Assembly: GCA_019637335.1 (NCBI GenBank) | Contig: JAHBVV010000006.1 | Coordinates: 194,235-258,234 of the forward strand | Direction of reading: 5' to 3' | Source of the DNA: Candidatus Hydrogenedentota bacterium | GTDB taxonomy: Bacteria; Hydrogenedentota; Hydrogenedentia; Hydrogenedentales; JAEUWI01 | DNA: 64,000 bases | In this document: in pieces, positions 1-64,000 of the stretch | Layout of the letters: each line of letters begins with the position of its first letter | Position numbering within the stretch: the stretch's first letter is position 1 | Position numbers and translations under genes: made by a program | The notes under the pieces: model-generated | What the model was told of the DNA's origin: nothing | What the model saw: only the letters and a program-made list of their open reading frames with translations | Databases searched by the model: none

Positions 1-90
1 CAGAACCGGCGCCCGGACTACGTGTCCGCGTTCTGGAATGTGGTGAATTGGACGAAGGTGGCGGCGCTGTACGCGGCGGCGAAGGGCTGA
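1..90 (+). CDS. C-terminal fragment of an unidentified protein
   Basis: An open frame enters from the left edge and ends at a TGA at 88-90. It gives the last 29 residues, ending in WTKVAALYAAAKG. The codon use is GC-rich like the rest of the window, and a strong terminator follows directly, so this is very likely the 3' end of a real gene. The fragment is too short to assign a family; no motif is visible. Confidence 0.6.
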   Translation, partial: QNRRPDYVSAFWNVVNWTKVAALYAAAKG

Positions 91-118
91 TCCCCGACTG
101 AATAACGACTAATGGGCT

Positions 119-162
119 GGATGCCGGCTTTGTCCTTCGGGGCGCTGGCATCCGGCTTTTTT
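119..162 (+). terminator. Rho-independent terminator
   Basis: GGATGCC (119-125) pairs with GGCATCC (147-153), and a run of eight T follows. It lies about 30 bases after the stop of the gene entering from the left edge and would end its transcript. Confidence 0.75.
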
Positions 163-250
163 TTGCGCGCGGTCCGCTGGAACCGCGGGTGCGTATTCCC
201 AATTCGGAAAAGACGGCGACGCCCCGAGGCCCCCGCGCATTCCGGCCCGA

Positions 251-688
251 TTAGAGCGGGCAGATCATCCGGTAATGCGGCCCTACGCCCGGAATGTCGA
301 ACGCCTCGCCCTCGATATTGAGTCCCAGATGCTCGTAGAACGGCCGCGCGTTTACCCGGGCGTTGCACCAGAGCTGTTCGCCGCCGTGGGCCGCGGCATA
401 GGCCATGCAGGCGTGGACGAGCTTACTCCCGAGCCCGTGGCCGTGGTGTTCGGGCAGGACCGCCATGCCGCGCAGGCGCCAGGCGTTGTCGAGGCCATAG
501 CCCTCGGGGCCTTCCTGGTAGAGGGAGGCTATCCCCACCAGGGAGCCCTCCTCGTAGATTCCGAGGTGGGCCGTACTTTCCAGTTCATCCCCCGGGAACA
601 CTGCGGCCTCTGGGGGCTGGTCTGGCCGCAGCACTTGCTCTCGTATGGGATAGACCTCACTCGCGGACACCCGGCTGATTAGCGTCAT
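251..688 (-). CDS. GNAT family N-acetyltransferase
   Basis: A 145-residue protein with the GNAT layout: an acceptor-side N-terminal half, then the acetyl-CoA pyrophosphate loop region around WRLRGMAVLPEHHGHGLGSK (V-x-x-x-x-x-G-x-G-x-x-L pattern), and a C-terminal FYEHLGL strand typical of the fold. It should transfer an acetyl group from acetyl-CoA to a small molecule or protein; the substrate cannot be read. The ATG at 688 is preceded by GAGGAGGTC at good spacing. It lies inside the last 32 bases of the upstream hydrolase gene, so the two are probably translationally coupled. Last gene of the leftward marR operon. Confidence 0.85.
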   Translation of the reverse strand: MTLISRVSASEVYPIREQVLRPDQPPEAAVFPGDELESTAHLGIYEEGSLVGIASLYQEGPEGYGLDNAWRLRGMAVLPEHHGHGLGSKLVHACMAYAAAHGGEQLWCNARVNARPFYEHLGLNIEGEAFDIPGVGPHYRMICPL

Positions 689-1616
689 GGCTCTTGACCT
701 CCTCTAAAAACGCCCGTATGGCGGCGGTCACCTGGTCGCTCTCGTAATCCCAGAATACCACATGATCCGAGGTCTCAAGCCAGATCATTGCCTTCCGCGC
801 GCTGGCGATCGCGGGCAGCGCGGCGGCGGTGGCCTCGGGAGAGGTGATGGTGTCGATGCGTGAATGAATGGCGAGCACGGGCGCGGTGATCGCGCCGAGG
901 GTGGTTTTGTCGCGCGCCCTGCGGGCCACGCCGGCGGCCGCGATCATGCCCTGAGCCGGAATCCAGCGATAAAAGTCGATGCGCTTCCGGTTTTCCTTCA
1001 AGTTTACCGGACCTCCGCCCGACCGGCCCGGAAACCAGCGGATGATGGGGGCAATCGTTGGGGCAAAGCGTTCGAGCCGGAAGCCGAGGGTGTCGGACCA
1101 GGTCAATTCGAAGTAGGGCGCGCAGAGCACGAGCCCTTGGACGGGTTCTTCCGCCGCGACGATCGCGGCCAGCGCGCCGCCCAGGGAATGGCCGACGAGG
1201 ACGACATCGGGAAAGCGCACGCGCAGTGCGCGCACCTCCTCGCGCACCCCCGCGATGAGGTCCTCTGTGGAGGTGCGCTCGAAATCGCGCGGGCTGCTCC
1301 CGTGTCCGGGCAGGCGCATGGTCCGCACGAACCACCCGTCTTCGGCCACGCGGTCGGGCAGGTCGTTAAAATTGCTCTGGGCGCCAATGAACCCGTGAAT
1401 GAAAAGGACGGCGCGGCCGGCATCGGGCGGCCCCAGTTCGCGCGGGGTGGCGCCCTGGAGGAAATCGGCGCCCGGGTCCCGGGGGGCGTTCCGCTCGTAG
1501 CGCGAGACCAGGGCGTCTGTAATCAGGTTCATGAGGACGGCTCCGACAATCGTGACCATGAGGCCATAGGCGGCCCGGGCTTTCCAGCGCCCCCGCCGCG
1601 CCGCGGGCTTAGCCAC
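657..1616 (-). CDS. alpha/beta hydrolase, membrane-anchored (monoacylglycerol lipase/carboxylesterase type)
   Basis: 319 residues. One N-terminal membrane segment (about residues 14-35, after an Arg-rich start) is followed by an alpha/beta hydrolase domain. Visible landmarks are the oxyanion-region FIHGFIGAQSN, the nucleophile elbow GHSLGG, and a late HSRIDTITSPE / SDHVVFWD pair that fits the catalytic Asp and His. It probably hydrolyses an acyl ester at the cytoplasmic membrane. The GTG start overlaps the stop of the large acyltransferase/synthetase gene by 8 bases, and its end overlaps the GNAT gene. Its place behind an Aas-like fusion suggests lipid or fatty-acid turnover, which is inference. 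Confidence 0.85.
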   Translation of the reverse strand: MAKPAARRGRWKARAAYGLMVTIVGAVLMNLITDALVSRYERNAPRDPGADFLQGATPRELGPPDAGRAVLFIHGFIGAQSNFNDLPDRVAEDGWFVRTMRLPGHGSSPRDFERTSTEDLIAGVREEVRALRVRFPDVVLVGHSLGGALAAIVAAEEPVQGLVLCAPYFELTWSDTLGFRLERFAPTIAPIIRWFPGRSGGGPVNLKENRKRIDFYRWIPAQGMIAAAGVARRARDKTTLGAITAPVLAIHSRIDTITSPEATAAALPAIASARKAMIWLETSDHVVFWDYESDQVTAAIRAFLEEVKSHDANQPGVRE

Positions 1617-4600
1617 CCTGGGCCTCCGGATTCATCTCCTGCGCCATTTTCTTGACCGTCTTGATATCCATTTTTCCCGTGCCGAGCACCGGTATTTCCG
1701 CGATGGCGTGGAACGAACTGGCGCGGGGCGCCCAGAGATTTGGTATGTCCGACTGGGGAATTGCCTTCAACAGGCGATCGAGTTCGTCCTCGGCCAGGGT
1801 GTGGAAGACGACGAGCCGCTCCCCTTTCTGGGGGTCTGGAACGCTGGTCACGGCCATGCGCTGCTCGGTGAGATCGAGGAGGCCGTGCAGGGTCTCCTCC
1901 ACTTTCGTGTGCGGCACCATTTCCCCCCCGATCTTGCTGAAACGGGCGAGGCGATCCGTGATCGTGATGAATCCGTCTTCGTCCAGGTGGGCGATGTCCC
2001 CGGTGGTGTACCAGCCATCCTTGAGGACGCTCGCCGTCTTCTCCGGTTTGCCCAGGTAGCCCTGCATGATGTTGGGCCCGCGCACGAGCAGCAGGCCGTC
2101 CTGGCCGGGAGGCAACTCCGCGCCCGTGTCGCTGTCGACGATTTTGATCTCCTGGCCGGGGATGGGGCGGCCAATGCTGCCGTGATGCGTGCCGGGGCTG
2201 TAGAAACCGGGCGAGATACAGTCGGGGATGTTGGCGGCGACGGCGGGGGCGCACTCGGTGGTCCCGTAGCCCTCGAGTGGCTCGATTCCGAAGCGTTCCT
2301 TGAAGGCCAGGCGCACCCGCGGGGCGAGTTTTTCCGCGCCGCAAACCACGAATTCGAGACTTGCCAGTTGATCGGGCTCGCATCGCCGGATGAAGCCCTG
2401 GAGAAGGGTCGAGGTGCCGATCATGATGGTGCCGCGATACTGTTCGATCAATTTGCCGATGATTTTTGGCTCCAGCGGATTGGCGTGGTAGGCGCCGCGC
2501 AGCCCGTGAATGAGGGGCAGCCAGAGCGTGGCCATGTAGCCGAAGGAGTGGAAAAACGGCAGGAAACCGACGAGGCAGCTATCGCGGTGATTTGGAAATA
2601 CCTCAAATGCCGCGTCGATGTTGGTCATGATATTGCGGTGCGTGAGCATGACGCCCTTGGGGTCGCCTTCGCTGCCGCTGGAGAAGATGATAGTCGCGAG
2701 GTCGTCCGGCATGCGCCTGGGGGCTCCCAGGAGCTTGTCGAGGACCGGAATCGGGCAGAGGAGGGCGAGTAGTATGGCGATCAGGCGGTCCTTGCCGGTA
2801 ACGGTCTCCTTGATATCCTCCAGGAAGACGGCTTCCCCGGGCACTTCGAGCGGGAGGCGTTCGAGGAGCTTGCGCGAGGTCAGGACCTGGGAGATATTGC
2901 ACTGGGAAGCGCAGGACGCGATCATTTCGTTGTTGGCGGTGTAGTTCAGGTTGACCGGGATCCGGCCAAGCAGGGAGAGGGCGGTGTTGGCGAGTACGCC
3001 CCCGACGGAAGGCGGAAGCAGCACGCCCACGATTTCGCGGCCGTCCAGGCGCGCGCGTAGTTTGCGCGCGAACACGATGCAGCCGACGAGCGCCTTGAAG
3101 TAGTTGAGCTGGCCGGAGAGCACGTCCGCCACGGCCACTTTACGGAGGTTGCGCCGGGCCATCTTGACGAAGCCGTGGTGCAGATTCTGGAAACGGAGCG
3201 GGCGCGCGGTATGCACGGCATTCCCGAGCGCCTGGAGGGATTTCCGCAGGGTTTCGGAGCCGCAATCCGCGGGGAGCGGCGCGCCGAAACGGATATCCAC
3301 CGGATAGGGGATGCGCTTGGGCAGACGCCATTGAAAGCGGTCGTCCTCAAAGATGTACAGGGACTGCCAGGTGCGCGACGCGTAGAAGGGAATGGCGGTT
3401 ACGTCGAGCCCTTCGAGGAGCGCGGCGTATCCGTCCGCCCAGGGGAACAGCGCGCCATCCGGTTCCGCCCTGCGCTCGTTGTTGACGCAGACGGCTCCCC
3501 CCGTCGCCAGCACGTCGCGCACGGCCTGGGCGACGGCGGCCTGGTCGGCTTCGGTGGGGCCGCATTTCACGGGGATAATGCGCATCATGCGCGCCAGGCG
3601 CCCGATCAGGGGCCGCTGGTAAACGTCCTCGCGCATTACAAAGTGAATGTCGCGGTCTGTTGCGGCGAAGAAGGCGAGGCAGTCGATGAAGCTGATATGG
3701 GTTCCGGTGAAGAGGACCGCGCCGGTATCCGGGAGGTGCTCGCGACCCGCGACGCGCACGCGGAAGGCGGTATTGGCGAGGAACCAGAGGCCCGCGCGCA
3801 GGCACAGGTGGGGCAGGCGGAAAACGATGTAGACACCGATGGCCAGCGACAGGACTCCGGTGACGAGGAAAACCTGGTAGGTTGACAGGCCCGCCAGGCC
3901 GAGCAGCATGAACAGGATGCCGGAGAACGCCATGCCGACGAAGGTGAGCATGTTGGTGGTGGCGATGACGCCCCCCACCGCGCCCCTGGGCGCGCGGTGC
4001 TGAATGGCCGCGGCGAGCGGCACATCAAAAATTCCGGCGAAGAAGCCGAGCCCGAAGCTGCTGATTGCGATGTAGTAGAAGTATGGGCCGAGCTGCGCAT
4101 GGGCGCGGGCTCCGGCCGCCGCGCTGGCCGCGAGCGCCTCGCTGTCGAGGACCTGCGGGATGGCCAGGAGCACCGCGAAGATGGCCATGCCGAGCGCGCC
4201 GATCGGCACGAGGCCCATCTCGATTTTTCCGCGGGAGAGGAATCCGGCGGCGAGGGCGCCAAAGCCGATGCCGAGGCCCACCGCGGCGAGCAGCGCCGAC
4301 TGCGCGTTCTCTGCGAGTTGCAGGGTGTCGCCGCCGAATTTGATCAGGTTTTGCTGTACGAGGGATCCGGCGAACCAGAAGTAGACATATCCGATGACCA
4401 CATTGAGAAGGATCCGGTCCGACCAGATCGCGCGGAAATAGCGCCCCATGCCGGCCCAGGGCATGAGCGGGTTCAAGGGGAGGCGCGCCGCGGGGTTGGC
4501 CGGTTCCGGGCGGGTAATGAAGAAGGAGGTGACGAGCCCGAGAATGGAAAGGGCGACGAGGAACATCGAGACGATGTAGAGGTCGTCTTTAAAGGCGCTG

Positions 4601-5166
4601 AAGAGTTCGCCGGCCGCCCATACGCCGAGGATCACGGCGACGATGGTCCCCATTTGAATGATGCCGTTCGCCCAGGAGAGGCGTTGCTCGGGAACGATCT
4701 CGGGCATGATGCCGTATTTCGCCGGGCCGAACATGGCGCTCTGTGTGGCCATGAGGAAGAGGATGCCCCAGATAATGAAGGGATTGCCCATCATGAAGGC
4801 GATACCGCCGGCGATCATGATGCCCACTTCGATGAACTTGGTCCAGGTGGAAACGCGGCCCTTGCTGTACCGATCCGCGAGCGCCCCGAAGAGGCTGGGG
4901 AAGATAATGAAGGGCAGGGAGAACAGGAAACGGGAGACGCCCGAAACGTAGTCATAGCGCGAGAGGGTCAGGTCCCAGCCCAGGATGGAGAACATGAGTT
5001 CGCCGCCGGCGGCGCCGCCCGACATGATGGCCAGCAGGCTGAAAACAATGACCCACTGGTAGACGTTGTCGTTGAAGGCGCCTTGAAACTGGGTGACCAC
5101 GAGGGCCCAGAAACCCCGGGGATGGTAGGGGCGCTCCGCGCCGGTTGGCTGTTGCGTGTCGGTCAT
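1609..5166 (-). CDS. LplT-PlsC-Aas type fusion: MFS transporter + acyltransferase + acyl-ACP/CoA synthetase
   Basis: 1185 residues in three parts. Residues about 1-420 are a multi-pass MFS permease resembling the lysophospholipid flippase LplT. Residues about 430-640 are a PlsC-type 1-acylglycerol-3-phosphate acyltransferase with an H-x4-D motif (THISFID). The rest is an AMP-binding ligase with the P-loop-like FSSGSEGDPKGVMLTH, the GYGTTE motif and GWYTTGD. In known three-part proteins of this kind, lysophospholipids are flipped inward and re-acylated with an activated fatty acid. The usual PEGTR block of PlsC reads NNERRAEPDG here, a noticeable deviation. It follows a MarR gene by 60 bases and overlaps the hydrolase by 8. 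Confidence 0.9.
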   Translation of the reverse strand: MTDTQQPTGAERPYHPRGFWALVVTQFQGAFNDNVYQWVIVFSLLAIMSGGAAGGELMFSILGWDLTLSRYDYVSGVSRFLFSLPFIIFPSLFGALADRYSKGRVSTWTKFIEVGIMIAGGIAFMMGNPFIIWGILFLMATQSAMFGPAKYGIMPEIVPEQRLSWANGIIQMGTIVAVILGVWAAGELFSAFKDDLYIVSMFLVALSILGLVTSFFITRPEPANPAARLPLNPLMPWAGMGRYFRAIWSDRILLNVVIGYVYFWFAGSLVQQNLIKFGGDTLQLAENAQSALLAAVGLGIGFGALAAGFLSRGKIEMGLVPIGALGMAIFAVLLAIPQVLDSEALAASAAAGARAHAQLGPYFYYIAISSFGLGFFAGIFDVPLAAAIQHRAPRGAVGGVIATTNMLTFVGMAFSGILFMLLGLAGLSTYQVFLVTGVLSLAIGVYIVFRLPHLCLRAGLWFLANTAFRVRVAGREHLPDTGAVLFTGTHISFIDCLAFFAATDRDIHFVMREDVYQRPLIGRLARMMRIIPVKCGPTEADQAAVAQAVRDVLATGGAVCVNNERRAEPDGALFPWADGYAALLEGLDVTAIPFYASRTWQSLYIFEDDRFQWRLPKRIPYPVDIRFGAPLPADCGSETLRKSLQALGNAVHTARPLRFQNLHHGFVKMARRNLRKVAVADVLSGQLNYFKALVGCIVFARKLRARLDGREIVGVLLPPSVGGVLANTALSLLGRIPVNLNYTANNEMIASCASQCNISQVLTSRKLLERLPLEVPGEAVFLEDIKETVTGKDRLIAILLALLCPIPVLDKLLGAPRRMPDDLATIIFSSGSEGDPKGVMLTHRNIMTNIDAAFEVFPNHRDSCLVGFLPFFHSFGYMATLWLPLIHGLRGAYHANPLEPKIIGKLIEQYRGTIMIGTSTLLQGFIRRCEPDQLASLEFVVCGAEKLAPRVRLAFKERFGIEPLEGYGTTECAPAVAANIPDCISPGFYSPGTHHGSIGRPIPGQEIKIVDSDTGAELPPGQDGLLLVRGPNIMQGYLGKPEKTASVLKDGWYTTGDIAHLDEDGFITITDRLARFSKIGGEMVPHTKVEETLHGLLDLTEQRMAVTSVPDPQKGERLVVFHTLAEDELDRLLKAIPQSDIPNLWAPRASSFHAIAEIPVLGTGKMDIKTVKKMAQEMNPEAQGG

Positions 5167-5226
5167 TTCAAAACGTCCTCCAACCCATTGCCTGTTTCTC
5201 GGTCCATGCCTGGCGGGGGGAGGCGG

Positions 5227-5697
5227 CTAGGCCTCGCGCGCGCAGCGCGCCCGCACCTTTTCCAGATTGCGGATCATCGCGCGGCAACCCGCTTCGTCCA
5301 CGCCCTCCATCACCGCCTGAATGCTGCTCCGGTAAAGCGGCTCCACCTCGTCAATCAATGCTCGCCCTTCGGGAGTCAGGTCCACATGGTAAATCCGGCG
5401 GTTGCCTTCGACCGCCTGGCGCTGAACCAGGCCCTTGCTTTCTAGCTTGTCCAGCACGGAGGTCACGCTTGCGCGCGTCACCACGAGGCGCTTTCCCAGG
5501 TCCGACTGGGTCCAGCGTTTTTCCTTATACTTGAGGGAGAATAGCACGTTGAACTGCGCCTCGGTCAGCCCGAAGTCCCGGAACAAGTCGGCTCCCTTGA
5601 GGGAAAGCAGCCCGGCGGTACGGATAATGCTGAGCACGGCTTCGTGCCGAATATCCTCCATGGGCCGTTCGAGTTGCAACTCTTTTTCGAGTGACAT
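5227..5697 (-). CDS. MarR family transcriptional regulator
   Basis: 156 residues with the MarR winged-helix core: FNVLFSLKYKEKRWTQSDLGKRL is the DNA-reading helix-turn-helix, followed by the wing VTSVLDKLESKGLVQRQAVEGNRRIYHVDLT. I chose the ATG at 5697 because GAAGGAG lies 7 bases before it. An in-frame ATG further up at 5757 would fall inside the predicted promoter. It is the first gene of the leftward lipid operon and probably represses its own operon in response to a fatty-acid-like or phenolic ligand; that role is inferred from position. Confidence 0.88.
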   Translation of the reverse strand: MSLEKELQLERPMEDIRHEAVLSIIRTAGLLSLKGADLFRDFGLTEAQFNVLFSLKYKEKRWTQSDLGKRLVVTRASVTSVLDKLESKGLVQRQAVEGNRRIYHVDLTPEGRALIDEVEPLYRSSIQAVMEGVDEAGCRAMIRNLEKVRARCAREA

Positions 5698-5727
5698 AAT
5701 CTGCTCCTTCAAACGGAATGTATAGCG

Positions 5728-5757
5728 ATTGTAAATCACATCATTGTTAGAAGTCAA
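5728..5757 (-). promoter_or_regulatory. Sigma70-type promoter of the marR operon, with a possible operator
   Basis: On the minus strand TTGACT (5757-5752) and TACAAT (5733-5728) are 18 bases apart, about 30 bases before the marR start. The region is AT-rich and holds the small inverted repeat ATTG-N8-CAAT (5744-5759), a plausible autorepression site for the MarR protein. Confidence 0.5.
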
Positions 5758-5841
5758 TCGGTATGTGGCGGCGACGAAACGTTAGTCCGGCTTATTTGGG
5801 AAGACGCCGGAAAGGCGTGCTACCATGGGCGCGATTGAAAC

Positions 5842-6771
5842 ATGGAGGATAGCACCGTGCAGGTTGTCGTGAGCGGATCGACGGGGCTCGTGGGACGGGC
5901 CCTCTGTGAGGAACTGTTGAAGTCGGGACACACGGTTCGCCCGCTGGTCCGCGATACGTCGTCGGCCCCGGCCGGGTCGATACCGTGGGATCCGGCGCGG
6001 GACCAGTTGGACGGCGCGGCGTTGGACGGCGTGGACGCGGTGGTGCATCTGGCGGGGGAACCCATCGCGGCGGGGCGTTGGAACGCGGCGCGGAAGGCCC
6101 GCATCCGGGATAGCCGGGTTGCGGGGACGCAGTTGCTCGCGGAGCGGCTGGCGGGGCTTTCGCAGCGCCCGGGGGTACTTGTTTCGGCTTCGGCGATCGG
6201 ATTCTATGGCGATCAGGGCGATGCCGTGGTGACCGAAGATACGCCCGCGGGCCAGGGCTTTCTGGCGGAGGTTTGCCAGGGGTGGGAAGCGGCCGCCGCT
6301 CCCGCCGCCGACGCCGGGATCCGGGTTGTCCACCCGCGCATCGGCATGGTGCTTTCGGAGCGCGGCGGCGCGCTGTCCAAGATGCTCCCCCCCTTCCGGA
6401 TGGGGATGGGCGGGCCGATTGGCCGGGGCGCCATGTGGATGAGCTGGATCCATCTGGAGGATTTGGTGCGGGCCTTGATTCACATGATAGAGACTCCAGA
6501 ACTGGCCGGTCCCGTAAATGCGCTTGCGCCCAATCCGGTGACGAATCGCGACTTCACGCGCGCGCTCGGATCGGTGCTGCGGCGTCCGGCGGTTATTCCC
6601 GTGCCCGAGACCGCGCTGAAATTTGCGCTCGGGGAGATGGCGGAGGAATTGGTTCTTTCGAGCCTGCGCGCGGTTCCGAGCCGCCTGGAGGGGTCGGGGT
6701 TCGCATTTAAATTTCCGGAGGTCGAGGCGGCGCTGCGTGATCTGCTTTCGGGATCGGAGGCGAAGGCGTAA
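5842..6771 (+). CDS. TIGR01777 family NAD-dependent epimerase (YfcH/SulA-like)
   Basis: 309 residues. It is a short-chain dehydrogenase/reductase-like sugar-epimerase fold with the dinucleotide loop VSGSTGLVGRAL at the start. It also shows the family blocks VVHLAGEPIAAGRWN, SASAIGFYGDQGD and WMSWIHLEDLV, followed by the C-terminal DUF1731-like region (PVTNRDFTRALG). The Ser/Tyr/Lys catalytic set is partly altered, as usual in this subfamily. The physiological substrate is unknown. ATG at 5842; divergent from marR, with about 85 bases between the marR promoter and this start. Confidence 0.9.
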   Translation: MEDSTVQVVVSGSTGLVGRALCEELLKSGHTVRPLVRDTSSAPAGSIPWDPARDQLDGAALDGVDAVVHLAGEPIAAGRWNAARKARIRDSRVAGTQLLAERLAGLSQRPGVLVSASAIGFYGDQGDAVVTEDTPAGQGFLAEVCQGWEAAAAPAADAGIRVVHPRIGMVLSERGGALSKMLPPFRMGMGGPIGRGAMWMSWIHLEDLVRALIHMIETPELAGPVNALAPNPVTNRDFTRALGSVLRRPAVIPVPETALKFALGEMAEELVLSSLRAVPSRLEGSGFAFKFPEVEAALRDLLSGSEAKA

Positions 6772-6804
6772 CGAAACGTCTGGCGGGAATGCGAGGGGGC
6801 GCGG

Positions 6805-6833
6805 TTGCGGCGGCTTATTGGGCTTCGTATACT
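6805..6833 (+). promoter_or_regulatory. Sigma70-type promoter for the small membrane protein gene
   Basis: TTGCGG (6805-6810), a 17-base spacer and TATACT (6828-6833) sit 35 bases before the ATG at 6869. Confidence 0.5.
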
Positions 6834-6868
6834 GATAGCAGGCGGTCGCTTGGCCGCTCGGCCTTAAC

Positions 6869-7135
6869 ATGGGGAAGACGCTCCGGGTGCTCAGTGTAAG
6901 CTTCAAGGAAATCATTCTTGTCGTGGCGATCATCGGCGCGCTGATTTGGATGCGCGCCTTTCGCACTTCCATGGAAACGCAGACGGAGCGTTTCTTTCTG
7001 AAGCTGAAGGGCCCGGACTATGGTCCGGGATTCGGCTGGCGTGGCATGCTTGCGGCGTTCGTGCTGGGGATTGCGTGTTGCACCATCCTGGCGTTGGTGG
7101 TCTACCGTATGTGGTCGTGGTACGCGGGCGGTTGA
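6869..7135 (+). CDS. small two-TM membrane protein
   Basis: 88 residues with two hydrophobic segments: IILVVAIIGALIWM (about residues 14-28) and MLAAFVLGIACCTILALVVY (about 61-80). A charged loop containing TERFFLKLKGPDYGPGFGWRG lies between them. I do not recognise a family. It has its own predicted promoter just upstream and no close same-strand partner, so it is likely a real monocistronic gene. No enzymatic motif is visible. Confidence 0.65.
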   Translation: MGKTLRVLSVSFKEIILVVAIIGALIWMRAFRTSMETQTERFFLKLKGPDYGPGFGWRGMLAAFVLGIACCTILALVVYRMWSWYAGG

Positions 7136-7258
7136 CGCCCACGATCCGTCGGGTTGTCAGGATTTGGTCAGCGGGGCAGAAGTTTGTCATGCCTCTCCCC
7201 TTCTCCTAATCTCACTTCGTGATCGTAAGTCTCATTTTTTGAATTACTTACAGATTCG

Positions 7259-7338
7259 CCTGGCCCCGGTGGCTGTTTTGGCATTGCGCTTGCTTTTACC
7301 TCGGCAATGGGTATACGGAAGCAGCCCCCGGGGCCAGG
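7259..7338. other. long nested hairpin (possible structured RNA or palindromic repeat)
   Basis: CCTGGCCCCGGTGGCTG (7259-7275) is the inverse of 7322-7338 with a single mismatch. Inside the loop CATTGC (7282-7287) pairs with GCAATG (7304-7309). The 80-bp structure lies alone in the 515-bp stretch between the small membrane protein and pilC. I see no gene in that stretch; the rest holds only the pilC promoter. Confidence 0.55.
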
Positions 7339-7530
7339 CTAACATGTAACCATGTTGACGCTGCCACCAAGCCCGGGTTGCGGTACGCCATCCCGTAGAT
7401 GGGTGTGCCGGTAACCAGCCCCGGGCGCTGTTTTCGCGACCCAGGTCAGGAAGAATCCGAGGCCGGCGCGAATATCGTTCGCCCGGCTTTCTCTTTCGGC
7501 GGCGTTGTAAAGAATTTACCAAGAAAACAC

Positions 7531-7559
7531 TTGTCTTCCGCGTAAGAAGTGCTTATACT
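7531..7559 (+). promoter_or_regulatory. Sigma70-type promoter for the pilC/gspF-like gene
   Basis: TTGTCT (7531-7536), 17-base spacer, TATACT (7554-7559), in a short AT-rich stretch about 90 bases before the chosen start of the GspF-family gene. A start in the same frame at 7549 would lie inside this promoter. Confidence 0.55.
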
Positions 7560-7650
7560 CTTTTTATCGTGGCGTATAGCGTCACGCGCAGGACACAAGC
7601 AATGCGGTTCCCGCCTGGCGGCGGCCCGCCCAACGAGGAGATTGTCGCGG

Positions 7651-8871
7651 ATGCCGACCTATGCCTATACCGCACGCGCCAAGAACGGGACCAAGCAGAC
7701 GGGCACCCTGACGGCGGCCACACGCCAGGCCGCGGCGCAAATGTTGCAGCAAAAGGGCCTTATCGCGGACAAGCTGACGGAGAAGAAGGGTGGCTTCGCC
7801 CTTGGCGGCGCGGGCGCGAAGCTGAACAAGCGCGTCAAGACGGCGGAATTGCTGGTATTCACGCGCCAGCTTTCCACGATTGTCAGCGCGGGCCTGCCGC
7901 TGATGCAGGGCCTGGATATTCTGGCGGATCAGACGGAAGACCCGAATTTCGGTGCGGTCATTGACGCGATCGCGCAGGATGTGGAATCGGGCGAGACATT
8001 TTCAGACGCGCTGCGGAAGTATCCGCGCGCGTTTCCGGATCTCTACGTGAGCATGGTGCGTTCGGGCGAGGCGAGCGGCGATCTGGACGGGGTGCTGTTG
8101 CAGCTGGCGGATTATCTGGAAGCCTCGGAGGAATTGAAGCGCCGCATCAAATCCGCGATGACGTATCCGGTGGTGGCGTTCAGCATGATTGTCCTGATCG
8201 CTTCGGGGTTGATTATCTTCGTGGTGCCCCAGTTCGCGACGATTTTCGAGCAGATGGGCGGCACGCTGCCGGCGCCGACGCGAATCCTTATCGCGATCAG
8301 TGACTTTTTGCGGACATGGTACGCCATCCCGACGATGGTCGCAGTGGCGCTGGCGATCCATTTCAGCCTGAAGGCCTACGCGCAAACGGAGACGGGGCGC
8401 TACAACCTGGACAAGGCGCGGCTTCGGGTGCCGGTGTTCGGGATGCTCTGGCGGAAGGTGGCGATCAGCCGCTTTACGCGCACGCTGAGCACGCTGACGC
8501 GCAGCGGCGTGGCGATTCTGCAGGCGCTGGAAATCACCGAGCGCACGGCGGGCAACGAGGTGTTTGCTCGGGCGGTGCGGGAGGCGGCGGACAGCGTCCG
8601 GAACGGCGATACGCTGGCGGATCCGCTTATGCGGAGTGAAGTGTTTCCGTCGATGGTGACCCGGATGATTGGCGTGGGCGAGAAGACGGGCGCGCTGGAA
8701 ATCATGCTCCAGAAGATCTCGGATTTCTACGACGCCGAGGTCAAGGCGCTTGTGGACAGCCTCACGAGCCTTATCGAGCCGATTCTTATCGGCCTGATGG
8801 GCCTCGTGGTGGGCGGTATCGTGATTGCGTTGTTCATGCCGATCCTGATGCTGTCGCAGCTGGTCTCCTGA
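7651..8871 (+). CDS. type II secretion F / PilC family inner-membrane assembly protein
   Basis: 406 residues, the normal length for PilC/GspF. It begins MPTYAYTARAKNGTKQTG, the usual PilC start, and has two T2SSF domains. The first carries FTRQLSTIVSAGLPLMQGL and SGEASGDLDGVL; the second carries FTRTLSTLTRSGVAILQAL and IGVGEKTGALE. Membrane segments lie after the first domain and at the C terminus. It is the inner-membrane platform on which the pilus or pseudopilus is assembled. The ATG at 7651 is preceded by GAGGAG and fits family length. No ATPase or pilin gene is adjacent, but a prepilin-like gene and an MshEN protein occur later in the window. Confidence 0.92.
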   Translation: MPTYAYTARAKNGTKQTGTLTAATRQAAAQMLQQKGLIADKLTEKKGGFALGGAGAKLNKRVKTAELLVFTRQLSTIVSAGLPLMQGLDILADQTEDPNFGAVIDAIAQDVESGETFSDALRKYPRAFPDLYVSMVRSGEASGDLDGVLLQLADYLEASEELKRRIKSAMTYPVVAFSMIVLIASGLIIFVVPQFATIFEQMGGTLPAPTRILIAISDFLRTWYAIPTMVAVALAIHFSLKAYAQTETGRYNLDKARLRVPVFGMLWRKVAISRFTRTLSTLTRSGVAILQALEITERTAGNEVFARAVREAADSVRNGDTLADPLMRSEVFPSMVTRMIGVGEKTGALEIMLQKISDFYDAEVKALVDSLTSLIEPILIGLMGLVVGGIVIALFMPILMLSQLVS

Positions 8872-8878
8872 CAGCCGT

Positions 8879-8916
8879 TCATGACGCGTTGCGTCACCCA
8901 TTAAGGATGAAAACTG
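8879..8916. repeat. partial copy of the ~110-bp dispersed intergenic element (copy 1)
   Basis: ATGACGCGTTGCGTCACCC followed by ATTAAGGATGAAA matches the left part of the copies at 9219, 27972 and 45683. The palindrome TGACGC-GTT-GCGTCA opens the element. Here it begins only 8 bases after the pilC stop and is followed by the hairpin GGCGGCTTCGCCGCC (8919-8933) in place of the usual right part. Confidence 0.7.
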
Positions 8917-9056
8917 ACGGCGGCTTCGCCGCCTGGCAGGCGGGGACGCCTGCGCTCCCAGCCTTTGCCGCTTCCCTGGGAGAGATGCTGTGATCTGGTT
9001 TGTATGAGGCGGTTGTGGTAATGCCAGGGCGCTTCTTTTCAGAGCAGTCAACTTTC

Positions 9057-9091
9057 GAAGGCCGGGCCGATGGGTCCGGCCTTCTTTTTTT
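9057..9091 (+). terminator. Rho-independent terminator
   Basis: GAAGGCCGG (9057-9065) pairs with CCGGCCTTC (9076-9084), followed by seven T. It lies 185 bases after pilC with no gene in between, so it may end the pilC transcript. Confidence 0.8.
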
Positions 9092-9218
9092 GGGGCTGGT
9101 CGGCTATGGCGGGAGCCCCCTGACATGGGCGGCGGCGGCGCGCGGGATGCCGAGTCGTCATCGCGGGTCAGGCAAGGATGCCTAATCCGCCCGAGGCGGA
9201 CTTCCTGGTACAGCCTTG

Positions 9219-9340
9219 CATGACGCGTTGCGTCACCCGTTAAGGATGAAATACTGCTCCTGACTGATGGCGCTCTTGTGGAGTCTTGCACGCTCAAGCC
9301 TTCGCGGCGGAGCCGCGGAGCTTGAACGTGGCACCCGCGG
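9219..9340. repeat. dispersed intergenic element, copy 2 (full length)
   Basis: Starts with the palindrome TGACGCGTTGCGTCA, continues with GTTAAGGATGAAATACTG, and ends with CACGCTCAAGCC, the palindrome CGCGGCGGAGCCGCG and GAGCTTGAACGTGGC. The same order appears at 27972-28075 and 45683-45800. GCTCAAGC and GCTTGAAC give the right half a second stem. No coding potential is seen between 8872 and 9539 apart from this repeat and the terminator. Confidence 0.8.
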
Positions 9341-9539
9341 CTCCCTTTGAAAATTCAGAACATGCGGAGGGTGTCATGGCTGGAACCTTTACACGGTCCT
9401 GGTGGCTTCGCGAATTGATAGCCCGGGTTTTTGGGAGGGGGCTTGTTCGCTGGCGGATGCGCGGCCCAATCACGGGCGCAGCGAAACCGGCGGCGCGCGA
9501 GGCCGGGTCTAACGCCCAAACCGCAACTGAGGTCTCACC

Positions 9540-11594
9540 ATGAAGTATATAGCTGTTCCCGCCGTGTGTCTGCTCGCCGCCCTGTCGGCGGTTGCGTCGG
9601 ATCACCCCGCCGAGCCGGCTCCTCCGGCGCTTGAATCGGTAGAGAACTTCCGCCTGATCGCGCATGACGATCGCTCTTTTGAGCTTTTCCATACGGCCGA
9701 CGCGCGCGCGGTGGTGCTGTATATCCATGGTGTTGGGTGCCCGATTGTCCGGCGAAGCGTTCCAGAATTGAACCGGATTCATGACGACTTTGCGCCGCAG
9801 GGGGTGCAGTTCTTCATGATCAATGCGAATTCCCAGGACAGCCGTGCGGATCTTGCCGGGGAGGTGCAGGAGTATGGCATCACGATGCCGGTGCTGAAGG
9901 ATGAGACGCAGCGGATTGTGCATAGCCTGGGCAGCCGCCGCACGGCCGAGGTGATTGTGCTTGATCCGTCGTCGAAGTGGCAGATGATTTACCGGGGTCC
10001 GGTGGATGATCGGTTTGATTACGGGACCCAGAAGGAGACGGCGGAGAACCGCTACCTGGAGGCGGTGTTGCAGGCGCACCTGGCGGGCACTCCCCTTCCG
10101 GCGAAGGCCGCCGATACGAAGGGCTGCCTGATCAATTTTCTTGCGGAGGAGGAGCCTGTTTCCTACGCCGCGCAGGTGGCGCCGATTCTTCAGTCTAAAT
10201 GCGTTTCTTGCCACAGGCCTGGCGGGGTGGGGCCGTTTTCGATGGACAGTTACCGGCGCGTCCGGGGGTGGTCGGACATGATACGCGAGACGCTCCGTAC
10301 GCATCGGATGCCGCCGTGGCACGCGGATCCGCAGTACCAGTCGTTTCACAATTCGCTCGATCTGACGGTGGAGGAGCGCCGGACGCTGCTTGCCTGGGTC
10401 GAGCAGGGCGCGCGCCAGGATGGCGACCGCGATCCGCTTGCGGATGCGCCTCCGGCCTTGGATGCGAGCTGGACCCTCGGCACGCCGGACCTTGTTGTGC
10501 AGCTGCCCGAGCCGGAGACGCTGCCGGCGAGCGGGGTGTTTGACTATCGCTATATTTCGGTGCCGTCGGGGTTGACGGAGGACAGGTGGCTGCGGGCGGT
10601 GGAGGTCCTGCCGACGGCGGTGGAGGCGGTGCACCACGCGCTGGTGTTTATCCAATACCCGGCGCGGTACCGGCATCTGGAGCCGGACGCGCGGGGCGGG
10701 CTGGACGGATTCTTCGCGAGCTACCTTCCGGGCGGCAATATTCAGCCATTCCCGGAGGGGACGGCGCAATTTGTACCGGCGGGTTCGTCGTTCGTGTTCC
10801 AGATGCACTACAACTCGACGGGGAAGGAGGAGGTGGACCAGACGCGCATGGGGCTGTATTTCCATGATGGGCCGCCGCGTGAAGTGTTGCGTATCCGGGC
10901 GGCGGCGAAAACGGATTTCGAGATTCCCCCGCACGCGCGGGATTTTGCCACGGAGGCGACGTACCGTTTTCGGGAGGACGTCACCCTGCTGGGCCTGTCG
11001 CCGCACATGCACTACCGGGGCAGCCGCTTCCGGTTTGACGCGACATTTGCGGACGGGCGTCAGGAGACGCTTCTTTCGGTGCCGTGGTACCAGTTTGACT
11101 GGCAGCCGATGTACTACTTCAGCGAACCGATTGCGGTGAAGGAGGGCGCGCGAATCCATTGCACGGGCGCGTTCGATAATTCGGCGTTTAACCCGCGGAA
11201 TCCGGATCCGACCCAGCGAGTTCGCTTTGGCGAGCAGTCCCACGAGGAGATGTTCATCGGGTACGTGACGTACAGCCACCCGTACCGCCCGGAGGATTTT
11301 GCGCCGCGCGAGGAGAATCCCGACAGCTGGCCGGGCTACGGCAAGCCGCTGACCGCGGAGTATCTAGCGGGGACCACATGGCGGGTCGGGCGGCGTTTCG
11401 AGCTGCGCTTCGAGCCCGCGGGCAAGCTGGTGGTAAACAATCAAATAGAAGGGGAATGGTCGCTGGAGGGGCAGAAGGTGCAACTGACGACGCCATTGCG
11501 GAGTTTCGCGCTCGACGTGGTGCTCGACGGGCTGTACGTGGAGGGGCGTCCGCTGACGCGGGTTACGGAGGAGAAAGCGGAGGGCGAGGTCTGA
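9540..11594 (+). CDS. exported redoxin - cytochrome c - copper type II monooxygenase-like fusion
   Basis: 684 residues with a signal peptide (VPAVCLLAALSAVAS). Residues about 35-185 are a thioredoxin/AhpC-like redoxin domain keeping a single Cys (HGVGCPIVRRS). A haem c site CVSCH lies near residue 221. From about 320 onward is a fold like peptidylglycine alpha-hydroxylating monooxygenase. All expected copper ligands are visible: the HH pair in AVHHALVF (about 363), QMHYNS, the HMH triad in SPHMHYRG (about 487), and a Met in HEEMFIGY (about 570). It is probably a periplasmic copper oxygenase with built-in electron delivery; substrate unknown. A 500-bp MITE-like element begins 4 bases after its stop. 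Confidence 0.85.
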   Translation: MKYIAVPAVCLLAALSAVASDHPAEPAPPALESVENFRLIAHDDRSFELFHTADARAVVLYIHGVGCPIVRRSVPELNRIHDDFAPQGVQFFMINANSQDSRADLAGEVQEYGITMPVLKDETQRIVHSLGSRRTAEVIVLDPSSKWQMIYRGPVDDRFDYGTQKETAENRYLEAVLQAHLAGTPLPAKAADTKGCLINFLAEEEPVSYAAQVAPILQSKCVSCHRPGGVGPFSMDSYRRVRGWSDMIRETLRTHRMPPWHADPQYQSFHNSLDLTVEERRTLLAWVEQGARQDGDRDPLADAPPALDASWTLGTPDLVVQLPEPETLPASGVFDYRYISVPSGLTEDRWLRAVEVLPTAVEAVHHALVFIQYPARYRHLEPDARGGLDGFFASYLPGGNIQPFPEGTAQFVPAGSSFVFQMHYNSTGKEEVDQTRMGLYFHDGPPREVLRIRAAAKTDFEIPPHARDFATEATYRFREDVTLLGLSPHMHYRGSRFRFDATFADGRQETLLSVPWYQFDWQPMYYFSEPIAVKEGARIHCTGAFDNSAFNPRNPDPTQRVRFGEQSHEEMFIGYVTYSHPYRPEDFAPREENPDSWPGYGKPLTAEYLAGTTWRVGRRFELRFEPAGKLVVNNQIEGEWSLEGQKVQLTTPLRSFALDVVLDGLYVEGRPLTRVTEEKAEGEV

Positions 11595-11598
11595 AAAA

Positions 11599-12098
11599 GG
11601 CTCATCCGGATTGAGCGTACGGGATTATTCACAGGCGATTCTCCGTGCCCGAATTATGCGGAACCGCCAATGTATGCCGGTTGGGGCCTCTGTTGGAGTA
11701 ATCGTATCGACTGGTCTTCCGGCCCGAAGGGCCAGTGCAGCTACCAGCCCTGGGCAACGCCCAGGGAACACGGGGACACCATCTTCCCCGCCCTGAAAGG
11801 GCAGCCGCAGTGGTTAGGCAGTCCAGCGTTTCTGAAGTTCAACTGCGCTGCCCTTTCAGGGCGTATAAGAAACACACCGCTCAAACCCCGGGCGTTGCCC
11901 GGGGCTGAAAACTGCGTTGGCCCTTCGGGCCGAAAAAATCCATTGGCATCCAGCTCTGCTGCCAAATATACGGTCTGCACTACAGACAAGGTTCAGGGAA
12001 TCTTGTATCCGCCTATGGCGACGCCCGGAAAAGTGGACCGAGCAGACTACTCCTATTTGCCGCCATATTTGCCGGTATACCTTCAAACCCGATGAGTC
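11599..12098. mobile_element. 500-bp MITE-like element, copy A (intact)
   Basis: Ends are inverted repeats: GGCTCATCCGGATTGA at the left and the inverse of GACTCATCGGGTTTGA at the right. It matches the interrupted copy at 49554-51414, in opposite orientation, along its whole length. Inside are several palindromes: GGCCCGAAGGGCC, CCCTGGGCAACGCCCAGGG, and GCCCTGAAAGGGC with its inverse GCCCTTTCAGGGC. It has no convincing ORF, so it would be mobilised in trans. Both flanks are A-rich, so a target duplication cannot be read with certainty here. Confidence 0.75.
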
Positions 12099-12125
12099 AA
12101 AAAAAACGCCTCCGGCTGGAGGCGT
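12099..12125 (-). terminator. Rho-independent terminator (leftward)
   Basis: ACGCCTCC (12106-12113) pairs with GGAGGCGT (12118-12125) around a GGCT loop. On the minus strand a run of eight T (12106-12099) follows. It could terminate transcription arriving from the leftward gene that ends at 12684. It abuts the right end of the MITE-like element. Confidence 0.7.
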
Positions 12126-12683
12126 GATCGCATCCGGGGGAGCCGTTCCGGCGGGAACAACGGAATTGGTTCTCCCCCAAGCCCGCGCACTGTTCCCAAT
12201 ACGCCTGTATGGCTCTCTCCCATTGGATGCAACGGATTAACCGGGCCCGCCGCCTTGCGGGGGCGGGCTCCGGAGACCGGCGGAAGTATAGCATAGGCTG
12301 GGGCGGTTTCAAACTTGCGCCGGGGGCCGGGGAGGGTGGCGTCGCGGTTGTGGGTCGCCGTGGGGATAATCGCTCGTGCGGGGTGGTGTTGGCGGTGTGG
12401 GGTTGCTGGCGCTCCAGGGACACGAACGCGCCTTGGGCGCGATCGCGTGGCACGTTGTGTGGGCACCGCCGTAGATGGCGCGTAGCGTCAGGAAATGTCA
12501 CTGCGGGGCGATGGGGTGAACCGGAAGTCTCTTTCGTATCGCGCGGCGCAAGCGACGAGCCGTGCCGGCAGGGATGCCAGCGCTCCATCGCGCTCACTTG
12601 CTTTGGACGGATGCGATGCTCGGTCCCGGGGTGGTGTGCATACTTCGTTTGTCGATCTTGAATGGCTGGCCACGGCGTGTCGA
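12126..12683. other. gene-free stretch with dispersed repeat
   Basis: About 560 bases without a supported gene. The part around 12408-12460 (CTCCAGGGACACGAACGCGC, then TTGGGCGCGATCGCGTGGCA) closely resembles 42550-42600 next to the HAD gene, so a second short dispersed repeat family is present. The remainder is GC-rich with no recognisable motif. Confidence 0.5.
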
Positions 12684-14192
12684 TCAACGTCCGATGAGGG
12701 CGGCGAGGAGGGCGAGGCAGGCGCGGGCGTCGACGGGTTTCTGGAGGAGGCCTTCGGCGAGGGCGCGCAGTTCGTCGTCTGTGAGGACCTGCGTGCCCAG
12801 GGCGGCGCGGTGGCGCATGCTGGCGCGAAAGGCCCAGAATAGTTCACCGGCGTAGTGGGGCTGGCAGATTTCCTTCTTGGGCTTGCCGCGGCCGGCCTGT
12901 TCCAGCGCCTTTTGCATGCGTTCTTTGATGCTCCCCTTGAGGCCGTCGTTCTTGAATCCGCCTTCGTTGACGAGATTGACGGTGGCGGGATCCTGAAGGC
13001 GCGGCAGGAGCCAGCGCTCCAGCTCCTGCTCGAGGACGCCGCCGAGGATGAAGTCTTCCGGGGGCGCCTGGGCGCCGCTCTTCAGGAGGCGCAGGTACTT
13101 TCGGGACTCTTCCCCGAAGACTTCCCAGCCGGGGATCCAGGCGTCGAGGGCCTGGCCGACGGTGTCGGCGAGGGTGAAGGTCGCGGTGCAGGTCTCCCCC
13201 GCTTCCTCGACGAGCACGGCGCCGCCGTGGAAGGCGATGGCGCGGGAGAAGACGGCGGCGCTGGGCGAGGAGCCGATGGCGCCGGTCTTTGCGCCGATAG
13301 CGATCATCCCCGTGGCCTCGCGGGTGGCGGGGTCGTATTCCAGGAGCAGATCGAGCGCGCCGCCTTCGGGGAGGGCGTCGGTGGCCCAGCGGAAGAGGCT
13401 TGCGAAAGCGCGGCGCATCCGGTCGCGGTTGAGGGGCAACTGGGGAAAAGAATCGCTGAAGGCGACCGCGCAGGTCACGCTGGATTCAACCAGGCGCGGC
13501 TCCGCCGCTTCGCGGCACTCGGCGAAGAGACGATCAAGGTCGACCATGTCACGGGGTCCGGTCTCCTCCAGGAGGGCGAGGGCTTCGGCGGCGCCGGCGA
13601 GATCCGGCGCGCGCCCGAGGCAGGCCGCGACCTGTCCGGCGATTTCGAGGGGCTCGGGGGGCATGCGCATGCCGTGGAGCCGGAATTCAACACCGTTTTC
13701 CGTGCGATCGATGCGCCCGCCGGAGGTGGCGAGGGTCCAGCAGTCACTGATGACGTCGAGGGACATGGAAAAGACCCCGTGGACCGGAAATCGATCGGGT
13801 ATGCGGCCGGCACCGCTGAATCCGATGCCCATGCGCGGGATCATGAGGCTGTTTTCTTCCTGCTCGAAGATTTCGACCATCAGCGTGGTTCCGGGGGCGC
13901 GCTCGATGCCCTTGACGAGGGCTCCGACGCATGCGGACATGCGGGCGGTGTCGCCGACGAGCTCTTCGCGGACGTGATCGACGTTCACATCGAAGCTGGA
14001 AGGCGGGAAATGGACGACGAAGTTCTGGAAAATGTTGTCGGGGCGATAGAGGTCGAGGTCGGGATCGGTGAAGAGGGTGGCGAAATCGCGCGCGGCGTGG
14101 AGGTTGGCGGGGTTGTTGTGTTCGACGGCGTCCGCGAGGATGGGTTCGAGGGCTTCGATGAACGCGGATCGGGAAAAGGCGGGGATGGCCAT
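12684..14192 (-). CDS. hypothetical protein with a degenerate histidine-kinase-like ATPase region
   Basis: 502 residues, soluble, no signal peptide. I do not recognise the family. The centre (about residues 255-345) resembles a GHKL/HATPase domain in outline: NRDRMRRAFASLFRWATDAL where the N-box would be, GGALDLLLEY, then SRAIAFHGGAVLVEEAGE and TATFTL where the last helix and strand would be. The key Asn and the G1/G2 glycine loops are not recognisable, so ATP binding is doubtful. The N-terminal 200 residues and the C-terminal helical 150 residues show no known motif. It is transcribed alone, leftward, from an ATG at 14192 with GAAGGAG just upstream. Confidence 0.7.
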   Translation of the reverse strand: MAIPAFSRSAFIEALEPILADAVEHNNPANLHAARDFATLFTDPDLDLYRPDNIFQNFVVHFPPSSFDVNVDHVREELVGDTARMSACVGALVKGIERAPGTTLMVEIFEQEENSLMIPRMGIGFSGAGRIPDRFPVHGVFSMSLDVISDCWTLATSGGRIDRTENGVEFRLHGMRMPPEPLEIAGQVAACLGRAPDLAGAAEALALLEETGPRDMVDLDRLFAECREAAEPRLVESSVTCAVAFSDSFPQLPLNRDRMRRAFASLFRWATDALPEGGALDLLLEYDPATREATGMIAIGAKTGAIGSSPSAAVFSRAIAFHGGAVLVEEAGETCTATFTLADTVGQALDAWIPGWEVFGEESRKYLRLLKSGAQAPPEDFILGGVLEQELERWLLPRLQDPATVNLVNEGGFKNDGLKGSIKERMQKALEQAGRGKPKKEICQPHYAGELFWAFRASMRHRAALGTQVLTDDELRALAEGLLQKPVDARACLALLAALIGR

Positions 14193-14262
14193 GGGTACTG
14201 CTCCTTCTCGGGGGAAGTTTACGGGAGGCGGGGCGCGCCTTCAAGATCTGGGTGGTGCGGCG

Positions 14263-14350
14263 AGGGACTGCAGGGACTACAGGGACGGCAGGGACTTCAG
14301 GGACGGCAGGGACTTCAGGGACGGCAGGGACCTGAAGGACCTGAAGGGAC
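14263..14350. repeat. 9-bp minisatellite (CAGGGACTN type)
   Basis: GGGACTGCA, GGGACTACA, GGGACGGCA and GGGACTTCA repeat about ten times in a row, with decay at the right side into GGACCTGAA units. A shorter run of the same 9-mer, GGGACTACA three times, occurs at 51430-51462. Confidence 0.8.
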
Positions 14351-14416
14351 CGGCAGGGAAAGCGTGGTCGGCGAGTGGCGTTGCGTGGTGGGGGGTATTG
14401 GGGCGTGCGGCTCTGA

Positions 14417-14446
14417 TTGATACGTTGCGCCGGTTTTATCTATACT
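14417..14446 (+). promoter_or_regulatory. possible promoter of the site-2 protease gene
   Basis: TTGATA (14417-14422), 18-base spacer, TATACT (14441-14446), 120 bases before the ATG at 14566. Confidence 0.4.
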
Positions 14447-14565
14447 TCCGGGACCCGTGCGGGCGGCGTTTTTGTGTATTTTGAGGCCGCCCCCCACCCC
14501 GCTGGCGCCGATGTCGTTGCGGGTGAATTCTCCCTTGCGCGCGGCCGAAAGGACTTCCGTAACCG

Positions 14566-15234
14566 ATGCAGATAGAACCCGGCGTTGTTCTGATGAAGTA
14601 CTTCTGCCTCCTGTTTTCGCTGTGCGTGCACGAGGCGGCGCACGCGGCGACGGCGAACTGGTGTGGCGATCCGTCGGCGCGGCTGCTGGGGCGCATGTCG
14701 ATCGATCCGCGCAAGCACATCGATCCGCTGGGGACGGTGGTGTTGCCGCTGCTGATGATGATGACCAATGTGCCGTACCTGTTCGGGTGGGCGAAGCCGG
14801 TGCCATTTAACCCGCGCAACCTGAACAACATGCGGCGGGATCCGGTGCTTATTGCGCTGGCGGGTCCGCTTTCCAACATTGCAATAGCGCTGACTTGCGC
14901 GGTGTTGCTCCGGATCTTTTTCATGCTGGAGCTCGGCGGGGTCACGATACCCGCGGCGGAGGCAATCCTGGCGCTGCTGTACGGGATGATCGTGATCAAC
15001 CTGGTGCTGGCGCTGTTCAACATCATCCCCCTGCCGCCGCTGGACGGGCATCACGTGCTGTATTACTTCCTGGGGGCGCGGGGCAAGGAGATGATGGAGC
15101 GGATCGGGCCTTTCGGGATTATTATCGCGATCCTGTTTGTCGCCGGGCCGTGGCTTCGGACGGCGATGCCGATCGCGGAGCGCGCGGTGTTCTTCATCAT
15201 CACGTACGGGCTCGATTTCCAGCAGGTCGCCTGA
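14566..15234 (+). CDS. site-2 protease family (M50) membrane metalloprotease
   Basis: 222 residues, several membrane segments. The zinc motif HEAAH lies in the first helix (about residues 22-26). The second conserved block, NIIPLPPLDGHHV, gives the third metal ligand Asp (about 160). The spacing and short length match rhomboid-like minimal M50 proteases lacking a PDZ domain. It would cut a membrane protein within the bilayer; the substrate is unknown. It precedes valS by 170 bases on the same strand and may not be functionally linked to it. Confidence 0.9.
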   Translation: MQIEPGVVLMKYFCLLFSLCVHEAAHAATANWCGDPSARLLGRMSIDPRKHIDPLGTVVLPLLMMMTNVPYLFGWAKPVPFNPRNLNNMRRDPVLIALAGPLSNIAIALTCAVLLRIFFMLELGGVTIPAAEAILALLYGMIVINLVLALFNIIPLPPLDGHHVLYYFLGARGKEMMERIGPFGIIIAILFVAGPWLRTAMPIAERAVFFIITYGLDFQQVA

Positions 15235-15407
15235 TCGCGTTTCCCATCCTCGCGCCCCGTTTGCTATAATCGGGGCTTCCCAACCATTGCGCGCCGGGGG
15301 CGTTTTGCCGCCTTCCCACCGCGGGCCGCCGGGCGAATCCGGTGGGCGCGGGTGCGCATTTTTTCGATCATAGCGCGCATGCGGCCGAGCATTGCAGGAG
15401 CCATTCC

Positions 15408-18095
15408 ATGGAGTTGCCGAAGAAATACCAGCCCGAGGAATCCGAAACCCGCTGGCTGAACGCCTGGGCGGAACAGGGCGTCTACCGGTGGGACCCGGCG
15501 CGGTCGCGCGAGGAGACCTTTGTGGTGGACACGCCGCCGCCGACGGTGAGCGGGTCGCTGCATGTGGGGCACCTCTTCAGCTATTCGCACCAGGACTTCA
15601 TCGTGCGGTTTCAGCGGATGATGGGGAAGAACATCTTCTTCCCGATCGGTTGGGACGACAACGGGCTCCCGACGGAGCGGCGGGTGCAGAATCTGCTGAA
15701 CGTGAAGTGCGAGGCGCACCTCCCCTACGACCCGGATTTCAAGGCGGCGCGCGGGAAGAAAGGCGACCCGACGCCGATCAGCCGGAAGAATTTCGTGGAG
15801 CTGTGCGACGAGGTCATCGTCGACGACGAGAAGGCGTTCAAACAGCTCTGGACGCGGCTGGGGATGAGCTACGACTGGGAGCAGGAGTACGCGACGATCA
15901 ACGAGCACTCGCGGCGCATCTCGCAGCTGAGTTTCCTGGATCTGCTGGAAAAGGGCGAGATCTACCAGGACGAAAAGCCCGTGATGTGGGACGTGGACTT
16001 TCAGACCGCGATCGCGCAGGCGGAACTGGAAGACAAGGAGCGCCCGAGCGCCTACAATTTCCTGCGCTTCGGCGTGGAGGGCAGCGAGGCGAAGCTGGTG
16101 ATTGCGACGACGCGACCGGAGCTGCTGCCCGCGTGCGTGGCGGTGCTGGTGCACCCGGACGACGCGCGCTACCGGGAGTTCGTGGGCAAGAACGCGATTA
16201 CGCCGCTTTTCGAGGTTCCCGTGCCGATTATGGCGGACCCGAAGGCCGACCCGGAAAAGGGCACGGGGGTGGTGATGGTGTGCACCTTCGGGGACCAGAC
16301 GGACGTGGAGTGGTGGCAGGCGTACAAGCTGCCGCTGCGCCAGATCATCGGGCGCGACGGCCACCTGCTGCCGGTGCTGTTTGTGAAGGCGGGCGAGGAG
16401 ACTTCGGAGAAGGCCACGCACCTGGAGAAACTCGAGGACGGGCGCGAGGTGGTGGTGAGCATGGGCGCGGCGCGGACGGTTCCGAGTCTGAACCCGGACG
16501 CGGCCAATTCGGTATACGGCCAGATGAAGGGGAAGTACACGAAACAGGCGCAGAAGATCATTCTGGAGATTGCCGAGGGCCGCGAGGGCGTTATTGATCG
16601 TCCGGCGGAGGCGATCACGCACGCGGTGAAGTTTTTTGAGAAGGGCGATCGTCCGCTGGAGCTGGTGCCGACGCGCCAGTGGTACACGCGGATCATGGAC
16701 AAGAAGGACGCGCTCGTCGCGCAGGGCCAGAAGATCCAGTGGCACCCGGAGTACATGGTGAAGCGGTACACCCACTGGGTGGAGGGGCTCAACCAGGACT
16801 GGTGCCTGAGCCGCCAGCGCTTTTTCGGGGTGCCGATTCCGGTGTGGTACCGCATTGACGAGCATGGCGAGGTGCGCTACGAGCAGCGGATCCTCCCCCC
16901 CGCCGGCGCGTTACCGATCGACCCGCTTTCCGATGTGCCCGCCGGGTTCGCCGCCGAGCAGCGCGATCAGCCCGGCGGCTTCACCGGTGAGCCGGACGTG
17001 CTGGACACGTGGGCGACGAGCTCGCTTTCGCCGCAGATCGCGTCGAAATGGGTGCTGGACGGGGAGCGCCACGCGAAGCTGTTCCCGATGGACATGCGGC
17101 CGCAGGCGCACGACATCATCCGGACCTGGGCGTTTTACACGATCGTGAAGGCGTATCTGCACGAGGGCGAAGTGCCCTGGCGGAATGTGGTGCTGAGCGG
17201 CTGGATTCTCGACCCGGACCGCAAGAAGATGTCCAAGAGCCAGGGCAATGTGGTGACGCCGGAGCCGCTTATCGACGAGTTCGGCGCGGACGCGGTGCGC
17301 TATTGGGCGGCCCGCGCGCGGCTGGGCGTGGACACGGCGTACGACGAGCAGGTGTTCAAGGTGGGCAAGAAGCTGGTCACGAAGGTTTTCAATGCGAGCA
17401 AGTTCGCCATCGGCCGCTTTGCCGATGTGCCGGCGGCGGAGATGACGCCCGACAAAATCACCACGGAGCTCGACCGCGCGGTTATCGCGGAGTTACGCCC
17501 GGTGATCGAGAAGGCGACCCGAGCGTTCCAGCAGTTCGACTACGCGCAGGCGCTGAGCCTGGTAGAGGACTATTTCTGGCGCGTGTTCTGCGACAACTAC
17601 CTGGAGCTGGCGAAGCAGCGCACCTACGACGAGGGCCTGACGCCGGGGCGGCTCTCCGCGTGCACGACGCTGCGGCTGGTTCACCGCGCGCTCATCCGGC
17701 TGCTGGCGCCGTTTACGCCGTACATCACGGAAGAGGTCTGGAGCTGGGCCTACGCGGGCGACGCGGGCATGGCGAATACGGTTCACCGGAGCCCCTGGCC
17801 GTCGCTGGCGGAGTTCGAGGGCGTTCCCGCGCCGGCGCACGCGGACACCTACAACGTGACGATTGCGGCGGCCGACGCCGTGCGCAAGGCGAAGGCCGAC
17901 GCCAACGTGAGCATGGCGGCGCCGGTGCGGCATGTGGCGTTTACCGTGGTGGAGAAGGCGCAGCCGGGCCTGGAGGCGACGTTGGAGGATATCCAGCGGA
18001 TGCTGAAGATCGAGGCGGCGACGGTGCGCGTGGGCGCGGTGGAGAATGCGCTGGCGAGCGCGGAGACGAGGATGGCGCCGCCCGCCGAGGCGTAG
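15408..18095 (+). CDS. valS: valyl-tRNA synthetase
   Basis: 895 residues, class I aminoacyl-tRNA synthetase charging tRNA-Val. The HIGH signature appears as HVGH near residue 51 (GSLHVGHLFSYSHQDF) and KMSKS near residue 606 (DRKKMSKSQGN). The editing domain holds ATTRPELLPACVAVLVHPDD. The anticodon-binding domain follows from about 690. I chose the ATG at 15408, which has GCAGGAG 8 bases upstream and begins MELPKKYQPEE, the normal family start. The C terminus is short and lacks a clear long coiled-coil tail. A TATAAT at 15265-15270 may be the -10 box of its promoter. Confidence 0.97.
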   Translation: MELPKKYQPEESETRWLNAWAEQGVYRWDPARSREETFVVDTPPPTVSGSLHVGHLFSYSHQDFIVRFQRMMGKNIFFPIGWDDNGLPTERRVQNLLNVKCEAHLPYDPDFKAARGKKGDPTPISRKNFVELCDEVIVDDEKAFKQLWTRLGMSYDWEQEYATINEHSRRISQLSFLDLLEKGEIYQDEKPVMWDVDFQTAIAQAELEDKERPSAYNFLRFGVEGSEAKLVIATTRPELLPACVAVLVHPDDARYREFVGKNAITPLFEVPVPIMADPKADPEKGTGVVMVCTFGDQTDVEWWQAYKLPLRQIIGRDGHLLPVLFVKAGEETSEKATHLEKLEDGREVVVSMGAARTVPSLNPDAANSVYGQMKGKYTKQAQKIILEIAEGREGVIDRPAEAITHAVKFFEKGDRPLELVPTRQWYTRIMDKKDALVAQGQKIQWHPEYMVKRYTHWVEGLNQDWCLSRQRFFGVPIPVWYRIDEHGEVRYEQRILPPAGALPIDPLSDVPAGFAAEQRDQPGGFTGEPDVLDTWATSSLSPQIASKWVLDGERHAKLFPMDMRPQAHDIIRTWAFYTIVKAYLHEGEVPWRNVVLSGWILDPDRKKMSKSQGNVVTPEPLIDEFGADAVRYWAARARLGVDTAYDEQVFKVGKKLVTKVFNASKFAIGRFADVPAAEMTPDKITTELDRAVIAELRPVIEKATRAFQQFDYAQALSLVEDYFWRVFCDNYLELAKQRTYDEGLTPGRLSACTTLRLVHRALIRLLAPFTPYITEEVWSWAYAGDAGMANTVHRSPWPSLAEFEGVPAPAHADTYNVTIAAADAVRKAKADANVSMAAPVRHVAFTVVEKAQPGLEATLEDIQRMLKIEAATVRVGAVENALASAETRMAPPAEA

Positions 18096-18131
18096 GGGGT
18101 AAGGCATCCTTGCCTAACACAAATTAAGCCC

Positions 18132-18176
18132 GGCCTCGCATCGGTTCCTTCAACCTCGTTGCGAGGCCATTTTTTT
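18132..18176 (+). terminator. Rho-independent terminator after valS
   Basis: GGCCTCGCA (18132-18140) pairs with TGCGAGGCC (18160-18168), then A and seven T. It ends the valS transcript and marks the left border of the AT-richer island. Confidence 0.85.
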
Positions 18177-18256
18177 AGGCAATCAAGTGTGGTGCGTTGG
18201 ATGGCAATCGAAAGAGTGGAGGAAGAGGCATGTCAAGTGCGATATATGGTGCCTTC

Positions 18257-18285
18257 TTGTATATTTGGCCTGTCTGCAGTATACT
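18257..18285 (+). promoter_or_regulatory. Sigma70-type promoter of the TIR-SLOG operon
   Basis: TTGTAT (18257-18262), exactly 17 bases, TATACT (18280-18285). It is the only good promoter match between the valS terminator and the TIR gene, and leaves a leader of about 190 bases. Confidence 0.5.
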
Positions 18286-18480
18286 ATTTTATGAGTGTCC
18301 ATGACACTTGCGGTGGACGTCGGTTGAGTTCGATCAGTGCTGCGTGAATACGGATGTAACGTCGTTGACAATGATCTCATCGGTGAAAAGCATAGACCAT
18401 GTGGCGTTCTTTTCTTTAACGGACAACTCAAAGATGGAACCAGTAGCTCAAGGAAACGCGCAGAAGGGATGGAAGGTCGA

Positions 18481-19776
18481 ATGTCACAGGATGATTCACT
18501 TCAAATTGTTCTCCAGACTGAAAAATCTGACGGTAGTTTCAAATGTGAGGGCTTCTCAGGCATCCCGGTGATTCATCCATGCTATATAGTCTTGGCAACT
18601 GATGGAACACCTCGGGCGCTGCGGAACGCTCTGAAACTGCGAGATTTCATCTGGGAGGAGCTTCAATATCTGGATCCGAGCGTTTCTTCGCCTTATGTCC
18701 CGTGCGGTGGCGCAATTCCCAATCCAGAAAAATGCCACGCGCACGCCACCGACCGTTGCAAAAAACTGCTCGTTCTAATCGGTGATGGTAGTGCAACTCT
18801 GCCCTCGGCTAGCCGCTTTGACCACTGGATGAGGAGAGACGATTCCTATGTAGCGCTTCCGGTTGTTCCCAAAGCAGTAATAGGCCGCATTTCCAAATAC
18901 TTGCGACCTAGTTTTTCTGCTAGCAATGCGGTTTACTATGTCCACGATATAAGGGAGGTTGTACCGGCGGTGCTTTCTTCGGTCGGCTTAACGACCGATG
19001 AGAATCGTATCTTTATAAGTTATCGACGTGACGATACCCTAGACCTTGCGGATCAACTCTTTGATGCCCTTTCGCATGAAGGCTTCGAGGTGTTCCTGGA
19101 CCGCTTTCGTGTTCCGCCCGCACTAAATTTTCAGCGCCGTCTGACCACAGAATTGGCAGACAAGGGCATGGTGCTCGTTCTCGAGTCTCGAACGTTTGAT
19201 CAGTCAGAGTGGACGCGCTACGAAATAGAATTCGCCGTGAAACATCGTCTCGGGTTATACGCGATCCAGATGCCCGATGGAAAGGATCAAGCAGGTATCG
19301 AAAACGGCTCCCGACTGCGCCTGGGTACAACTCAACTGGAACCCTGCGGGAAAGTTCTCGACCCGAATTCGCTCAAGGATATCGTCGGCATAATCAAAGT
19401 CGAGCACGGCCGCAAACTGGTCTGGAGACGGCGACTTATGAGAGAATCGATGTGTCAAGCACTCGCCCTTGAAGGTATGACAACCTATCGTATAGGCCCT
19501 ACGGGCGTGATTCACGTCACGGGCGGCGGGAGTGCGAAGAGAGACTATTCGATTAGTTTAACGCCGCGGCCACCAGTGTTACGCGATTTTCATGATACAT
19601 ATCTGCAAGCCAATTCTTTGACTTCATCTTGCGGATTGGTTGTGGGGCCGCTTGCTTCTCAAGAACCCTCGAATCAGGAGAGGGTGTACTGGCTGGGCGA
19701 TGTAAGTGGTGTTCGATGTTTTGACGAGGGGAAGATGGCGGAGCTGGCAAGAGCGCTGAAGGGAGGCGCACTGTGA
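18481..19776 (+). CDS. TIR domain protein (predicted NAD-consuming immune protein)
   Basis: 431 residues from the ATG at 18481, which has GGAAGG 4 bases before it; a GTG at 18337 would add 48 residues with no better signal. Residues about 25-165 form an unknown alpha/beta region (VIHPCYIVLATDGTPRAL, CKKLLVLIGDGSA). Residues about 173-300 are a TIR domain: RIFISYRRDDT at the BB-loop side, GFEVFLDRF, and S-x-W-x3-E (SEWTRYE), where the Glu near 247 is in the place of the catalytic residue of NAD-cleaving TIRs. The last 120 residues are unknown. GC is clearly lower than in valS, suggesting transfer. It overlaps the SLOG gene by 4 bases. Known TIR immune proteins cleave NAD or make cyclic ADP-ribose signals; the exact activity here is inference. 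Confidence 0.85.
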   Translation: MSQDDSLQIVLQTEKSDGSFKCEGFSGIPVIHPCYIVLATDGTPRALRNALKLRDFIWEELQYLDPSVSSPYVPCGGAIPNPEKCHAHATDRCKKLLVLIGDGSATLPSASRFDHWMRRDDSYVALPVVPKAVIGRISKYLRPSFSASNAVYYVHDIREVVPAVLSSVGLTTDENRIFISYRRDDTLDLADQLFDALSHEGFEVFLDRFRVPPALNFQRRLTTELADKGMVLVLESRTFDQSEWTRYEIEFAVKHRLGLYAIQMPDGKDQAGIENGSRLRLGTTQLEPCGKVLDPNSLKDIVGIIKVEHGRKLVWRRRLMRESMCQALALEGMTTYRIGPTGVIHVTGGGSAKRDYSISLTPRPPVLRDFHDTYLQANSLTSSCGLVVGPLASQEPSNQERVYWLGDVSGVRCFDEGKMAELARALKGGAL

Positions 19777-20639
19777 ACGATCACGGTATTGGTGATACAC
19801 GGCGACTTGGCGGGAAAACGGTGTTTCTTTCCGCCAGTGTCCCAAGGTCTGAGCGAAGTAATCAGTTTCAGACGATTCAAGACGCGCAGATACAAATAGA
19901 AGAAGCGGTGGTCAGTCTCACTCGTGCTGTGCTGGCAGAAGACGGCCGCCTCGTATTCGGCGGCCATCCCTCGATATCTCCTCTGGTGGGGCTAGTTGCG
20001 GCTGAATATGCCTTGTCACGATCTCCCGAAGGCGACGAACATTCAGCTCATGTTCGACACAACGATGGAGAGCGAACTGAGTTGATCCAAATCTTTCAGT
20101 CGGAGGCATTCCGCGGCTATCTCCCGGATGAGTCTTGGCAGCTTTTCCGTCGAGGCTTTGCCGGAGTGCAGTGGATACCGGCTGTAGCAAATGAGCGCTT
20201 CAACCCGGAGCTTCGCAGCGAACCTCAATGTACGCTGTCGCTGACGAGAATGCGTCGTGAAATGCTTGAGCGGACGAGTCCAATCGCCATGATTTGCATC
20301 GGTGGTATGGAGGGGGTAGAAGAAGAAGCAAAGCTATTCAGGGAAGTCTGTTCCAACAGTCGGATTTACGCTTTCGAGACAACCGGTGGCGCTGCGAGAA
20401 ACTTGGTCAACAAGACGAAGAGCGTCCGTTCGTTCGACAAAGAGTTGATGGATCGACTTCATGATAATTTCTCTCTGCCGACTGACGTCGAAGGTGAACG
20501 GATTGAGAACTTGGTGCAACGTGAGGATAGCAAACACGACATTCGTGTCGTTCCTTATCCCCTCATCTGTCAGGCGCTCGTTCGCGAGATAGCTAGCGAA
20601 GATGAGGGCTTCCACATTCACGTAAGCGCCAGTGATTAG
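19773..20639 (+). CDS. SLOG-superfamily nucleotide-ligand protein, partner of the TIR gene
   Basis: 288 residues; GTG start inside the TIR stop (GTGA overlap) with GGGAGG 6 bases upstream, so translation is coupled. It shows the Rossmann-like SLOG layout: TVFLSASVP as strand 1, LVFGGHPSISPLVG near residue 60 (the GGHP form of the ligand loop), MICIGGMEGVEEEAKLF near 173, and IYAFETTGGAARNL near 190. SLOG domains bind nucleotide-derived ligands; in Thoeris the ThsA SLOG senses a TIR-made cyclic ADP-ribose. No membrane, SIR2 or nuclease domain is visible in this protein. It probably senses or processes the TIR product, or triggers another effector; that is inference. Confidence 0.8.
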   Translation: MNDHGIGDTRRLGGKTVFLSASVPRSERSNQFQTIQDAQIQIEEAVVSLTRAVLAEDGRLVFGGHPSISPLVGLVAAEYALSRSPEGDEHSAHVRHNDGERTELIQIFQSEAFRGYLPDESWQLFRRGFAGVQWIPAVANERFNPELRSEPQCTLSLTRMRREMLERTSPIAMICIGGMEGVEEEAKLFREVCSNSRIYAFETTGGAARNLVNKTKSVRSFDKELMDRLHDNFSLPTDVEGERIENLVQREDSKHDIRVVPYPLICQALVREIASEDEGFHIHVSASD

Positions 20640-20715
20640 CCTGTGAAGATCGTTGACAACCCATTTGGCGCTTCCCTTAGTTGTCTCTTCAGAATTCCAA
20701 AATTCGGTACATTTC

Positions 20716-21465
20716 TTAAAGGATTCCCTTCTCGGCAGCCTCTTGGAATTCAGCGTGCGTCGTGGGAATTCCCTCGCTCTTGCAAAAATCGGCCCATTCA
20801 TCGTGTTTTTGCCACAACTCGTCTAGCTCCGGCTTGCATACGGTTTCAATGTGGTCGTCAAGCCACCGCATGAACTCATCAACATTCGCAGTGTATTTTG
20901 TAACGATCACCTCCAGGAGGATTCCGTTATTCTGCTGCAAAATGAAGTCTCGTGACGCTTTGTTCCAATTTTTCCATTCGAGAAGTGACTTATTTGGAAG
21001 TTCGATGCCGGCACCGGCGCTCTCAGTGGATGCATAGCGTATCACGTGCGCAACAGGAGGGTTGGAATGATGCAGAAAATAGTTGCGAAGGTCTTGGAGA
21101 AAGCAGTGTAGTGGGCTTTGCTTGAAACGAAGATCTATTTCATTTTGGTAGGTCTTCAGTGCATCCGCAGGCAATATTTCTCTCGCCACACGGCGGGTGT
21201 GTTCAACTAGTGACATCACTGATGCGCAATAGTTGTGGAGCAGGCGAATAATCTCGATAAAGTCCACTTGGAGTTTATCACGATTTAATACTCCGTGAAA
21301 TCGCGGGTCGAATCTGGAGTGTTTTTGCAGGAGCCTTTCGAGTTCGACGAAGTTTACTCTGAAAGTGCTGAACGAGACCTGAATCGTTTGCTTGAGTGTA
21401 TAGATTTGGAAGCCTCTGCTTGCACGGTATGCATCCACCAGTTCCAGGTACTTCTTTCCCTGCAT
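20716..21465 (-). CDS. HEPN-like helical protein (candidate effector or accessory of the TIR-SLOG island)
   Basis: 249 residues, nearly all helical, no signal peptide or membrane segment. It carries LRNYFLHHSNPP at residues 126-137, in which R127-N-Y-F-L-H132 fits the R-x4-6-H motif of HEPN ribonucleases. The motif sits after a long helix pair, as expected. HEPN proteins are common RNase toxins and defence effectors. ATG at 21465 with GGAG upstream. It is convergent with the SLOG gene (76 bases between stops) and shares its low GC, so it probably arrived with the same island. Whether it works with the TIR-SLOG pair is not shown by the sequence; it may be an independent Abi-type gene. Confidence 0.6.
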   Translation of the reverse strand: MQGKKYLELVDAYRASRGFQIYTLKQTIQVSFSTFRVNFVELERLLQKHSRFDPRFHGVLNRDKLQVDFIEIIRLLHNYCASVMSLVEHTRRVAREILPADALKTYQNEIDLRFKQSPLHCFLQDLRNYFLHHSNPPVAHVIRYASTESAGAGIELPNKSLLEWKNWNKASRDFILQQNNGILLEVIVTKYTANVDEFMRWLDDHIETVCKPELDELWQKHDEWADFCKSEGIPTTHAEFQEAAEKGIL

Positions 21466-21857
21466 TTTTTATGATTCTCCGAGCTGTTGACTTTTTGGCG
21501 CTACTCATCGCTCGTCGCGCAATATGGGCAGAATTAGAGCGTCCCACTACTTCGACCAGCCCGAGTACCTACAGCGTCGAACATCCCTTTTTAAATGTGT
21601 CGATCTACTGATTTCGTACACAGGCCACAGGCCCAGGTCTCGGTAGAAATCGTCGGTTGCCTCAAACTACATTCCGCCGCCCTGATTGAGCTCATCCATT
21701 GCGGCCAGTGTATCTGCGTTGAGGACGGCTGAGCTTACCCCCATCCTTCGACAGGTACCGGGTTAAATTAAGATGTCCTAGTACGGTGGCAGATACGGTC
21801 TACCTCCGGACATCGTAGCAGTCCCCCCGGGGTTGGGGCAATGCCCCCCGAGGGGAA
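21466..21857. other. gene-free right flank of the island
   Basis: About 390 bases between the HEPN-like start and the IS3 remnant. GC rises from left to right. I see no ORF, repeat or promoter that stands out; the right end of the IS3 element may lie near 21775 but its partner end is missing. Confidence 0.4.
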
Positions 21858-21946
21858 CGCTTATTTGGGCCGCGGAGCGGAGGCCGTTTCCGCCGAAGGC
21901 GGAATGCCCGAAGGGCAAGGCCGGAGCGGAGCGGCCCAAATAAGCG
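21858..21946. repeat. large perfect inverted repeat next to the IS3 remnant
   Basis: CGCTTATTTGGGCCGC (21858-21873) and its exact inverse (21931-21946) enclose 57 bases. Those bases hold two smaller hairpins, CCGCCGAAGGCGG and GCCCGAAGGGC. It lies just downstream of the transposase remnant's stop. Confidence 0.75.
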
Positions 21947-21964
21947 CGCGATTTCTCCATGGGG

Positions 21965-22450
21965 TCAGCCATTGTGGTAGACATAGGCCGGCGTCCGCTT
22001 GCCCAGCCCGGCGTGAGGCCGTTCGTGGTTGTAGAATTGAAAGTACGCCGACAGGCCATCGTGCAGCGCGCGGCCGTCGGCATATTCGCGTAGATAGATG
22101 TCCTCGTACTTTACGCTTCGCCAGAGCCGCTCGATGAACACATTGTCCAGCGCCCGGCCGCGCCCGTCCATGCTGATGCGCACATCCCGCTCCAGCAGCG
22201 CGCTGGTGAATTCCGCGCTCGTGAACTGGCTGCCCTGGTCCGTGTTGAAGATGGCCGGACAGGCGCCCTCCAGGGCCCGCTCCAGCGCGTGCGTGCAGAA
22301 GCTGGCCTCCAGTGTGTTGGAGAGTTCCCACGTCAGCACGTAGCGGCTGAACCAGTCCATGACCGCCACGAGGTACATGAAGCCTCTGTACATCGGAATG
22401 TACGTGATGTCGGCGCACCACACCGCGTCTGGCACGGATATGACGAGATT
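21965..22450 (-). pseudogene. IS3-family transposase OrfB remnant (C-terminal integrase core)
   Basis: About 160 residues of an rve-type DDE core. First Asp in VWCADITYIP, second in FNTDQGSQFTSAEF, Glu in VFIERLWRSVKYE, then the family end NHERPHAGLGKRTPAYVY. The DDE residues are intact, but the N-terminal half (helix-turn-helix OrfA and the start of OrfB) is missing. The frame runs upstream into unrelated repeat sequence at about 22450, so the element has been truncated from that side and is no longer autonomous. Confidence 0.85.
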
Positions 22451-22900
22451 CCGCAGACGGGCAAGCCCTGGTGGGCTTGACCGTCGCACGCCTGTGGTGG
22501 TTGGGGCTACCCGGGCCGGGACATACCCCCGCGTTTGGGGTGGATGCGGTGGGGAGACGGGATGGGTTTGGACGGGTGGTGGTTTGGGTTGTGGATGGTG
22601 TTGTGCGGCGGTACGTCCCTTGCACGGGCAAGCCCTGTCGGGCTTGACCGTGGCACGCCGGGGGTCTTGGGCTGTGGAACGTGGCGCACCTGGGGTCTTG
22701 GGGTGGGGAACGTGGCGCATCTTGGTGACCCGAGCCGGGACATACCCCCGCGTTGGGGGTGATTGGGTGGGGAAACGGGCTGGTTTTGGACGGATGCTGG
22801 TTGGGGTGGCGGATGGTGTTGTGCGGCGGTACGTCCCTTGCATGGGCTTGAGCTTGGCACGCCTGGATCATTCTGAGGGTTGGTGTGTTGGGTGGTGGTT
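22451..22900. repeat. imperfect direct repeats that replaced the IS3 5' half
   Basis: A block of about 117-121 bases (22509-22625) recurs at 22728-22848. Both begin GCCGGGACATACCCCCGCGTT and end TGTGCGGCGGTACGTCCCTTGCA. The spacer repeats shorter pieces such as GGGCTTGACCGTGGCACGCC and GTGGGGAACGTGGCGCA. There is no supported gene in this G-rich stretch. Confidence 0.7.
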
Positions 22901-22910
22901 GGTTTAGTTC

Positions 22911-22939
22911 TTGTGCGGTGGGTGGTTCGGGTCTATAAT
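22911..22939 (+). promoter_or_regulatory. Sigma70-type promoter for the DegT-family gene
   Basis: TTGTGC (22911-22916), 17-base spacer, consensus TATAAT (22934-22939), 65 bases before the ATG at 23004. A GGGGCC/GGCCCC hairpin follows in the leader. Confidence 0.55.
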
Positions 22940-23003
22940 CGATTTGAGGGGCCGCGGGTTGTGGCCCCTGTCTGGTGGGAATTGAAGTACAAGGGGAATT
23001 CGC

Positions 23004-24332
23004 ATGACGACACGACATTTTTCCGAATCGAACGCATTGAAACCTTCGCGGCGCGCATTTCTGGTGGCTTCGGGGGCGCTGGCGGCGGGGGCGACGCTGG
23101 CGGGGGCTCCGGCGGCGCGGGGATCGCTGGAGACGCTGGCGCTGAATGGGGGGCCGAAGGCGGTGACGCTTTCGAGCAGCGACGCGGCGCACTGGCCGCG
23201 GTATGACGCGGCGGATGAGCAGGCGGTGCTGGAGCTGATGCGGGCGCCGGGTTATGACCCGATTGACCGGCTGGAGGAGGACTGGCGGAGTTTTATCGGC
23301 GTGCCGCACGCGAAGGCGCATTGCAACGGGACGAGCGTGCTGGCGTCGATGTTTTTCGCGCTGAACCTGCCTCCGGGCAGCGAGATTATGGTGCCGAGCT
23401 ACACGTTTTTTGCGACGATCGTGCCGATGCGGCTGTTCGGGCTGGTTCCGGTGTTTGTGGATATCAATCCGCGCACGTTGAATTTTGACCTGGAAGACGC
23501 GAAGAAGCGCCTCACGCCGCGGACGAAGGCGGTGCTGCCGGTGCACTGGATCGGGCTGCCGGCGGACATCGATCTTATCGGGGAATGGTGCGAGGAGAAG
23601 GGTCTGATCCTGCTGGAGGATGCGGCGCACGCGCATGGAGCGAAGCTGAAGGACAAGTACATGGGCGCGTGGGCGCGGATGGGGATTTTCAGCTACCAGA
23701 TGTCGAAGCCGCTGCCGGCGATCGAGGGGGGTATCGGGACGTACCAGCTGCAGGAGGACTATGATCGGGCGACGGCGTTCGGGCATTACCAGGTTCCGGG
23801 GGTGCCGGCGGAGAGCGCGTATGCGCAGTATAACGGGACGGGGCTGGGCCTGAAGTTCCGGATGCACCCGATTGCGGCGGTGCTGGCGCGGACGCAGCTG
23901 AAGCATCTGGAGACGCGGAACGAGGCGGGGGTTCGGCAGGTGCGTTCGCTCAATGATCGGCTGTTGCAGTTGCCTGGGCTTTATGAGCAGACGAGCGGGC
24001 GGAAGGATGTGAAGCGCCTGCATTATTCGTGGAACATGCTGTTTATCGATGAGGGCGAGGCGGGGGTTTCGCGGGAGCGGGTGATTGCGGCGTTGCAGGC
24101 GGAGGGGGTGCAGGCGGATCCGCTTGCGTATCGCCTGCAACACGAGCAGCCGCTGTACCGGAAGGCGGAGTTCTGGGATCATCTCCCGGAGATTCCAGAG
24201 CTGCCGGGATCGAAACAGGCGAACGCGACGTCGGTGGCGCTGCCGTATTTCACGGAGGATGCGCCGGAATTGGTGGAGCAGTATGTAAAGGCGTTCGAGA
24301 AGGTGTGGGCGCACCGGAAGGAATTGGCCTGA
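23004..24332 (+). CDS. Tat-exported DegT/DnrJ/EryC1/StrS aminotransferase-family protein
   Basis: 442 residues. It starts with a twin-arginine signal (SRRAFLVASGALAAGATL) ending near AAR-GS. The rest is a fold-type I PLP enzyme of the DegT/StrS family: CNGTSVLASMFFAL (PLP phosphate region), LLEDAAHAHGA (Asp that holds the pyridine nitrogen) and SYQMSKPLPAIEGG with the PLP lysine near residue 235. Cytoplasmic relatives transfer amino groups to keto-sugars. Export through Tat fits a pre-loaded cofactor, but the periplasmic substrate is unknown. A 13-bp perfect hairpin follows the gene. Confidence 0.88.
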   Translation: MTTRHFSESNALKPSRRAFLVASGALAAGATLAGAPAARGSLETLALNGGPKAVTLSSSDAAHWPRYDAADEQAVLELMRAPGYDPIDRLEEDWRSFIGVPHAKAHCNGTSVLASMFFALNLPPGSEIMVPSYTFFATIVPMRLFGLVPVFVDINPRTLNFDLEDAKKRLTPRTKAVLPVHWIGLPADIDLIGEWCEEKGLILLEDAAHAHGAKLKDKYMGAWARMGIFSYQMSKPLPAIEGGIGTYQLQEDYDRATAFGHYQVPGVPAESAYAQYNGTGLGLKFRMHPIAAVLARTQLKHLETRNEAGVRQVRSLNDRLLQLPGLYEQTSGRKDVKRLHYSWNMLFIDEGEAGVSRERVIAALQAEGVQADPLAYRLQHEQPLYRKAEFWDHLPEIPELPGSKQANATSVALPYFTEDAPELVEQYVKAFEKVWAHRKELA

Positions 24333-24361
24333 TCGCGGGGGGCGATCGGGAGAAGCGTGGG

Positions 24362-24390
24362 ACCGCGGGCCGCCGGTGGCGGCCCGCGGT
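24362..24390. terminator. bidirectional terminator-like hairpin
   Basis: ACCGCGGGCCGCC (24362-24374) is a perfect inverse of 24378-24390 around GGT. It lies between two converging genes and lacks a long T run, so it is a likely but not certain terminator for both. Confidence 0.5.
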
Positions 24391-24414
24391 TGTGCGAAAG
24401 TCAGCTTTCCCGCT

Positions 24415-25362
24415 TCACGGGTGGTGGCCGCCGCCCCCGCCCGCCATACCCATGGTTCCGAAGTGCAGGACGAAGCCGGCTTCGTTCATGGGGAATTCAT
24501 TGCTGAGGGCGTTCCCGGCCCATCGGATGAAGGCGACGTGCCCGTCCATATACAACACATTCGCGCCGCCGGGCACGTGGTTGAGATGTCTGGGATGCGG
24601 GGCGACGGTGTCGCTGGCGAGGACGATGTCTGACTGGGCCTGGGCGGAACCGGCGGGATTGTTAATATCGGTGATGAAGAATCGCTCGATACCCTCGCGC
24701 AGGCGAAATGCGGTGCTCACATTGCCGATGGCGCCATGGTGTCCGTGGAAGAAGAAGGCCCAATCCTTATCCACGTAGGCCGAGGCGGCATCGAAGCCGC
24801 CGTGCATGAATTCGTGTTCCAGTTCGCCGGCAAAAATACCGACGGCCTCGTTGAAGTGGGACATATTGTGGGCCAGGTCCGCGGCGTCGCACATGGACTG
24901 GCTCATCGCGAACCCGTTGTAGTAGTACGGGTGCGTGACGACCTCGCAGGGTTCCACGATGCCGTTGTTGGAGAGCGGGGAGGGCTGGTGCATCATGTGA
25001 TTGGTATGGCCCTGGTCCCAGAGTTCCAGGGCGGTCGTGGCGGCGGCATTGCTCGGGCACACCAACACGTTGTAGTCCGACAAGTATTCCGGGAATACCC
25101 GCGCCGCGTCGAACATGGCGTTCCAGACCAACAAATCATCGTTGCAGCCGCGCACGCCCATTGCCGGGTAGCGCTCTCCGGGGCTCTCACCGGCGTACAT
25201 TTTCAGTGCGAGGCCTATTTGCTTGAGGTTATTCTGGCAGCTTGCGCGGCGGGCGGCTTCTCGCGCGCGGGATAGCGCGGGCAGCAGTATGGCGGCGAGT
25301 ATGCCGATTATGGCGATTACAACCAGCAGTTCAATCAGGGTAAATCCCTTTCTGGGCATCAT
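24415..25362 (-). CDS. prepilin-type (DUF1559-like) secreted protein
   Basis: 315 residues with a classic type IV prepilin leader: [36 protein letters not shown], with cleavage expected after the Gly of RKG and methylation of Phe. Next comes the [19 protein letters not shown] block and, near the end, a [11 protein letters not shown] box. Both are typical of the planctomycete and related H-x9-DG pseudopilin family. The C terminus is Gly/His-rich. It is probably a pseudopilin of a type II-like secretion system. The ATG at 25362 (MMPRKG) has GAAGGAG before it. PilC at 7651 is a possible assembly partner. Confidence 0.9.
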
Positions 25363-25501
25363 GGTACTCCTTCAAACGGGGCATCGGCCCCGATATGCAG
25401 TGGTGGGGGGAGGGCGCGGCGGAATGCCGGCCCGGATGCGGCGCAAGCGCGGGCGAATGTGGAGCGCCCGCAATCGGCGCCCATGCAGGTATGAAGGGGT
25501 A

Positions 25502-25942
25502 TCAGGCGGGCGGGGCGCGGTTGGGGGCCGCGCCGCGGGAGAACGCGCCGACAAACTGCTCCGCCACGGGTATGGCGCCGGCAAAATGGGCCGGGGCGGG
25601 AAGCGGGGCTGTGAAGAAGAGCGGCGGATCCGTCTTCGCTATAAGCAAGTTGCAGAATGCGCAGCGCGACTGCTCGGGCGTGACGGGATCGGGGGCAGGG
25701 GCGCTGGATCCATCGTCATCCGGCGGCATGTAGCAGCAGATACCGGCGGGCGCGGGGGTGCTCCCCCCGGTCGGGCCGCAATGCGCATCCATCGCCGCCT
25801 GCGTTGCACACAGGCCGGGAATCAGGGCCCGGCACGACGCAAGTATGTAGAAGAGCACCAGGAAGCCCGAAACGCCCCATGCCGCGCACGCGCCGCGGCG
25901 CACGCCGGACACGGTTCGGGATGTGTTGTAATCGAGACTCAC
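25502..25942 (-). CDS. Cys-rich membrane or exported protein of unknown function
   Basis: 146 residues with one N-terminal hydrophobic segment (VSGFLVLFYILASCRAL). It has seven Cys, including ICCYMPPDD and a late C-x2-C (RCAFCNLL). The arrangement of a membrane segment, spaced Cys/His and a final CxFC is loosely like DUF2946-type proteins, but I would not assign it. The GTG at 25942 has GAGGAG about 10 bases upstream. It is on the same strand as the prepilin gene, 140 bases ahead of it, and could share a transcript. Confidence 0.55.
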   Translation of the reverse strand: MSLDYNTSRTVSGVRRGACAAWGVSGFLVLFYILASCRALIPGLCATQAAMDAHCGPTGGSTPAPAGICCYMPPDDDGSSAPAPDPVTPEQSRCAFCNLLIAKTDPPLFFTAPLPAPAHFAGAIPVAEQFVGAFSRGAAPNRAPPA

Positions 25943-26045
25943 GTCCTGATTCTCCTCAGGAGGGCCACTGCTGAAAGGCCCTTGCCACCTTCCAGGACTT
26001 TACGGCGTTTGCGTGTGGTTTTTCAAATGGAGGCCGAGTCTGTTG

Positions 26046-26075
26046 TTGACCGGATGGGGGTATCGCGAGTACAAT
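26046..26075 (+). promoter_or_regulatory. Sigma70-type promoter for prfC
   Basis: TTGACC (26046-26051), 18-base spacer, TACAAT (26070-26075), 155 bases before the prfC ATG. Confidence 0.5.
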
Positions 26076-26230
26076 TCGGGCATGCAGCACCCGCGATTTA
26101 TACTTGCCCCACGCCCGGACGGGCTCTGGCTGGCTGGTTCCGCGCCGATTTGAGTTTCGGGCGCGCGCCTGCGCGCTGTCTGTGCTGATTCCCCTCTCCC
26201 CCACGCTATGCCCCCATTGGAGAATGCCCC

Positions 26231-27832
26231 ATGTCATCCGCCCCTGGCGCCCTGGCCCATGAAGTCGCCCGCCGCCGCACCTTTGCGATTGTGTCGCACC
26301 CGGACGCGGGCAAGACGACAATAACGGAGAAATTCCTGCTGTATGGCGGCGCGGTGCACCTGGCGGGATCGGTGACGGCGCGGAAGAACCAGCGGCAATC
26401 GACGTCGGACTGGCTCGAACTGGAACGGAAACGCGGCATTTCGATCAGCTCGACGGTGCTGCAGTTTGATTACAACGGCTACCGGGTGAATCTGCTGGAC
26501 ACGCCGGGTCACCAGGATTTCTCGGAGGATACGTACCGGGTGCTGACGGCGGTGGACGCGGCGATTATGGTGATTGACGCGGGTAAGGGCATCGAGGCGC
26601 AGACCTTGAAGCTTTTCGAGGTGTGCCGTCACCGGGGGGTGCCCATTTTTACGTTTATCAACAAGATGGACCGCCCGGCGCGGGATCCCTTTGAGTTGCT
26701 GGACGAGCTGGAGCGGCAGTTGGGGATTGCGCCGTATCCGGTGAACTGGCCGCTGGGCAATGGGCCGGAGTTCCGGGGGGTGTGGGACCGGCAGACGAAG
26801 ATGGCGCACATCTTTGAGCGGACAAGCGGCGGCGCGCACCGGGCTCCGGTGCAGACGGCGGGCCTGGACGATGAGTTTGTGCGCAAGCAGCTGAACCCGG
26901 CGCTTTACGAGGCGGTGCGCGAGGAGGTGGAGATGCTGGAGGGCGCGGGCGCGACGTTTGACCCGCGGGATGTGCTGGATGCGAAGACGACGCCGGTGTA
27001 TTTTGGCAGCGCGCTGAACAATTTCGGGGTGCAGCTGTTGCTGGACGGGTTTTTAAAGTATTCCGCTCCCCCGGCGCCGCGGCGGAGCGCCACGAACGGG
27101 GCGATCACGCCGCAACACAAGGCGTTTTCGGGGTTTGTGTTCAAGATCCAGGCGAACATGGACCCGAACCACCGCGATCGCATAGCGTTTATCCGGGTGG
27201 TTTCGGGGAAGTTCGAGCGGAACATGAACGTAATCCACACGCGCACGGGGCGGAAGGTTCGGCTGGGCAACGCGAGCAAGATTTTCGGGCAGGACCGGGA
27301 GACGATTGAGGAAGCGTACGCCGGGGACGTGGTGGGGATTGTGGGCAACAATCTTTTCGCGATCGGGGACACGCTGGCGGAGGAGAATGGGGTAGCGTTT
27401 GACGAGATCCCGTTCTTTGCGCCGGAGTGCTTTACGTATATCGAGAATACGCAGCCGTCTCAGGCGAAGCGTTTCCGCACGGGGCTGGACCAGTTGTTGC
27501 AGGAGGGGGTGTATCAGCGCTACCGGATTCACGACGCGGCGCGGAATGTTCCGTTGATCGGCGCCGCGGGCCCGCTTCAGTTCGAGATTGTGCAGTATCG
27601 GCTGCAGGACGAGTATGGCGCGGAGACGCGTCTCCAGCATGCGCCGTGGACCCAGACGCGGTGGGTGCATCCGGAGGTGGATCTGGACAAGGTCCCGATT
27701 CCGCCGGGGGTGAAGCGGGCGTATGACGGGCACGAGCGGGCGGTGCTGTTGTTTGAGACGAACTGGGGGCTGAATTACTTCATGGAGAAGAATGCGGACG
27801 TGCCGTTGGCGAAACTGCCGTTTGACGCGTAG
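26231..27832 (+). CDS. prfC: peptide chain release factor 3
   Basis: 533 residues, the expected RF3 length. This translational GTPase recycles RF1/RF2 from the ribosome after termination. Visible GTPase motifs are G1 SHPDAGKTT, G2 region RGISISST, G3 DTPGHQDF and G4 NKMD. The RF3-specific stretch SVTARKNQRQSTSDW follows G1. Domain II and the RF3 C-terminal domain (ECFTYIENTQPSQAKRF, GAAGPLQFEIVQYRL) are complete. It is monocistronic with a clear promoter and followed by repeats. Confidence 0.97.
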   Translation: MSSAPGALAHEVARRRTFAIVSHPDAGKTTITEKFLLYGGAVHLAGSVTARKNQRQSTSDWLELERKRGISISSTVLQFDYNGYRVNLLDTPGHQDFSEDTYRVLTAVDAAIMVIDAGKGIEAQTLKLFEVCRHRGVPIFTFINKMDRPARDPFELLDELERQLGIAPYPVNWPLGNGPEFRGVWDRQTKMAHIFERTSGGAHRAPVQTAGLDDEFVRKQLNPALYEAVREEVEMLEGAGATFDPRDVLDAKTTPVYFGSALNNFGVQLLLDGFLKYSAPPAPRRSATNGAITPQHKAFSGFVFKIQANMDPNHRDRIAFIRVVSGKFERNMNVIHTRTGRKVRLGNASKIFGQDRETIEEAYAGDVVGIVGNNLFAIGDTLAEENGVAFDEIPFFAPECFTYIENTQPSQAKRFRTGLDQLLQEGVYQRYRIHDAARNVPLIGAAGPLQFEIVQYRLQDEYGAETRLQHAPWTQTRWVHPEVDLDKVPIPPGVKRAYDGHERAVLLFETNWGLNYFMEKNADVPLAKLPFDA

Positions 27833-27854
27833 GGGGACGTTTGGGGGGATGCCT

Positions 27855-28196
27855 GGTCGGCGACGGGACAGCCGCGCCGGTTGGCAGTGTTGTGCGTTGG
27901 TTCGGCTCGCTTTGGGTCGTGTGCGGGCTGTTGGTACGTGGGGTGATGGGGCGCCGCAATTCCTGGGGACACATGACGCTTCGCGTCACCCGTTAAGGCT
28001 GAAATACTGACCCGGACTGTTGGCGATGTACTGGAGTCGCTCACGCTCAAGCCTTTGCGGCGGAGCCGCGGAGCTCGGTCGGCGACGGGACAGCCGCGCC
28101 GGTTGGCTGTGTCGTGCGTTGGTTGGGGTCGCTTTGGGTCGTGTGCGGGCTGTTGGTACGTGGGGTGATGGGGCGCCGCAGTCCCTGGGGACACAT
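27855..28196. repeat. 120-bp direct duplication flanking a dispersed element
   Basis: 27855-27974 and 28077-28196 are near-identical 120-bp copies. Each begins GGTCGGCGACGGGACAGCC and ends CTGGGGACACAT. Copy 3 of the ~110-bp dispersed element sits between them. No gene is supported in 27833-28283. Confidence 0.8.
27972..28075. repeat. dispersed intergenic element, copy 3
   Basis: CATGACGCTTCGCGTCACCC, GTTAAGGCTGAAATACTG, CACGCTCAAGCC and the GCGGCGGAGCCGC palindrome occur in the same order as copies 2 and 4. The start palindrome here is TGACGC-TTC-GCGTCA, so the loop changed but the stem is kept. Confidence 0.8.
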
Positions 28197-28207
28197 TTCC
28201 CTGGGGG

Positions 28208-28283
28208 TACAGGCACCCGCGAATTCAAGGTGGTTGGAACGCTTTCGCGGCGAAGGTTATTTTTTCGCGGGAGCCAGTCCCCC
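28208..28283. repeat. single unit of the 77-bp repeat
   Basis: CACCCGCGAATTC, then GCTTTCGCGGC and TCGCGGGAGCCAGTCCCCCT, matches the unit that is repeated five times at 45824-46203. It abuts the stop of the following leftward gene. Confidence 0.7.
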
Positions 28284-30746
28284 TTATCTCCATAGTGTCA
28301 GGGTAATGAGGGAAAGTCCGAGCAGGAAGAGGTCGCTGGCGCGCTGGCGGAGGTCCTTGATGCCGGTGGGGCCTTGTGGACAGGCGCAGCCGGGCGCGGG
28401 CGGATTGGCGGCGGCGCGAAGTTCTTCCTGGGAGAGCTGACCGTCGTTGTTGGTGTCGATCTGATTGAACATGGCCGCCGTCAGGTTGCTTGCCGCGGCC
28501 TGGGCCTCGCCGAAGTTCAACAGTCCGTTAGCATCGAAGTCGGCCGTTGCGAAATGGTCCAGCAGTTGCTGCGCGATTTCGGGCAGGGTCTCTCCTTCAC
28601 CTTCACCCTCACCCTCTCCTTCACCTTCACCCTCTCCTTCACCTTCTCCTTCACCCTCTCCCTCACCTTCTCCCTCACCTTCTCCCTCACCCTCTCCTTC
28701 ACCTTCTCCCTCTCCTTCACCTTCTCCCTCTCCTTCCGCTGCCTCCGTGACGGTGATGAAGGCCTCCTTGATTTCGGTGTAGACGCCGAGAATCCCGGTT
28801 ACCACGATGCGGCTGGCGTATTCGCCGGGATTGTTGAAGGTAAAGGTGATGGGGCCTTCGGGGTTTTCCGCGTCAATGCTGCCGCTATTGTCGAAATCCC
28901 ACAGGGCGCCAATCACGTCGCCGGTGGTGGCGTTCTGAAAGGTCACGGTCAGCGGTGCGGCGCCGGCGCGTGGTTCCGCGGTGAAGTCCGGTATCGGGAT
29001 TACGTTTTCGCGGACAGCGGCCTGGAAATCGGCGAAGCCGGCCGCGCCATTGGAAGCGGTCACGGTCGCGCGGACGGTGACGGGGCCGATTGCGGCGGGT
29101 CCTTGCGCCCATATGCCGCCGTCGGTGAAGACGCCATCCCCCGCGACGAGGTCGGGGACTACGCCATTGTCGAAGATTGCGAAATCCGCCGTGGTGAGGC
29201 CCACGACGCCGCCCGGGTCCACGCCGTTCACCGGGCTGTAGATGTACGGGTAGATCCGGGTAATGTCGGATCCGGTCGCGGTGAAGAACCAGGTATCCAC
29301 GATCTGCGCGGTCGCGCGCTCCTGGCGAATGAGGGTAATTCGGGGATCGCCCGTCAGGCCGGTGACCGCGGGGGCGCCATCGCCGAAATCCATGACGAGG
29401 AGGTCTCCGGGAGGGTAGTCCGCGCCATGGCGGATCCCGCCGACGAAGAGCACGCGCTGGCCGTCGGCGGAAATCGCGGATAGCGGGCTGCCCACCGTGA
29501 ACCCGGCGAGGCTCAGCGGGACGACGCCCGAGCCGTCCGCGGCGGCCCACCGGATGGTTGGGTTGCTGCCGCCGCCGATGTCGAATTGATGCGAGGTGGC
29601 TGTCGCGTCGCCGCTCAAGTCTGGATTCGTGGGCCAGCGGCCCGCCCCGGGCACGCCGGGGTCGACCAGGATGGGGTTGTCGATGTCATCGAGCGGGGCC
29701 ACAAGCAGGCCCTGGGGATCCGGCGCGGTCCCGGCCCAGCGGCAGAAGGCGACGGTCGATCCGTCGTCCGAAATGCTCGGACCGCGAAAGCTCATCCCGT
29801 TCAGGTTCGTCAGGACGGACGCGTCGCCCGCGGGGGTCCGGGGGTCTTTTAGCAGCAGGCTTGCGGGGTTGTTGGCCGAGGGGTAATTCCCGCCGACGGG
29901 GATGAGGGCGACGGTCGCGGCGTGGTCGATGGCGAGTACGCCACCGGCGGCGGTGACTTCGACGGCGGTTGGCGCGATGCCGGGGATCTCCTGTAGACGC
30001 GCGGCTTCCTGCATCGGGGTGTAGGCTCCCGAATCGATTTCAACGGCGTAGACCGTGAATCCCGAGGCGGGCGGTGCTTCGGGGTCGGAGGAGCCGCCGT
30101 AGGGGCCGAAGCGGTTAATGAACAGGGCCACCTCACCGTTTCCGGAGAGCGCGAAGTTCTGTCGGGCGGTGAAGAGATTGAGGTCCAGGAGGTTGGTCTC
30201 TCCGTAGGCGGTGTGAGAGATTTGGGAGAGGACATCTTCGGTCATACCCGACGCGCGATCATAGCGGCGGATTGTATCGGAAGGCCTCCCGTAGTCTTTC
30301 TCCCCGATGGCGTAGACGACGCGCGAACCGTCGTCGGAAATGCCGTATGTGGCGTACAGCAGCGGGATGTTGAATACCGGCCCGGAGAACAGTACGACTT
30401 CGCCGGTTCCGTCGGTGCGCATGAGGCGCAGGGTCTGGATCAATTCAGCGTTCTGCTGCGTCCGAAAGACGACCCACTCGCCGTCGCCCGACATGTGGAA
30501 ATCGAGGATGCGGTAATCGTTGGCCACGACATCGCTGATTTGGGTGTAGTGTCCGCTTCGGAGCAGGGGCGCGGTCTCGGCGCTGTAGGCGGGGCCGCAG
30601 ACGAGCGCCAGGAAGAGGAACGCCAGGAGGATCACGAGCAGGCGCACGAGCCAGGGCGCGAGATGCGGGTGTCGCAGGGAAATGGGGAGATGGAAATGGG
30701 GGTGGTGTTCGCGCGTGAAGAAGTGCGCGGCAGGACGGGGCGCCAT
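28284..30746 (-). CDS. EGEG-linker surface protein: TolB-like propeller, PKD, EF-hand pair, C-terminal tail
   Basis: 820 residues. A long N-terminal region leads to a membrane/signal segment (LLVILLAFLFLALVCGPAYS). Next are WD40-like PD40 beta-propeller repeats (e.g. FHMSGDGEWVVFR, GISDDGSRVVYA) and a PKD domain (FTAEPRAGAAPLTVTFQNAT, ALWDFDNSG). An (EG)n spacer of about 50 residues is followed by two EF-hand loops (DFDANGLLNFGEA and DTNNDGQLSQEEL, dockerin-like). The end is a CAC motif, a hydrophobic stretch LFLLGLSLITLTLWR and no more. It is probably exported and held at the surface. ATG at 30746 with GAGGAG upstream. The DNA of the linker is a hexanucleotide repeat (about 28590-28735). Confidence 0.8.
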   Translation of the reverse strand: MAPRPAAHFFTREHHPHFHLPISLRHPHLAPWLVRLLVILLAFLFLALVCGPAYSAETAPLLRSGHYTQISDVVANDYRILDFHMSGDGEWVVFRTQQNAELIQTLRLMRTDGTGEVVLFSGPVFNIPLLYATYGISDDGSRVVYAIGEKDYGRPSDTIRRYDRASGMTEDVLSQISHTAYGETNLLDLNLFTARQNFALSGNGEVALFINRFGPYGGSSDPEAPPASGFTVYAVEIDSGAYTPMQEAARLQEIPGIAPTAVEVTAAGGVLAIDHAATVALIPVGGNYPSANNPASLLLKDPRTPAGDASVLTNLNGMSFRGPSISDDGSTVAFCRWAGTAPDPQGLLVAPLDDIDNPILVDPGVPGAGRWPTNPDLSGDATATSHQFDIGGGSNPTIRWAAADGSGVVPLSLAGFTVGSPLSAISADGQRVLFVGGIRHGADYPPGDLLVMDFGDGAPAVTGLTGDPRITLIRQERATAQIVDTWFFTATGSDITRIYPYIYSPVNGVDPGGVVGLTTADFAIFDNGVVPDLVAGDGVFTDGGIWAQGPAAIGPVTVRATVTASNGAAGFADFQAAVRENVIPIPDFTAEPRAGAAPLTVTFQNATTGDVIGALWDFDNSGSIDAENPEGPITFTFNNPGEYASRIVVTGILGVYTEIKEAFITVTEAAEGEGEGEGEGEGEGEGEGEGEGEGEGEGEGEGEGEGEGEGEGEGEGEGETLPEIAQQLLDHFATADFDANGLLNFGEAQAAASNLTAAMFNQIDTNNDGQLSQEELRAAANPPAPGCACPQGPTGIKDLRQRASDLFLLGLSLITLTLWR

Positions 30747-31335
30747 GGCGATCTCCTCGACTGCGATACTTCGCAGCAGTCAGAAACGGATCCCAGACCC
30801 CATGGCGGCAGGCGAATCCCCAGCCCGCCCCAGGCTTCCCCGCGCCGCCTGGATCGGTGGTCGCGCGTATGGGCGCGCGACGTTGTCTACTAATATTATG
30901 GACCGAATTGGTGGAATTGTAAACGAGAAATTATGGGGGATTTGGGTTTTGTGTGGGGATTGTTCCGCTGAGCGGAACGGTATGCATTCCCACGGGGGAC
31001 CGTGGGAACGAGTTCCGGGTGGCGAGGGAAGGGAGAAGGGTGAAGTGAGAAGGGTGAAGGGTGAAGGGTGAAGGGTGCTTCGAGTTTTGTCGGTTGTTTT
31101 GACGCGGAATGTCCGCGATCCTGGCGCGCCTTCGGCGCTTTGGACAGCCGGGACGGCTATCCTACCTTTGCGCCCTTCGGCGCGGTACACAGGCGGGACG
31201 CCTGTGCCACTTTCCTTTCGAGGTGGTCTTGTTGGAGTAGGGGAACTCTTGGGGGTGAGCTCAGGTTGCCGCGGAATGTCCGCGATCCTTTTTCTCGGGA
31301 ATGTCTGAGAGCCTGGATTGCCGGGATGGGCAGGG
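30747..31335. other. gene-free stretch rich in short palindromes
   Basis: About 590 bases with no supported gene. It contains TTCCCACGG...CCGTGGGAA (about 30988-31010), a heptamer run of GAAGGGT near 31036-31075, AGCCGGGACGGCT (about 31151) and ACAGGCGGGACGCCTGT (about 31187). The last also occurs at 54240. These GGA-loop hairpins seem to be one repeat type. Confidence 0.6.
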
Positions 31336-31875
31336 TTATTCTTCGAGTTGTTCGATGAGTTCGGAGGCTTCGGCCTTGTTTTTGAGGCGGGCGATTTGGG
31401 CTCCGGTGGCGCCGAGTTTGTGGAGCAAATCAATTTGCATGGGGGTGGGGCGCAGGTGGAGGGCCTCAATGAGGGCGGAGGCGTCGGCCTGGCTGACGAC
31501 CTGCTGGATACGGGCGGCGGAGGCTCCGAGCCGTTCGAGGTGCGCGATCTGTTTGGGGGTGGCGGGGGCCTGGGTCTGGTGGAAGCGGCGCAGCGCATCA
31601 ATGCGATCAGACGCCGCGGCGCGATCCAGGCTCACGATTTCGGACTCTCTGGCGCCCAGCCGCCGGAGATACTCCTTCTGTGCCTCGGTTGCGGGGGCGC
31701 CGGCGGGCCCGCGGGCGGTATTCTCGACGCGGCTGGCCATCTGGGGGGCGGGATTGCTGCTGCTCCCGATGAGGGCGATCTTCTGGCCGCATTTGTTGCA
31801 CTGGCCGCGCTGGCCGAGGTATTTGGGGGCTACGCGCAGCACCTGCCTGCAATTGGGGCATATGAATTGGAGCAT
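31336..31875 (-). CDS. zinc-ribbon protein with three helical repeats (paralogue B)
   Basis: 179 residues. The N terminus is a zinc ribbon, FICPNCRQVL plus CNKCGQKIALIGSS (two C-x2-C). After a linker come three repeats of about 35 residues of the form T-x2-Q-x3-L-x2-LGA-x4-I-x8-A-x2-I-x2-L; examples are TPKQIAHLERLGASAARI and TPMQIDLLHKLGATGAQI. These resemble DUF3072-like helical repeats. The zinc ribbon may bind nucleic acid or protein; function unknown. It is the last gene of a three-gene leftward cluster with a second copy of the same design, separated by a sugar epimerase gene. Confidence 0.75.
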   Translation of the reverse strand: MLQFICPNCRQVLRVAPKYLGQRGQCNKCGQKIALIGSSSNPAPQMASRVENTARGPAGAPATEAQKEYLRRLGARESEIVSLDRAAASDRIDALRRFHQTQAPATPKQIAHLERLGASAARIQQVVSQADASALIEALHLRPTPMQIDLLHKLGATGAQIARLKNKAEASELIEQLEE

Positions 31876-31903
31876 GTTCCAGGGTTCTCCCGGCGGGCGC
31901 CGG

Positions 31904-32764
31904 TCAAGTGTAATAGCGCGCTTCGAGGGACTTGAGGTAGCGCAGGCCGTCTCCGAGCAATTGGTCGCTGGACTCGGCGAGGGAGCGCCACATACAGGTG
32001 GCGGCGGCCATGGCTGGCGACACGCTCTCGAAGGATTCGAGCCCGACGATGCCCTGGTAGCCCGACTCGCCGAGGGCGCGGTAGATGGCGTCCCAATCGA
32101 CGGTGCCGGTCCCCGGGGTTCCGCGGTGGCTTTCGCTGAGGTGCACGTGACAGAGCCAGGGGGCGGCTTTCCTGACGGGGTGGTAGAAGTCGTTTTCCTC
32201 GATGTTCATGTGGTAGGCGTCTAGGTGGACGCGGACGTTGGGTTCGCCGATGCGGTCCATCAGGGCGAGGGCCTGGTCGGCGGTGTTGATAAGGAAGGTT
32301 TCGTAGCGGTTGATGGCTTCGATGCCGAGAATGACGCCCCGGTCGGCCGCGAACCGGGCGGCCTCCCGCAGGACGCTGGCGGCGCGGTCCCAGTACTCCT
32401 CGCCGGGGCGTCCCGTAATCTTCCCGCCTATGGCGGAATAGGTGACGCCGGTGAACACGGTGGCTCCCATGTCCGCCGTGGCGGCGATGCACTGCTTCAG
32501 GTAGTCCAGGGCGGCGGCGCGGACAGCGCCGTCCTCCGCGGTGGGGTCGGTGGCCTCGCCGCAGGCGGTGGAGGTGCAGAGGTTCATTCCCGCCGCCCGG
32601 GCGCGATCGCGGATGGCCCCGGCGTCGACTTTTTCGATTTCCATCAGGGGCACCTCGACGAGGTCGAAACCGAGCCCATTGGCGCGGTCGATGATGTCGA
32701 GGGTGTCGTTGCTCCAGCTATTGGTCCAGGCGTAAGCGTGGACGGCGTAATTCAATGGCTTCAT
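31904..32764 (-). CDS. sugar phosphate isomerase/epimerase (ketose 3-epimerase-like TIM barrel)
   Basis: 286 residues, xylose-isomerase-like TIM barrel. The four acidic or His metal and catalytic residues expected for D-tagatose/D-psicose 3-epimerases are visible in order: Glu in LGIEAINRYE, Asp in VHLDAYHMNIEE, His in CHVHLSESHRG, Glu in GLESFES. It probably isomerises a keto-sugar or hydroxy-pyruvate-like substrate; the exact one is open. I chose the ATG at 32764 (MKPLNYAVHAYAW), which has CAGGAG before it. It lies 28 bases before zinc-ribbon paralogue B and 76 bases after paralogue A, so the three may be one operon. Confidence 0.9.
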   Translation of the reverse strand: MKPLNYAVHAYAWTNSWSNDTLDIIDRANGLGFDLVEVPLMEIEKVDAGAIRDRARAAGMNLCTSTACGEATDPTAEDGAVRAAALDYLKQCIAATADMGATVFTGVTYSAIGGKITGRPGEEYWDRAASVLREAARFAADRGVILGIEAINRYETFLINTADQALALMDRIGEPNVRVHLDAYHMNIEENDFYHPVRKAAPWLCHVHLSESHRGTPGTGTVDWDAIYRALGESGYQGIVGLESFESVSPAMAAATCMWRSLAESSDQLLGDGLRYLKSLEARYYT

Positions 32765-32840
32765 GGACTTTCTCTCCTGTTCCGTTTCGCGGACTCCCCG
32801 GGCGCCTGGCTCCCAGTTTCCCGCGCGTGGGGGCACCCGT

Positions 32841-33446
32841 TCAAGGCCTGTCGCCCATCAGGTCGTCGAAGTCCTCAAGGGCGTCCATATCCTCTTCCTC
32901 CTCATCTTCGGCGGAGGCGTCGTTGTCGGACTCGTATTCGTCGATCATGGCCTGGGCGACACCGGCGGTTGTAAGAAACGTCAGCTCGTCGTCGGTTACC
33001 CCGTAGGCTCGAAGGATTTCGAGTTGTTCGCGGGTCGGCGGCGGCTGCAAGACTTCGATGAGGCGGACGGCGTCGCCCTTGGTGGCGACACGGGCGATCT
33101 GGGCCTCGGTGGCCCCGAGATCGCGGATTCGGGCGATCTGTTCGGGGGTCGGCGGGGCCTCGGCTTCGGAGGCGTCCTCAAAATCGGTTACGACCTCGTC
33201 GTCCCAGTCGGAGATACCGTCGAGGGCGGCCTCGATACCGCCGCCGACGTAGCCGGGGCCTTCGGGCTCGGGGTTCGGGGTGTGAAATTCCCGCGGGCCG
33301 AGCTTCTGGGCGAGCTGTGCGGTGAGGATATTGCGGCTTCCGATGAGTGCGATGCGCCCGCCGCATTTCTTGCAGTAGCCGCGAAACCCGAGAAACTGGG
33401 GGCGGATTTGGAGATGCTCCTCGCAGTGGGGGCAAATGAAGATCAT
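32841..33446 (-). CDS. zinc-ribbon protein with helical repeats and acidic tail (paralogue A)
   Basis: 201 residues from the ATG at 33446, chosen because it aligns with the start of paralogue B (MIFICPHC versus MLQFICPNC). An in-frame ATG 10 codons earlier is possible. The zinc ribbon FICPHCEEHL...CKKCGGRIALIGS is followed by an acidic linker, two helical repeats (TPEQIARIRDLGATEAQI, TREQLEILRAYGVTDDEL) and a strongly acidic C terminus (SAEDEEEEDMDALEDFDD). The shared IALIGS motif right after the ribbon in both paralogues is unusual. Function unknown. Confidence 0.75.
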   Translation of the reverse strand: MIFICPHCEEHLQIRPQFLGFRGYCKKCGGRIALIGSRNILTAQLAQKLGPREFHTPNPEPEGPGYVGGGIEAALDGISDWDDEVVTDFEDASEAEAPPTPEQIARIRDLGATEAQIARVATKGDAVRLIEVLQPPPTREQLEILRAYGVTDDELTFLTTAGVAQAMIDEYESDNDASAEDEEEEDMDALEDFDDLMGDRP

Positions 33447-33604
33447 GCGAATCGGTTCCCGGACATGTATTGGCATATATAGCGCGCGGGGTCCCCGGCG
33501 GATGGCTTGACGCGGCGACCACAGGCGCTATAGAGTGTGAGGCATCATAGTGGCTGGCAATTTCGGAACGCAACCAGGGCCATACGAGGGCAGCGCTACA
33601 AGCA

Positions 33605-36340
33605 ATGATGACGAAATCATTTCGATTGCTGCTCGCGGCGTTGGCGCTTCCGGGGGCCTTGTTCCTGGCGCCGGTATCGCGCGCGGAAACGGGGGGCGCG
33701 CCCTGGACGTATCGGGCGGAGGCGCTGGAAGACGGGGTTTTTCTGCGGAACTGGCTGATCTGCGGGCCTTTTCCGAATCCGGTGGACGATGGGGGGCTTG
33801 GGGCGTGCCTGCACGACGCGGGGTGCACGGGGTTCTTCACGGACTACCTGGTTCCGATCGGCGGAGAGACCGGATGCGCGCCGCAGGAGCGGCTGGAGGT
33901 ACCGGGTCCGGACGATAGCTACCGGCGCTGGACGGGGGTTCAGGCGCTGGGCGACCGCATCTATTTCGACGATTACCTCTCCCCCGCCGCGTATCAGACG
34001 GGTTACGCGGTCTGCTGGATCGATGCGGACGCGGCGGAGGATCGCCTGGTTAGCGTGGGGAGCAATGACGGTATCCGAATTTGGGTGAACGGGCAGGAGG
34101 TGTTTCGCTACCACACGGGGCGTTACATCCGCCCGGACGAACACTACCTGCGGCTCCCGCTCCAGTCGGGCCGCAACCAGATTTTGGTGAAGCTGGACAA
34201 TTGCGAAGGGCGCTGGGGGTTCATGATGCGCCCCGTGAGCAATGAGCACGCCAAGAAGGAGGTGATCACCCGCCTCAACCAGGTCCTGCGGTTCGATTAT
34301 CGTCTGAACGAGACGGGCTTCGCGCTGACGCTGGGCGATCCGACGGTAATCGGCAATATCGCGGAACTTCCCGAGGCGCGCATTACCGTGTTTGATCTGG
34401 AGGGCAACGCGGTGGCGCGTTTCGAGGCTCCGCTGTGCCACCCGGTCGCCCTGCCGTTCAGCGATTACCCTGAAAACGAGTACCGGCTTGAGGGGGCGGT
34501 GCTCTGGCCCTTTCGCGGACGGATTGTTGTGCCGGGAATGCTGTATCGCGGGGATTTACGGGCGGAAGTGCAGGCGCTCGTGTCCCCCGGCCAGCCGTCC
34601 ACGCCGGAGAGCCGTCCGGCGGAGGCGATTGCGGATTTGGTGTCGAGCATCGTCCGGCTGGACGCGCACCAGGCTTTTGGCGGGGAGCCTCGGGCCTACC
34701 GGCGGCTGAAGACGGGTATTACCCAGGCGATTGAGACTTCGATTGCGATTGGGCCGGACGCTCCGCCGTACGCGCGGCTTTTCCCGGCCCCGCGGCAGTT
34801 TGGCACGAGCGGTCACGCGCAGGTGGATATCGGCGGCAACTGGACGCTGCAAATTGCCCCCGGCCTGTTCGCCGAGGGACTGGAAACGTCTCTTGCGGCG
34901 TCGTGGGCGGAGCTGACGGGCCCCCTTGACGCCGGTCCGGCGGCGCATGTTGTGCGCGTGATCGCGATGACACCCGGGGATGCGGTCCCCGGCGGGGAAG
35001 CGCTTGCGCTGCCGGAAGACTCGGCTTCGCTGCTGGAGCTGGTTCCCGAGGCCGCCGAGGGATACGCGATCCGCCTTGACGGCGGCGGCGCCATCATTGC
35101 GGGGCGGACGGCGGCGGGCGCCTACTATGGCCTCGACACCTTCCTGCAGCTCATCGGACAGACGCCGATTTCGGCGTCGAACCAGCGTTCGCTGGCGGGG
35201 GGCACGATCATCGACGCGCCTCTGTATGAGACGCGGGCGGCGGTGTACACGCTCGACGCGTTCGACGACGCTTTTCGCGACTGGGTTGATCACCTGGCGC
35301 GGCTTCGCTACAACACGCTTTTTCTGGCTTCGCCGCTGTATCCGGATTTGGAGGACAGCGAGATCCAGCCCATGCTGGTGTCGGCGTATGCGTACTGCCG
35401 CGCGCGCTTCATCGAGCCGATCCCGTTGGTAGAGACCTTCGGGGCGGACACGCTGGCGGCGCGGATCGATCCGAACCTGCTGGAGGGCGTCTACCACGAG
35501 GAGCTGGCGGTTGAAGTGGATAGCCTCCGGCGGCTGAACCTTCCCTACGACCGGTTGATCAACGCGGCCACGACGCGGCCGCGACTGCGCACGGAGAAGG
35601 GATACAAGATTCTCCGGCTGGATCGGGATTACGAGATCCACTCCCTGTCGCCTCCGGTCATCCAACTCAAGGGTCAGGCCCCGGTGCAGACGGGCGAGAA
35701 AATCCTGGTATCGGCGGATCTTGTGGATCGGTCGCTGGCTCCGACCGCGGCGGCGTGCCCATCGGATTCGGAGACGTGGCTGATCGCGGAGCGGGTGCTC
35801 GGAGATATCTTCGAATACCTTCAACCGCGCGGCGCGCACCTGGGCCACACGGGTGCGGGCTACCTGAACCGGGACAGCCGCTGCCTGGACCGGGAGCTGC
35901 CGAATGACTTGATCCTGGCGGACGCGGTGCAGAAGGGCTTCGACATTGTGCGGAAGCTGGACCGGAAGGCCACGGTGTACATTTGGGGGGATCATTTCAA
36001 TCCGATGCAGTCGGCGCTGGCGCTTGACGCGCTGAAGGCCCCGGAGTACCTGCCGCGGGACATTACGGTGATTGACTGGCACTACCGGAGCAATTCCTAC
36101 TACGATGTCTGGCGTGTGGAGCAGGGCATCCGCTATTTCGACCAGTTTGGATTCGGCACGTTGGGCGCGGCGCGGAGCAATCCATTGAATGTCGCGCAGC
36201 TGGCGGAAATGAAGCCGGCGCACCCGCGGCGCTTTCGCGGATTGGTGTACCGCCCGGAATCCGAACGCGATGGCGGCGAGTACGCGGTGTCCCAGGCGGG
36301 GTGGGAAGGGCGCACGATGCTGGGTGTGTTGCCGGATTAA
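33605..36340 (+). CDS. secreted GH20-like protein with N-terminal beta-sandwich domain
   Basis: 911 residues with a signal peptide (LLLAALALPGALFLAPVSRAE). Residues about 30-230 resemble a PA14/carbohydrate-binding beta-sandwich (NWLICGPFPNP, VGSNDGIRIWVNGQEVF). About 375-530 looks like glycoside hydrolase 20 domain 2 (LFPAPRQF, GYAIRLDGGGAIIAGRTAAGAYYGLDTFLQL). The rest is a TIM-barrel-like region starting RAAVYTLDAFDDAFRDWVD. The usual GH20 Asp-Glu catalytic pair is not obvious, so it may be a divergent hexosaminidase or a non-catalytic relative. Likely role: handling amino-sugar glycans outside the cell. Confidence 0.75.
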   Translation: MMTKSFRLLLAALALPGALFLAPVSRAETGGAPWTYRAEALEDGVFLRNWLICGPFPNPVDDGGLGACLHDAGCTGFFTDYLVPIGGETGCAPQERLEVPGPDDSYRRWTGVQALGDRIYFDDYLSPAAYQTGYAVCWIDADAAEDRLVSVGSNDGIRIWVNGQEVFRYHTGRYIRPDEHYLRLPLQSGRNQILVKLDNCEGRWGFMMRPVSNEHAKKEVITRLNQVLRFDYRLNETGFALTLGDPTVIGNIAELPEARITVFDLEGNAVARFEAPLCHPVALPFSDYPENEYRLEGAVLWPFRGRIVVPGMLYRGDLRAEVQALVSPGQPSTPESRPAEAIADLVSSIVRLDAHQAFGGEPRAYRRLKTGITQAIETSIAIGPDAPPYARLFPAPRQFGTSGHAQVDIGGNWTLQIAPGLFAEGLETSLAASWAELTGPLDAGPAAHVVRVIAMTPGDAVPGGEALALPEDSASLLELVPEAAEGYAIRLDGGGAIIAGRTAAGAYYGLDTFLQLIGQTPISASNQRSLAGGTIIDAPLYETRAAVYTLDAFDDAFRDWVDHLARLRYNTLFLASPLYPDLEDSEIQPMLVSAYAYCRARFIEPIPLVETFGADTLAARIDPNLLEGVYHEELAVEVDSLRRLNLPYDRLINAATTRPRLRTEKGYKILRLDRDYEIHSLSPPVIQLKGQAPVQTGEKILVSADLVDRSLAPTAAACPSDSETWLIAERVLGDIFEYLQPRGAHLGHTGAGYLNRDSRCLDRELPNDLILADAVQKGFDIVRKLDRKATVYIWGDHFNPMQSALALDALKAPEYLPRDITVIDWHYRSNSYYDVWRVEQGIRYFDQFGFGTLGAARSNPLNVAQLAEMKPAHPRRFRGLVYRPESERDGGEYAVSQAGWEGRTMLGVLPD

Positions 36341-36477
36341 GGCGGCCCGGCTCAACGCGGGGTTTCCGTTCGTGCGGCGCGGGCGGATCATGCTAGAATT
36401 CTGGAAACTTGGCCGTTGCGGGCCGAGACTGGAATAGCAGCCCCCCCCACGACGAGGAAACCAAGTCCCAGCTTCTT

Positions 36478-37956
36478 ATGAGCGATGCACCCGAAAAGCC
36501 CGCCGGCGGGCGCCCGCCCGCACCAGACCGTCTGGCCGACCTGCTGATCCGGACCGGAGTTATAACCGCGAAGCAGATGGAGGCCGCGCGGGCGCTTCAG
36601 GGACCCGAGACGCCCAACCTGATTCAGGCGCTTGTCCAGCTGGGGTTCGTTAAGGAGCCTGATATTACGTCGCTGCTGGTGAAGCAGCTCAAGATCCCGC
36701 ACTTGAGCCTTCAGGACTACCAGATCAACCAGGGCACGCTCGATGTGCTGCCGCAGGACTTGTGCCGCCGCCACTTTGTGCTTCCGATTGACGTGCTGGG
36801 CACGCATTTGACCGTGGCGATGGTGAACCCGCTTGACGACGCGGCCATCGCGGCCCTGCACGCGGCGTGTCCGGGGTACCGTCTGAAGGCGTTTGTCTGC
36901 TCGCTGTCGGAATTTCAGCTGGTGGCGCGGCGTTTGTTCACGGCTTCGGCGGGCGGGCCGGCCGGCGGCGCGGAGATGAGCCTGGCGAGCCTGGGTATCG
37001 CGCCGAAGCCCGCTGCCCGCCCGAAGACCGTACCGCCGGCTCCGACGCCCGAGCCTCCGGCGGAGGAAGAGGATGTCACGGCAACCCAGCTCTTCGACAA
37101 CAAAATGCACAAGCCGGTGAAATCGGGGTTGCCGCTGCGATCGAGCCTCATCTGCCTGGACGGCTGGGATCTGGGCCGGGAAATCGAGCTTACGGGTCAG
37201 GAGCACCTGATTGGCCGTTCCCCGGACGCGGACACGACGGTGCGATCGCCGCTGGTGTCGCGGGAACACGCTCGGATCACACGGAACGAGGAGTACGGGC
37301 AGGAGACCTTTGTCATCACGGATCTGCACAGCAGCAACGGGACCTACGTCAACAATATTCCGGTGACCTCGACGATCCTGCGGCATGGCGATCGGGTGAT
37401 GCTGGGGAATGTGCTGTTCAAGTTTGTGTTGCTGGACGAGATCGAGGCGCGGTATCACAAGGATGTTCACCACCTGTACAGCATCCAGAAGGGCACGGGG
37501 CTGCTGCCTCCGGACGCGTGGAGCCGCGCGCTCGGGAATTTCCTCCAGAAGGGGACGACCCCGCTCTGCGCGTGCCTGATCGAGATCGACAATCTGCCGG
37601 CGATAGTCCAGGCGCGGGGCCAGATCGCGAGCGTGATTGTGATGACCGATCTGGGGGACTTACTGGAACGCTACCTGGAGCGGAACGATCTTCCGGGGGA
37701 CATGGGCGGGGGCCGGGTGGCGGTGTTGTTTGAGGAGAAACCGCCGGAGGCGGTGTTTTCGAAACTGGAGGACCTGCGGCGGACGGTGGAGGCGTTTGTC
37801 TTCCACTACAAGGAGGAGTCGTTTCGAGCTACGATCAGCGCGGGTCTGACATCCATCCCGCCGGGCAGCGAGCCCGCGGCCTGCCTTTCGGCGATGGAGT
37901 CCGCGCTGCGAACGGCGGTGGCGGCGGGCCGAAACACCGTTTCGGTAGCGCATTAG
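36478..37956 (+). CDS. MshEN - FHA - degenerate GGDEF protein
   Basis: 492 residues from the ATG at 36478. Residues about 15-160 match the MshEN/T2SSE N-terminal domain (LADLLIRTGVITAKQMEAAR, LVQLGFVKEPDITSLLVKQL, LPIDVLGTHLTVAMVNPLDD), which binds cyclic di-GMP in PilB/MshE ATPases. A Pro-rich linker leads to an FHA domain at about 225-310 (LIGRSPDADTTVRSPLVSRE, DLHSSNGTYVNN), which reads phospho-Thr. The last part has a diguanylate cyclase-like outline, but the active loop is GGGRVAVLF instead of GGDEF/GGEEF, so it is probably inactive. It looks like a signalling adaptor that joins second messenger and protein phosphorylation, perhaps for pili. Confidence 0.85.
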   Translation: MSDAPEKPAGGRPPAPDRLADLLIRTGVITAKQMEAARALQGPETPNLIQALVQLGFVKEPDITSLLVKQLKIPHLSLQDYQINQGTLDVLPQDLCRRHFVLPIDVLGTHLTVAMVNPLDDAAIAALHAACPGYRLKAFVCSLSEFQLVARRLFTASAGGPAGGAEMSLASLGIAPKPAARPKTVPPAPTPEPPAEEEDVTATQLFDNKMHKPVKSGLPLRSSLICLDGWDLGREIELTGQEHLIGRSPDADTTVRSPLVSREHARITRNEEYGQETFVITDLHSSNGTYVNNIPVTSTILRHGDRVMLGNVLFKFVLLDEIEARYHKDVHHLYSIQKGTGLLPPDAWSRALGNFLQKGTTPLCACLIEIDNLPAIVQARGQIASVIVMTDLGDLLERYLERNDLPGDMGGGRVAVLFEEKPPEAVFSKLEDLRRTVEAFVFHYKEESFRATISAGLTSIPPGSEPAACLSAMESALRTAVAAGRNTVSVAH

Positions 37957-37964
37957 GCGTATTT

Positions 37965-38489
37965 TCAGGCGGGTTCGGCATCGAGCTCCGCGGAGAAGGA
38001 TCCGCTTGCTGGAAACGGAAACAGGGCTGTCCAATCCCCGGAGAGGGTATCCGCGCGCCCGTCCCCGTCGCTGTCTATTGCCGTGCCGCTGAGGATCAGG
38101 CTTATGCAGAGGTCGCCGTTGCACCCGCCTATCAGGTCGCGGGAGCGGAGGAGGAAGGTTCCTCCGGCGAGCGAGTAGCCCTCGACTGGAATTTCTCCGA
38201 CGGCGATATTCTGGAAGCGCAGGATGGAATGGAGGATGGTGAAGCACGAGAAGTCGAGGGTGACGTAGCCGGTGACCAGGGTGGCGTCTTCGATGCTGTT
38301 TGCGTTGGGGTAGTGGACGAGTTCGAAGGCCATGGGGCAGGTTTCTACTTCGGCGCCCTCTTCCGCGGTGGTGCTCCAGGAACCGGTGTATTCGCCGGAG
38401 ACATTTGTTCCCACAATGAGTTCCGGACAGCCGGCGAGCAGGAATGCGGCCGTGGTGAATAACGCGGTGAGGAGGGGTTTACGGGGCAT
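37965..38489 (-). CDS. lipoprotein of unknown function
   Basis: 174 residues with a lipoprotein signal peptide ending in the lipobox LLAGC. The mature part is a small beta-rich domain with a few Cys (ETCPMAF, DFSCFTIL, GGCNGDLC) and the motif AIDSDGDGRADTLSG, like a calcium-binding DxDxDG loop. I do not recognise the family. It is convergent with the MshEN-FHA gene (8 bases between stops). It probably sits on the outer membrane. Confidence 0.75.
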   Translation of the reverse strand: MPRKPLLTALFTTAAFLLAGCPELIVGTNVSGEYTGSWSTTAEEGAEVETCPMAFELVHYPNANSIEDATLVTGYVTLDFSCFTILHSILRFQNIAVGEIPVEGYSLAGGTFLLRSRDLIGGCNGDLCISLILSGTAIDSDGDGRADTLSGDWTALFPFPASGSFSAELDAEPA

Positions 38490-38554
38490 GGTGTTCTCCG
38501 GGGTTTGGGGGGTGCTTGCGGGCAGGCAGGGTTAGTATTACATATCCGGTGATT

Positions 38555-38722
38555 ATGATACGGGCTTTCAGCCCTTTGAGGTCAATTGCCCGGAATTCCT
38601 GGGCCGTTGGCCCAGGCTGGTATGTAATGCGCCTTTGGCGCTTCGAGGACGTGCTGTCCTCCACGGCGCGCCTTCGGCCTTTTTTCCCAATTGGTAACAC
38701 TTCAGCGGTCTGAAGTGCGGGA
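38555..38722. repeat. cluster of short different palindromes
   Basis: Within 170 bases six unrelated small hairpins follow one another: GGGCTTTCAGCCC, CTGGGCCGTTGGCCCAG, GCGCCTTTGGCGC, GAGGACGTGCTGTCCTC, GGCGCGCCTTCGGCC and CACTTCAGCGGTCTGAAGTG. No gene is present. The cluster leads straight into the 51-bp array. Confidence 0.7.
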
Positions 38723-38750
38723 CAGGATGTGTTTTTACTAATGGAGCCGG

Positions 38751-39297
38751 TGCTCCATAGTTGTCTTACGCCTGTGGCGCAAGATGCCGGCGGGCCGTCG
38801 GCGCTCCATAGTGGTCTTACGCCTGTGGCGCAAGATGCCGGCGGGCCGCCGGCGCTCCATAGTGGTCTTGCGCCTGTGGCGCAAGATGCCGGCGGGCCGC
38901 CGGCGCTCCATAGTGGTCTTGCGCCTGTGGCGCAAGTTGCCGGCGGGCCGCCGGCGCTCCATAGTGGTCTTGCGCCTGTGGCGCAAGATGCCGGCGGGCC
39001 GCCGGCGCTCCATAGTTGTCTTACGCCTGTGGCGCAAGATGCCGGCGGGCCGCCGGCGCTCCATAGTGGTCTTACGCCTGTGGCGCAAGATGCCGGCGGG
39101 CCGCCGGCGCTCCATAGTTGTCTTGCGCCTGTGGCGCAAGATGTCGGCGGGCCGCCGGCGCTCGATAGTTGTCTTGCGCCTGTGGCGCAAGATGCCGGCG
39201 GGCCGCCGGCGCTCCATAGTTGTTTTGCGCCGGTGGCGCAATCTGTTGGCGGGCCGCCGGCGCTCCTTAGTTGTCTTGCGCCGGTGGCGCAGTTCAT
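38751..39297. repeat. tandem array of eleven 51-bp units, each with two hairpins
   Basis: The unit begins CTCCATAGT, followed by the palindrome CTTGCGCCTGTGGCGCAAG and the palindrome GCCGGCGGGCCGCCGGC. CTCCATAG recurs every 51 bases from 38753 to 39212, with a CTCCTTAG variant at 39263. Variation concentrates in few positions (GGT/TGT, TTGCG/TTACG), and the last two units are most diverged. All six frames stay open because 51 is divisible by three, so I treat the long ORFs here as spurious. The array ends exactly at the stop of the leftward ceramidase-like gene. Confidence 0.9.
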
Positions 39298-40709
39298 CCC
39301 GCCTGGTCGGGGGTCCAATCCTGTGAGGCCAGGTCGCCGGGGCCCTTGAGGGGGCCGATGGCTCCCTGGAGGCGTCCGACCTGGGTGAGGGATTCGGCGA
39401 GGAGGCGTTCGCCGGTTCCGACGGCGACGTAGGTTGCGTTGGAGGCGCCGTAGCCGCCGATTATGGCGGCCTCTATGGTGGGGAAGTAGATGTGGAAGTC
39501 GTTTGCGTAGCCGCATAGCAGGCTGCAGGGGGCGGTGGCGCGCGCCTTGAAATCGATTTGGAATTGGACGAAGGGCTCGCCTGGGTGGAAGGTCAGGGCG
39601 ATGGTATCTTGCAGCAGGAGCGTGTCGACGGGGAGGGGGAGGCTCTCCCCCAGTCCGGCCATGTATTTCTCGAACATGAGGCCGTAGGCCTCGCGGAGAA
39701 TGGCGGTCTGGGCGGGGTCAGTAAAGTCGTAGCGCAGGCCGGCGTCCACGATGGCGCGCTCGTGCGCGATGCGGTTACGATCCGCCGGCCGCCAATCCAG
39801 GTTTTTCAGCGCGGCGAACACCGCTTCGGCGGCTTTGCGGCCTTCGGCGTGCACGGCTTCTTCCGCGCCTTCCGCCAGCGACATTTTGTCGAAGTAGGGG
39901 TTGATGTCGCCGGCGGCCCCCTGGAGGAAGAGGCAGGGCGCGCCGGTGGCCTCCTGGACTTCGCGCGCCATCACGCCGCACCAGTCCGCGGAGTAGCGGG
40001 TGTTGTCGGACGCGAGGATAACGGGGTGGCAGGCGTAGTGCACGAGGGTGGCCACGGCGTCCCCCGCGAGGGATTCGAAGTGAAGCGCGGTGAGCTCCTG
40101 GTCGAGCGGGCCGGAGGGCAGGCGATCGAGGTTTCGCCAGCGCATCCAGCATTGTCCTTCGCGCACGACGCGCCGGTTGTGGGCGATATCGAGAGGCGCA
40201 CGGCCCACGCCGACGCGAACCGGCTGCAACGCATTGGCCGCGCGCTGGAGCAGATCCACGAGGGCCGATTCCATGCCCTGGTTGTGCGGGAGATCGGGCA
40301 GCTCCATGATCGGGCCGCTGTGGGTGTGGGTGGCGGAGAAGATGACTTCTTCGACACCGAACGCGCGGGCCCGATCGCGCACGCGCTGGCAGATGGGTGG
40401 CATGGGCATGCGCCCGAAATCCATGCTGATGATTGCGATCGCAACGCCGCCTGTTCGAAGGAGCAGCGCACGGGCGAAGAGCGGATCCAGCGTGCCGGTG
40501 CTTATCTGGTCGGGGTTGCTGTATCCCCACATCGGGATGCCCGGGGGCGGGGTCAGGTCCGCGAGCGCCGCGCCAGCTTCGAGTGCGCCGTCATCGTCGG
40601 TGTCCGATTGAATTCGTCGCGGTTCGGCGGAGGCGCGGACGCCCGCAGTGAAAAGACCGGCTCCCGCGGTGGATTGCAGCACGAAGTGGCGTCTGGACAG
40701 GGTGCGCAT
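39294..40709 (-). CDS. Tat-exported neutral ceramidase-like protein
   Basis: 471 residues from the ATG at 40709, with a Tat signal (SRRHFVLQSTAGAGLFTAG) and GGAG 10 bases upstream. The body matches the neutral/alkaline ceramidase-like family: LADLTPPPGIPMWGY at the start, FSATHTHSGP (zinc His pair), YACHPVILAS, LFLQGAAGDINPYF and a late FHPGEPFVQF. Full ceramidases split ceramide into sphingosine and fatty acid. This shorter form is a common relative in planctomycete-like bacteria, with unknown substrate. It is divergent from the MOSC gene with 75 bases between starts. Confidence 0.88.
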   Translation of the reverse strand: MRTLSRRHFVLQSTAGAGLFTAGVRASAEPRRIQSDTDDDGALEAGAALADLTPPPGIPMWGYSNPDQISTGTLDPLFARALLLRTGGVAIAIISMDFGRMPMPPICQRVRDRARAFGVEEVIFSATHTHSGPIMELPDLPHNQGMESALVDLLQRAANALQPVRVGVGRAPLDIAHNRRVVREGQCWMRWRNLDRLPSGPLDQELTALHFESLAGDAVATLVHYACHPVILASDNTRYSADWCGVMAREVQEATGAPCLFLQGAAGDINPYFDKMSLAEGAEEAVHAEGRKAAEAVFAALKNLDWRPADRNRIAHERAIVDAGLRYDFTDPAQTAILREAYGLMFEKYMAGLGESLPLPVDTLLLQDTIALTFHPGEPFVQFQIDFKARATAPCSLLCGYANDFHIYFPTIEAAIIGGYGASNATYVAVGTGERLLAESLTQVGRLQGAIGPLKGPGDLASQDWTPDQAG

Positions 40710-40784
40710 GTTATTGTTCTCCGTGGGGCCAGCATAGCACGATTGCGGGCCCGCACCAAGCGCGGCTATCGGGAAACCAGCACG

Positions 40785-41429
40785 ATGAGAGTTCGTTCCG
40801 TCAACGTATCGCGGGTGACGCAGGTATTTCACGAGGGGGAGCTGGTGAGCACGGGCATCTTCAAGCGGCCCGTGGAAGGCTCCGTGGCGGTGGGGCGCGA
40901 GCAAATCGCGGGCGACGAGCAGGCGGATCTGCGGCACCATGGCGGTCCGGACAAGGCGGTCTACGGGTATCCGTGGGAGCATTACGCAACGTGGGGCGCG
41001 GCGCTTGGCCGGGATGACTTTGCGGCGGGTCAGTTTGGCGAGAACCTGACGACGGAGGGTTTGCTGGAAACGGAGGTGTGCATCGGCGATCAGCTGGAGA
41101 TCGGATCGGTTCGCCTGGAGGTCAGCCAGCCGCGGATGCCGTGTTTCAAGCTGGGGATTCGGATGAAACTGCCGGGTTTCCCGAAGCAATTCCTGCGGAG
41201 CGGCCGCGTGGGCTTTTACTTTCGGGTGCTTTCGGAGGGGACCCTGTGCGCGGGAGATCCGATCATCTTGACGCCGTCGGCGTATCCGCGGCTATCGGTG
41301 TCGCGGGTAAGCGACCTTCGTTTTTTTGATCGGGCAAATCACGCAGAAATCAACCGAATTCTTGAAAACCCGGCACTTTCGGCAACGTGGAGGGCGGATT
41401 TCGAGGATTTAATTGCCGCAGGCGGGTAA
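40785..41429 (+). CDS. MOSC domain protein (YiiM-like)
   Basis: 214 residues. The whole protein is a MOSC domain with the YiiM-type core: HHGGPDKAVYGYPWEHYATW, GQFGENLTTEGLLE, CIGDQLEIGSVRLEVSQPR and MPCFKLGIRM, where the invariant Cys would bind the molybdenum cofactor or transfer sulfur. YiiM in E. coli reduces N-hydroxylated purines using the Mo cofactor, so a detoxifying reductase role is likely. ATG at 40785. Confidence 0.92.
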   Translation: MRVRSVNVSRVTQVFHEGELVSTGIFKRPVEGSVAVGREQIAGDEQADLRHHGGPDKAVYGYPWEHYATWGAALGRDDFAAGQFGENLTTEGLLETEVCIGDQLEIGSVRLEVSQPRMPCFKLGIRMKLPGFPKQFLRSGRVGFYFRVLSEGTLCAGDPIILTPSAYPRLSVSRVSDLRFFDRANHAEINRILENPALSATWRADFEDLIAAGG

Positions 41430-41475
41430 CTGAAGCGGTTTTGGGTGTTGCCGTGAGGAAAACAGTCGAATTCGA

Positions 41476-41504
41476 TTGACACCGTTAGCAAATCCGCTTA
41501 GAAT
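41476..41504 (+). promoter_or_regulatory. Sigma70-type promoter for the Cys/His secreted protein
   Basis: Consensus TTGACA (41476-41481), 17-base spacer, TAGAAT (41499-41504), in an AT-rich stretch about 100 bases before the ATG at 41607. The best promoter match in the window. Confidence 0.65.
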
Positions 41505-41606
41505 ATATTTGTACAGCGCGTTCTTCTTAGAATTCATAATGTTGGATGACAAACTTGCCATGTTCCGGGGGCCTGGGGCCGGGGCGGCAACGAGAGGAGT
41601 GGTGCG

Positions 41607-42257
41607 ATGTCAATGGGACGCAGTCTACTTTTCACCGTGGTGTTTGTGTTCACGATCCTGCTGGCGCATCCCGTGCTGGCTGGCGTGCCAAGCGGCGGCT
41701 ATGACCGTATGGAGGGGGAGCGGATGCGGGCCAATCGCCGTCCCGTACCGGAGCGGAGTTTCAGCCAGACGCTACCGCCCGGCGAGCGCCTGAATGTCTA
41801 TTCGGTCAAGCGCACGGCGCCTCCGCGTTCGGGCAGCCGCGCGGGCCGTCGCACGGACACTGCGCCCTTTGAGCGCAACCCGCAGACGGAGCCGTATGAG
41901 CCGCAGGTGAACCGCTTGTATCCTGATGGGTCGCGCCCTGAGGGCGAGGGCTCCGGTCGGGAATCGGGCGAGTCCGGCGAGCGTGTCTCCGCGGAGTCGC
42001 GGGACTCTGGCGAGGAGCGCGCACGGCTTCAGGATGCGGGTGACGCGGCTGGAACGCCGGAGAGCCAGGAGGTGCGCGGTGGATCGGAGATAGCCGGGAG
42101 CACGATTGTGTATTGTTCTCGCCAGCTATATGAATACCATCTGGATCAGGATTGCCCGATGTTGACGGGCATCAATCCGACGCGGATGACGCTTCAATCG
42201 GCGAAGACGGCGCGTTATGTGGAATGTTCGGCGTGCCGTAACCGACATCAGAAGTGA
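41607..42257 (+). CDS. secreted protein with an Ada-type Cys/His metal-site-like C terminus
   Basis: 216 residues. Signal peptide (LLFTVVFVFTILLAHPVLA), then a long polar low-complexity middle rich in Arg, Ser, Glu and Gly. The C-terminal domain TIVYCSRQLYEYHLDQDCPM...ARYVECSACRN has the pattern YH-x4-C-x-L...A-x2-YV-x-C-x2-C, seen in Ada-like metal-binding modules attached to secreted proteins. Function unknown; a zinc or structural site is likely. Own promoter and own terminator, so monocistronic. Confidence 0.75.
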   Translation: MSMGRSLLFTVVFVFTILLAHPVLAGVPSGGYDRMEGERMRANRRPVPERSFSQTLPPGERLNVYSVKRTAPPRSGSRAGRRTDTAPFERNPQTEPYEPQVNRLYPDGSRPEGEGSGRESGESGERVSAESRDSGEERARLQDAGDAAGTPESQEVRGGSEIAGSTIVYCSRQLYEYHLDQDCPMLTGINPTRMTLQSAKTARYVECSACRNRHQK

Positions 42258-42301
42258 TTGTCTTCGGGGTGGTGGCGTAGAGAGGGTCGCGTTTATTCGA
42301 G

Positions 42302-42329
42302 CCGCGGGCGGAATGCCCGCGGTTTTTTT
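42302..42329 (+). terminator. Rho-independent terminator
   Basis: CCGCGGGC (42302-42309) pairs with GCCCGCGG (42315-42322), followed by seven T. It ends the preceding secreted-protein gene. Confidence 0.85.
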
Positions 42330-42416
42330 AATTTTGGGGCGTAATTGGGACGGATCTCGTTGGATGAGGGCTGGTGTTGGTTCGGGGGGGAGGCCAACCT
42401 CTTTGCCCGTGGGGAT

Positions 42417-42659
42417 GGGGGCGACGGAACACGTGGACGGCCTGGCGGGGTGTTGGTCGGGTGGCATGTCGGGCAGGATGCCGAAACTCCTGTGGTGAGC
42501 CGGATCTTAATTCGCTCGTGTGGGGGAGCGCTGGATTGGTTGGGCGCCTCTTGCTCCAGGCACACGAAGGCGCTGGGGCGCCATCGCGTGGCACGTGGGC
42601 TTGGGGGCGACTGAACACGTGGACGGCCTGGCGGGGTGTTGGTCGGGTGGCATGTCGGG
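42417..42659. repeat. 57-bp direct repeats
   Basis: 42417-42473 and 42603-42659 are nearly identical (GGGGGCGACGGAACACGTGG ... GGTGGCATGTCGGG). Between them, 42550-42600 is the short dispersed repeat also found near 12410-12460. There is no supported gene in 42330-42696. Confidence 0.75.
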
Positions 42660-42696
42660 ATGCCCAACCTCCTATTTTGCGGGGTTTACAGCGTCC

Positions 42697-44025
42697 TCAT
42701 GTGGTCTGAGGTTGGAAGAAGAGGCTGTGCTGGAAGATAGCTTGCGGGATGCCGCCCGGGAGGCGGTGGGCGGCGGCGGTGAAGTCGTGGTGGAGCGTGT
42801 GGGGTATGGGCACGGCGCAGGGAACGCCGATGCCCGCGCCGCGCTGGGCGATGATGCCTGCTTCGGTATCCTCGAAGCCGATGACGTAGCGGGCGCGAAT
42901 GTCGTCCAGGCCGAGCCGGTTCAGCGCGAGGGAGTAGGGATCCCGGAAGGGTTTCGTGCGGCCTCCGGCCACGTCGTCGCAGGTGACCATGGTTTCGAAG
43001 AGGCGATCCGGGTGGGCGAACCCTTCGAGGATGCGATCCCGCGCGGGCGCCGGAAGCGGCCAGCTCCGGGCTTCGTCGGTCATGGCGCGGAAGACCGCGC
43101 GGAGGACGAGGGCCACCTCGTGGGTTCCGGAGGAGGTGACGAGGCCGACGGGGATGGGCGCGGTTTCGAAGTGGCGGCAGAGGCTTTTCAGGGTTGCGGC
43201 GCGGCTGTCGGGGGTATCGGTATCCGCTTCGGCGAAGGGGATTGCTTCGGCCAGGCCGGACGCGGCGTCGGCGGGCAGCCAGCCCTTAACCAGGGCGCAC
43301 AGGAGGGGGATGCCGGCCATGGGCGCAATGGCGGGGACCGACGGATCGCCGTAGATCGCGCGGGAGACCTCGGCGCCCTCCCCCCTATTCACTTTTTCCA
43401 GGGTCTCGATGTAGCCCGCGTGAAAGATGATCAGGCCGAGGCGGGCGAACAGGTCCCGCCCGATGTGGGCGAAGCGGCCGACGGCCTCGTTGATGAGCTG
43501 TTGCTGGCGCGGGGCATCGCCGGGGCGGTCCGCAAAGGCGCGCCAGGCCTCGAGTCCGTAGGCGGTGGTGAGGGTATCGAGCCAGTGCACCGTTTCGCGC
43601 GGCGCATCATGCGCGTGGAGATAGACCAGCCCGCGGAGCGCCTCCCGGAAGAAGCGCTCGGGCTGGATCGCGTCCGCGCAGGCGCCGTAGAGGTATTCCA
43701 GGTTGCGCAGCGTGCTGAATCCGACGATCTTCGGGTAGTCGCGGGCCGGGTCAAGGCCGGCCCAGGCCGCCGGGGATTCCCAGCCGGTCACGCGGCGCAC
43801 GACCTCCTCAACGCCGTGAAGGAAGAGGGGTTCGGTCTGGGTGATGGTGCCGTCCATATCCAGCAGGATGGCTGTGGGCGGGGCGTCGAGCCGCGGGTAG
43901 ATGGGGCCGAGCGGCACGATCTCGCAGGGCGGGAAGACGCCCTCGGGATTCTCGATTCGGGCGAAGGTGGTAGCGGTATCTTTTAGGGCCGGGAGGGCTT
44001 CGGCGAGGGAGAGCATCATCCCCAT
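42697..44025 (-). CDS. HAD-superfamily hydrolase with a large insert
   Basis: 442 residues. HAD motif I is AILLDMDGTITQTEPLF (nucleophile Asp and acid Asp), motif II is VGLVTSSGTHE, motif III/IV is TKPFRDPYSLALNRLG followed by YVIGFEDTEAGI. This is the beta-phosphoglucomutase-like order, so a sugar-phosphate phosphatase or mutase is likely. About 150 extra residues between motif I and II and a 45-residue N-terminal extension are not typical. The start near 44025 has no strong ribosome site and an ATG two codons further in is equally possible. Confidence 0.85.
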   Translation of the reverse strand: MGMMLSLAEALPALKDTATTFARIENPEGVFPPCEIVPLGPIYPRLDAPPTAILLDMDGTITQTEPLFLHGVEEVVRRVTGWESPAAWAGLDPARDYPKIVGFSTLRNLEYLYGACADAIQPERFFREALRGLVYLHAHDAPRETVHWLDTLTTAYGLEAWRAFADRPGDAPRQQQLINEAVGRFAHIGRDLFARLGLIIFHAGYIETLEKVNRGEGAEVSRAIYGDPSVPAIAPMAGIPLLCALVKGWLPADAASGLAEAIPFAEADTDTPDSRAATLKSLCRHFETAPIPVGLVTSSGTHEVALVLRAVFRAMTDEARSWPLPAPARDRILEGFAHPDRLFETMVTCDDVAGGRTKPFRDPYSLALNRLGLDDIRARYVIGFEDTEAGIIAQRGAGIGVPCAVPIPHTLHHDFTAAAHRLPGGIPQAIFQHSLFFQPQTT

Positions 44026-44234
44026 GGGGCGGGGTCCGGTTGGGGCGGATCTTGGGGTTGGGATTGAGCGGTATGCATGGGAAGGTTAATCCGTGGTTCT
44101 GTTCAGGGGGCGTTTGTGGCGATAGTGTATCAGATTGCGGGCGGCAATCTGGGATAGAATGGAATTGCGGGGGCCGTTGTCGCGAGGCGTGACGGCGATG
44201 ACCGATGGGCATTGTTGGTTGGAGACGTTGTTGT

Positions 44235-45626
44235 ATGAAACCGCGAGAGCTACATGAGCTTGGCATTCCGGAGCACCTGGTTCCGCTTGCCCGGCAGACG
44301 TTGCGGTCGGCGGCTACGCAGGGCGTGAAGAAGCGCGCGTTGCCGGATTTTGTCCGATCGATTGTGGAGGACCCCGAGGCGTATATCGACGATCCGTGGG
44401 CGGGTCCGCTGGCGCGGGCGCTGCGGGATTATCGGCCGGCGCCCGAGGAGGTTGGCGATCGGGAAGGGCCTGCGCCGTGGCGCCAGTGGGGGCGGGATCT
44501 GGATGAGAATTCGATTCAGCAGATGCGGAATGCCTGTGCGTTGCCGGTGGCGGTGCGTGGGGCGCTGATGCCGGACGCGCACGTGGGCTACGGGCTGCCG
44601 ATCGGCGGGGTGCTGGCGACGCGGGACGCGGTTGTCCCGTATGCGGTTGGGGTGGACATTGCGTGCCGGGTGAAGCTGAGCGTGCTGGATCTGCCGCCGT
44701 CCTTCCTGGAGAGCCGCGCGGCGCTGCTGCGGGATGTATTGATCCGCGAGACCGAGTTTGGCGTGGGCGCACAGTTCAGGCGGCGTCGGGAGCACGCGGT
44801 GATGGACCGGGACTGGTCGGTTTCGCCGGTGACATCGCGCAACCGGGACAAGGCGTGGGCGCAACTGGGCACGAGCGGGAGCGGGAACCATTTTGTGGAG
44901 TTTGGGGTGTTCTCGGTTGACGACGGCGCGCTGGGCATCCCGGCGGGTGCGTATCTCGCGCTGCTGAGCCACAGCGGGAGCCGGGGCACGGGCGCGTCGG
45001 TGTGCCAGGAGTACAGCCGCCGCGCGATGGACCGGCGCCGGAATCTTCCGCCCGAGTTGAAGCACCTGGCGTGGCTCGATCTGAAGAGCGCGGACGGGCG
45101 GGAGTACTGGGCGGCGATGAACCTGATGGGCGAGTACGCGGCGGCCAACCATGCGTGTATCCACCGGCATATCCGGGAGGCGCTGGGGGCCGAGGCGTTG
45201 CTGGACATCGAGAACCACCACAATTTCGCGTGGAAGGAAAAGCATGGCGGGGAGGAATTAATTGTGCACCGGAAGGGTGCGACGCCGGCGGGCGCGGGCG
45301 TGCTCGGTATTATTCCGGGGACGATGGCGACGACGGCGTATATAGTGCGGGGGCTCGGGGAGCCGGATTCGATGCACAGCGCGGCACACGGGGCGGGGCG
45401 CTTGATGAGCCGGAAGCAGGCGAAGCGGACGATGCGGTGGGCGGAGGCCCGGGCCTTTCTGGCGGAGCGCGGGGTTTCGCTGATCTCGGCAGGTCTCGAT
45501 GAGGTTCCGGGGGTGTATAAGGACATTGACGCGGTGATGCGCGCGCAGCGGGATCTGGTGGAGCCGGTGGCGCGTTTCCAGCCGCGACTGGTGCGCATGG
45601 TGCAGGGGGGGCCGGCGGAGGATTGA
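44235..45626 (+). CDS. rtcB: RtcB family RNA ligase
   Basis: 463 residues. RtcB joins RNA 2',3'-cyclic phosphate or 3'-phosphate ends to 5'-OH ends using GTP and Mn. Visible motifs: MPDAHVGYGLPIGGV, GVDIACR (Mn-binding Cys), LGTSGSGNHFVEF near residue 211, LSHSGSRG, ENHHNFAW, RKGATPA, and SMHSAAHGAGR with the guanylated His near residue 385. I start at the ATG at 44235 rather than ten codons earlier because the family begins close to this point. No archease or RtcA gene is adjacent. It could serve RNA repair. Confidence 0.95.
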   Translation: MKPRELHELGIPEHLVPLARQTLRSAATQGVKKRALPDFVRSIVEDPEAYIDDPWAGPLARALRDYRPAPEEVGDREGPAPWRQWGRDLDENSIQQMRNACALPVAVRGALMPDAHVGYGLPIGGVLATRDAVVPYAVGVDIACRVKLSVLDLPPSFLESRAALLRDVLIRETEFGVGAQFRRRREHAVMDRDWSVSPVTSRNRDKAWAQLGTSGSGNHFVEFGVFSVDDGALGIPAGAYLALLSHSGSRGTGASVCQEYSRRAMDRRRNLPPELKHLAWLDLKSADGREYWAAMNLMGEYAAANHACIHRHIREALGAEALLDIENHHNFAWKEKHGGEELIVHRKGATPAGAGVLGIIPGTMATTAYIVRGLGEPDSMHSAAHGAGRLMSRKQAKRTMRWAEARAFLAERGVSLISAGLDEVPGVYKDIDAVMRAQRDLVEPVARFQPRLVRMVQGGPAED

Positions 45627-45682
45627 TGGTGCGGGTGGGGGCGGATGGGCGCCCGTGGCTTTTTTCTGCGGGTACAGGCTTT

Positions 45683-45800
45683 CATGACGCTTCGCGTCAC
45701 TCATTAAGGATGAAATACTGCTCCTGACGGTTGGCGCTCTTCTGGCGACTCGCACGCTCAAGCCTTCGCGGCGGAGCCGCGGAGCTTGAACGTGGCGCCC
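45683..45800. repeat. dispersed intergenic element, copy 4 (full length)
   Basis: CATGACGCTTCGCGTCACTC, ATTAAGGATGAAATACTGCT, CACGCTCAAGCC, the CGCGGCGGAGCCGCG palindrome and GAGCTTGAACGTGGC. It is closest to copy 2 along its right half, and is followed at once by the 77-bp array. Confidence 0.85.
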
Positions 45801-45823
45801 GTGGCTTTTTTCTGCGGGTACAG

Positions 45824-46203
45824 GCACCCGCGAATTGGGGGTAGCTGGGGCGCTTTCGCGGCTTGGGTGGTTTTTGTCGCGGGAGCCAGTCCCCCTGGCG
45901 GCGCCCGCGAATTGGGGGTGGCTGGGGCGCATTCGCGGCTTGGGTGGTTTTTGTCGCGGGAGCCAGTCCCCCTGGCGGCGCCCGCGAATTGGGGGTGGCT
46001 GGGGCGCTTTCGCGGCTTGGGTGGTTTTTGTCGCGGGAGCCAGTCCCCCTGGCGGCGCCCGCGAATTGGGGGTGGCTGGGGCGCTTTCGCGGCTTGGGTG
46101 GTTCTTGTCGCGGGAGCCAGTCCCCCTGGCGGCGCCCGCGATTTTGGGGTGGCTGGGGCGCTTTCGCGGCTTGGGTGCGTTTTGTCGCGGGAGCCAGTCC
46201 CCG
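45824..46203. repeat. tandem array of five 77-bp units
   Basis: The Gly-Ala step CGCGAATT recurs at exactly 77-base spacing (45832, 45909, 45986, 46063, 46140). Each unit reads CGCGAATTGGGGGTGGCTGG, GCGCTTTCGCGGCTTGGGTG, then GTCGCGGGAGCCAGTCCCCC. 77 is not divisible by three, so a coding repeat is excluded. The first three junctions are nearly identical and the last unit is most altered. Confidence 0.9.
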
Positions 46204-46212
46204 GTAAAGATT

Positions 46213-46245
46213 CGGGCCTGCCTGTCGGGGGGACAGGCAGGCCCG
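46213..46245. terminator. strong hairpin, probable terminator of the leftward metalloprotease gene
   Basis: CGGGCCTGCCTGTC (46213-46226) is a perfect 14-bp inverse of 46232-46245 around GGGGG. It lies 20 bases past the stop of the leftward gene. It lacks a long T run, so termination may be weak or Rho-assisted. Confidence 0.55.
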
Positions 46246-46265
46246 GTTGCGTTATTGGGATGTGA

Positions 46266-48092
46266 TTAGTGGCGGCGACCGACGGCGGAGAGGCCGAGGA
46301 GCGTCACCATGGCCAGGCCCAGCAGGAAGATGTCACCGAGACGCTTCCCGACGGACTTGAAGTTGCACTGGAATCCGCCGCCGCCCTCGCCTTCACCCTC
46401 GCCTTCTCCCTCGCCTTCGCCCTCTCCCTCGCCTTCGCCCTCGCCTTCGCCCTCGCCTTCGCCTTCACCCTCGCCTTCTCCCTCACCTTCACCCTCTCCT
46501 TCACCCTCTCCTTCTCCTTCTCCTTCTCCTTCGCCTTCGCCCTCACCTTCAGCGCCTCCCTCCACGACATCCGCCAATTCAGCTGCCGTGAGGAAACCGT
46601 CGTTGTCCGCATCCATTGCGTCAAACTGCGCCTGGGTCAGGCCGGCAAAAGCGAACGAAGCCTCGGCAAAGCTCAATCGATCGTCGAAATCTACATCCAC
46701 GTCGACGAACAAGGCAATCAAGGTTTCGGCAATAATTGCCAACTCACCCTCTCCTTCACCCTCTCCTTCACCCTCTCCTTCACCCTCTCCTTCACCCTCT
46801 CCTTCACCCTCTCCTTCACCCTCTCCTTCGCCTTCACCTTCGCCCTCACCCTCGCCCTCGCCTTCACCCTCGCCTTCACCCTCGCCTTCACCTTCGCCCT
46901 CGCCTTCACCCTCGCCTTCTCCCTCGCCTTCACCCTCGCCTTCGCCTTCACCTTCACCTTCGCCTTCACCCTCTCCTTCTCCCTCGCCTTCTCCCTCGCC
47001 TTCACCTTCGCCTTCACCTTCGCCTTCACCCTCTCCTTCTCCCTCGCCTTCTCCCTCGCCTTCACCGCCCTCACCCGGGATTGCCGCGTTGGACCAGCCG
47101 AGATCCACGAGGGCGGCGATCTCGAAATCTGCGTATGTGCGAACAGTTTTCGCGGGCGGGAAGGCATGCTCCATCACGGCGCCGCCGACGATGTTTCCGG
47201 TGTCCCAGTGGGAGGTGCTGCTACCCGGTTCGTAGGGGCTTGGCGCGTAGATACCGGGTCGGACGCCGCCCTGATCGTAGGCGACGATGGCGTTGGAGCC
47301 GGCGAAAAAGAGGGCGTTGCTTGTGAACGGGCTGAGGTCTACGCCGAAGACATAGCCCGGGGGATTGCCGGCGAAGAGGTTTGCGCCGGCCTGGGTGGCC
47401 AGTAAGGAATCCCACACGGAGAAGGAGTCGCCGGCCGGATCGGGCTCTCCCATGTTTCCGGTGGTCAGGGAGAGAATGCCGAGTCCGTGTGTAATTTCAT
47501 GGAGCAGGACGGAGGCCAGGTCGAAATTACCGCCGGTGGCGTTCTCCGCGCTGACGTTCCAGTTGTGACCGAAATCAACGGTGACGAACAGCTCCTCCAC
47601 TGTCGCAAAGGGCTTGTTCCCCGTCGTCAGGCGGTGAAAAGCGGTGCCGTTCTGGAAACCGGCGCTTCCGAAAAAGTAGGTGCCGGCGGTGGCGAGGGAC
47701 CCTGCGCCGTCCGTCTGCGATTCTTCGATCACGATGTCGAGGGTACCCGGCTGATTCAGGACATCGGCGACGTAGAGCAGAATTTCCTGCAGACGCGTTC
47801 GGGCATCGGCCCCGATCGCGGGGTCGTCGAAGCCCGCGCCCGTATCGTTGATGATATCGAGGTACCAGATGTTATAGGTGCTGCCGTCGGGGGTCAGCAC
47901 GATGGTCGGCGCGCCGTCGGGCACGTTTTTGGCGGATGCGGACACGGCCTCGATGGAGTGGGCCGTGACTTTGTAGATGGTGTCGGCGGCGCGGGCCGGG
48001 CCCGGTATGATCAGCCCCACCGAGGCGAGCGCCAGGCCGAGGGCGGATGCGCGGGCATACGCGCGGATGCGAGAATTGGCTGTCTTGTACAA
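46266..48092 (-). CDS. EGEG-linker secreted metalloprotease-like protein A
   Basis: 608 residues if started at the TTG at 48092, which has TTGAGGAA 8 bases upstream and is followed by a signal peptide ([21 protein letters not shown]); there is no ATG close by. The catalytic-like domain has [10 protein letters not shown] near residue 197, and further on [16 protein letters not shown], which may give a third His and a Met-turn, as in leishmanolysin-like metzincins. Next is a long (EG)n spacer, an EF-hand pair ([26 protein letters not shown]), a second EG spacer, then [12 protein letters not shown] and the hydrophobic tail [21 protein letters not shown]. Likely exported and surface-anchored protease. 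Confidence 0.75.
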
Positions 48093-48180
48093 GCGTTTAT
48101 TCCTCAATGTTACAGCGGGGCCGTTGGGGCCTCCCCTTCCCTGTTCCGAGTTATGAAAATGGTCACACGATATTGGCGTG

Positions 48181-49374
48181 CTATGGTTTCCGGGCGGCGT
48201 CGCGCCATCCCGCGAGGAGGGCAAGCATACCGGCGAATAATACCACTTCTCCCCCGGCCCGGGAGGCGGGCGACTTGGCGCCAGCCAGGAGCGGGCATCC
48301 GGGTAACTCTCCTTCACCTTCACCTTCACCCTCGCCTTCACCCTCGCCTTCACCCTCGCCTTCCCCTTCCCCTTCGCCCTCGCCTTCGCCTTCGGCGGCT
48401 TCGACGTTGGCGTATCCGATATCGATCAGGGCGCCGGCGTCCACGGGGGCGTATTCACGCTGCATGACGCCGAGGATGATAACATGGGTCATGACGGCGG
48501 GGCCGACGAGATTGTCGATATCCCAGTGGCTGATGCTGCTGCCGGGCTGGTAGGGATTCGGGGCGAAGATGGGCGGGCGGGAGCCCTGGGCGTAGAAGGT
48601 GAAGGCGTTGGGGCCATCGAACCAGATGTCCTCGTTACTGAGGCTTGCCGCGCCGGTCTGGAGGGTGGGGTTGGCGGGATTGCCGAGGACGCGCAGACTG
48701 CTTACTGCGTCGAACAGGAGCGAATCGTAGACGGTGTAGACGCCGCTCGCGATGCTGCTGGAGCCATCGGGTTCGATGAGGGAGGTGAAACCGAGACCGT
48801 GGGTGACTTCGTGGAGGAGCACGGAGAAGAAATCGGCCTCGCCGGGCCCGGGCGGGGCCTCGGTGACGTTCCAGTCGAAGCCCTTGTCCACCTGGACCTG
48901 GATTTCGGGGAAACCGGGAAAGGGCTTTATGCCGGTGTTGAGGCGCTGGAGCGTGCTGCCGGTGTGGAATCCGGGGGCCACGGGATAGAAGGTTCCGGCG
49001 GTTGCGAGGGCTCCGGTTCCGTCGAACTGGCTGGGCTCCATGACGATATCGAGGGTGCGGCCGGGGATATTGATGGTATCGGCGACGTAGGCGAGGACAT
49101 CCTCAAAGCGGGCGCGGAAGGATGGGCCGTCCACGGGGTCGGTGAAGCCCTGGTTCACATCCTCGTAGGTGATGTTGAAAGTGATCCCGCTGGCGATGAA
49201 TTGTTCCGTGGTCCCGCCGCCTTTCGGATAATATTCGGCTCCTTTGGTGGCGTCGAAGAGCTCGTTTTCGCCGTGTGGCCGCACGAGGACGATGGGTTCG
49301 GCGTGGGCTGCGCCGGCGCAGAGGAGCGCGGCGAGCAGGGTAAACAGGCATTGGCTGCGATAGATGGGCTGCAT
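48181..49374 (-). CDS. EGEG-linker secreted metalloprotease-like protein B
   Basis: 397 residues, paralogue of protein A and directly upstream on the same strand. Signal peptide LFTLLAALLCAGAAHA. HEVTHGLGFTSL near residue 187 and SHWDIDNLVGPAVMTH match protein A. It has only a short EG spacer (about 28 residues), no EF-hand pair, then PGCPLLAGAKSP and the hydrophobic tail VVLFAGMLALLAGW ending in basic residues. The tandem arrangement suggests duplication. ATG at 49374. Confidence 0.8.
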   Translation of the reverse strand: MQPIYRSQCLFTLLAALLCAGAAHAEPIVLVRPHGENELFDATKGAEYYPKGGGTTEQFIASGITFNITYEDVNQGFTDPVDGPSFRARFEDVLAYVADTINIPGRTLDIVMEPSQFDGTGALATAGTFYPVAPGFHTGSTLQRLNTGIKPFPGFPEIQVQVDKGFDWNVTEAPPGPGEADFFSVLLHEVTHGLGFTSLIEPDGSSSIASGVYTVYDSLLFDAVSSLRVLGNPANPTLQTGAASLSNEDIWFDGPNAFTFYAQGSRPPIFAPNPYQPGSSISHWDIDNLVGPAVMTHVIILGVMQREYAPVDAGALIDIGYANVEAAEGEGEGEGEGEGEGEGEGEGEGEGEGEGELPGCPLLAGAKSPASRAGGEVVLFAGMLALLAGWRDAARKP

Positions 49375-49765
49375 AATTGGCTCGCTTCCTCAAATTGACA
49401 ACGGCTGTCCCGACGCCCCTGGGGGCGGGAGCAAACTACCCGATGGCGCGGGCATTGTCAAGTATTTTGTGGGGTGATCCCCGATTTATATCTGAATCAT
49501 ACCGCAGAAAGGGCTTCCTGTCACGCGGGAAGGCGCGGGGAAAGAACAAATAGGGCTCATCCGGTTTGAAGGTACATCGGCAACGATGAAGTCAAATAGG
49601 AGTCGATTGCTCGGTTCACATTTTCGGGGGGCGACGCCAAGACCGGATACGGGATTCCTTGGGCCTTCTCTGTAGTGCAGACCGTGTATTCGGCAGCAGA
49701 ACCGGATGCCAACGCACGCCTTCGGCCCGAAGGGCCAACGCAGTTTTCAGCCCTGGGCAACGCCC

Positions 49766-51116
49766 CATAAGCGCTAACTTGTTTGCAATCCGCCGCAGGC
49801 CGCGTGCTATACTTCCCATCAGGAAGCGAGGACGGCCAATGATGGACGAAGATTGGAAGGTATTGACAACATTGTTTCCGGCGAATTGGCAAGAGCTTGC
49901 GGCGACCAGCGGTGCGCTCAAGGGTTTGCGCAAGGACAAGTCGGCGGAGAATCTTCTCCGCACCCTGCTGATTCACCTTGGATGCGGCTATTCGCTTCGC
50001 GAGACGGTGGTGTGCGCGAGGCAGTCCGGGCTTGGGGACATGTCGGATGTGGCGCTGTTCAAGCGCCTGAAGAAGTGCAAGGGCTGGCTGCACGCACTGT
50101 GTGTTTCGCTGCTGGCCGAACGCGTCACGACGCCCGGGCAAGCCGCGCAGTCTCCCGTCCGGCTTTTCGACGCAACCCACGTGGCGGAGCCTGGGAAAAC
50201 GGGCAGCATATGGCGCGTTCACTATAGCATCCAGGCCCCTTCGATGTGCTGCGACTACTTCCAGATAACCCCCATAAAGGGCGAGGGGACGGGCGAAACC
50301 TTTCAGCGCTTTCCCGTCAATGCCGGCGACCTTATTCTGGCCGACCGCGGCTACTCGCTGGCGAGCGGAATCGAGTACGTGAATTCGAGCGGCGCTTTTG
50401 TTACGGTGCGGTTCAACCCCAACAATGTACCGGCAACAGACCGCGCGGGCAACAAATTCGACTTGCTGGCTCACCTGAAACGCTTCAAGAAAGCGGGCGA
50501 AGTGCGGAGTTGGCCTGTGCTTATCCCGTGTGAAGGCAAGGACGCCGTCTCCGGACGGATATGCGTGGTGAGGAAGAGCGAAGAAGCCATCCGCCAGGCC
50601 CACCGCAAGCTCAGACGGCGCGAGAGCAAAAACGGGCAGAAACTCAGGGCCCAGACGCTCGTGTACGCCGAGCACATCATCGTCTTCACCACATTTCCCG
50701 AAGAAAGTTCCCGCCCAGCGTCGTGATGGAGTAGTATCGAATCCGCTGGCAAATCGAGCTTGTTTTCAAGCGATTCAAGCAGATCACAAACTGGGGCATC
50801 TGCTCATAATGACGATGAAAGCGCCGAGGCAGGCTCTACGGCAAGCTGTTCATCGCATTGATCACTGAAAACTTGTAGCTTCATGCGGCGTCTATTTCCC
50901 CCTGGGGCTACGAAATCGTCACGCAACCGCCCCAGGAGTCGGTGGCGTGAATTCTCATACGCGTTTCATCGGGTCAGGTGCGCGCTCGAGCCTACTCTGT
51001 CGCTTCGCGATACAATCGAGCGTTGGGGCGAGATCGCACACGCCCTGACCGAGCGGCCGCGCAAGCGGCGTGCCCAGACCGAACAATATTTTCCATAAAA
51101 CAAGTTAGCGCTTATG
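49766..51116 (+). mobile_element. IS4-family insertion sequence inside the MITE-like element
   Basis: 1351 bp bounded by inverted repeats CATAAGCGCTAACTTGTTT at the left and its inverse at the right. The flanks repeat GGGCAACGCCC (49755-49765 and 51117-51127), an 11-bp target duplication of a type known in the IS4 family. The target is a palindromic GGGC-AAC-GCCC site within the host element. The single transposase gene is decayed. Confidence 0.9.
49839..50878 (+). pseudogene. IS4-family transposase, frameshifted
   Basis: The reading frame from the ATG at 49839 carries the first catalytic Asp (FDATHVAEPGKTGS) and the second (LILADRGYSLASG), then stops at 50724-50726. The YREK block with the catalytic Glu (YRIRWQIELVFKRFKQ) continues in another frame at 50735, right after an in-frame TAG. 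The family's C-terminal LYGKLFIALITENL follows at 50834, after the intervening stretch (AHNDDESAEA) in a third frame. At least two frameshifts and a nonsense codon make it inactive. Confidence 0.85.
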
Positions 51117-51599
51117 GGGCAACGCCCAGGGATTGAGCGGTGGGTTTCTCATACGCCCTGAAAGGGCAGCGCAGTTGAACTTCGGAAACGCTGGACTGGC
51201 TCACTGCGCTGCCCTTTCAGGGCGGGGAAGGTGGTGCCCCCGTATTCCCCGGGCGTTGCCCGGGGCTGGGAGCTGCACTGGCCCTTCGGGCCGAAAGAAC
51301 AGTCGATACGATTACTCCAACGGAGGCCCCAACCGGCATACATTCGCGGTCCCGGATAGTTCGGGCACGGAGAAACGCCTATGAATAATCCCGTACGCTC
51401 AAACCGGATGAGCCACAAATAGGACTGAAACGACTACAGGGACTACAGGGACTACAGGGACTGCGTGGCGGCGGCGGGGTGCGCTTGTCCCGGGTGGGGG
51501 TTTGGGGCTACCATCGTTGGCGGTGTGGGCCCGAGCGGGCTTGTTGCGCTCTCGGGATGATCCGCGCCGGCATGGAACGCCAACCGGGAAGATCGATTT

Positions 51600-53978
51600 A
51601 TGGCCGCCTATCTGAATGCCCACGGTAAGAAACTCATGGGAATGCCGACCCGCGCTTTGCGCCTGGCGGTTCCGGCGCTGCTGTTGCTGGTGGCGGGCGC
51701 GTCGGGGGCCGCGGAAAGCCTGGGCGAGTTGGCGGGGCGCGTGGGCCAGGAATTTGCGGAGGCCTACGCCAAAAGCCCGTATTCGGCGCTCTCGACGAAC
51801 TATTTCTCGCGCTTTTCCCGGGATCCGGAGGCGAAGGCGGGTGCGGTTGAGACGGAGATCACCGCGGCGTGGCGCATTTGCATTCCGTCGGACCCGGATC
51901 CGCTGACTGAGGCCATGGCGGGGCATCTGCGGACCTTTCTTGCCGAGGTGATGGGCGTGGAGCTGGCGGTCGCGCCCGGCGGGGCGGCGGATTCGGGCGG
52001 AGAGAAGCGCCTGATCCTGAGCCCTTCGGGCGGCGGCATGCCGGGGAACGCCGAAAGCTACACCGTGCGTGTGGCGGCGGATGAGATTCGGGTCGAGGGC
52101 GTGGACGCGGCGGGACTCCGGGATGGAATCGTGTGGCTGGTGGACGAGATGGGGTTCCGAGGCGCTCCGATTGTCGCGCAGGGCGTGCGCAAGGCGGCGC
52201 CGCGCCTCCGGGTGCGGCTGGGCGCGACGCCCCGGGGCGGGAGCTACCGGGAGTTGATCTTCTCGGGGTACAACGCGGTGTTCGCGGGTGGCGGGAACCT
52301 GCATGCGCTTTCGACTTCGGACGCCATTCCGGAGCTGGCGGAGCGTCGGGTTCCGGGGTTGCTGGAGGGTGGCGCGGCGGGCGTGGCGGCGGCGAAAGAA
52401 ATGGGCCTGAAGACCTATGCCTTCCTGGACGCGCGCCAGAAGTACGCGGAGGAGCATCCGGTTTTTGCGGCGCACCCGGATCTGCGCGGCGCGCGGACGT
52501 GGAAGGCGGATGGCGAGTTCGTGCTGTGCACGGAACATCCGCTGATGAAGCGGTTCCTGCGGGAATCGATGATCGGGCTGTTCGAGGGCACGCCGGGGCT
52601 GGATGGGGTGGTGGTCATCATAGGCGGAGAGGGGTTTTATCATTGCTACATGCGGCCGTATGGGGTGGAGAAGGGCCGGACGAACTGCGAGCGCTGCAAT
52701 GCACTGGACGCCGAGACGGTGGTGGCCAATCTTTGCAACCTGATGGCCGAGGCGGCGCGTACGGTGAACCCCGAGGCCGAGATCATCGCGTGGCCGTATT
52801 CCGCGGAGCATGTGTGGTCGCGCGACAAGACGCAGGAGGCATTTATCGCGAAACTGAAGCCGGGCACGGGCATCTTCACGGAAATTGAGAAGGATGCGTA
52901 CGTGCAGAAGGAAGACGGCGTCAATAAGCATCTGTGGGACTACAGCATCGACCTGATCGGTCCGAGCGAGCGTTGCGCGGCGCAAATTGCGGCGTGCCGG
53001 GAGGCTGGTATCCCGATCTATCTGAAGAGCGAGCCCGAACTGGCGTTTGAGGCGCCCCGGTTGCCGCACGTGCCGTGTATGGACCGGTGGGTGGAGCGTG
53101 CGGAGGCGCTGGCGTCGTGCGGGGCGGATGGGGCCTGGGTCTTTCCCGCGTTCCGATCCAATTTCGGCACGAGCGCGTCGGAAGTGAACAAGTTTCTCTG
53201 GTGGGACGCGGGCGTGGACCAGGAGACGTTTCTCCAGCGATTTGCGGCGCGCATCGCGGGGCCGGAAGCGGGGCCGCATGTGCGCGAGGCGTGGAAGGCG
53301 GTTTCGGACGCGATTCCGTGGTCGCCGGAGATTCCGAGTTATTATAAGGGCCCGTATTACCTGGGTCCGGCGCACCCGATGATTGCCGATCCGGCGGCGG
53401 AGGTACCTGCGCTGTTCGACGGGTATTACCTGTTTCTGGCGGAGATTGCGGACGCGGAAGGGCTCAAGAAGCTGCCGACGTACGAGCGGAAACCGACAGG
53501 GAATGTGCCGGTGTTCGGGCGTTTTTACCGGGAGATGGAGAAGCGGCTCCGGGCGGCGGTGGAGGCGATGGACCGGGCGCGGCTGCTGGTGGGCGAACGC
53601 CACAAGCTCATGTTCGACGCGGAGGACGCGCCGATCCGGTGGTTCTACCATACGGCGCGGACGGAGGCGAACTTTTATGAGAGCTGCCAGCTGCGCGATC
53701 GGTTGTGGGCAGCGCTGGAGGCGCCGGATCGGGATCTGGCTGCGCTGGGCCGCGATTACGCGCGGTGGCGGGCGGTGTTGGAGGATGAACTGGAGAATGC
53801 GCGGGCCGCGCAGCCGGTGATGGCGGGCGATGTGCGGTTGGATTTTTATTTCGGGAGCGATCATATCTTCAGCCATGGGGAGGAGATGCTGGATGCGAAG
53901 ATTGGGTTATTGGAGCAGGAGCTCGCGGAGATCTTGCCGGGGTTGGCCGCGCGGTTGGGCCTGGAGCCGGGATCGTGA
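51600..53978 (+). CDS. secreted glycoside-hydrolase-like protein (GH20 domain 2 plus TIM-barrel region)
   Basis: 792 residues. An N-terminal signal segment (RLAVPALLLLVAGASGA) can be reached from either ATG in the first 15 codons. Residues about 80-190 look like the beta-alpha-beta GH20 domain 2 (EVMGVELAVAPGG, SYTVRVAADEIRVEGVDAAG, LRDGIVWLVDEMGFRGAP). The rest is a barrel-like region (LIFSGYNAVFAGGGN, VVIIGGEGFYHCYM, EIIAWPYSAEHVW) and a helical C terminus. No classical catalytic pair is obvious, so substrate and activity are open. It is unrelated in detail to the protein at 33605 but has the same general plan. Confidence 0.7.
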   Translation: MAAYLNAHGKKLMGMPTRALRLAVPALLLLVAGASGAAESLGELAGRVGQEFAEAYAKSPYSALSTNYFSRFSRDPEAKAGAVETEITAAWRICIPSDPDPLTEAMAGHLRTFLAEVMGVELAVAPGGAADSGGEKRLILSPSGGGMPGNAESYTVRVAADEIRVEGVDAAGLRDGIVWLVDEMGFRGAPIVAQGVRKAAPRLRVRLGATPRGGSYRELIFSGYNAVFAGGGNLHALSTSDAIPELAERRVPGLLEGGAAGVAAAKEMGLKTYAFLDARQKYAEEHPVFAAHPDLRGARTWKADGEFVLCTEHPLMKRFLRESMIGLFEGTPGLDGVVVIIGGEGFYHCYMRPYGVEKGRTNCERCNALDAETVVANLCNLMAEAARTVNPEAEIIAWPYSAEHVWSRDKTQEAFIAKLKPGTGIFTEIEKDAYVQKEDGVNKHLWDYSIDLIGPSERCAAQIAACREAGIPIYLKSEPELAFEAPRLPHVPCMDRWVERAEALASCGADGAWVFPAFRSNFGTSASEVNKFLWWDAGVDQETFLQRFAARIAGPEAGPHVREAWKAVSDAIPWSPEIPSYYKGPYYLGPAHPMIADPAAEVPALFDGYYLFLAEIADAEGLKKLPTYERKPTGNVPVFGRFYREMEKRLRAAVEAMDRARLLVGERHKLMFDAEDAPIRWFYHTARTEANFYESCQLRDRLWAALEAPDRDLAALGRDYARWRAVLEDELENARAAQPVMAGDVRLDFYFGSDHIFSHGEEMLDAKIGLLEQELAEILPGLAARLGLEPGS

Positions 53979-54324
53979 GAGCGGGCGTGGTGGTGTTGGT
54001 GGGTGTTGCGTCGCCCTTTCAGGGCTTTATTCTGGAGTCGGGCGCGTCACCCAGGGTTTCGCTTTTTCGCGCTGGGGCGCGAAGCCGCTTCACCCTGGGC
54101 TAAGTTCCGGCGCCACTCCGTGGCTGTCGCGTAGCCGACGGTGTTTCCGGGTGGCGCTTCGGTTTGGTTTCGTTGCGTACGGACGGTGCGTATACGGAAT
54201 CGCGGTGAACTGAACGGCGCGCCTTCCGGCGCGCGAGCACAGGCGGGACGCCTGTGCCACGTTCTTTGGGCGGTGATTTTTCTGGAGGGGAGGTGTGGCG
54301 GGTGTATTTGGGGGGGCTTTTTCC
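53979..54324. other. gene-free stretch with palindromes
   Basis: About 350 bases. It contains GCCCTTTCAGGGC (also inside the MITE-like element), CCCAGGG...CCCTGGG around 54051-54100, GCGCGCCTTCCGGCGCGC, and the GGA-loop hairpin CACAGGCGGGACGCCTGTG (54240-54258), which has a twin at 31186. No gene is supported. Confidence 0.55.
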
Positions 54325-55428
54325 TTACTGGGATCGCGGGCCGGGGTCTGGTTGATCGTGGTGGGCGGCGTCGGTGGTTTCGGCGCCGGATTCGTGGTCC
54401 GTTTCGGGCTGGGCTGACGGTGAATCATCCGGGGCGGCAGTGTCTTCCGGGGCAGTGTCTTCCGGGGCTCCGGATGCTTCAGCGGCCGAGGCGTCTTCGG
54501 GGTTGGGGGCGGCCTTCGGCTCGCCGTCCGCGGGTTCGACGCCGTCTGGGGGCGGCATATCATCCAGGGATTCCTCGGCGGAACCCGCCAGCACGTGGAC
54601 CTTTGGCTTGACGAAGGCGTCCTTGAGCCATTCTTCGCGGAAGCCGGAAACGACGGAGCGGTCGAGCGCGTACTTGTAGAGCACGACGCTCAGGACCGCG
54701 GTGGCGGTCTGGTAGATGACGACGGTGAAGTACACCATGGCAAGGACGACGATGGTCATCCAGCGCGGCCAGGGCCCTTCGAGGATGTGCCCGTAGGCGA
54801 AGAGGGCGAGCGTGGGCAGGTTGAGGGCGGCGAAGAACCAGAGGAGGCCGAGCTGTGATACGGAGCCGCGGCCCCAGGTACTTGAGCTCCGTTCGATCGA
54901 GCGTTTGATGGCGCTGAACACGTTGACGTTGTCCACGACGAGAATGGGGAGGAGGAAGAAGCTCAATTGCGACCAATTGGTCTTGAGGATGCGGCGCACC
55001 CATTGGGAGGTGAAGCGCAGGTGGTCGAGGAGATTGAGGATCGGCCCGATGGACCATGAAATCAGGGCCCAGATTACGACCCAGTGGAATTTTTTCGCCG
55101 AGGCGAGCATGCCGTCGGCGAGTTTGGAATCGCGCTCTTCGAGGGTGATCCGGGTGCAGGCGACGAGGCCCATGGCGAAGTAGACCGAGATGATGGCGAC
55201 GATGGCGTAGCCAATGGCCAGGTAGCGTACGTGCTTGACGGACTGGATGACGAAGAGGGCCCAGAAGAGCTGGTCGGCTCCGATAATGGCGAGGAAGGAC
55301 AATATCACGGCGAGGGCTGCCGTAATGGGAATCATGGGGAACAGGAGCAGGGTCTTGTCGTGAAATACGATTCGCAGGCTACTGCAGCCCAGGCTCCAGC
55401 CCAGGCTTATACGCTTGAAGGCGGACAT
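54325..55428 (-). CDS. DUF6159-type multi-pass membrane protein (short form)
   Basis: 367 residues from the ATG at 55428, with GAGGAGAAACG before it. About six membrane segments (e.g. LLLFPMIPITAALAVILSFL, AIGYAIVAIISVYFAMGLVA, VVIWALISWSIGPILNLL, LLWFFAALNLPTLALFAYG). Characteristic loops are LSFFLLPILVVDN and VLSVVLYKYA. A 75-residue acidic, Pro/Glu/Asp-rich tail follows the last segment. The cytosolic motif GFREEWLKDAFVKPK is shared with the neighbour. Function unknown; it is a paralogue of the next gene. Confidence 0.75.
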   Translation of the reverse strand: MSAFKRISLGWSLGCSSLRIVFHDKTLLLFPMIPITAALAVILSFLAIIGADQLFWALFVIQSVKHVRYLAIGYAIVAIISVYFAMGLVACTRITLEERDSKLADGMLASAKKFHWVVIWALISWSIGPILNLLDHLRFTSQWVRRILKTNWSQLSFFLLPILVVDNVNVFSAIKRSIERSSSTWGRGSVSQLGLLWFFAALNLPTLALFAYGHILEGPWPRWMTIVVLAMVYFTVVIYQTATAVLSVVLYKYALDRSVVSGFREEWLKDAFVKPKVHVLAGSAEESLDDMPPPDGVEPADGEPKAAPNPEDASAAEASGAPEDTAPEDTAAPDDSPSAQPETDHESGAETTDAAHHDQPDPGPRSQ

Positions 55429-55538
55429 CGTTTCTCCTCTTCGTTGGGTTCGATGCACCGCTATTCTACCGCCGGGCGTCGCTTTTATTCACCTGGGAGC
55501 CGGGCGGGCGTAGCGTGATCGCGTCCCCTCCCGAGAGA

Positions 55539-57485
55539 CTACGGTTGCCGGGCCGGGTCCTTCTGTTCCGCGGGGGGAACCTCCGAAGCCTTGTTCTCGC
55601 CTTGCTCCGCCTTTTCCGGAGGGGGCGACTTGTGTTTTTCGGATTCCGGAGGCGCAGTTGGGGAGCCCGGTTTGCCGCTGCTTCCCCGAGGAGCGCTATC
55701 CGCGGCGGGTGGCTTGGCCGCGGCCGGCGGTTTATTCATAGCAGCTGGCTTGGCGGCTGGCTTGGCCGTCGCGGCTGGTTTATTCGTGGCGGATGCATTG
55801 GCCTCGCCGGCTGGCTTGGCCTTAGTGACGGGTTTAGTCGCGGCGGGCGCCTTGTTTGCGGCGGCTGGCTTGGCCGTAGTGGCTGGCTTTTCGGCGATGG
55901 CTGGCTTGGCCGCGGTGGGCGCCTTGTCCGCAGTGGCTGGCTTTTCCACAGTGGCTGGCTTTTCCACAGTGGCTGGCTTTTCCACAGTGGCTGGCTTTTC
56001 CACAGTGGCTGGCTTTTCCACAGTGGCTGGCTTTTCGCCGATGGCTGGCTTGTCCGCTGTGGCTGGCTTGTCCACTGTGGCAGGCTTCTCCGCAGGGGCT
56101 GTCTTGACCGCAGGGGCAGGCTTGTCCACTGTGGCAGGCTTCTCCGCAGGGGCTGTCTTGACCGCAGGGGCTGTCTTGTCCGCAGGGGCTGTCTTGACCG
56201 CAGGGGCAGGCTTGTCCGCTGTGGCTGGCTTGTCCGCAGTGGCTGGCTTGTTCGCGGCGGCAGGCTTCTCCGCAGTGGGTGTCTTTTCCGCGGTGGGCGC
56301 CTTGTCCGCAGTGCCTGGCTTCTCCACTGTGGGTGTCTTGTCCGCAGTGGCAGGCTTGTCCGCAGTGGCAGGCTTGTCCGCAGTGGCAGGCTTGTCCGCA
56401 GTGGCAGGCTTGTCCGCAGTGGCAGGCTTGTCCGCCGTGGCAGGCTTGTTCGCTGTGGGCGGTTCAACCGCAGGATCTGTCCCGTCCGCCGCGGCGGGCT
56501 CATCCACCGCGGGCGGCGTGTCCGAGGGGTCTTTATCGTCGTGGACAACCACTTCGTGTGCGCCCGGCACGTCCGCGCGTTCGTGTGGTGGTTCTGGCAA
56601 GAGGGCTGGTTGGGCCTTTGCCCTGGGTTCGGGCGCCTCGTTAACAAAGACGTACACCTTTCGTTGTACGAAGGCGTTTCGGAGGTATTCCGCGTCGAAT
56701 CCGGGCACCGGTTTTCCTTCGGTGGCGAACTTGTAAAGGACGACGCTGAGGACGGCGCTGATTGACTGGTGCGCCACGATGGCCCCGTAGACCAAGAGAA
56801 GAATGACGAAGGTCACCGATTTTGGCCAGGGACCCTCCTGCAAGTAGGCGTATCCGGCCAATGCGAGCGCGGGCAGATTCAGGAGCCAGAAGAACCAGAG
56901 CAGGCCGGTGCGCGGCACGGCGGCCTCGCCCCACTGATCGCGCACGGCTTCCACGGAGCGGCGCACGGCTCGGACAATGTCGAGCCGGTCGACGACGAGC
57001 ACGGGGAGCAGGAAATAGCGCATTTGCGACCAGTTTGTGCGCGTGATGCGGCGCAACCAGTGGGCGGTGATGCGGTGTTGTTCCATGAGGCTCAGGAGGG
57101 GGCCCACCGTCCAGCCGAAGACTGCCCAGATAGCGATCCAGTGAATGTTTTTGGCCGCGGCGCCGAGCCCGACGGACAAGTCGGAAGCCTGTTCGTCGAT
57201 CGACATGCGTGTTGCCGCGACGAGGCCGAAAGAAAAGAAGACGGAAATGACGGCGACCACGAGGTAGCCCACAAAGAAGAAGCGCGCGTGCTGGAGCGTA
57301 TCGATAATGAAGAGGGCCCAGAAGAGCACGTCGGTGCCCAGTATCAGGCGGAAAAGAATAATGAGGGTCATGGCCGCCGAAAACGGGATCAGCGGAAAGA
57401 GCAAGAGTGATTTATTTCGAAATACGATGCGGGTGCATTGAAATCCGAGGTGCCATCCGCGGCGTATCGTGTCGACTACAGCCAT
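55539..57485 (-). CDS. DUF6159-type multi-pass membrane protein with long KPATADKP repeat tail
   Basis: 648 residues. The first 280 match the neighbouring protein segment by segment (LLLFPLIPFSAAMTLIILF, YFLLPVLVVDR, VLSVVLYKFA, GFDAEYLRNAFVQRK). The remaining 370 residues are low-complexity repeats of KPATADKPATA / KTAPAEKPATV type, ending in PPESEKHKSPPPEKAE. The tail is Lys/Ala/Pro-rich, like histone-H1-like or periplasm-spanning TonB-type linkers, so it may reach through a compartment or bind DNA or wall polymers. ATG at 57485 with GGAGG before it. Confidence 0.75.
   Translation of the reverse strand: MAVVDTIRRGWHLGFQCTRIVFRNKSLLLFPLIPFSAAMTLIILFRLILGTDVLFWALFIIDTLQHARFFFVGYLVVAVISVFFSFGLVAATRMSIDEQASDLSVGLGAAAKNIHWIAIWAVFGWTVGPLLSLMEQHRITAHWLRRITRTNWSQMRYFLLPVLVVDRLDIVRAVRRSVEAVRDQWGEAAVPRTGLLWFFWLLNLPALALAGYAYLQEGPWPKSVTFVILLLVYGAIVAHQSISAVLSVVLYKFATEGKPVPGFDAEYLRNAFVQRKVYVFVNEAPEPRAKAQPALLPEPPHERADVPGAHEVVVHDDKDPSDTPPAVDEPAAADGTDPAVEPPTANKPATADKPATADKPATADKPATADKPATADKPATADKTPTVEKPGTADKAPTAEKTPTAEKPAAANKPATADKPATADKPAPAVKTAPADKTAPAVKTAPAEKPATVDKPAPAVKTAPAEKPATVDKPATADKPAIGEKPATVEKPATVEKPATVEKPATVEKPATVEKPATADKAPTAAKPAIAEKPATTAKPAAANKAPAATKPVTKAKPAGEANASATNKPAATAKPAAKPAAMNKPPAAAKPPAADSAPRGSSGKPGSPTAPPESEKHKSPPPEKAEQGENKASEVPPAEQKDPARQP
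55880..56460. repeat. 18-bp tandem repeats inside the DUF6159-type gene
   Basis: The unit TTGTCCGCAGTGGCAGGC and variants such as TTTTCCACAGTGGCTGGC recur about thirty times in frame. Runs of identical units (five TTTTCCACAGTGGCTGGC, seven TTGTCCGCAGTGGCAGGC) indicate recent expansion. Confidence 0.85.
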
Positions 57486-57540
57486 ACTACCTCCATATTG
57501 CCCATCTTTATACCCTTTGGAACGGGTAAATTGCCATTTT

Positions 57541-58188
57541 TTATTCGTCGTTCTCAGAATCCAGTGTAAAGCTTTCGTGTTGGAGGAAGTGAACCGTTTC
57601 CGCGGCCACGCGGCGGCTGTTCATGATAAAGGTGTGCGCGAGCGGGAGCACGATGTGGTCCGCCATGCCGTGCAGGCGCGTGCCGGCGACGGTGACGATC
57701 CCGTCGTTTGGTTCGCCGAAACCGATGCCGAGGCCCTTGTTTCCGGCGATTACTCCGAAGGGGACATCGGGCACGGGAAGTGACTCGTAGAAAGCGGCCG
57801 ACGCCAGGCGCTGTCCGGAATCGCCGGCCCAGAGGCGATAGGGCGGGCAGCCACGCAGGCGCCGGGCGAGTTCGGGGGGGTGATTGGGTGGCGCGAGCAT
57901 GACGATCCGGCCGAGTTCGTGTGGGTAGCCGAAGCGGAAGCGGGCGCGGATAACGATATTGCCGAGCGAGTGCCCGACGAGGTGGTAGCGAGGCGTCTTG
58001 ACGTGTTTCACGAGGTAGTCGTGCAGGTCGCCTACGATGGTGTCGAAGCGGTGGAAGGTTGGGGCGTAGGGGAAATTGAAGGTATCGAAGCCCGCGCGGG
58101 CGATCCGGCTCTTGAGGCGCCAGAGGGAGGCCCGGCTGCGGCCCAGCCCATGCAGGAGCACGACGCTTTCTCCCGGCGCGCCGCTCAT
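57541..58188 (-). CDS. alpha/beta hydrolase (lipase-like)
   Basis: 215 residues. It starts VVLLHGLGRSRASLWRL (oxyanion loop HGLG), then the nucleophile elbow GHSLGNI. GEPNDGIVTVAGT and HTFIMNSR probably hold the catalytic Asp and His. The type is the small esterase/lipase family with LHGLGR near the N terminus. No signal peptide. Its ATG at 58188 overlaps the stop of the upstream CPBP gene by 4 bases, so both are co-translated. Confidence 0.88.
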   Translation of the reverse strand: MSGAPGESVVLLHGLGRSRASLWRLKSRIARAGFDTFNFPYAPTFHRFDTIVGDLHDYLVKHVKTPRYHLVGHSLGNIVIRARFRFGYPHELGRIVMLAPPNHPPELARRLRGCPPYRLWAGDSGQRLASAAFYESLPVPDVPFGVIAGNKGLGIGFGEPNDGIVTVAGTRLHGMADHIVLPLAHTFIMNSRRVAAETVHFLQHESFTLDSENDE

Positions 58189-58793
58189 GGCGCGGATCCG
58201 GCGTTCCGGCGCCAGTACACGCCGTAGACGAGTGCGGCGAAGTCGTAGCTGGCGTGGGCGACGGCGGGAACGAGGATGTTGCCGGTGGAGGCGTATAGCG
58301 CGCCAAACGCGGCGCCGAGCAGGGAGGCGAATACGACGTAGGGGATGGAAATGCAGTGCAGCAGACCGAAGAGGAGCGACACGAGGATGAGGGCGAGGGG
58401 CAATCCGATGTACTCCGTGAGGAGGGGCTGGAGTACGCCGCGGAAGAGGGCCTCCTCCCCCACGCCGGCCAGGACGGAAATCAAGAGCAATTCCGGCAGG
58501 GAGGCGTTGCGAAAAAGCGGCATGAGGAGGTCGATATCCTCGCGGAGGCGCGCCGTAATGGGCCAGGGCCCATCGACGGCGAAGAGGGCCAGGGCCAGAA
58601 AGGCGAGACCGGCGAGCAAACCGGCGAGCAGCGCGCCCGGGGCCATGCTGTATCCGGCCCAGAAGGGGCGCTGAAAGAGCCAGCCGGCGGCCAGGGCGGC
58701 GGCGAGCAGCCCGCCCTCGACGTAGAGGGTGATCCTTATGAGGCCCGCGCGTCCCGGCGGCGGGTAAGTTGAAGTGCGCGCCCAACGGCCCAT
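58185..58793 (-). CDS. CPBP family intramembrane metalloprotease
   Basis: 202 residues from the ATG at 58793; the frame is open further up but an upstream start would add non-family residues. Several membrane segments. The CPBP motifs are EEALFRGVLQPLL, then SLLFGLLHCISIPYV and HASYDFAALVYG, giving the two Glu, Arg and two His sites of the Abi/Rce1-type fold. These enzymes cut membrane-associated proteins. It is translationally coupled with the lipase-like gene. Confidence 0.9.
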   Translation of the reverse strand: MGRWARTSTYPPPGRAGLIRITLYVEGGLLAAALAAGWLFQRPFWAGYSMAPGALLAGLLAGLAFLALALFAVDGPWPITARLREDIDLLMPLFRNASLPELLLISVLAGVGEEALFRGVLQPLLTEYIGLPLALILVSLLFGLLHCISIPYVVFASLLGAAFGALYASTGNILVPAVAHASYDFAALVYGVYWRRNAGSAP

Positions 58794-59051
58794 GGGTATC
58801 GGCTGTCTCCTCGGCGGCGCGACGCCGCGGTCATTCCCGGGTGAAAAACTTGATTCCGCAGGCCCCAGCATAGCATAGTTTGTTTGTCTACGTGGCGGGC
58901 GAACGCCATCGATTGCGCGCCCCGGCCCCGCTCGCGGAAGTGCGGGTGGAGCGCCCGCCGGCGCGCCAGGAATTCGGGGCAATCGGGAACCGATCGCGCC
59001 CGCCTTTCAATCTGTCTGCCCCGGCGGGGCAACAACCATAGAAGAACTGTC

Positions 59052-59711
59052 ATGCATAAGTACGTCATTATGGGCGTGCAGGGTTGTGGCAAGGGCACAC
59101 AGGCGAACCTGCTTGCCCACGACTACAACCTCGTCCACATCAGTGTCGGGGACATCTTTCGCTGGAACATCCAGAACCACACGAAACTTGCGGCGCAGGT
59201 TCGGCGCATAATCAGCGCGGGCAATCTGGTTCCGGACGATGTGGTGGAGCGCGTGGTGGGGCAGCGGCTTCAGGAGCATGACTGGAACTACGGATTTATC
59301 CTGGATGGATTCCCGCGCAGCCGGAAGCAGGCGCAGTTTTTCCTGGAGAGCTACGACATCGACGCGGTGATCCATATTGACGTGCCGGACGAGGTGGTGA
59401 TGCAGCGGGTACTTTCGCGGCGCCTTTGCAGCCAGTGCGGCCTGGACTACAATCTTATCCAGCACCGGCCCAAGGTGGAGGACCAGTGCGATGTCTGCAA
59501 GGGCAGGCTGATCACGCGCGAGGACGACAACGAGGCGGCGGTTCGCAAGCGGATTGCGGATTACCACGACAAGACGGCGCCGCTGCTGGATCTGTTCCGG
59601 CGGAAGGAACTGGTCATCAAGGTGAACGGGGCCGCGGATCCCCTTGACATCCAGGCGGAGATCCGATCGCAGTTGCGCCTTCCGGCCATGGCGCCCGCGC
59701 AGGAAGCGTGA
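59052..59711 (+). CDS. adk: adenylate kinase
   Basis: 219 residues, long-LID bacterial type. It converts ATP and AMP to two ADP. The P-loop is GVQGCGKGTQ (residues 8-17), a variant of the usual GAPGAGKGTQ. DGFPRS and the NMP-binding region are normal. The LID has a four-Cys zinc site (CSQCGLDYN and CDVCKG). A later REDDNEAAVRKR helix is family-typical. ATG at 59052, which has AGAAGAAC upstream. Confidence 0.95.
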   Translation: MHKYVIMGVQGCGKGTQANLLAHDYNLVHISVGDIFRWNIQNHTKLAAQVRRIISAGNLVPDDVVERVVGQRLQEHDWNYGFILDGFPRSRKQAQFFLESYDIDAVIHIDVPDEVVMQRVLSRRLCSQCGLDYNLIQHRPKVEDQCDVCKGRLITREDDNEAAVRKRIADYHDKTAPLLDLFRRKELVIKVNGAADPLDIQAEIRSQLRLPAMAPAQEA

Positions 59712-59925
59712 CGAAAAATGGGCGCCCGGTTGCGTCCGGCCAGAAGATTTCTCTCGTAATTTCGGGCGTCTCCTGCTATGATGCAGGGCGTGAGGCGCCC
59801 AAGCGGGACGTGCCCACGGCGCGCCGGGCGCGAGAGGAAAACGTGTTGCCGCGAGGCGGAGCTCCAGGGCGCAGGACTGGAGCGGAAGAGCGCGGCGATA
59901 CGCCGAATCAAGGGGAAGAACGGCT

Positions 59926-60138
59926 GTGCGTTCGAAAAACACATCGCTGCACATTCACGTCATGGACGAGAGCCAGCGAAGGATGTGGTACCAACCGGCG
60001 CGCCCGCTTCGGGACTGGTACCAGGAGGAGTTGATCATCCAGGTTCAGGAAGCAGCGGAAGAGGCGGGCTGCCGGCGCGCGCTGCTGTATGATCCGGAAG
60101 AGACGCTGCTCTGGCAGAGCGAGGGATCGAGCTTCTAA
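59926..60138 (+). CDS. small conserved-looking protein between adk and radical SAM gene
   Basis: 70 residues from a GTG at 59926 preceded by AGGGGAAG at 7 bases. Composition is globular and charged (HIHVMDESQRRMWYQPARPL, EEAGCRRALLYDPEETLLW), with no membrane segment. I do not recognise it. The codon use and ribosome site make it likely real. Confidence 0.5.
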   Translation: MRSKNTSLHIHVMDESQRRMWYQPARPLRDWYQEELIIQVQEAAEEAGCRRALLYDPEETLLWQSEGSSF

Positions 60139-60245
60139 GCGCTTTTGCGCCAGTGTATTGCGCGGCTCCGGGCTGGCCTTTGGCGGCCCGCGCGGGGTAT
60201 ACTGTGGGGGCAGCGGTGGAATACCGTCCCCATCCCGGCTGTTAT

Positions 60246-60289
60246 GCGTTAACAGCCGTGAATCTCCCCCACTTTCAAAAGGTTAACGC
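60246..60289 (+). promoter_or_regulatory. hairpin in the leader of the radical SAM gene
   Basis: GCGTTAAC (60246-60253) pairs with GTTAACGC (60282-60289) just before the ATG at 60297. The right arm ends 7 bases from the start codon, so folding could hide the ribosome site, which is otherwise weak. Confidence 0.35.
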
Positions 60290-60296
60290 CCGCGCC

Positions 60297-62897
60297 ATGA
60301 ATCTTCGCGACGTTCTGGACAACGAAATCCTCGCCCGGGTTGAAAAGCCCTCGCGCTATCTCGGCAACGAGTTGAACAGCACCCGGAAGAACCCGGAGGA
60401 TGTGGAACTCCGCATCTGCTTTTTCTTCCCCGACCTGTATGAGCTGGGGCTGGGCAATCTCGGGCTGCACATTCTCTACGCGCAGATGAACCGGTTGGAC
60501 TGGGTGTGGGCGGAGCGGGGCTACACGCCGGGGCCGGATATGGAAGCGATCCTTCGGGAGCGCGGGCTGCCGCTGTTCATGCTGGAATCGAAGGATCCGC
60601 TGACCTCGGCGGACATGATCGGCTTCACGCTTCAGTCCGAGCTGACCTTTACGAACATTATCAATGCCCTGGATCTTGCGGGGCTGCCAATCCGCAGCGC
60701 GCAGCGCGACGATTCGATGCCGCTGATTTTCGCGGGCGGTCCGGCCGTGTTTAATCCGGAGCCGATCGCACCGTTTATCGATTTCTTTGTGATTGGCGAC
60801 GGCGAGGACGCGATGATGGAGATCGCGGAGACGATGCGCGGGCTGAAGGGGGTGAGCCGCCGGGAACAGCTTGAGGCGATGGCCCTGCTGGAGGGCGTCT
60901 ACGTACCCGAGCTCTATCCGTTCGAGACGATGCCGGACGGACAGATTCTCCCCAAGGAGGACGCGCCGAAGATCGTGAAGCGCCTGGTGAAGGACATGGA
61001 CGGCGCGTCTTTCCCGACGAATTACATCGTTCCAAACGCGGCGCTGGTGCACGACGGCGCGGGCCTGGAAGTACTCCGCGGCTGCACGCAGGGATGCCGT
61101 TTCTGCCAGGCGGGGATGGTGACGCGGCCGGTGCGCGAGCGCTCGATCGAGAACATCGACAAGCTCATGGAGCAGACGCTGGAGAACACGGGTTTCGACG
61201 CCGTTTCGCTGATTTCGCTTTCCACGTGCGATTTTTCGATGCCGCGAACCCTGGTGAAGATGGCGGCGGAGCGCGGGCACAAGGACAACGTATCGATTTC
61301 GCTGCCCTCGCTCCGGCTGGATTCCTATGCGGTGGAATTGTCGGACATGGTCGCGGGCGTGCGGCGCAGCGGGCTGACGTTTGCGCCGGAGGCGGCGACG
61401 CCCCGGATGCGCGCGGTGATCAACAAGTTTATCCCGGACGAGGAGCTGCTGCACATGTCGGCGGAGGCGTACGGGCGGGGCTGGGACCATGTGAAGACGT
61501 ACTTCATGATTGGCCTGCCGACGGAGCGCGACGAGGATGTGGAGGCGATCGCGGATCTGGCGATCCGCACGGTGCGGGAGGGGAAGCAGATCAATCCCCG
61601 CGCGGCGGTACGCACGGGCGTATCGACGTTTATTCCGAAGCCTTTTACGCCTTTTCAGTGGGCGGAGCAGATTTCGATCGAGGAGACGCACCGGCGCCAG
61701 GAGATCCTTTTTCAGAAGTTCCGGGGCCAGCACGGGATCAAGTTCGGTCGGCATGACCCGAAGACGTCGTTCATTGAGGGGCTTTTGAGCCGGGCGGACC
61801 GGCGGGCGGCGGACCTGATCGAGGCGGCGTGGAAGAATGGCGCACGACTGGAGACGTGGGAGGAGCATGTCAATTTCGCGGCGTGGGAAAAGGCGGTCGC
61901 GGATGTCGATTACGACGTGGCGGGGCAGTTCCGCGAGCGGGATGTGAACGAGCGGCTGCCCTGGGACCACATCGACATTTTGATTCCGAAGGACTGGTTC
62001 CAGAAGGACTGGCGGAACGCGATGGAATTGAAGTATGCGCAGGACTGCCGCGCGGGAAAATGCCATTTGTGTGGCGTGATCTATCGCGAGCGCGAACTGT
62101 GCAAGACAATGCTGAAGCGCCAGAAGGCGGGTCACCAGCAGGAAGAGGCGACGTGGGAGGGCTACACGCCGGCGTTTACGGAGCAGCCGGATCCGGTTCA
62201 GCGGGTGCGCTTCCGGATCGGGCGGAGCGGCGAGGCGCGCTTTCTCTCCCACCTGGAGTTGAAGGATGCGTGGTTCCGGGCGCTGCGCCGGGCGAAGGCT
62301 CCCATTGCGTACACACAGGGATTTCACGCACAGCCGCGGGTGACCTTCTCCACGGCGTGCCCGGTGGGCGAGGCGAGTCGGGGCGACTACATGGACGTCA
62401 TGCTCAAGGAGTATGTCGACGAGGAGGCGTTGTATGCGCGCCTGCAGGAACGGGTTCCGCCGGGCCTGCATGTATTCGCGTATGAATCGCTTCCGCTTCG
62501 CGGCGAGTCCTTGATGAGCCTGGTGGACGGCTTTGAGTACAGCCTGCGGACGGTGGCGGCTCCGGCGGACTTGCGCGAGCGGGTGGCGGCGTTGCTGGCG
62601 CAAGAGGAAATCCTGGTCGAGCGCAAGGTGAAACAGCGCAAGCCGAAGAAGGGCCGGGGCTGGAAGCGGCGCGAGAAAACGACGGCGGAGATCGATATCC
62701 GGCCGATGCTGGAGTCGCTCGCGGTAACGCGGCAGGACGGCGCGCACGCGGTGCTTTCCTTTGCGACGCGCGACGAGAACGGGCGGCTGGCCAAGCCGAA
62801 GGATATCATGGCGCTGCTGGGCCTTCCTCCGGAGCACACGCAGGTGACGAAGGAGAACACGCTGTTGCGGGAAGAGCGTGCGCGGGCGCTTGCGTGA
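60297..62897 (+). CDS. TIGR03960-type radical SAM protein fused to a DUF2344 (TIGR03936) domain
   Basis: 866 residues. An N-terminal B12-binding-like region (ELRICFFFPDLYELGLGNLG) is followed by a radical SAM core with R-G-C-x3-C-x2-C (RGCTQGCRFC) near residue 260, and blocks LRLDSYAVELSDMVAG and GLTFAPEAATPRMR. About 640 onward is the DUF2344 domain (RVRFRIGRSGEARFLSHLEL, FHAQPRVTFSTACPVGEAS). Relatives are found fused or adjacent across bacteria; a role in RNA or tRNA modification has been suggested but is not settled. The ATG at 60297 was chosen because family proteins start close to MNLRDVLDNEILARVEKPSR. Confidence 0.93.
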   Translation: MNLRDVLDNEILARVEKPSRYLGNELNSTRKNPEDVELRICFFFPDLYELGLGNLGLHILYAQMNRLDWVWAERGYTPGPDMEAILRERGLPLFMLESKDPLTSADMIGFTLQSELTFTNIINALDLAGLPIRSAQRDDSMPLIFAGGPAVFNPEPIAPFIDFFVIGDGEDAMMEIAETMRGLKGVSRREQLEAMALLEGVYVPELYPFETMPDGQILPKEDAPKIVKRLVKDMDGASFPTNYIVPNAALVHDGAGLEVLRGCTQGCRFCQAGMVTRPVRERSIENIDKLMEQTLENTGFDAVSLISLSTCDFSMPRTLVKMAAERGHKDNVSISLPSLRLDSYAVELSDMVAGVRRSGLTFAPEAATPRMRAVINKFIPDEELLHMSAEAYGRGWDHVKTYFMIGLPTERDEDVEAIADLAIRTVREGKQINPRAAVRTGVSTFIPKPFTPFQWAEQISIEETHRRQEILFQKFRGQHGIKFGRHDPKTSFIEGLLSRADRRAADLIEAAWKNGARLETWEEHVNFAAWEKAVADVDYDVAGQFRERDVNERLPWDHIDILIPKDWFQKDWRNAMELKYAQDCRAGKCHLCGVIYRERELCKTMLKRQKAGHQQEEATWEGYTPAFTEQPDPVQRVRFRIGRSGEARFLSHLELKDAWFRALRRAKAPIAYTQGFHAQPRVTFSTACPVGEASRGDYMDVMLKEYVDEEALYARLQERVPPGLHVFAYESLPLRGESLMSLVDGFEYSLRTVAAPADLRERVAALLAQEEILVERKVKQRKPKKGRGWKRREKTTAEIDIRPMLESLAVTRQDGAHAVLSFATRDENGRLAKPKDIMALLGLPPEHTQVTKENTLLREERARALA

Positions 62898-62947
62898 GGA
62901 TTGGTGTGCGGGGCGCGTAAAAACGGGCGGGGATGCGTGTTTCCCCG

Positions 62948-63502
62948 CTAATCGGATTCGATCCGGATGTATACGAGTCGCTTTCCCTTTTCGGCGTCGG
63001 AAACCTGGAGCCAGATTCGTGCCTCCGGCTCTCCGGCCCAGTTTGTACTCCAGAAATAGTATTTGGCGTCCTTTTGCCTGGCGGGTTTCCACCAGGAAAG
63101 CTGGCGCATCACGCCGGATTCGCCGGATCCGCCCTTGTCGAAGGTGTCGCGATCGCTGGCGCCGGCGCGGAAGTCTGGCGCGACTTTTTGCGCGTCGGCG
63201 AGCAGCCGCTGGAGGGCGGCGGCGTCGAACTCCACCTTGGACTGAATGAGCACTCTGCCCTGATGGGCATTGCCATGGTACTCAAGGGGATACATCCTTC
63301 GGGCCATGGAGACCTGCATGGCCTCGTCCCAGCCGCGCGGAAACAGGTAATGCGCGAGCACGGCGACGGTCTGGACCCCCTGCCGGTCGAGCGTTTTCGC
63401 GGCGGGCTTGGACTTCCTGCCGGTGGATTCGCAGGCGGGCAGCAGGGCGCCGGCGGCGGCCATCAAGGTCGCAACCCCAAACATACGGCGGCTGTAGTTC
63501 AC
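62948..63502 (-). CDS. lipoprotein of unknown function
   Basis: 184 residues with a short signal ending in the lipobox LLPAC. The start SRRMFGVAT is also Tat-like. The mature domain has no named motif (e.g. HYLFPRGWDEAMQVSMARRM, LSWWKPARQKDAKYYFW). ATG at 63502 with GAGAGGAAGG before it. It is convergent with the radical SAM gene. Confidence 0.75.
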   Translation of the reverse strand: MNYSRRMFGVATLMAAAGALLPACESTGRKSKPAAKTLDRQGVQTVAVLAHYLFPRGWDEAMQVSMARRMYPLEYHGNAHQGRVLIQSKVEFDAAALQRLLADAQKVAPDFRAGASDRDTFDKGGSGESGVMRQLSWWKPARQKDAKYYFWSTNWAGEPEARIWLQVSDAEKGKRLVYIRIESD

Positions 63503-63676
63503 GTCAACCTTCCTCTCGCCGCGGCTGGCGGCTCCAATGCAGCCGGTATCCTAGCAATCCGTGGCGGGCGGATTCACGCAATAAATTACGCGGGTTTCCA
63601 TTTGGGTCCATGAGGCGTTAGAATAACACGGTCACCATCGGGACAGCAGCGGGCGGGAGGCACGAAAGGAAAACCG

Positions 63677-64000
63677 ATGCGAAAGACCCTTGAATCACCT
63701 CAATCGCGATGCCGCTGGCGCTTGTATGCCGTTGCCGCGTGTATACTGCTGTGCGGTTCCCTGGCGGCCGGCGCTCAGGACCGTCTGGTCATTGAGCCCG
63801 GCGCGGACCTTCCGGAGCCGGTCACGGCGAGCGATCCGCAGATCCCGGCCGAGGTGCTGGCGCTGCAACTCAGGCCGTTGACGGTGACGGAGCTGACGAG
63901 CGAGAAGAACGCCTGGATGGCGCTGGTGCGTGCGAAGGTGGCGGAAATCTCCGGCCGGGAAATTGCGGTACGCAGACAAAACGCACAAATTGCGGCCAAG
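63677..64000 (+). CDS. N-terminal part of an exported or membrane protein, possibly MscS-like
   Basis: The first 108 residues run off the right edge. ATG at 63677 with AAAGGA 7 bases upstream. A signal or membrane segment (LYAVAACILLCGSLAAGAQ) is followed by a helical region LALQLRPLTVTELTSEKNAW and ISGREIAVRRQN. This resembles the N-terminal region of large mechanosensitive-channel family proteins in related bacteria, but the channel core lies outside the window, so the assignment is weak. Confidence 0.55.
   Translation, partial: MRKTLESPQSRCRWRLYAVAACILLCGSLAAGAQDRLVIEPGADLPEPVTASDPQIPAEVLALQLRPLTVTELTSEKNAWMALVRAKVAEISGREIAVRRQNAQIAAK

Follow-up and report, generated by a model that had tools for sequence, protein, structure and literature searches.

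MYXO-CTERM proteins of Myxococcus are cleaved by MrtX in a Cys-dependent manner (PMC11980579). In the MYXO-CTERM peptide of TraA the Cys is needed for cleavage; the MYXO-CTERM Cys is proposed to be lipidated before the cut is made, and the type II secretion system (T2SS) carries the proteins to the surface (PMC11980579). Every tripartite tail for which that work lists an assigned function is processed. Here we compare with such systems a C-terminal tail found in a genome of Candidatus Hydrogenedentota (7.16 Mb in 55 contigs, 96% complete). The tail is real, occurs across the phylum and has no entry in the libraries searched; we read it as a variant among the Cys-type C-terminal sorting signals already known.

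Tailed proteins of the window

The stretch of DNA analysed, called the window below, is 64,000 nucleotides long and corresponds to C6:194235-258234. It encodes three tailed proteins, named here by their first coordinate. The tails are scored with a profile, A1, made from an alignment of 35 (EG)n-Cys tails from the same genome.

28284..30746, minus strand: secreted protein of 820 aa with signal peptide, PD40-like propeller, PKD domain, (EG)24 spacer, EF-hand pair and Cys-D-TM tail (domain matches to PKD, EF-hand and PD40)
28284..28403, minus strand: C-terminal tail of 28284, PPAPGCACPQGPTGIKDLRQRASDLFLLGLSLITLTLWR (A1, 48.2 bits at C6:222515-222637, that is, window 28281-28403)
28593..28736, minus strand: (EG)24 spacer of 28284
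46266..48353, minus strand: secreted zinc-metalloprotease-like protein with HEITHGLG, two EG spacers, EF-hand pair and tail (NF038122, 31.8 bits, under the cut-off of 80)
46266..46391, minus strand: C-terminal tail of 46266 (A1, 46.8 bits)
46383..46550, minus strand: last spacer of 46266, (EG)28
48181..49374, minus strand: second metalloprotease-like protein with HEVTHGLG, signal peptide, (EG)14 spacer and tail (NF038122, 32.8 bits, cut-off 80)
48181..48318, minus strand: C-terminal tail of 48181, ELPGCPLLAGAKSPASRAGGEVVLFAGMLALLAGWRDAARKP, with Glu replacing Asp (A1, 38.7 bits)
48310..48393, minus strand: (EG)14 spacer of 48181

The sequence-only reading of this DNA had described in these three proteins a common ending of EG spacer, Cys, hydrophobic stretch and basic end. 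All three do carry it, on the minus strand, with two amendments for 28284: the EG spacer is separated from the Cys by an EF-hand pair, so that its end runs (EG)24, EF-hand pair and then PGCACPQGPTGIKDLRQRASDLFLLGLSLITLTLWR, and its claimed basic end is a single Arg only.

The metalloprotease-like proteins 46266 and 48181 are neighbouring paralogues, both tailed (window 46266-49374). The listed ORF of 46266 extends, in a different frame, into the EG tract of 48181, and its true start is probably well within that ORF. Elsewhere in the window, an intergenic array of near-identical repeats (38738-39349) reads CATGARxLWSAGGPPAS in one frame, with several frames open.

Consensus, number and spread of the tail

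Tails were initially collected with a pattern that required a TGY codon after (EG)4, so the Cys in them is partly selected. In the genome, 107 raw matches came from this pattern and none from its reverse, and on reading, the proteins at these matches showed one recurring C-terminal plan. The consensus is P-x-G-C-x(10-16)-[GSA]-D-hydrophobic(~14)-basic end. A1 makes 39 matches at E≤2.5e-4, and five weaker matches also proved on reading to be tails, which brings the genome total to about 44, where a small number had been named in advance as an argument against a shared signal. Nine of the roughly 44 lie outside the A1 training set, some of them on proteins that have no long EG tract. The profile is also specific: on 0.6 Mb of the genome's own DNA, A1 gave 37 matches above 20 bits, 36 of which end no more than 9 residues from a stop codon, and the reversed profile, run as a control on 0.6 Mb, gave none above 20 bits (best 9.2).

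Forty-three tails from this genome were examined individually. Counting from the last Cys, the acidic residue follows after a gap of 10-16 in 40 of the 41 that could be scored; the remaining one has a gap of 3 and is missing the acid at the membrane border. The acidic residue is Asp in 39 tails and Glu in 2, and K or R follows the helix in every tail scored. Two flavours can be told apart: one, often preceded by EF-hands, is of the LGDLFLLGLAL type, and the other is Gly/Ser/Ala-rich and has RRR at its end. By a crude rule, a signal peptide is present in 36 of the 43 carriers, and several of the other 7 have one by eye or are cut by the end of a contig or locus. The same rule is positive for 97 of 292 control ORFs, a set that includes non-genes.

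Several tails contain CxC, CC or GCGCGC, as might be expected if the Cys served to link proteins together by disulphides or to bind metal instead of being lipidated. We regard this as very improbable, as many tails have a single Cys and the distance from Cys to membrane resembles that in the TraA MYXO-CTERM peptide, whose Cys is essential for cleavage (PMC11980579).

Because the first pattern demanded Cys, a less biased test of this residue was needed. In 14 C-terminal matches from the phylum the model had covered nothing but the membrane half, and 12 of these proved to have an upstream Cys. The two Cys-less matches both belong to one family (f11) and show LPASTGAGD and LPTSTGAG ahead of the helix; a third Cys-less tail of that family, matched over positions 9-43, has VPRSAGD in the same place. 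These relatives (L246, L249 and L254) may represent a second type of signal.

In a survey of 68 Hydrogenedentota genomes, A1 tails were found at E≤0.001 in 36. One congener has 31 tails, another genus of the same family 23, and other families up to 16. Cys and Asp are both invariant in an alignment (A3) of 34 tails drawn from several families. A degenerate-peptide scan of the genome collection returned one confirmed match, again in a MAG of Candidatus Hydrogenedentota.

A hydrophobic stretch followed by a positive end is enough for stop-transfer, and the tail could in principle be an unprocessed C-terminal membrane anchor whose likeness from protein to protein reflects descent and the simple composition of anchors. 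The few tails without a border acid and the f11 relatives without Cys fit such an anchor. However, the near-invariant Cys and Asp, held at a fixed spacing in otherwise different proteins, point to recognition by something, and the function-assigned tails listed in PMC11980579 are all processed. A plain anchor is thus improbable in our view.

Comparison with described signals

The tails were compared with the CTERM models of NCBIfam (release 20, June 2026) and Pfam at the cut-offs of those models, and none scored above the cut-off of any of them, LPXTG-type models included. The nearest approaches were as follows. Against JDVT-CTERM (NF033191) the best tail among the matches listed reached 15.1 bits (cut-off 27). 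Only 2 of 35 tails match MYXO-CTERM (TIGR03901) at all (best E 0.0088), with listed scores of 11.6 and 7.8 bits against a cut-off of 20. VPDSG-CTERM (TIGR03778) matches 4 of 35 weakly (best E 0.011), the one listed tail having 9.6 bits against a cut-off of 22, and the Pfam PEP-CTERM model matches 1 of 35 at E 0.75. The GlyGly-CTERM model matches no tail. A literature search for a CTERM signal in Hydrogenedentota likewise found none. Absence from the model libraries is nonetheless no proof that such a signal has gone undescribed. These results agree with the earlier statement that the motif matches no signal that could be named, and they support its reading as an undescribed sorting signal, where "sorting signal" is itself inferred from the architecture.

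Each of the known signals nevertheless shares something with the tail. Like MYXO-CTERM, it places a Cys within a short signature 10-20 residues ahead of the membrane helix and closes with a basic end, and it occurs on dozens of large secreted proteins in a genome that also has a T2SS. Unlike MYXO-CTERM, it is marked by a Gly/Ser-Asp conserved at the membrane border and by an (L/F)LLGLAL core, and its host belongs to Hydrogenedentota, not Myxococcota, with no protease passing the Mrt models. Membership in MYXO-CTERM is ruled out because the model test failed and an Mrt protease was not found. JDVT-CTERM tails also contain Cys and are paired with a CPBP protease (MrtJ), a superfamily present in this genome, but no two-gene neighbourhood of target and MrtJ was seen. 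With PEP-CTERM and VPDSG-CTERM the tail shares its tripartite form, and this genome encodes two exosortases along with one or more true PEP-CTERM proteins; in place of a PEP or VPDSG motif, however, there are the Cys and the border Asp. GlyGly-CTERM, too, is tripartite and, with rhombosortase, belongs to T2SS-dependent surface proteins, whereas both rhomboids of this genome score under the rhombosortase cut-off (TIGR03902, 84 bits; 40.3 and 21.6 bits).

Candidate processing enzymes and secretion

The genome encodes five CPBP proteases, two EpsH-type exosortases and two rhomboids. A co-occurring transpeptidase had been proposed as a check on the sequence-only reading; exosortases and CPBP proteases are indeed present, but none is tied to the tail.

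All five CPBP proteases score under the NCBIfam myxosortase cut-offs, the best values being 23.3 against 100 for Mrt_core, 32.9 against 75 for MrtJ and 42.2 against 130 for MrtS; for MrtX, MrtC and MrtP, none of the five is above the cut-off. One of them is encoded in the window:

58185..58982, minus strand: CPBP (Rce1-like) glutamic intramembrane protease, a weak processing candidate (PF02517, 77.9 bits; MrtJ 32.9 against 75, Mrt_core 21.5 against 100)

Its motifs GEEALFRG, LFGLLH and HASYD are the expected EExxxR, FxxxH and HxxxD, and its close orthologues are found only in the genus and in two other genomes (G034 and G024). Another CPBP protease, encoded on contig C26, has conserved EE, R and His residues and occurs in 58 of the 68 phylum genomes, including 34 of the 36 with tails. 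Within the stretches examined, no tail gene adjoins a CPBP gene.

The C26 gene belongs to an operon of GNAT, CPBP, ABC ATPase, ABC-2 permease and SPASM/GNAT protein (L085:5442-11297, on G000:C26; L176-L195), which is found phylum-wide and in whose SPASM/GNAT protein Pfam recognises no radical SAM domain. By appearance the operon is an undescribed cluster for peptide maturation, RiPP-like, and its layout resembles that of SkfB-C-E-F-type peptide maturation. Because of this resemblance to peptide maturation, the C26 protease is a doubtful sorting enzyme.

Exosortases were considered as well. The EpsH-type enzymes are encoded on C39 (185 bits) and C5 (170 bits). Near the C39 enzyme lies a classic PEP-CTERM protein (L197:16270-17172, on G000:C39) ending in VPEPSTFALLGLGVLGVGLRRKFTA; therefore, this genome has a separate PEP-CTERM system. 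The C5 enzyme is XrtA-like and fused to a glycosyltransferase.

A further family of exosortases (L198-L210, L214 and L216-L244; for example, L208:818-1795) is nearest to XrtH and XrtX and falls below both cut-offs. It has a conserved downstream partner, a membrane protein sometimes encoded in the same open frame.

Processing of the tail by one of these enzymes, XrtH/XrtX-like or EpsH-type, in the manner of PEP-CTERM and with another purpose for the Cys, seems rather unlikely to us, although several observations would fit it. First, the XrtH/XrtX-like family has an invariant C226, R267 and H288 and occurs in 50 of the 68 genomes, among them 31 of the 36 with tails. Second, about 0.6 kb separates an XrtH/XrtX-like gene of one genome (G032) from a tail gene upstream of it, and here the C5 fusion has a tail gene about 0.9 kb away. 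However, neighbours of this kind were found at only 2 of 20 loci, which is not significant, and the C39 enzyme has a PEP-CTERM target of its own. Two tail-rich genomes (G018 and G020) are without any exosortase at the thresholds used, and tails are fewest in family f11, where EpsH exosortases abound. No XrtH/XrtX-like exosortase was found in the present genome, the one with most tails, and this family is accordingly rejected as the tail processor here.

Fisher tests of presence against tails over the 68 genomes gave p 0.04 for the C26 protease, 0.20 for the window CPBP, 0.015 for the XrtH/XrtX-like family and 0.33 for the EpsH type, values of which none is decisive, since shared ancestry is ignored and several candidates were tested. 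Moreover, a broader tail model recovers weak relatives, some of them Cys-less, in genomes counted as tail-less, so that the tail-negative class is not clean and co-occurrence within the phylum cannot decide.

As to secretion, a complete gspC-M operon lies on C31, its GspD scoring 408 bits against a cut-off of 351. Two genes lie upstream of the operon on its own strand, one metalloprotease-like, the other 4102 codons long and ending in the tail. This nearness is suggestive only, because the estimated chance of it is about 6%, given some 44 tails in 7.16 Mb.

Taken together, we somewhat favour the view that the tail is a Hydrogenedentota C-terminal sorting signal acting through Sec export, membrane stop, Cys lipidation, intramembrane cleavage and T2SS delivery to the surface. 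The carriers would leave the cytoplasm by Sec through their N-terminal signal peptides, and the tail would halt them in the inner membrane by its one TM stretch of about 14 residues and its basic cytoplasmic end, with Gly/Ser/Ala-Asp placed at the membrane border, 10-16 residues after the Cys. The Cys would then probably be lipidated, an intramembrane endopeptidase would remove the membrane helix, and the T2SS would take the protein to the cell surface. By analogy, the tail most likely works like MYXO-CTERM, with which it shares the order of parts and a similar distance from Cys to helix, in a genome with both a T2SS and CPBP proteases. A CPBP glutamic protease would be the likeliest class of enzyme, judging from MYXO-CTERM and other Cys-containing signals assigned to such proteases. 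Whether the tail is a further Cys-type signal specific to Hydrogenedentota, with the border Asp and with its own still-unrecognised processing protease and Cys-modifying enzyme, is in our estimate evenly balanced.

If the proposed sorting signal is true, the few tags of this kind now known would be joined by one that marks surface proteins across a phylum, and annotators could label as surface proteins the giant products, dozens in each genome, that now stand as "hypothetical". The tail would also offer the myxosortase field a test case, both for the Cys-modifying enzyme and for the use of CPBP proteases by all Cys-type signals.

Follow-up and report, generated by a model that had tools for sequence, protein, structure and literature searches.

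The array and the genes around it

The window, which is the whole 64-kb stretch of DNA analyzed here, contains a tandem array that Tandem Repeats Finder (TRF) resolved as 51 bp × 10.7 copies at 38746-39291, with 95% matches and a score of 938. This agrees to within a few bases with the interval of 38751-39297 given by an earlier examination of the letters of the window (hereafter the sequence-only reading). The features of the locus, by window position, are as follows.

37965..38489, minus strand: 174-aa ORF with no Pfam family, co-oriented with the ceramidase-like gene and the first gene past the array on that strand, on the downstream side
38479..39516, minus strand: 345-aa mechanical ORF across the array, judged spurious (no Pfam or NCBIfam family; no synonymous excess over all arrays)
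38686..38693, plus strand: putative left copy of an 8-bp target duplication, CCCAATTG, placed by position and by analogy with other copies
38694..38706, plus strand: left terminal inverted repeat of a MITE, GTAACACTTCAGC, with one mismatch to GTAACACTTTAGC (end-pattern reading)
38694..38752, plus strand: left arm of the MITE, resembling other copies in alignment
38746..39291, plus strand: REP-like two-hairpin unit of the right-hand type of the MITE, head to tail, 51 bp × 10.7 (TRF and unit reading)
38765..38783, plus strand: first hairpin, copy 1 of 11, repeating every 51 bp, the last at 39275-39293
38786..38809, plus strand: 24-base core (second hairpin plus GCTCCAT tag), copy 1 of 10, repeating every 51 bp, the last at 39245-39268
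39294..41189, minus strand: ceramidase-like gene (Ceramidase_alk domain, E 3.5e-13), whose stop codon adjoins the array

On the plus strand, a full unit consists of a first hairpin (CTTGCGCCTGTGGCGCAAG or close to it), a 2-base spacer, the second hairpin GCCGGCGGGCCGCCGGC, and then GCTCCATAGT. The sequence-only reading had described two hairpins per unit and 22 in all; the former holds, and a direct count gave 11 first and 10 second hairpins, 21 in total, the left-most "unit" being the left arm of the MITE fused to the array. The hairpin sequences it quoted for each unit are also not uniform: scored on Watson-Crick pairs alone, the first hairpin pairs at 8/8 positions in 5 of the 11 units, at 7/8 in another 5, and at 6/8 in 1, and 7 of the 10 second hairpins are perfect (7/7). 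When folded as DNA, one unit gave z-scores of −4.5 and −4.3 on the two strands and a 150-base stretch of the array gave −6.0, with none of 200 dinucleotide shuffles as good in each case; 600 nt of the minus strand folded as RNA gave −13.3 (0 of 100 shuffles as good), a value inflated by tandem repetition. All 10 cores lie in one orientation, unlike the alternating orientation of BIME-2. With copy number taken from one assembly, this is the longest array among the window and the 49 further stretches of the genome that we fetched (see below). The contig of the window, C6, ends inside another array of these units (L041, G000:C6 end, 262918; 49-bp spacing), so such arrays may break assembly.

As the sequence-only reading had proposed, the array sits at the 3′ end of a gene: the stop codon of the minus-strand ceramidase-like gene occupies 39294-39296, two bases beyond where the TRF array stops. 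Alignments of the ceramidase-like protein with five of its best homologues reach residues 568-571 of 577, and the protein therefore seems to end without an extension into the array; its real start probably lies further in than the ORF start. The best homologues in three same-genus genomes are 31-35% identical, and matches to the protein number 19 in its own genome, counting itself, and from 1 to 23 per genome in 39 relatives (1-23). A palindrome, TGGGCCGTTGGCCCAGGCTGG, at 38600-38620, just upstream of the MITE, has five matches at ≤2 mismatches in the window and the 49 fetched stretches; as it too is repeated, the intergenic region is a repeat mosaic.

A dispersed unit, often between IS66-type ends

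We then examined the distribution of the unit across the genome of origin (G000; 7.16 Mb in 55 contigs). The 24-base core matched 102 + 28 = 130 times on the two strands at ≤3 mismatches, with 0 + 0 for the reversed control, though a palindrome can match both strands. The sequence-only reading had staked its case on similar units occurring elsewhere, and the genome-wide search bears this out. The first hairpin alone was less distinctive (55 + 20 matches versus 16 + 13 for its control). A plasmid collection gave no match, and neither did Rfam when the window was scanned against it with gathering scores as the cut-off. Forty-nine stretches were fetched around listed core sites, so that the sample is of the better matches. 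Together with the window they held 47 core clusters, and six stretches had no core at 3 mismatches. Both IS66-type ends lay within 250 bp of 25 of the 47 clusters, one end lay within that distance of 11 (the window's included), and none did for the other 11, whereas both ends surrounded 39 of 7,924 places drawn at random from these stretches. Units stood as an inverted pair, 132 bp apart, in 15 of the 49 fetched stretches.

Alignment of these 15 stretches showed that conservation extends beyond the inverted pair, reaching GTAACACTTTAGC to the left and approximately GCTAAAGTGTTAC to the right; departures were seen at the left end of L023, the right end of L061, and the last bases of L051, and extra units were found in L047, L059, L060, and L061. 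The basic element is thus a geneless MITE of 289 bp with an inverted core pair and 13-bp terminal inverted repeats, the left one GTAACACTTTAGC and the right one often GTATCACTTTAGC, frequently with one mismatch. In size, terminal repeats, and lack of a transposase gene it conforms to a MITE, at 289 bp in the basic form and up to 596 bp in array-bearing copies, set against a MITE range of ~100 to ~400 bp in the available text of PMC3116915. Target duplications are of fixed length across copies: the window, the IS66 loci, and the fetched stretches gave 48 pairs of terminal repeats, of which 17 were flanked by an exact 8-bp direct duplication, and each other length from 3 to 13 gave 0-2. Sixteen core-bearing MITEs have the exact duplication, including the array-bearing L035, L046, L047, and L059; L058 has a near-duplication differing by one base and L066 one differing by two. 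A 22-bp left-end pattern matched 115 + 77 times in the genome at ≤3 mismatches (control 0 + 0); each of 39 relatives had 0-4 such matches.

At the window locus, the terminal repeat GTAACACTTCAGC (38694) and the left arm run directly into the array, and the right end is lost: no right-type end was present near the array at ≤3 mismatches, and no partner of CCCAATTG was identified. This truncated IS66-type MITE around the array, like the dispersed REP-like nature of the unit, had escaped the sequence-only reading. Similar ends of IS66 type also bound a second kind of MITE, at L036:7492-7798 and L038:4423-4751, which carries a related but different two-hairpin pair, GCGGGCGGGCCGCCCGCGCTCCCA, in both and GCGGGCGGGCCGCCCGCGCTCCCATTGGTCC in L038. 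A pair inside a MITE may therefore be an old layout rather than one nested insertion. We found no pair-free ancestor of the 289-bp MITE, and we infer capture of a REP pair by the MITE.

The genome also contains a candidate helper. PF03050 has four matches, at loci L070 to L073, of which L070 is an intact single ORF of 490 aa that carries PF03050 and zf-IS66 domains and matches the IS66 transposase model NF033517 (NCBIfam) with E 3.7e-83. Its ends lie at C4:200366 and C4:201890, 1525 bp end to end, and its 22-bp ends have 0 and 2 mismatches to the query, so that the MITE and a resident autonomous IS66-family element have ends in common; no clear target duplication was seen around the intact L070. 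L071 (G000:C25) is a degenerate IS66 gene that nonetheless has IS66-type ends, lying between similar elements of 222 and 225 bp that each have such ends as well; none were seen at L072 and L073. In the accessible parts of PMC12898284 and PMC11946415, the latter treating Frankia IS66, the family is described as having ends that start GTAA and 8-bp direct repeats, with an ISBst12 group that has a single transposase ORF; the end of ISDge4 is given as GTAACTGCTCAGCA (PMC12898284). GTAA ends, 8-bp repeats, and the single ORF of L070 are common to our element and this group as there described, whereas the window copy has no transposase and one end left. A resident single-ORF, ISBst12-like IS66-family element most likely moves the MITE in trans, as judged from the ends they have in common.

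The unit itself resembles REP sequences. It is a high-copy palindrome that keeps its pairing: among core copies with two changes, 16 of 28 have compensatory changes, 10 of 14 in the stretches from the same-genus genome G003 and 6 of 14 in those from G000, a tally of copies and not of independent events in which the six from G000 are one type. A first hairpin of ≥6 bp precedes 85 of 156 tagged units, array copies included, versus 13.5 with shuffled flanks. Locus L032 has a 189-aa RAYT-like ORF (NF047646, 75.9 bits, under the cut-off of 80) with inverted pairs to either side of it, three in total and 128-129 bp apart, and the similarity of these pairs stops at TATGGAGC...GCTCCATA. Because of the compensatory changes and the RAYT-like gene flanked by unit pairs, we describe the unit as REP-like, though its conserved flank is GCTCCAT and not the GTAG or CGTC tag by which two REP super-families are defined in the portions of PMC3116915, PMC3733652, and PMC2817692 available to us. 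Also against REP membership, exact cores were found at only 1 of 12 Y1-transposase loci in G000 and, among the loci fetched from other genomes, at 2 in G003 (7 fetched of 9) and at none in G001 (7 of 14) or G002 (8 of 18). At ≤2 mismatches the core occurs in 5 of 68 genomes of the phylum, its own included, with three of these having it once each, and apart from its own genome it is dispersed in that of one congener (G003). There it has 55 matches and the terminal-repeat pattern has one; when 20 stretches fetched from G003 were read more strictly, 18 had cores, 11 of them a single one, with the first hairpin varying or absent.

Probable expansion of the unit within the MITE

Sibling copies in the 49 fetched stretches have one to eight cores at spacings of 29, 34, and 49-53 bp. 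One-core MITEs measure 180 bp (L031), 181 bp (L033), and 188 bp (L053), and those with three to eight cores measure 528 bp (L035), 384 bp (L046), 391 bp (L047), 596 bp (L059), 262 bp (L058), and 332 bp (L066). In L061 it is the left-hand unit that is expanded, L060 has a 34-bp version, and L041 and L058 have a 49-bp version. Expanded arrays with no IS66-type ends nearby also occur, in L052 (29 bp) and L067 (53 bp), so expansion is possible without the MITE. We compared 38 units from the seven arrays that have three or more units spaced at exactly 51 bp. Mean differences were 3.2 bases within the window array and 2.1-4.4 within five others; the mean between arrays was 10.0, the left-hand-type L061 included. 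The L025 array is not homogenized, with a mean difference of 11. The variation in core number and spacing among siblings suggests local tandem duplication. Its repeated occurrence, with hairpins favoring slippage, would be the simplest reading of these data, and growth before transposition and growth after it would look alike.

These data are consistent with a history in three layers. At the base is the REP-like unit dispersed in the genome, with its variable first hairpin, its second hairpin GCCGGCGGGCCGCCGGC, and its conserved GCTCCAT tag. An inverted pair of such units makes up the middle of the 289-bp MITE, with its 13-bp ends and 8-bp target duplications, which, being transposase-free, would most likely have been moved by the resident IS66-family element. 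Finally, the right-hand unit is tandemly duplicated in several MITE copies and the left-hand unit in one, the probable route being slippage or unequal exchange between short stretches of homology, with help from the hairpins. In the window copy, the right end of the MITE has been lost and the array lies against the ceramidase-like stop codon. We thus consider it very probable that the array is a minisatellite that arose within a non-autonomous IS66-type MITE carrying REP-like units. It is most likely mobile-DNA debris of known architecture, rather than a protein-coding gene or a site dedicated to control.

Competing readings and known counterparts

Translation of the array into a repeat protein of 17-residue units, for example (LWSAGGPPASCATGARQ)n on the minus strand, is allowed by the arithmetic, as 51 = 3 × 17. 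The sequence-only reading held that all frames are open; five of the six frames of the unit consensus are, and plus frame 0 is interrupted by a stop in every unit. It also held translation to be possible and not favored, and we concur. In the window array alone, variants were synonymous at 6/12 and 5/12 in two frames against an expected 0.30, a small number. Over all arrays, no frame exceeded expectation (observed 0.18-0.32, expected 0.29-0.32), the sibling spacings of 29, 34, 49, 50, 52, and 53 bp break the frame, and the array ORF had no family above cut-off in Pfam or NCBIfam, with one sub-threshold Pfam match of 10 residues. We regard a repeat protein as very improbable.

A selected structure in the 3′-untranslated region is a different proposal, in which the array would end or stabilize the ceramidase-like transcript, or bind gyrase or nucleoid proteins like BIME-2 of Escherichia coli, with its length under selection. 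Its position two bases past a stop codon and its folding, far above shuffles on both strands, favor this, and the available part of PMC2817692 describes gyrase binding by BIME-2 and effects of REPs on Rho-dependent termination. Terminator-like sites around the array, however, numbered two (one where the MITE arm meets the array) against a shuffle mean of 1.9, and unit number and spacing vary among copies; promoter-like sites numbered zero against a shuffle mean of 0.3. None of 24 insertions bounded by terminal inverted repeats (six without a core by the same count) lay inside called ORFs, and they showed no preference for gene 3′ ends: 10 were between tandem genes, 8 divergent, 4 convergent, and 2 unscored, with 107/36/35 for all adjacent called pairs in the same stretches, which is weak evidence because gene calling at these sites was crude enough to score the array ORF in the window as a gene. 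The transcription block or RNA scaffold that the sequence-only reading suggested is thus not favored, given the 4 convergent insertions of 24 and the shuffle-like number of terminator-like sites, and we judge a selected 3′ structure unlikely. Debris of a mobile element with no selected host function is favored instead, on an argument from silence; gyrase binding, protection of mRNA 3′ ends, or an influence on the ceramidase-like transcript or on supercoiling could possibly arise as side effects.

The units might otherwise have spread as REPs or REPINs solely through a RAYT (HUH) transposase, with the array a REP cluster and the IS66-type ends incidental. The REP-like core, the L032 pairs that flank a RAYT-like gene and lose similarity at the tag, the dispersal of the core in G003, where the terminal-repeat pattern matches once, and the 11 of 47 G000 clusters with no IS66-type end are all in keeping with this. 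Against it stand the 36 of 47 clusters with one or both ends, many with 8-bp duplications, and the absence of the GTAG/CGTC tag from the core. HUH transposases are not known to make 8-bp target duplications. Because of the IS66-type ends we rank this account below that of the MITE, and consider it quite unlikely. Both machineries may have contributed, and we tentatively raise the possibility of a chimeric element in which a REPIN-like pair derived from RAYT-moved palindromes sits inside an IS66/ISBst12-type MITE. Such an element would join two unrelated chemistries (HUH and DDE), and its hairpins, prone to repeated and independent tandem expansion, would make it a genome-wide generator of arrays.

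The preferred reading, a minisatellite grown within an IS66-type MITE, has partial counterparts in other bacteria. As far as the accessible text of PMC4596501 describes it, the BrickBuilt MITE of Porphyromonas gingivalis has ends like those of a resident IS, a leader, 1 to 22.8 head-to-tail repeats, and a tail; it is intergenic, keeps both ends in 4 of 19 copies, has a 23-nt unit, IS5-family ends, and irregular target duplications, and is found in P. gingivalis and P. gulae. On that description, our element is likewise non-autonomous and intergenic, with terminal repeats like those of a resident IS and a variable head-to-tail array, but it differs in its 51-bp two-hairpin REP-like unit, its IS66-type ends, its regular 8-bp duplications, and an array grown out of a single arm of an inverted pair. 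In Streptococcus pneumoniae, according to the part of PMC3049150 available, BOX elements have a fixed boxA and boxC around a variable boxB array, and so resemble our element in having fixed ends around a module in variable tandem number; unlike them, ours has an array of REP-like palindromes and likely an IS66 helper, and we claim no sequence relation. REP, REPIN, and BIME sequences, going by the excerpts of PMC3116915, PMC3733652, and PMC2817692, have in common with our unit a palindrome with a one-sided unpaired tag, compensatory changes, inverted doublets, and tandem clusters, and one of our cases flanks a RAYT-like gene; ours differs in its GCTCCAT tag, in at least one IS66-type end at 36 of 47 clusters, and in the extra variable first hairpin of many units. 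Tandem REP arrays are reported from Pseudomonas and other genomes in the same portions of PMC3116915 and PMC3733652. Titles and abstracts of the open-license PMC literature yielded none that describes tandemly expanded REP-like pairs within an IS66 MITE, which leaves absence unproven. Within the literature searched, and as far as these searches show, REP-like inverted pairs in an IS66-type MITE with one-arm expansion are a new combination of known kinds.

The case shows how a bacterial minisatellite can arise, from a REP-like palindrome in a MITE followed by local multiplication, and copies of one to eleven units in one genome provide natural comparisons. It also carries a warning for gene callers, since open frames of as many as 345 codons run through the array and a simple caller scored one as a gene.

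Finally, we note other repeats in the window. TRF found a second minisatellite, 77 bp × 4.9, at 45823-46202, the unit of which is partly dispersed (27 genome matches at ≤3 mismatches, control 0; several neighbors 76-78 bp apart). Repeats of short period (6 to 30 bp) lie at 28594-28736, 46382-46551, 46744-47066, 48307-48394, and 55863-56458, and could be low-complexity coding tracts.
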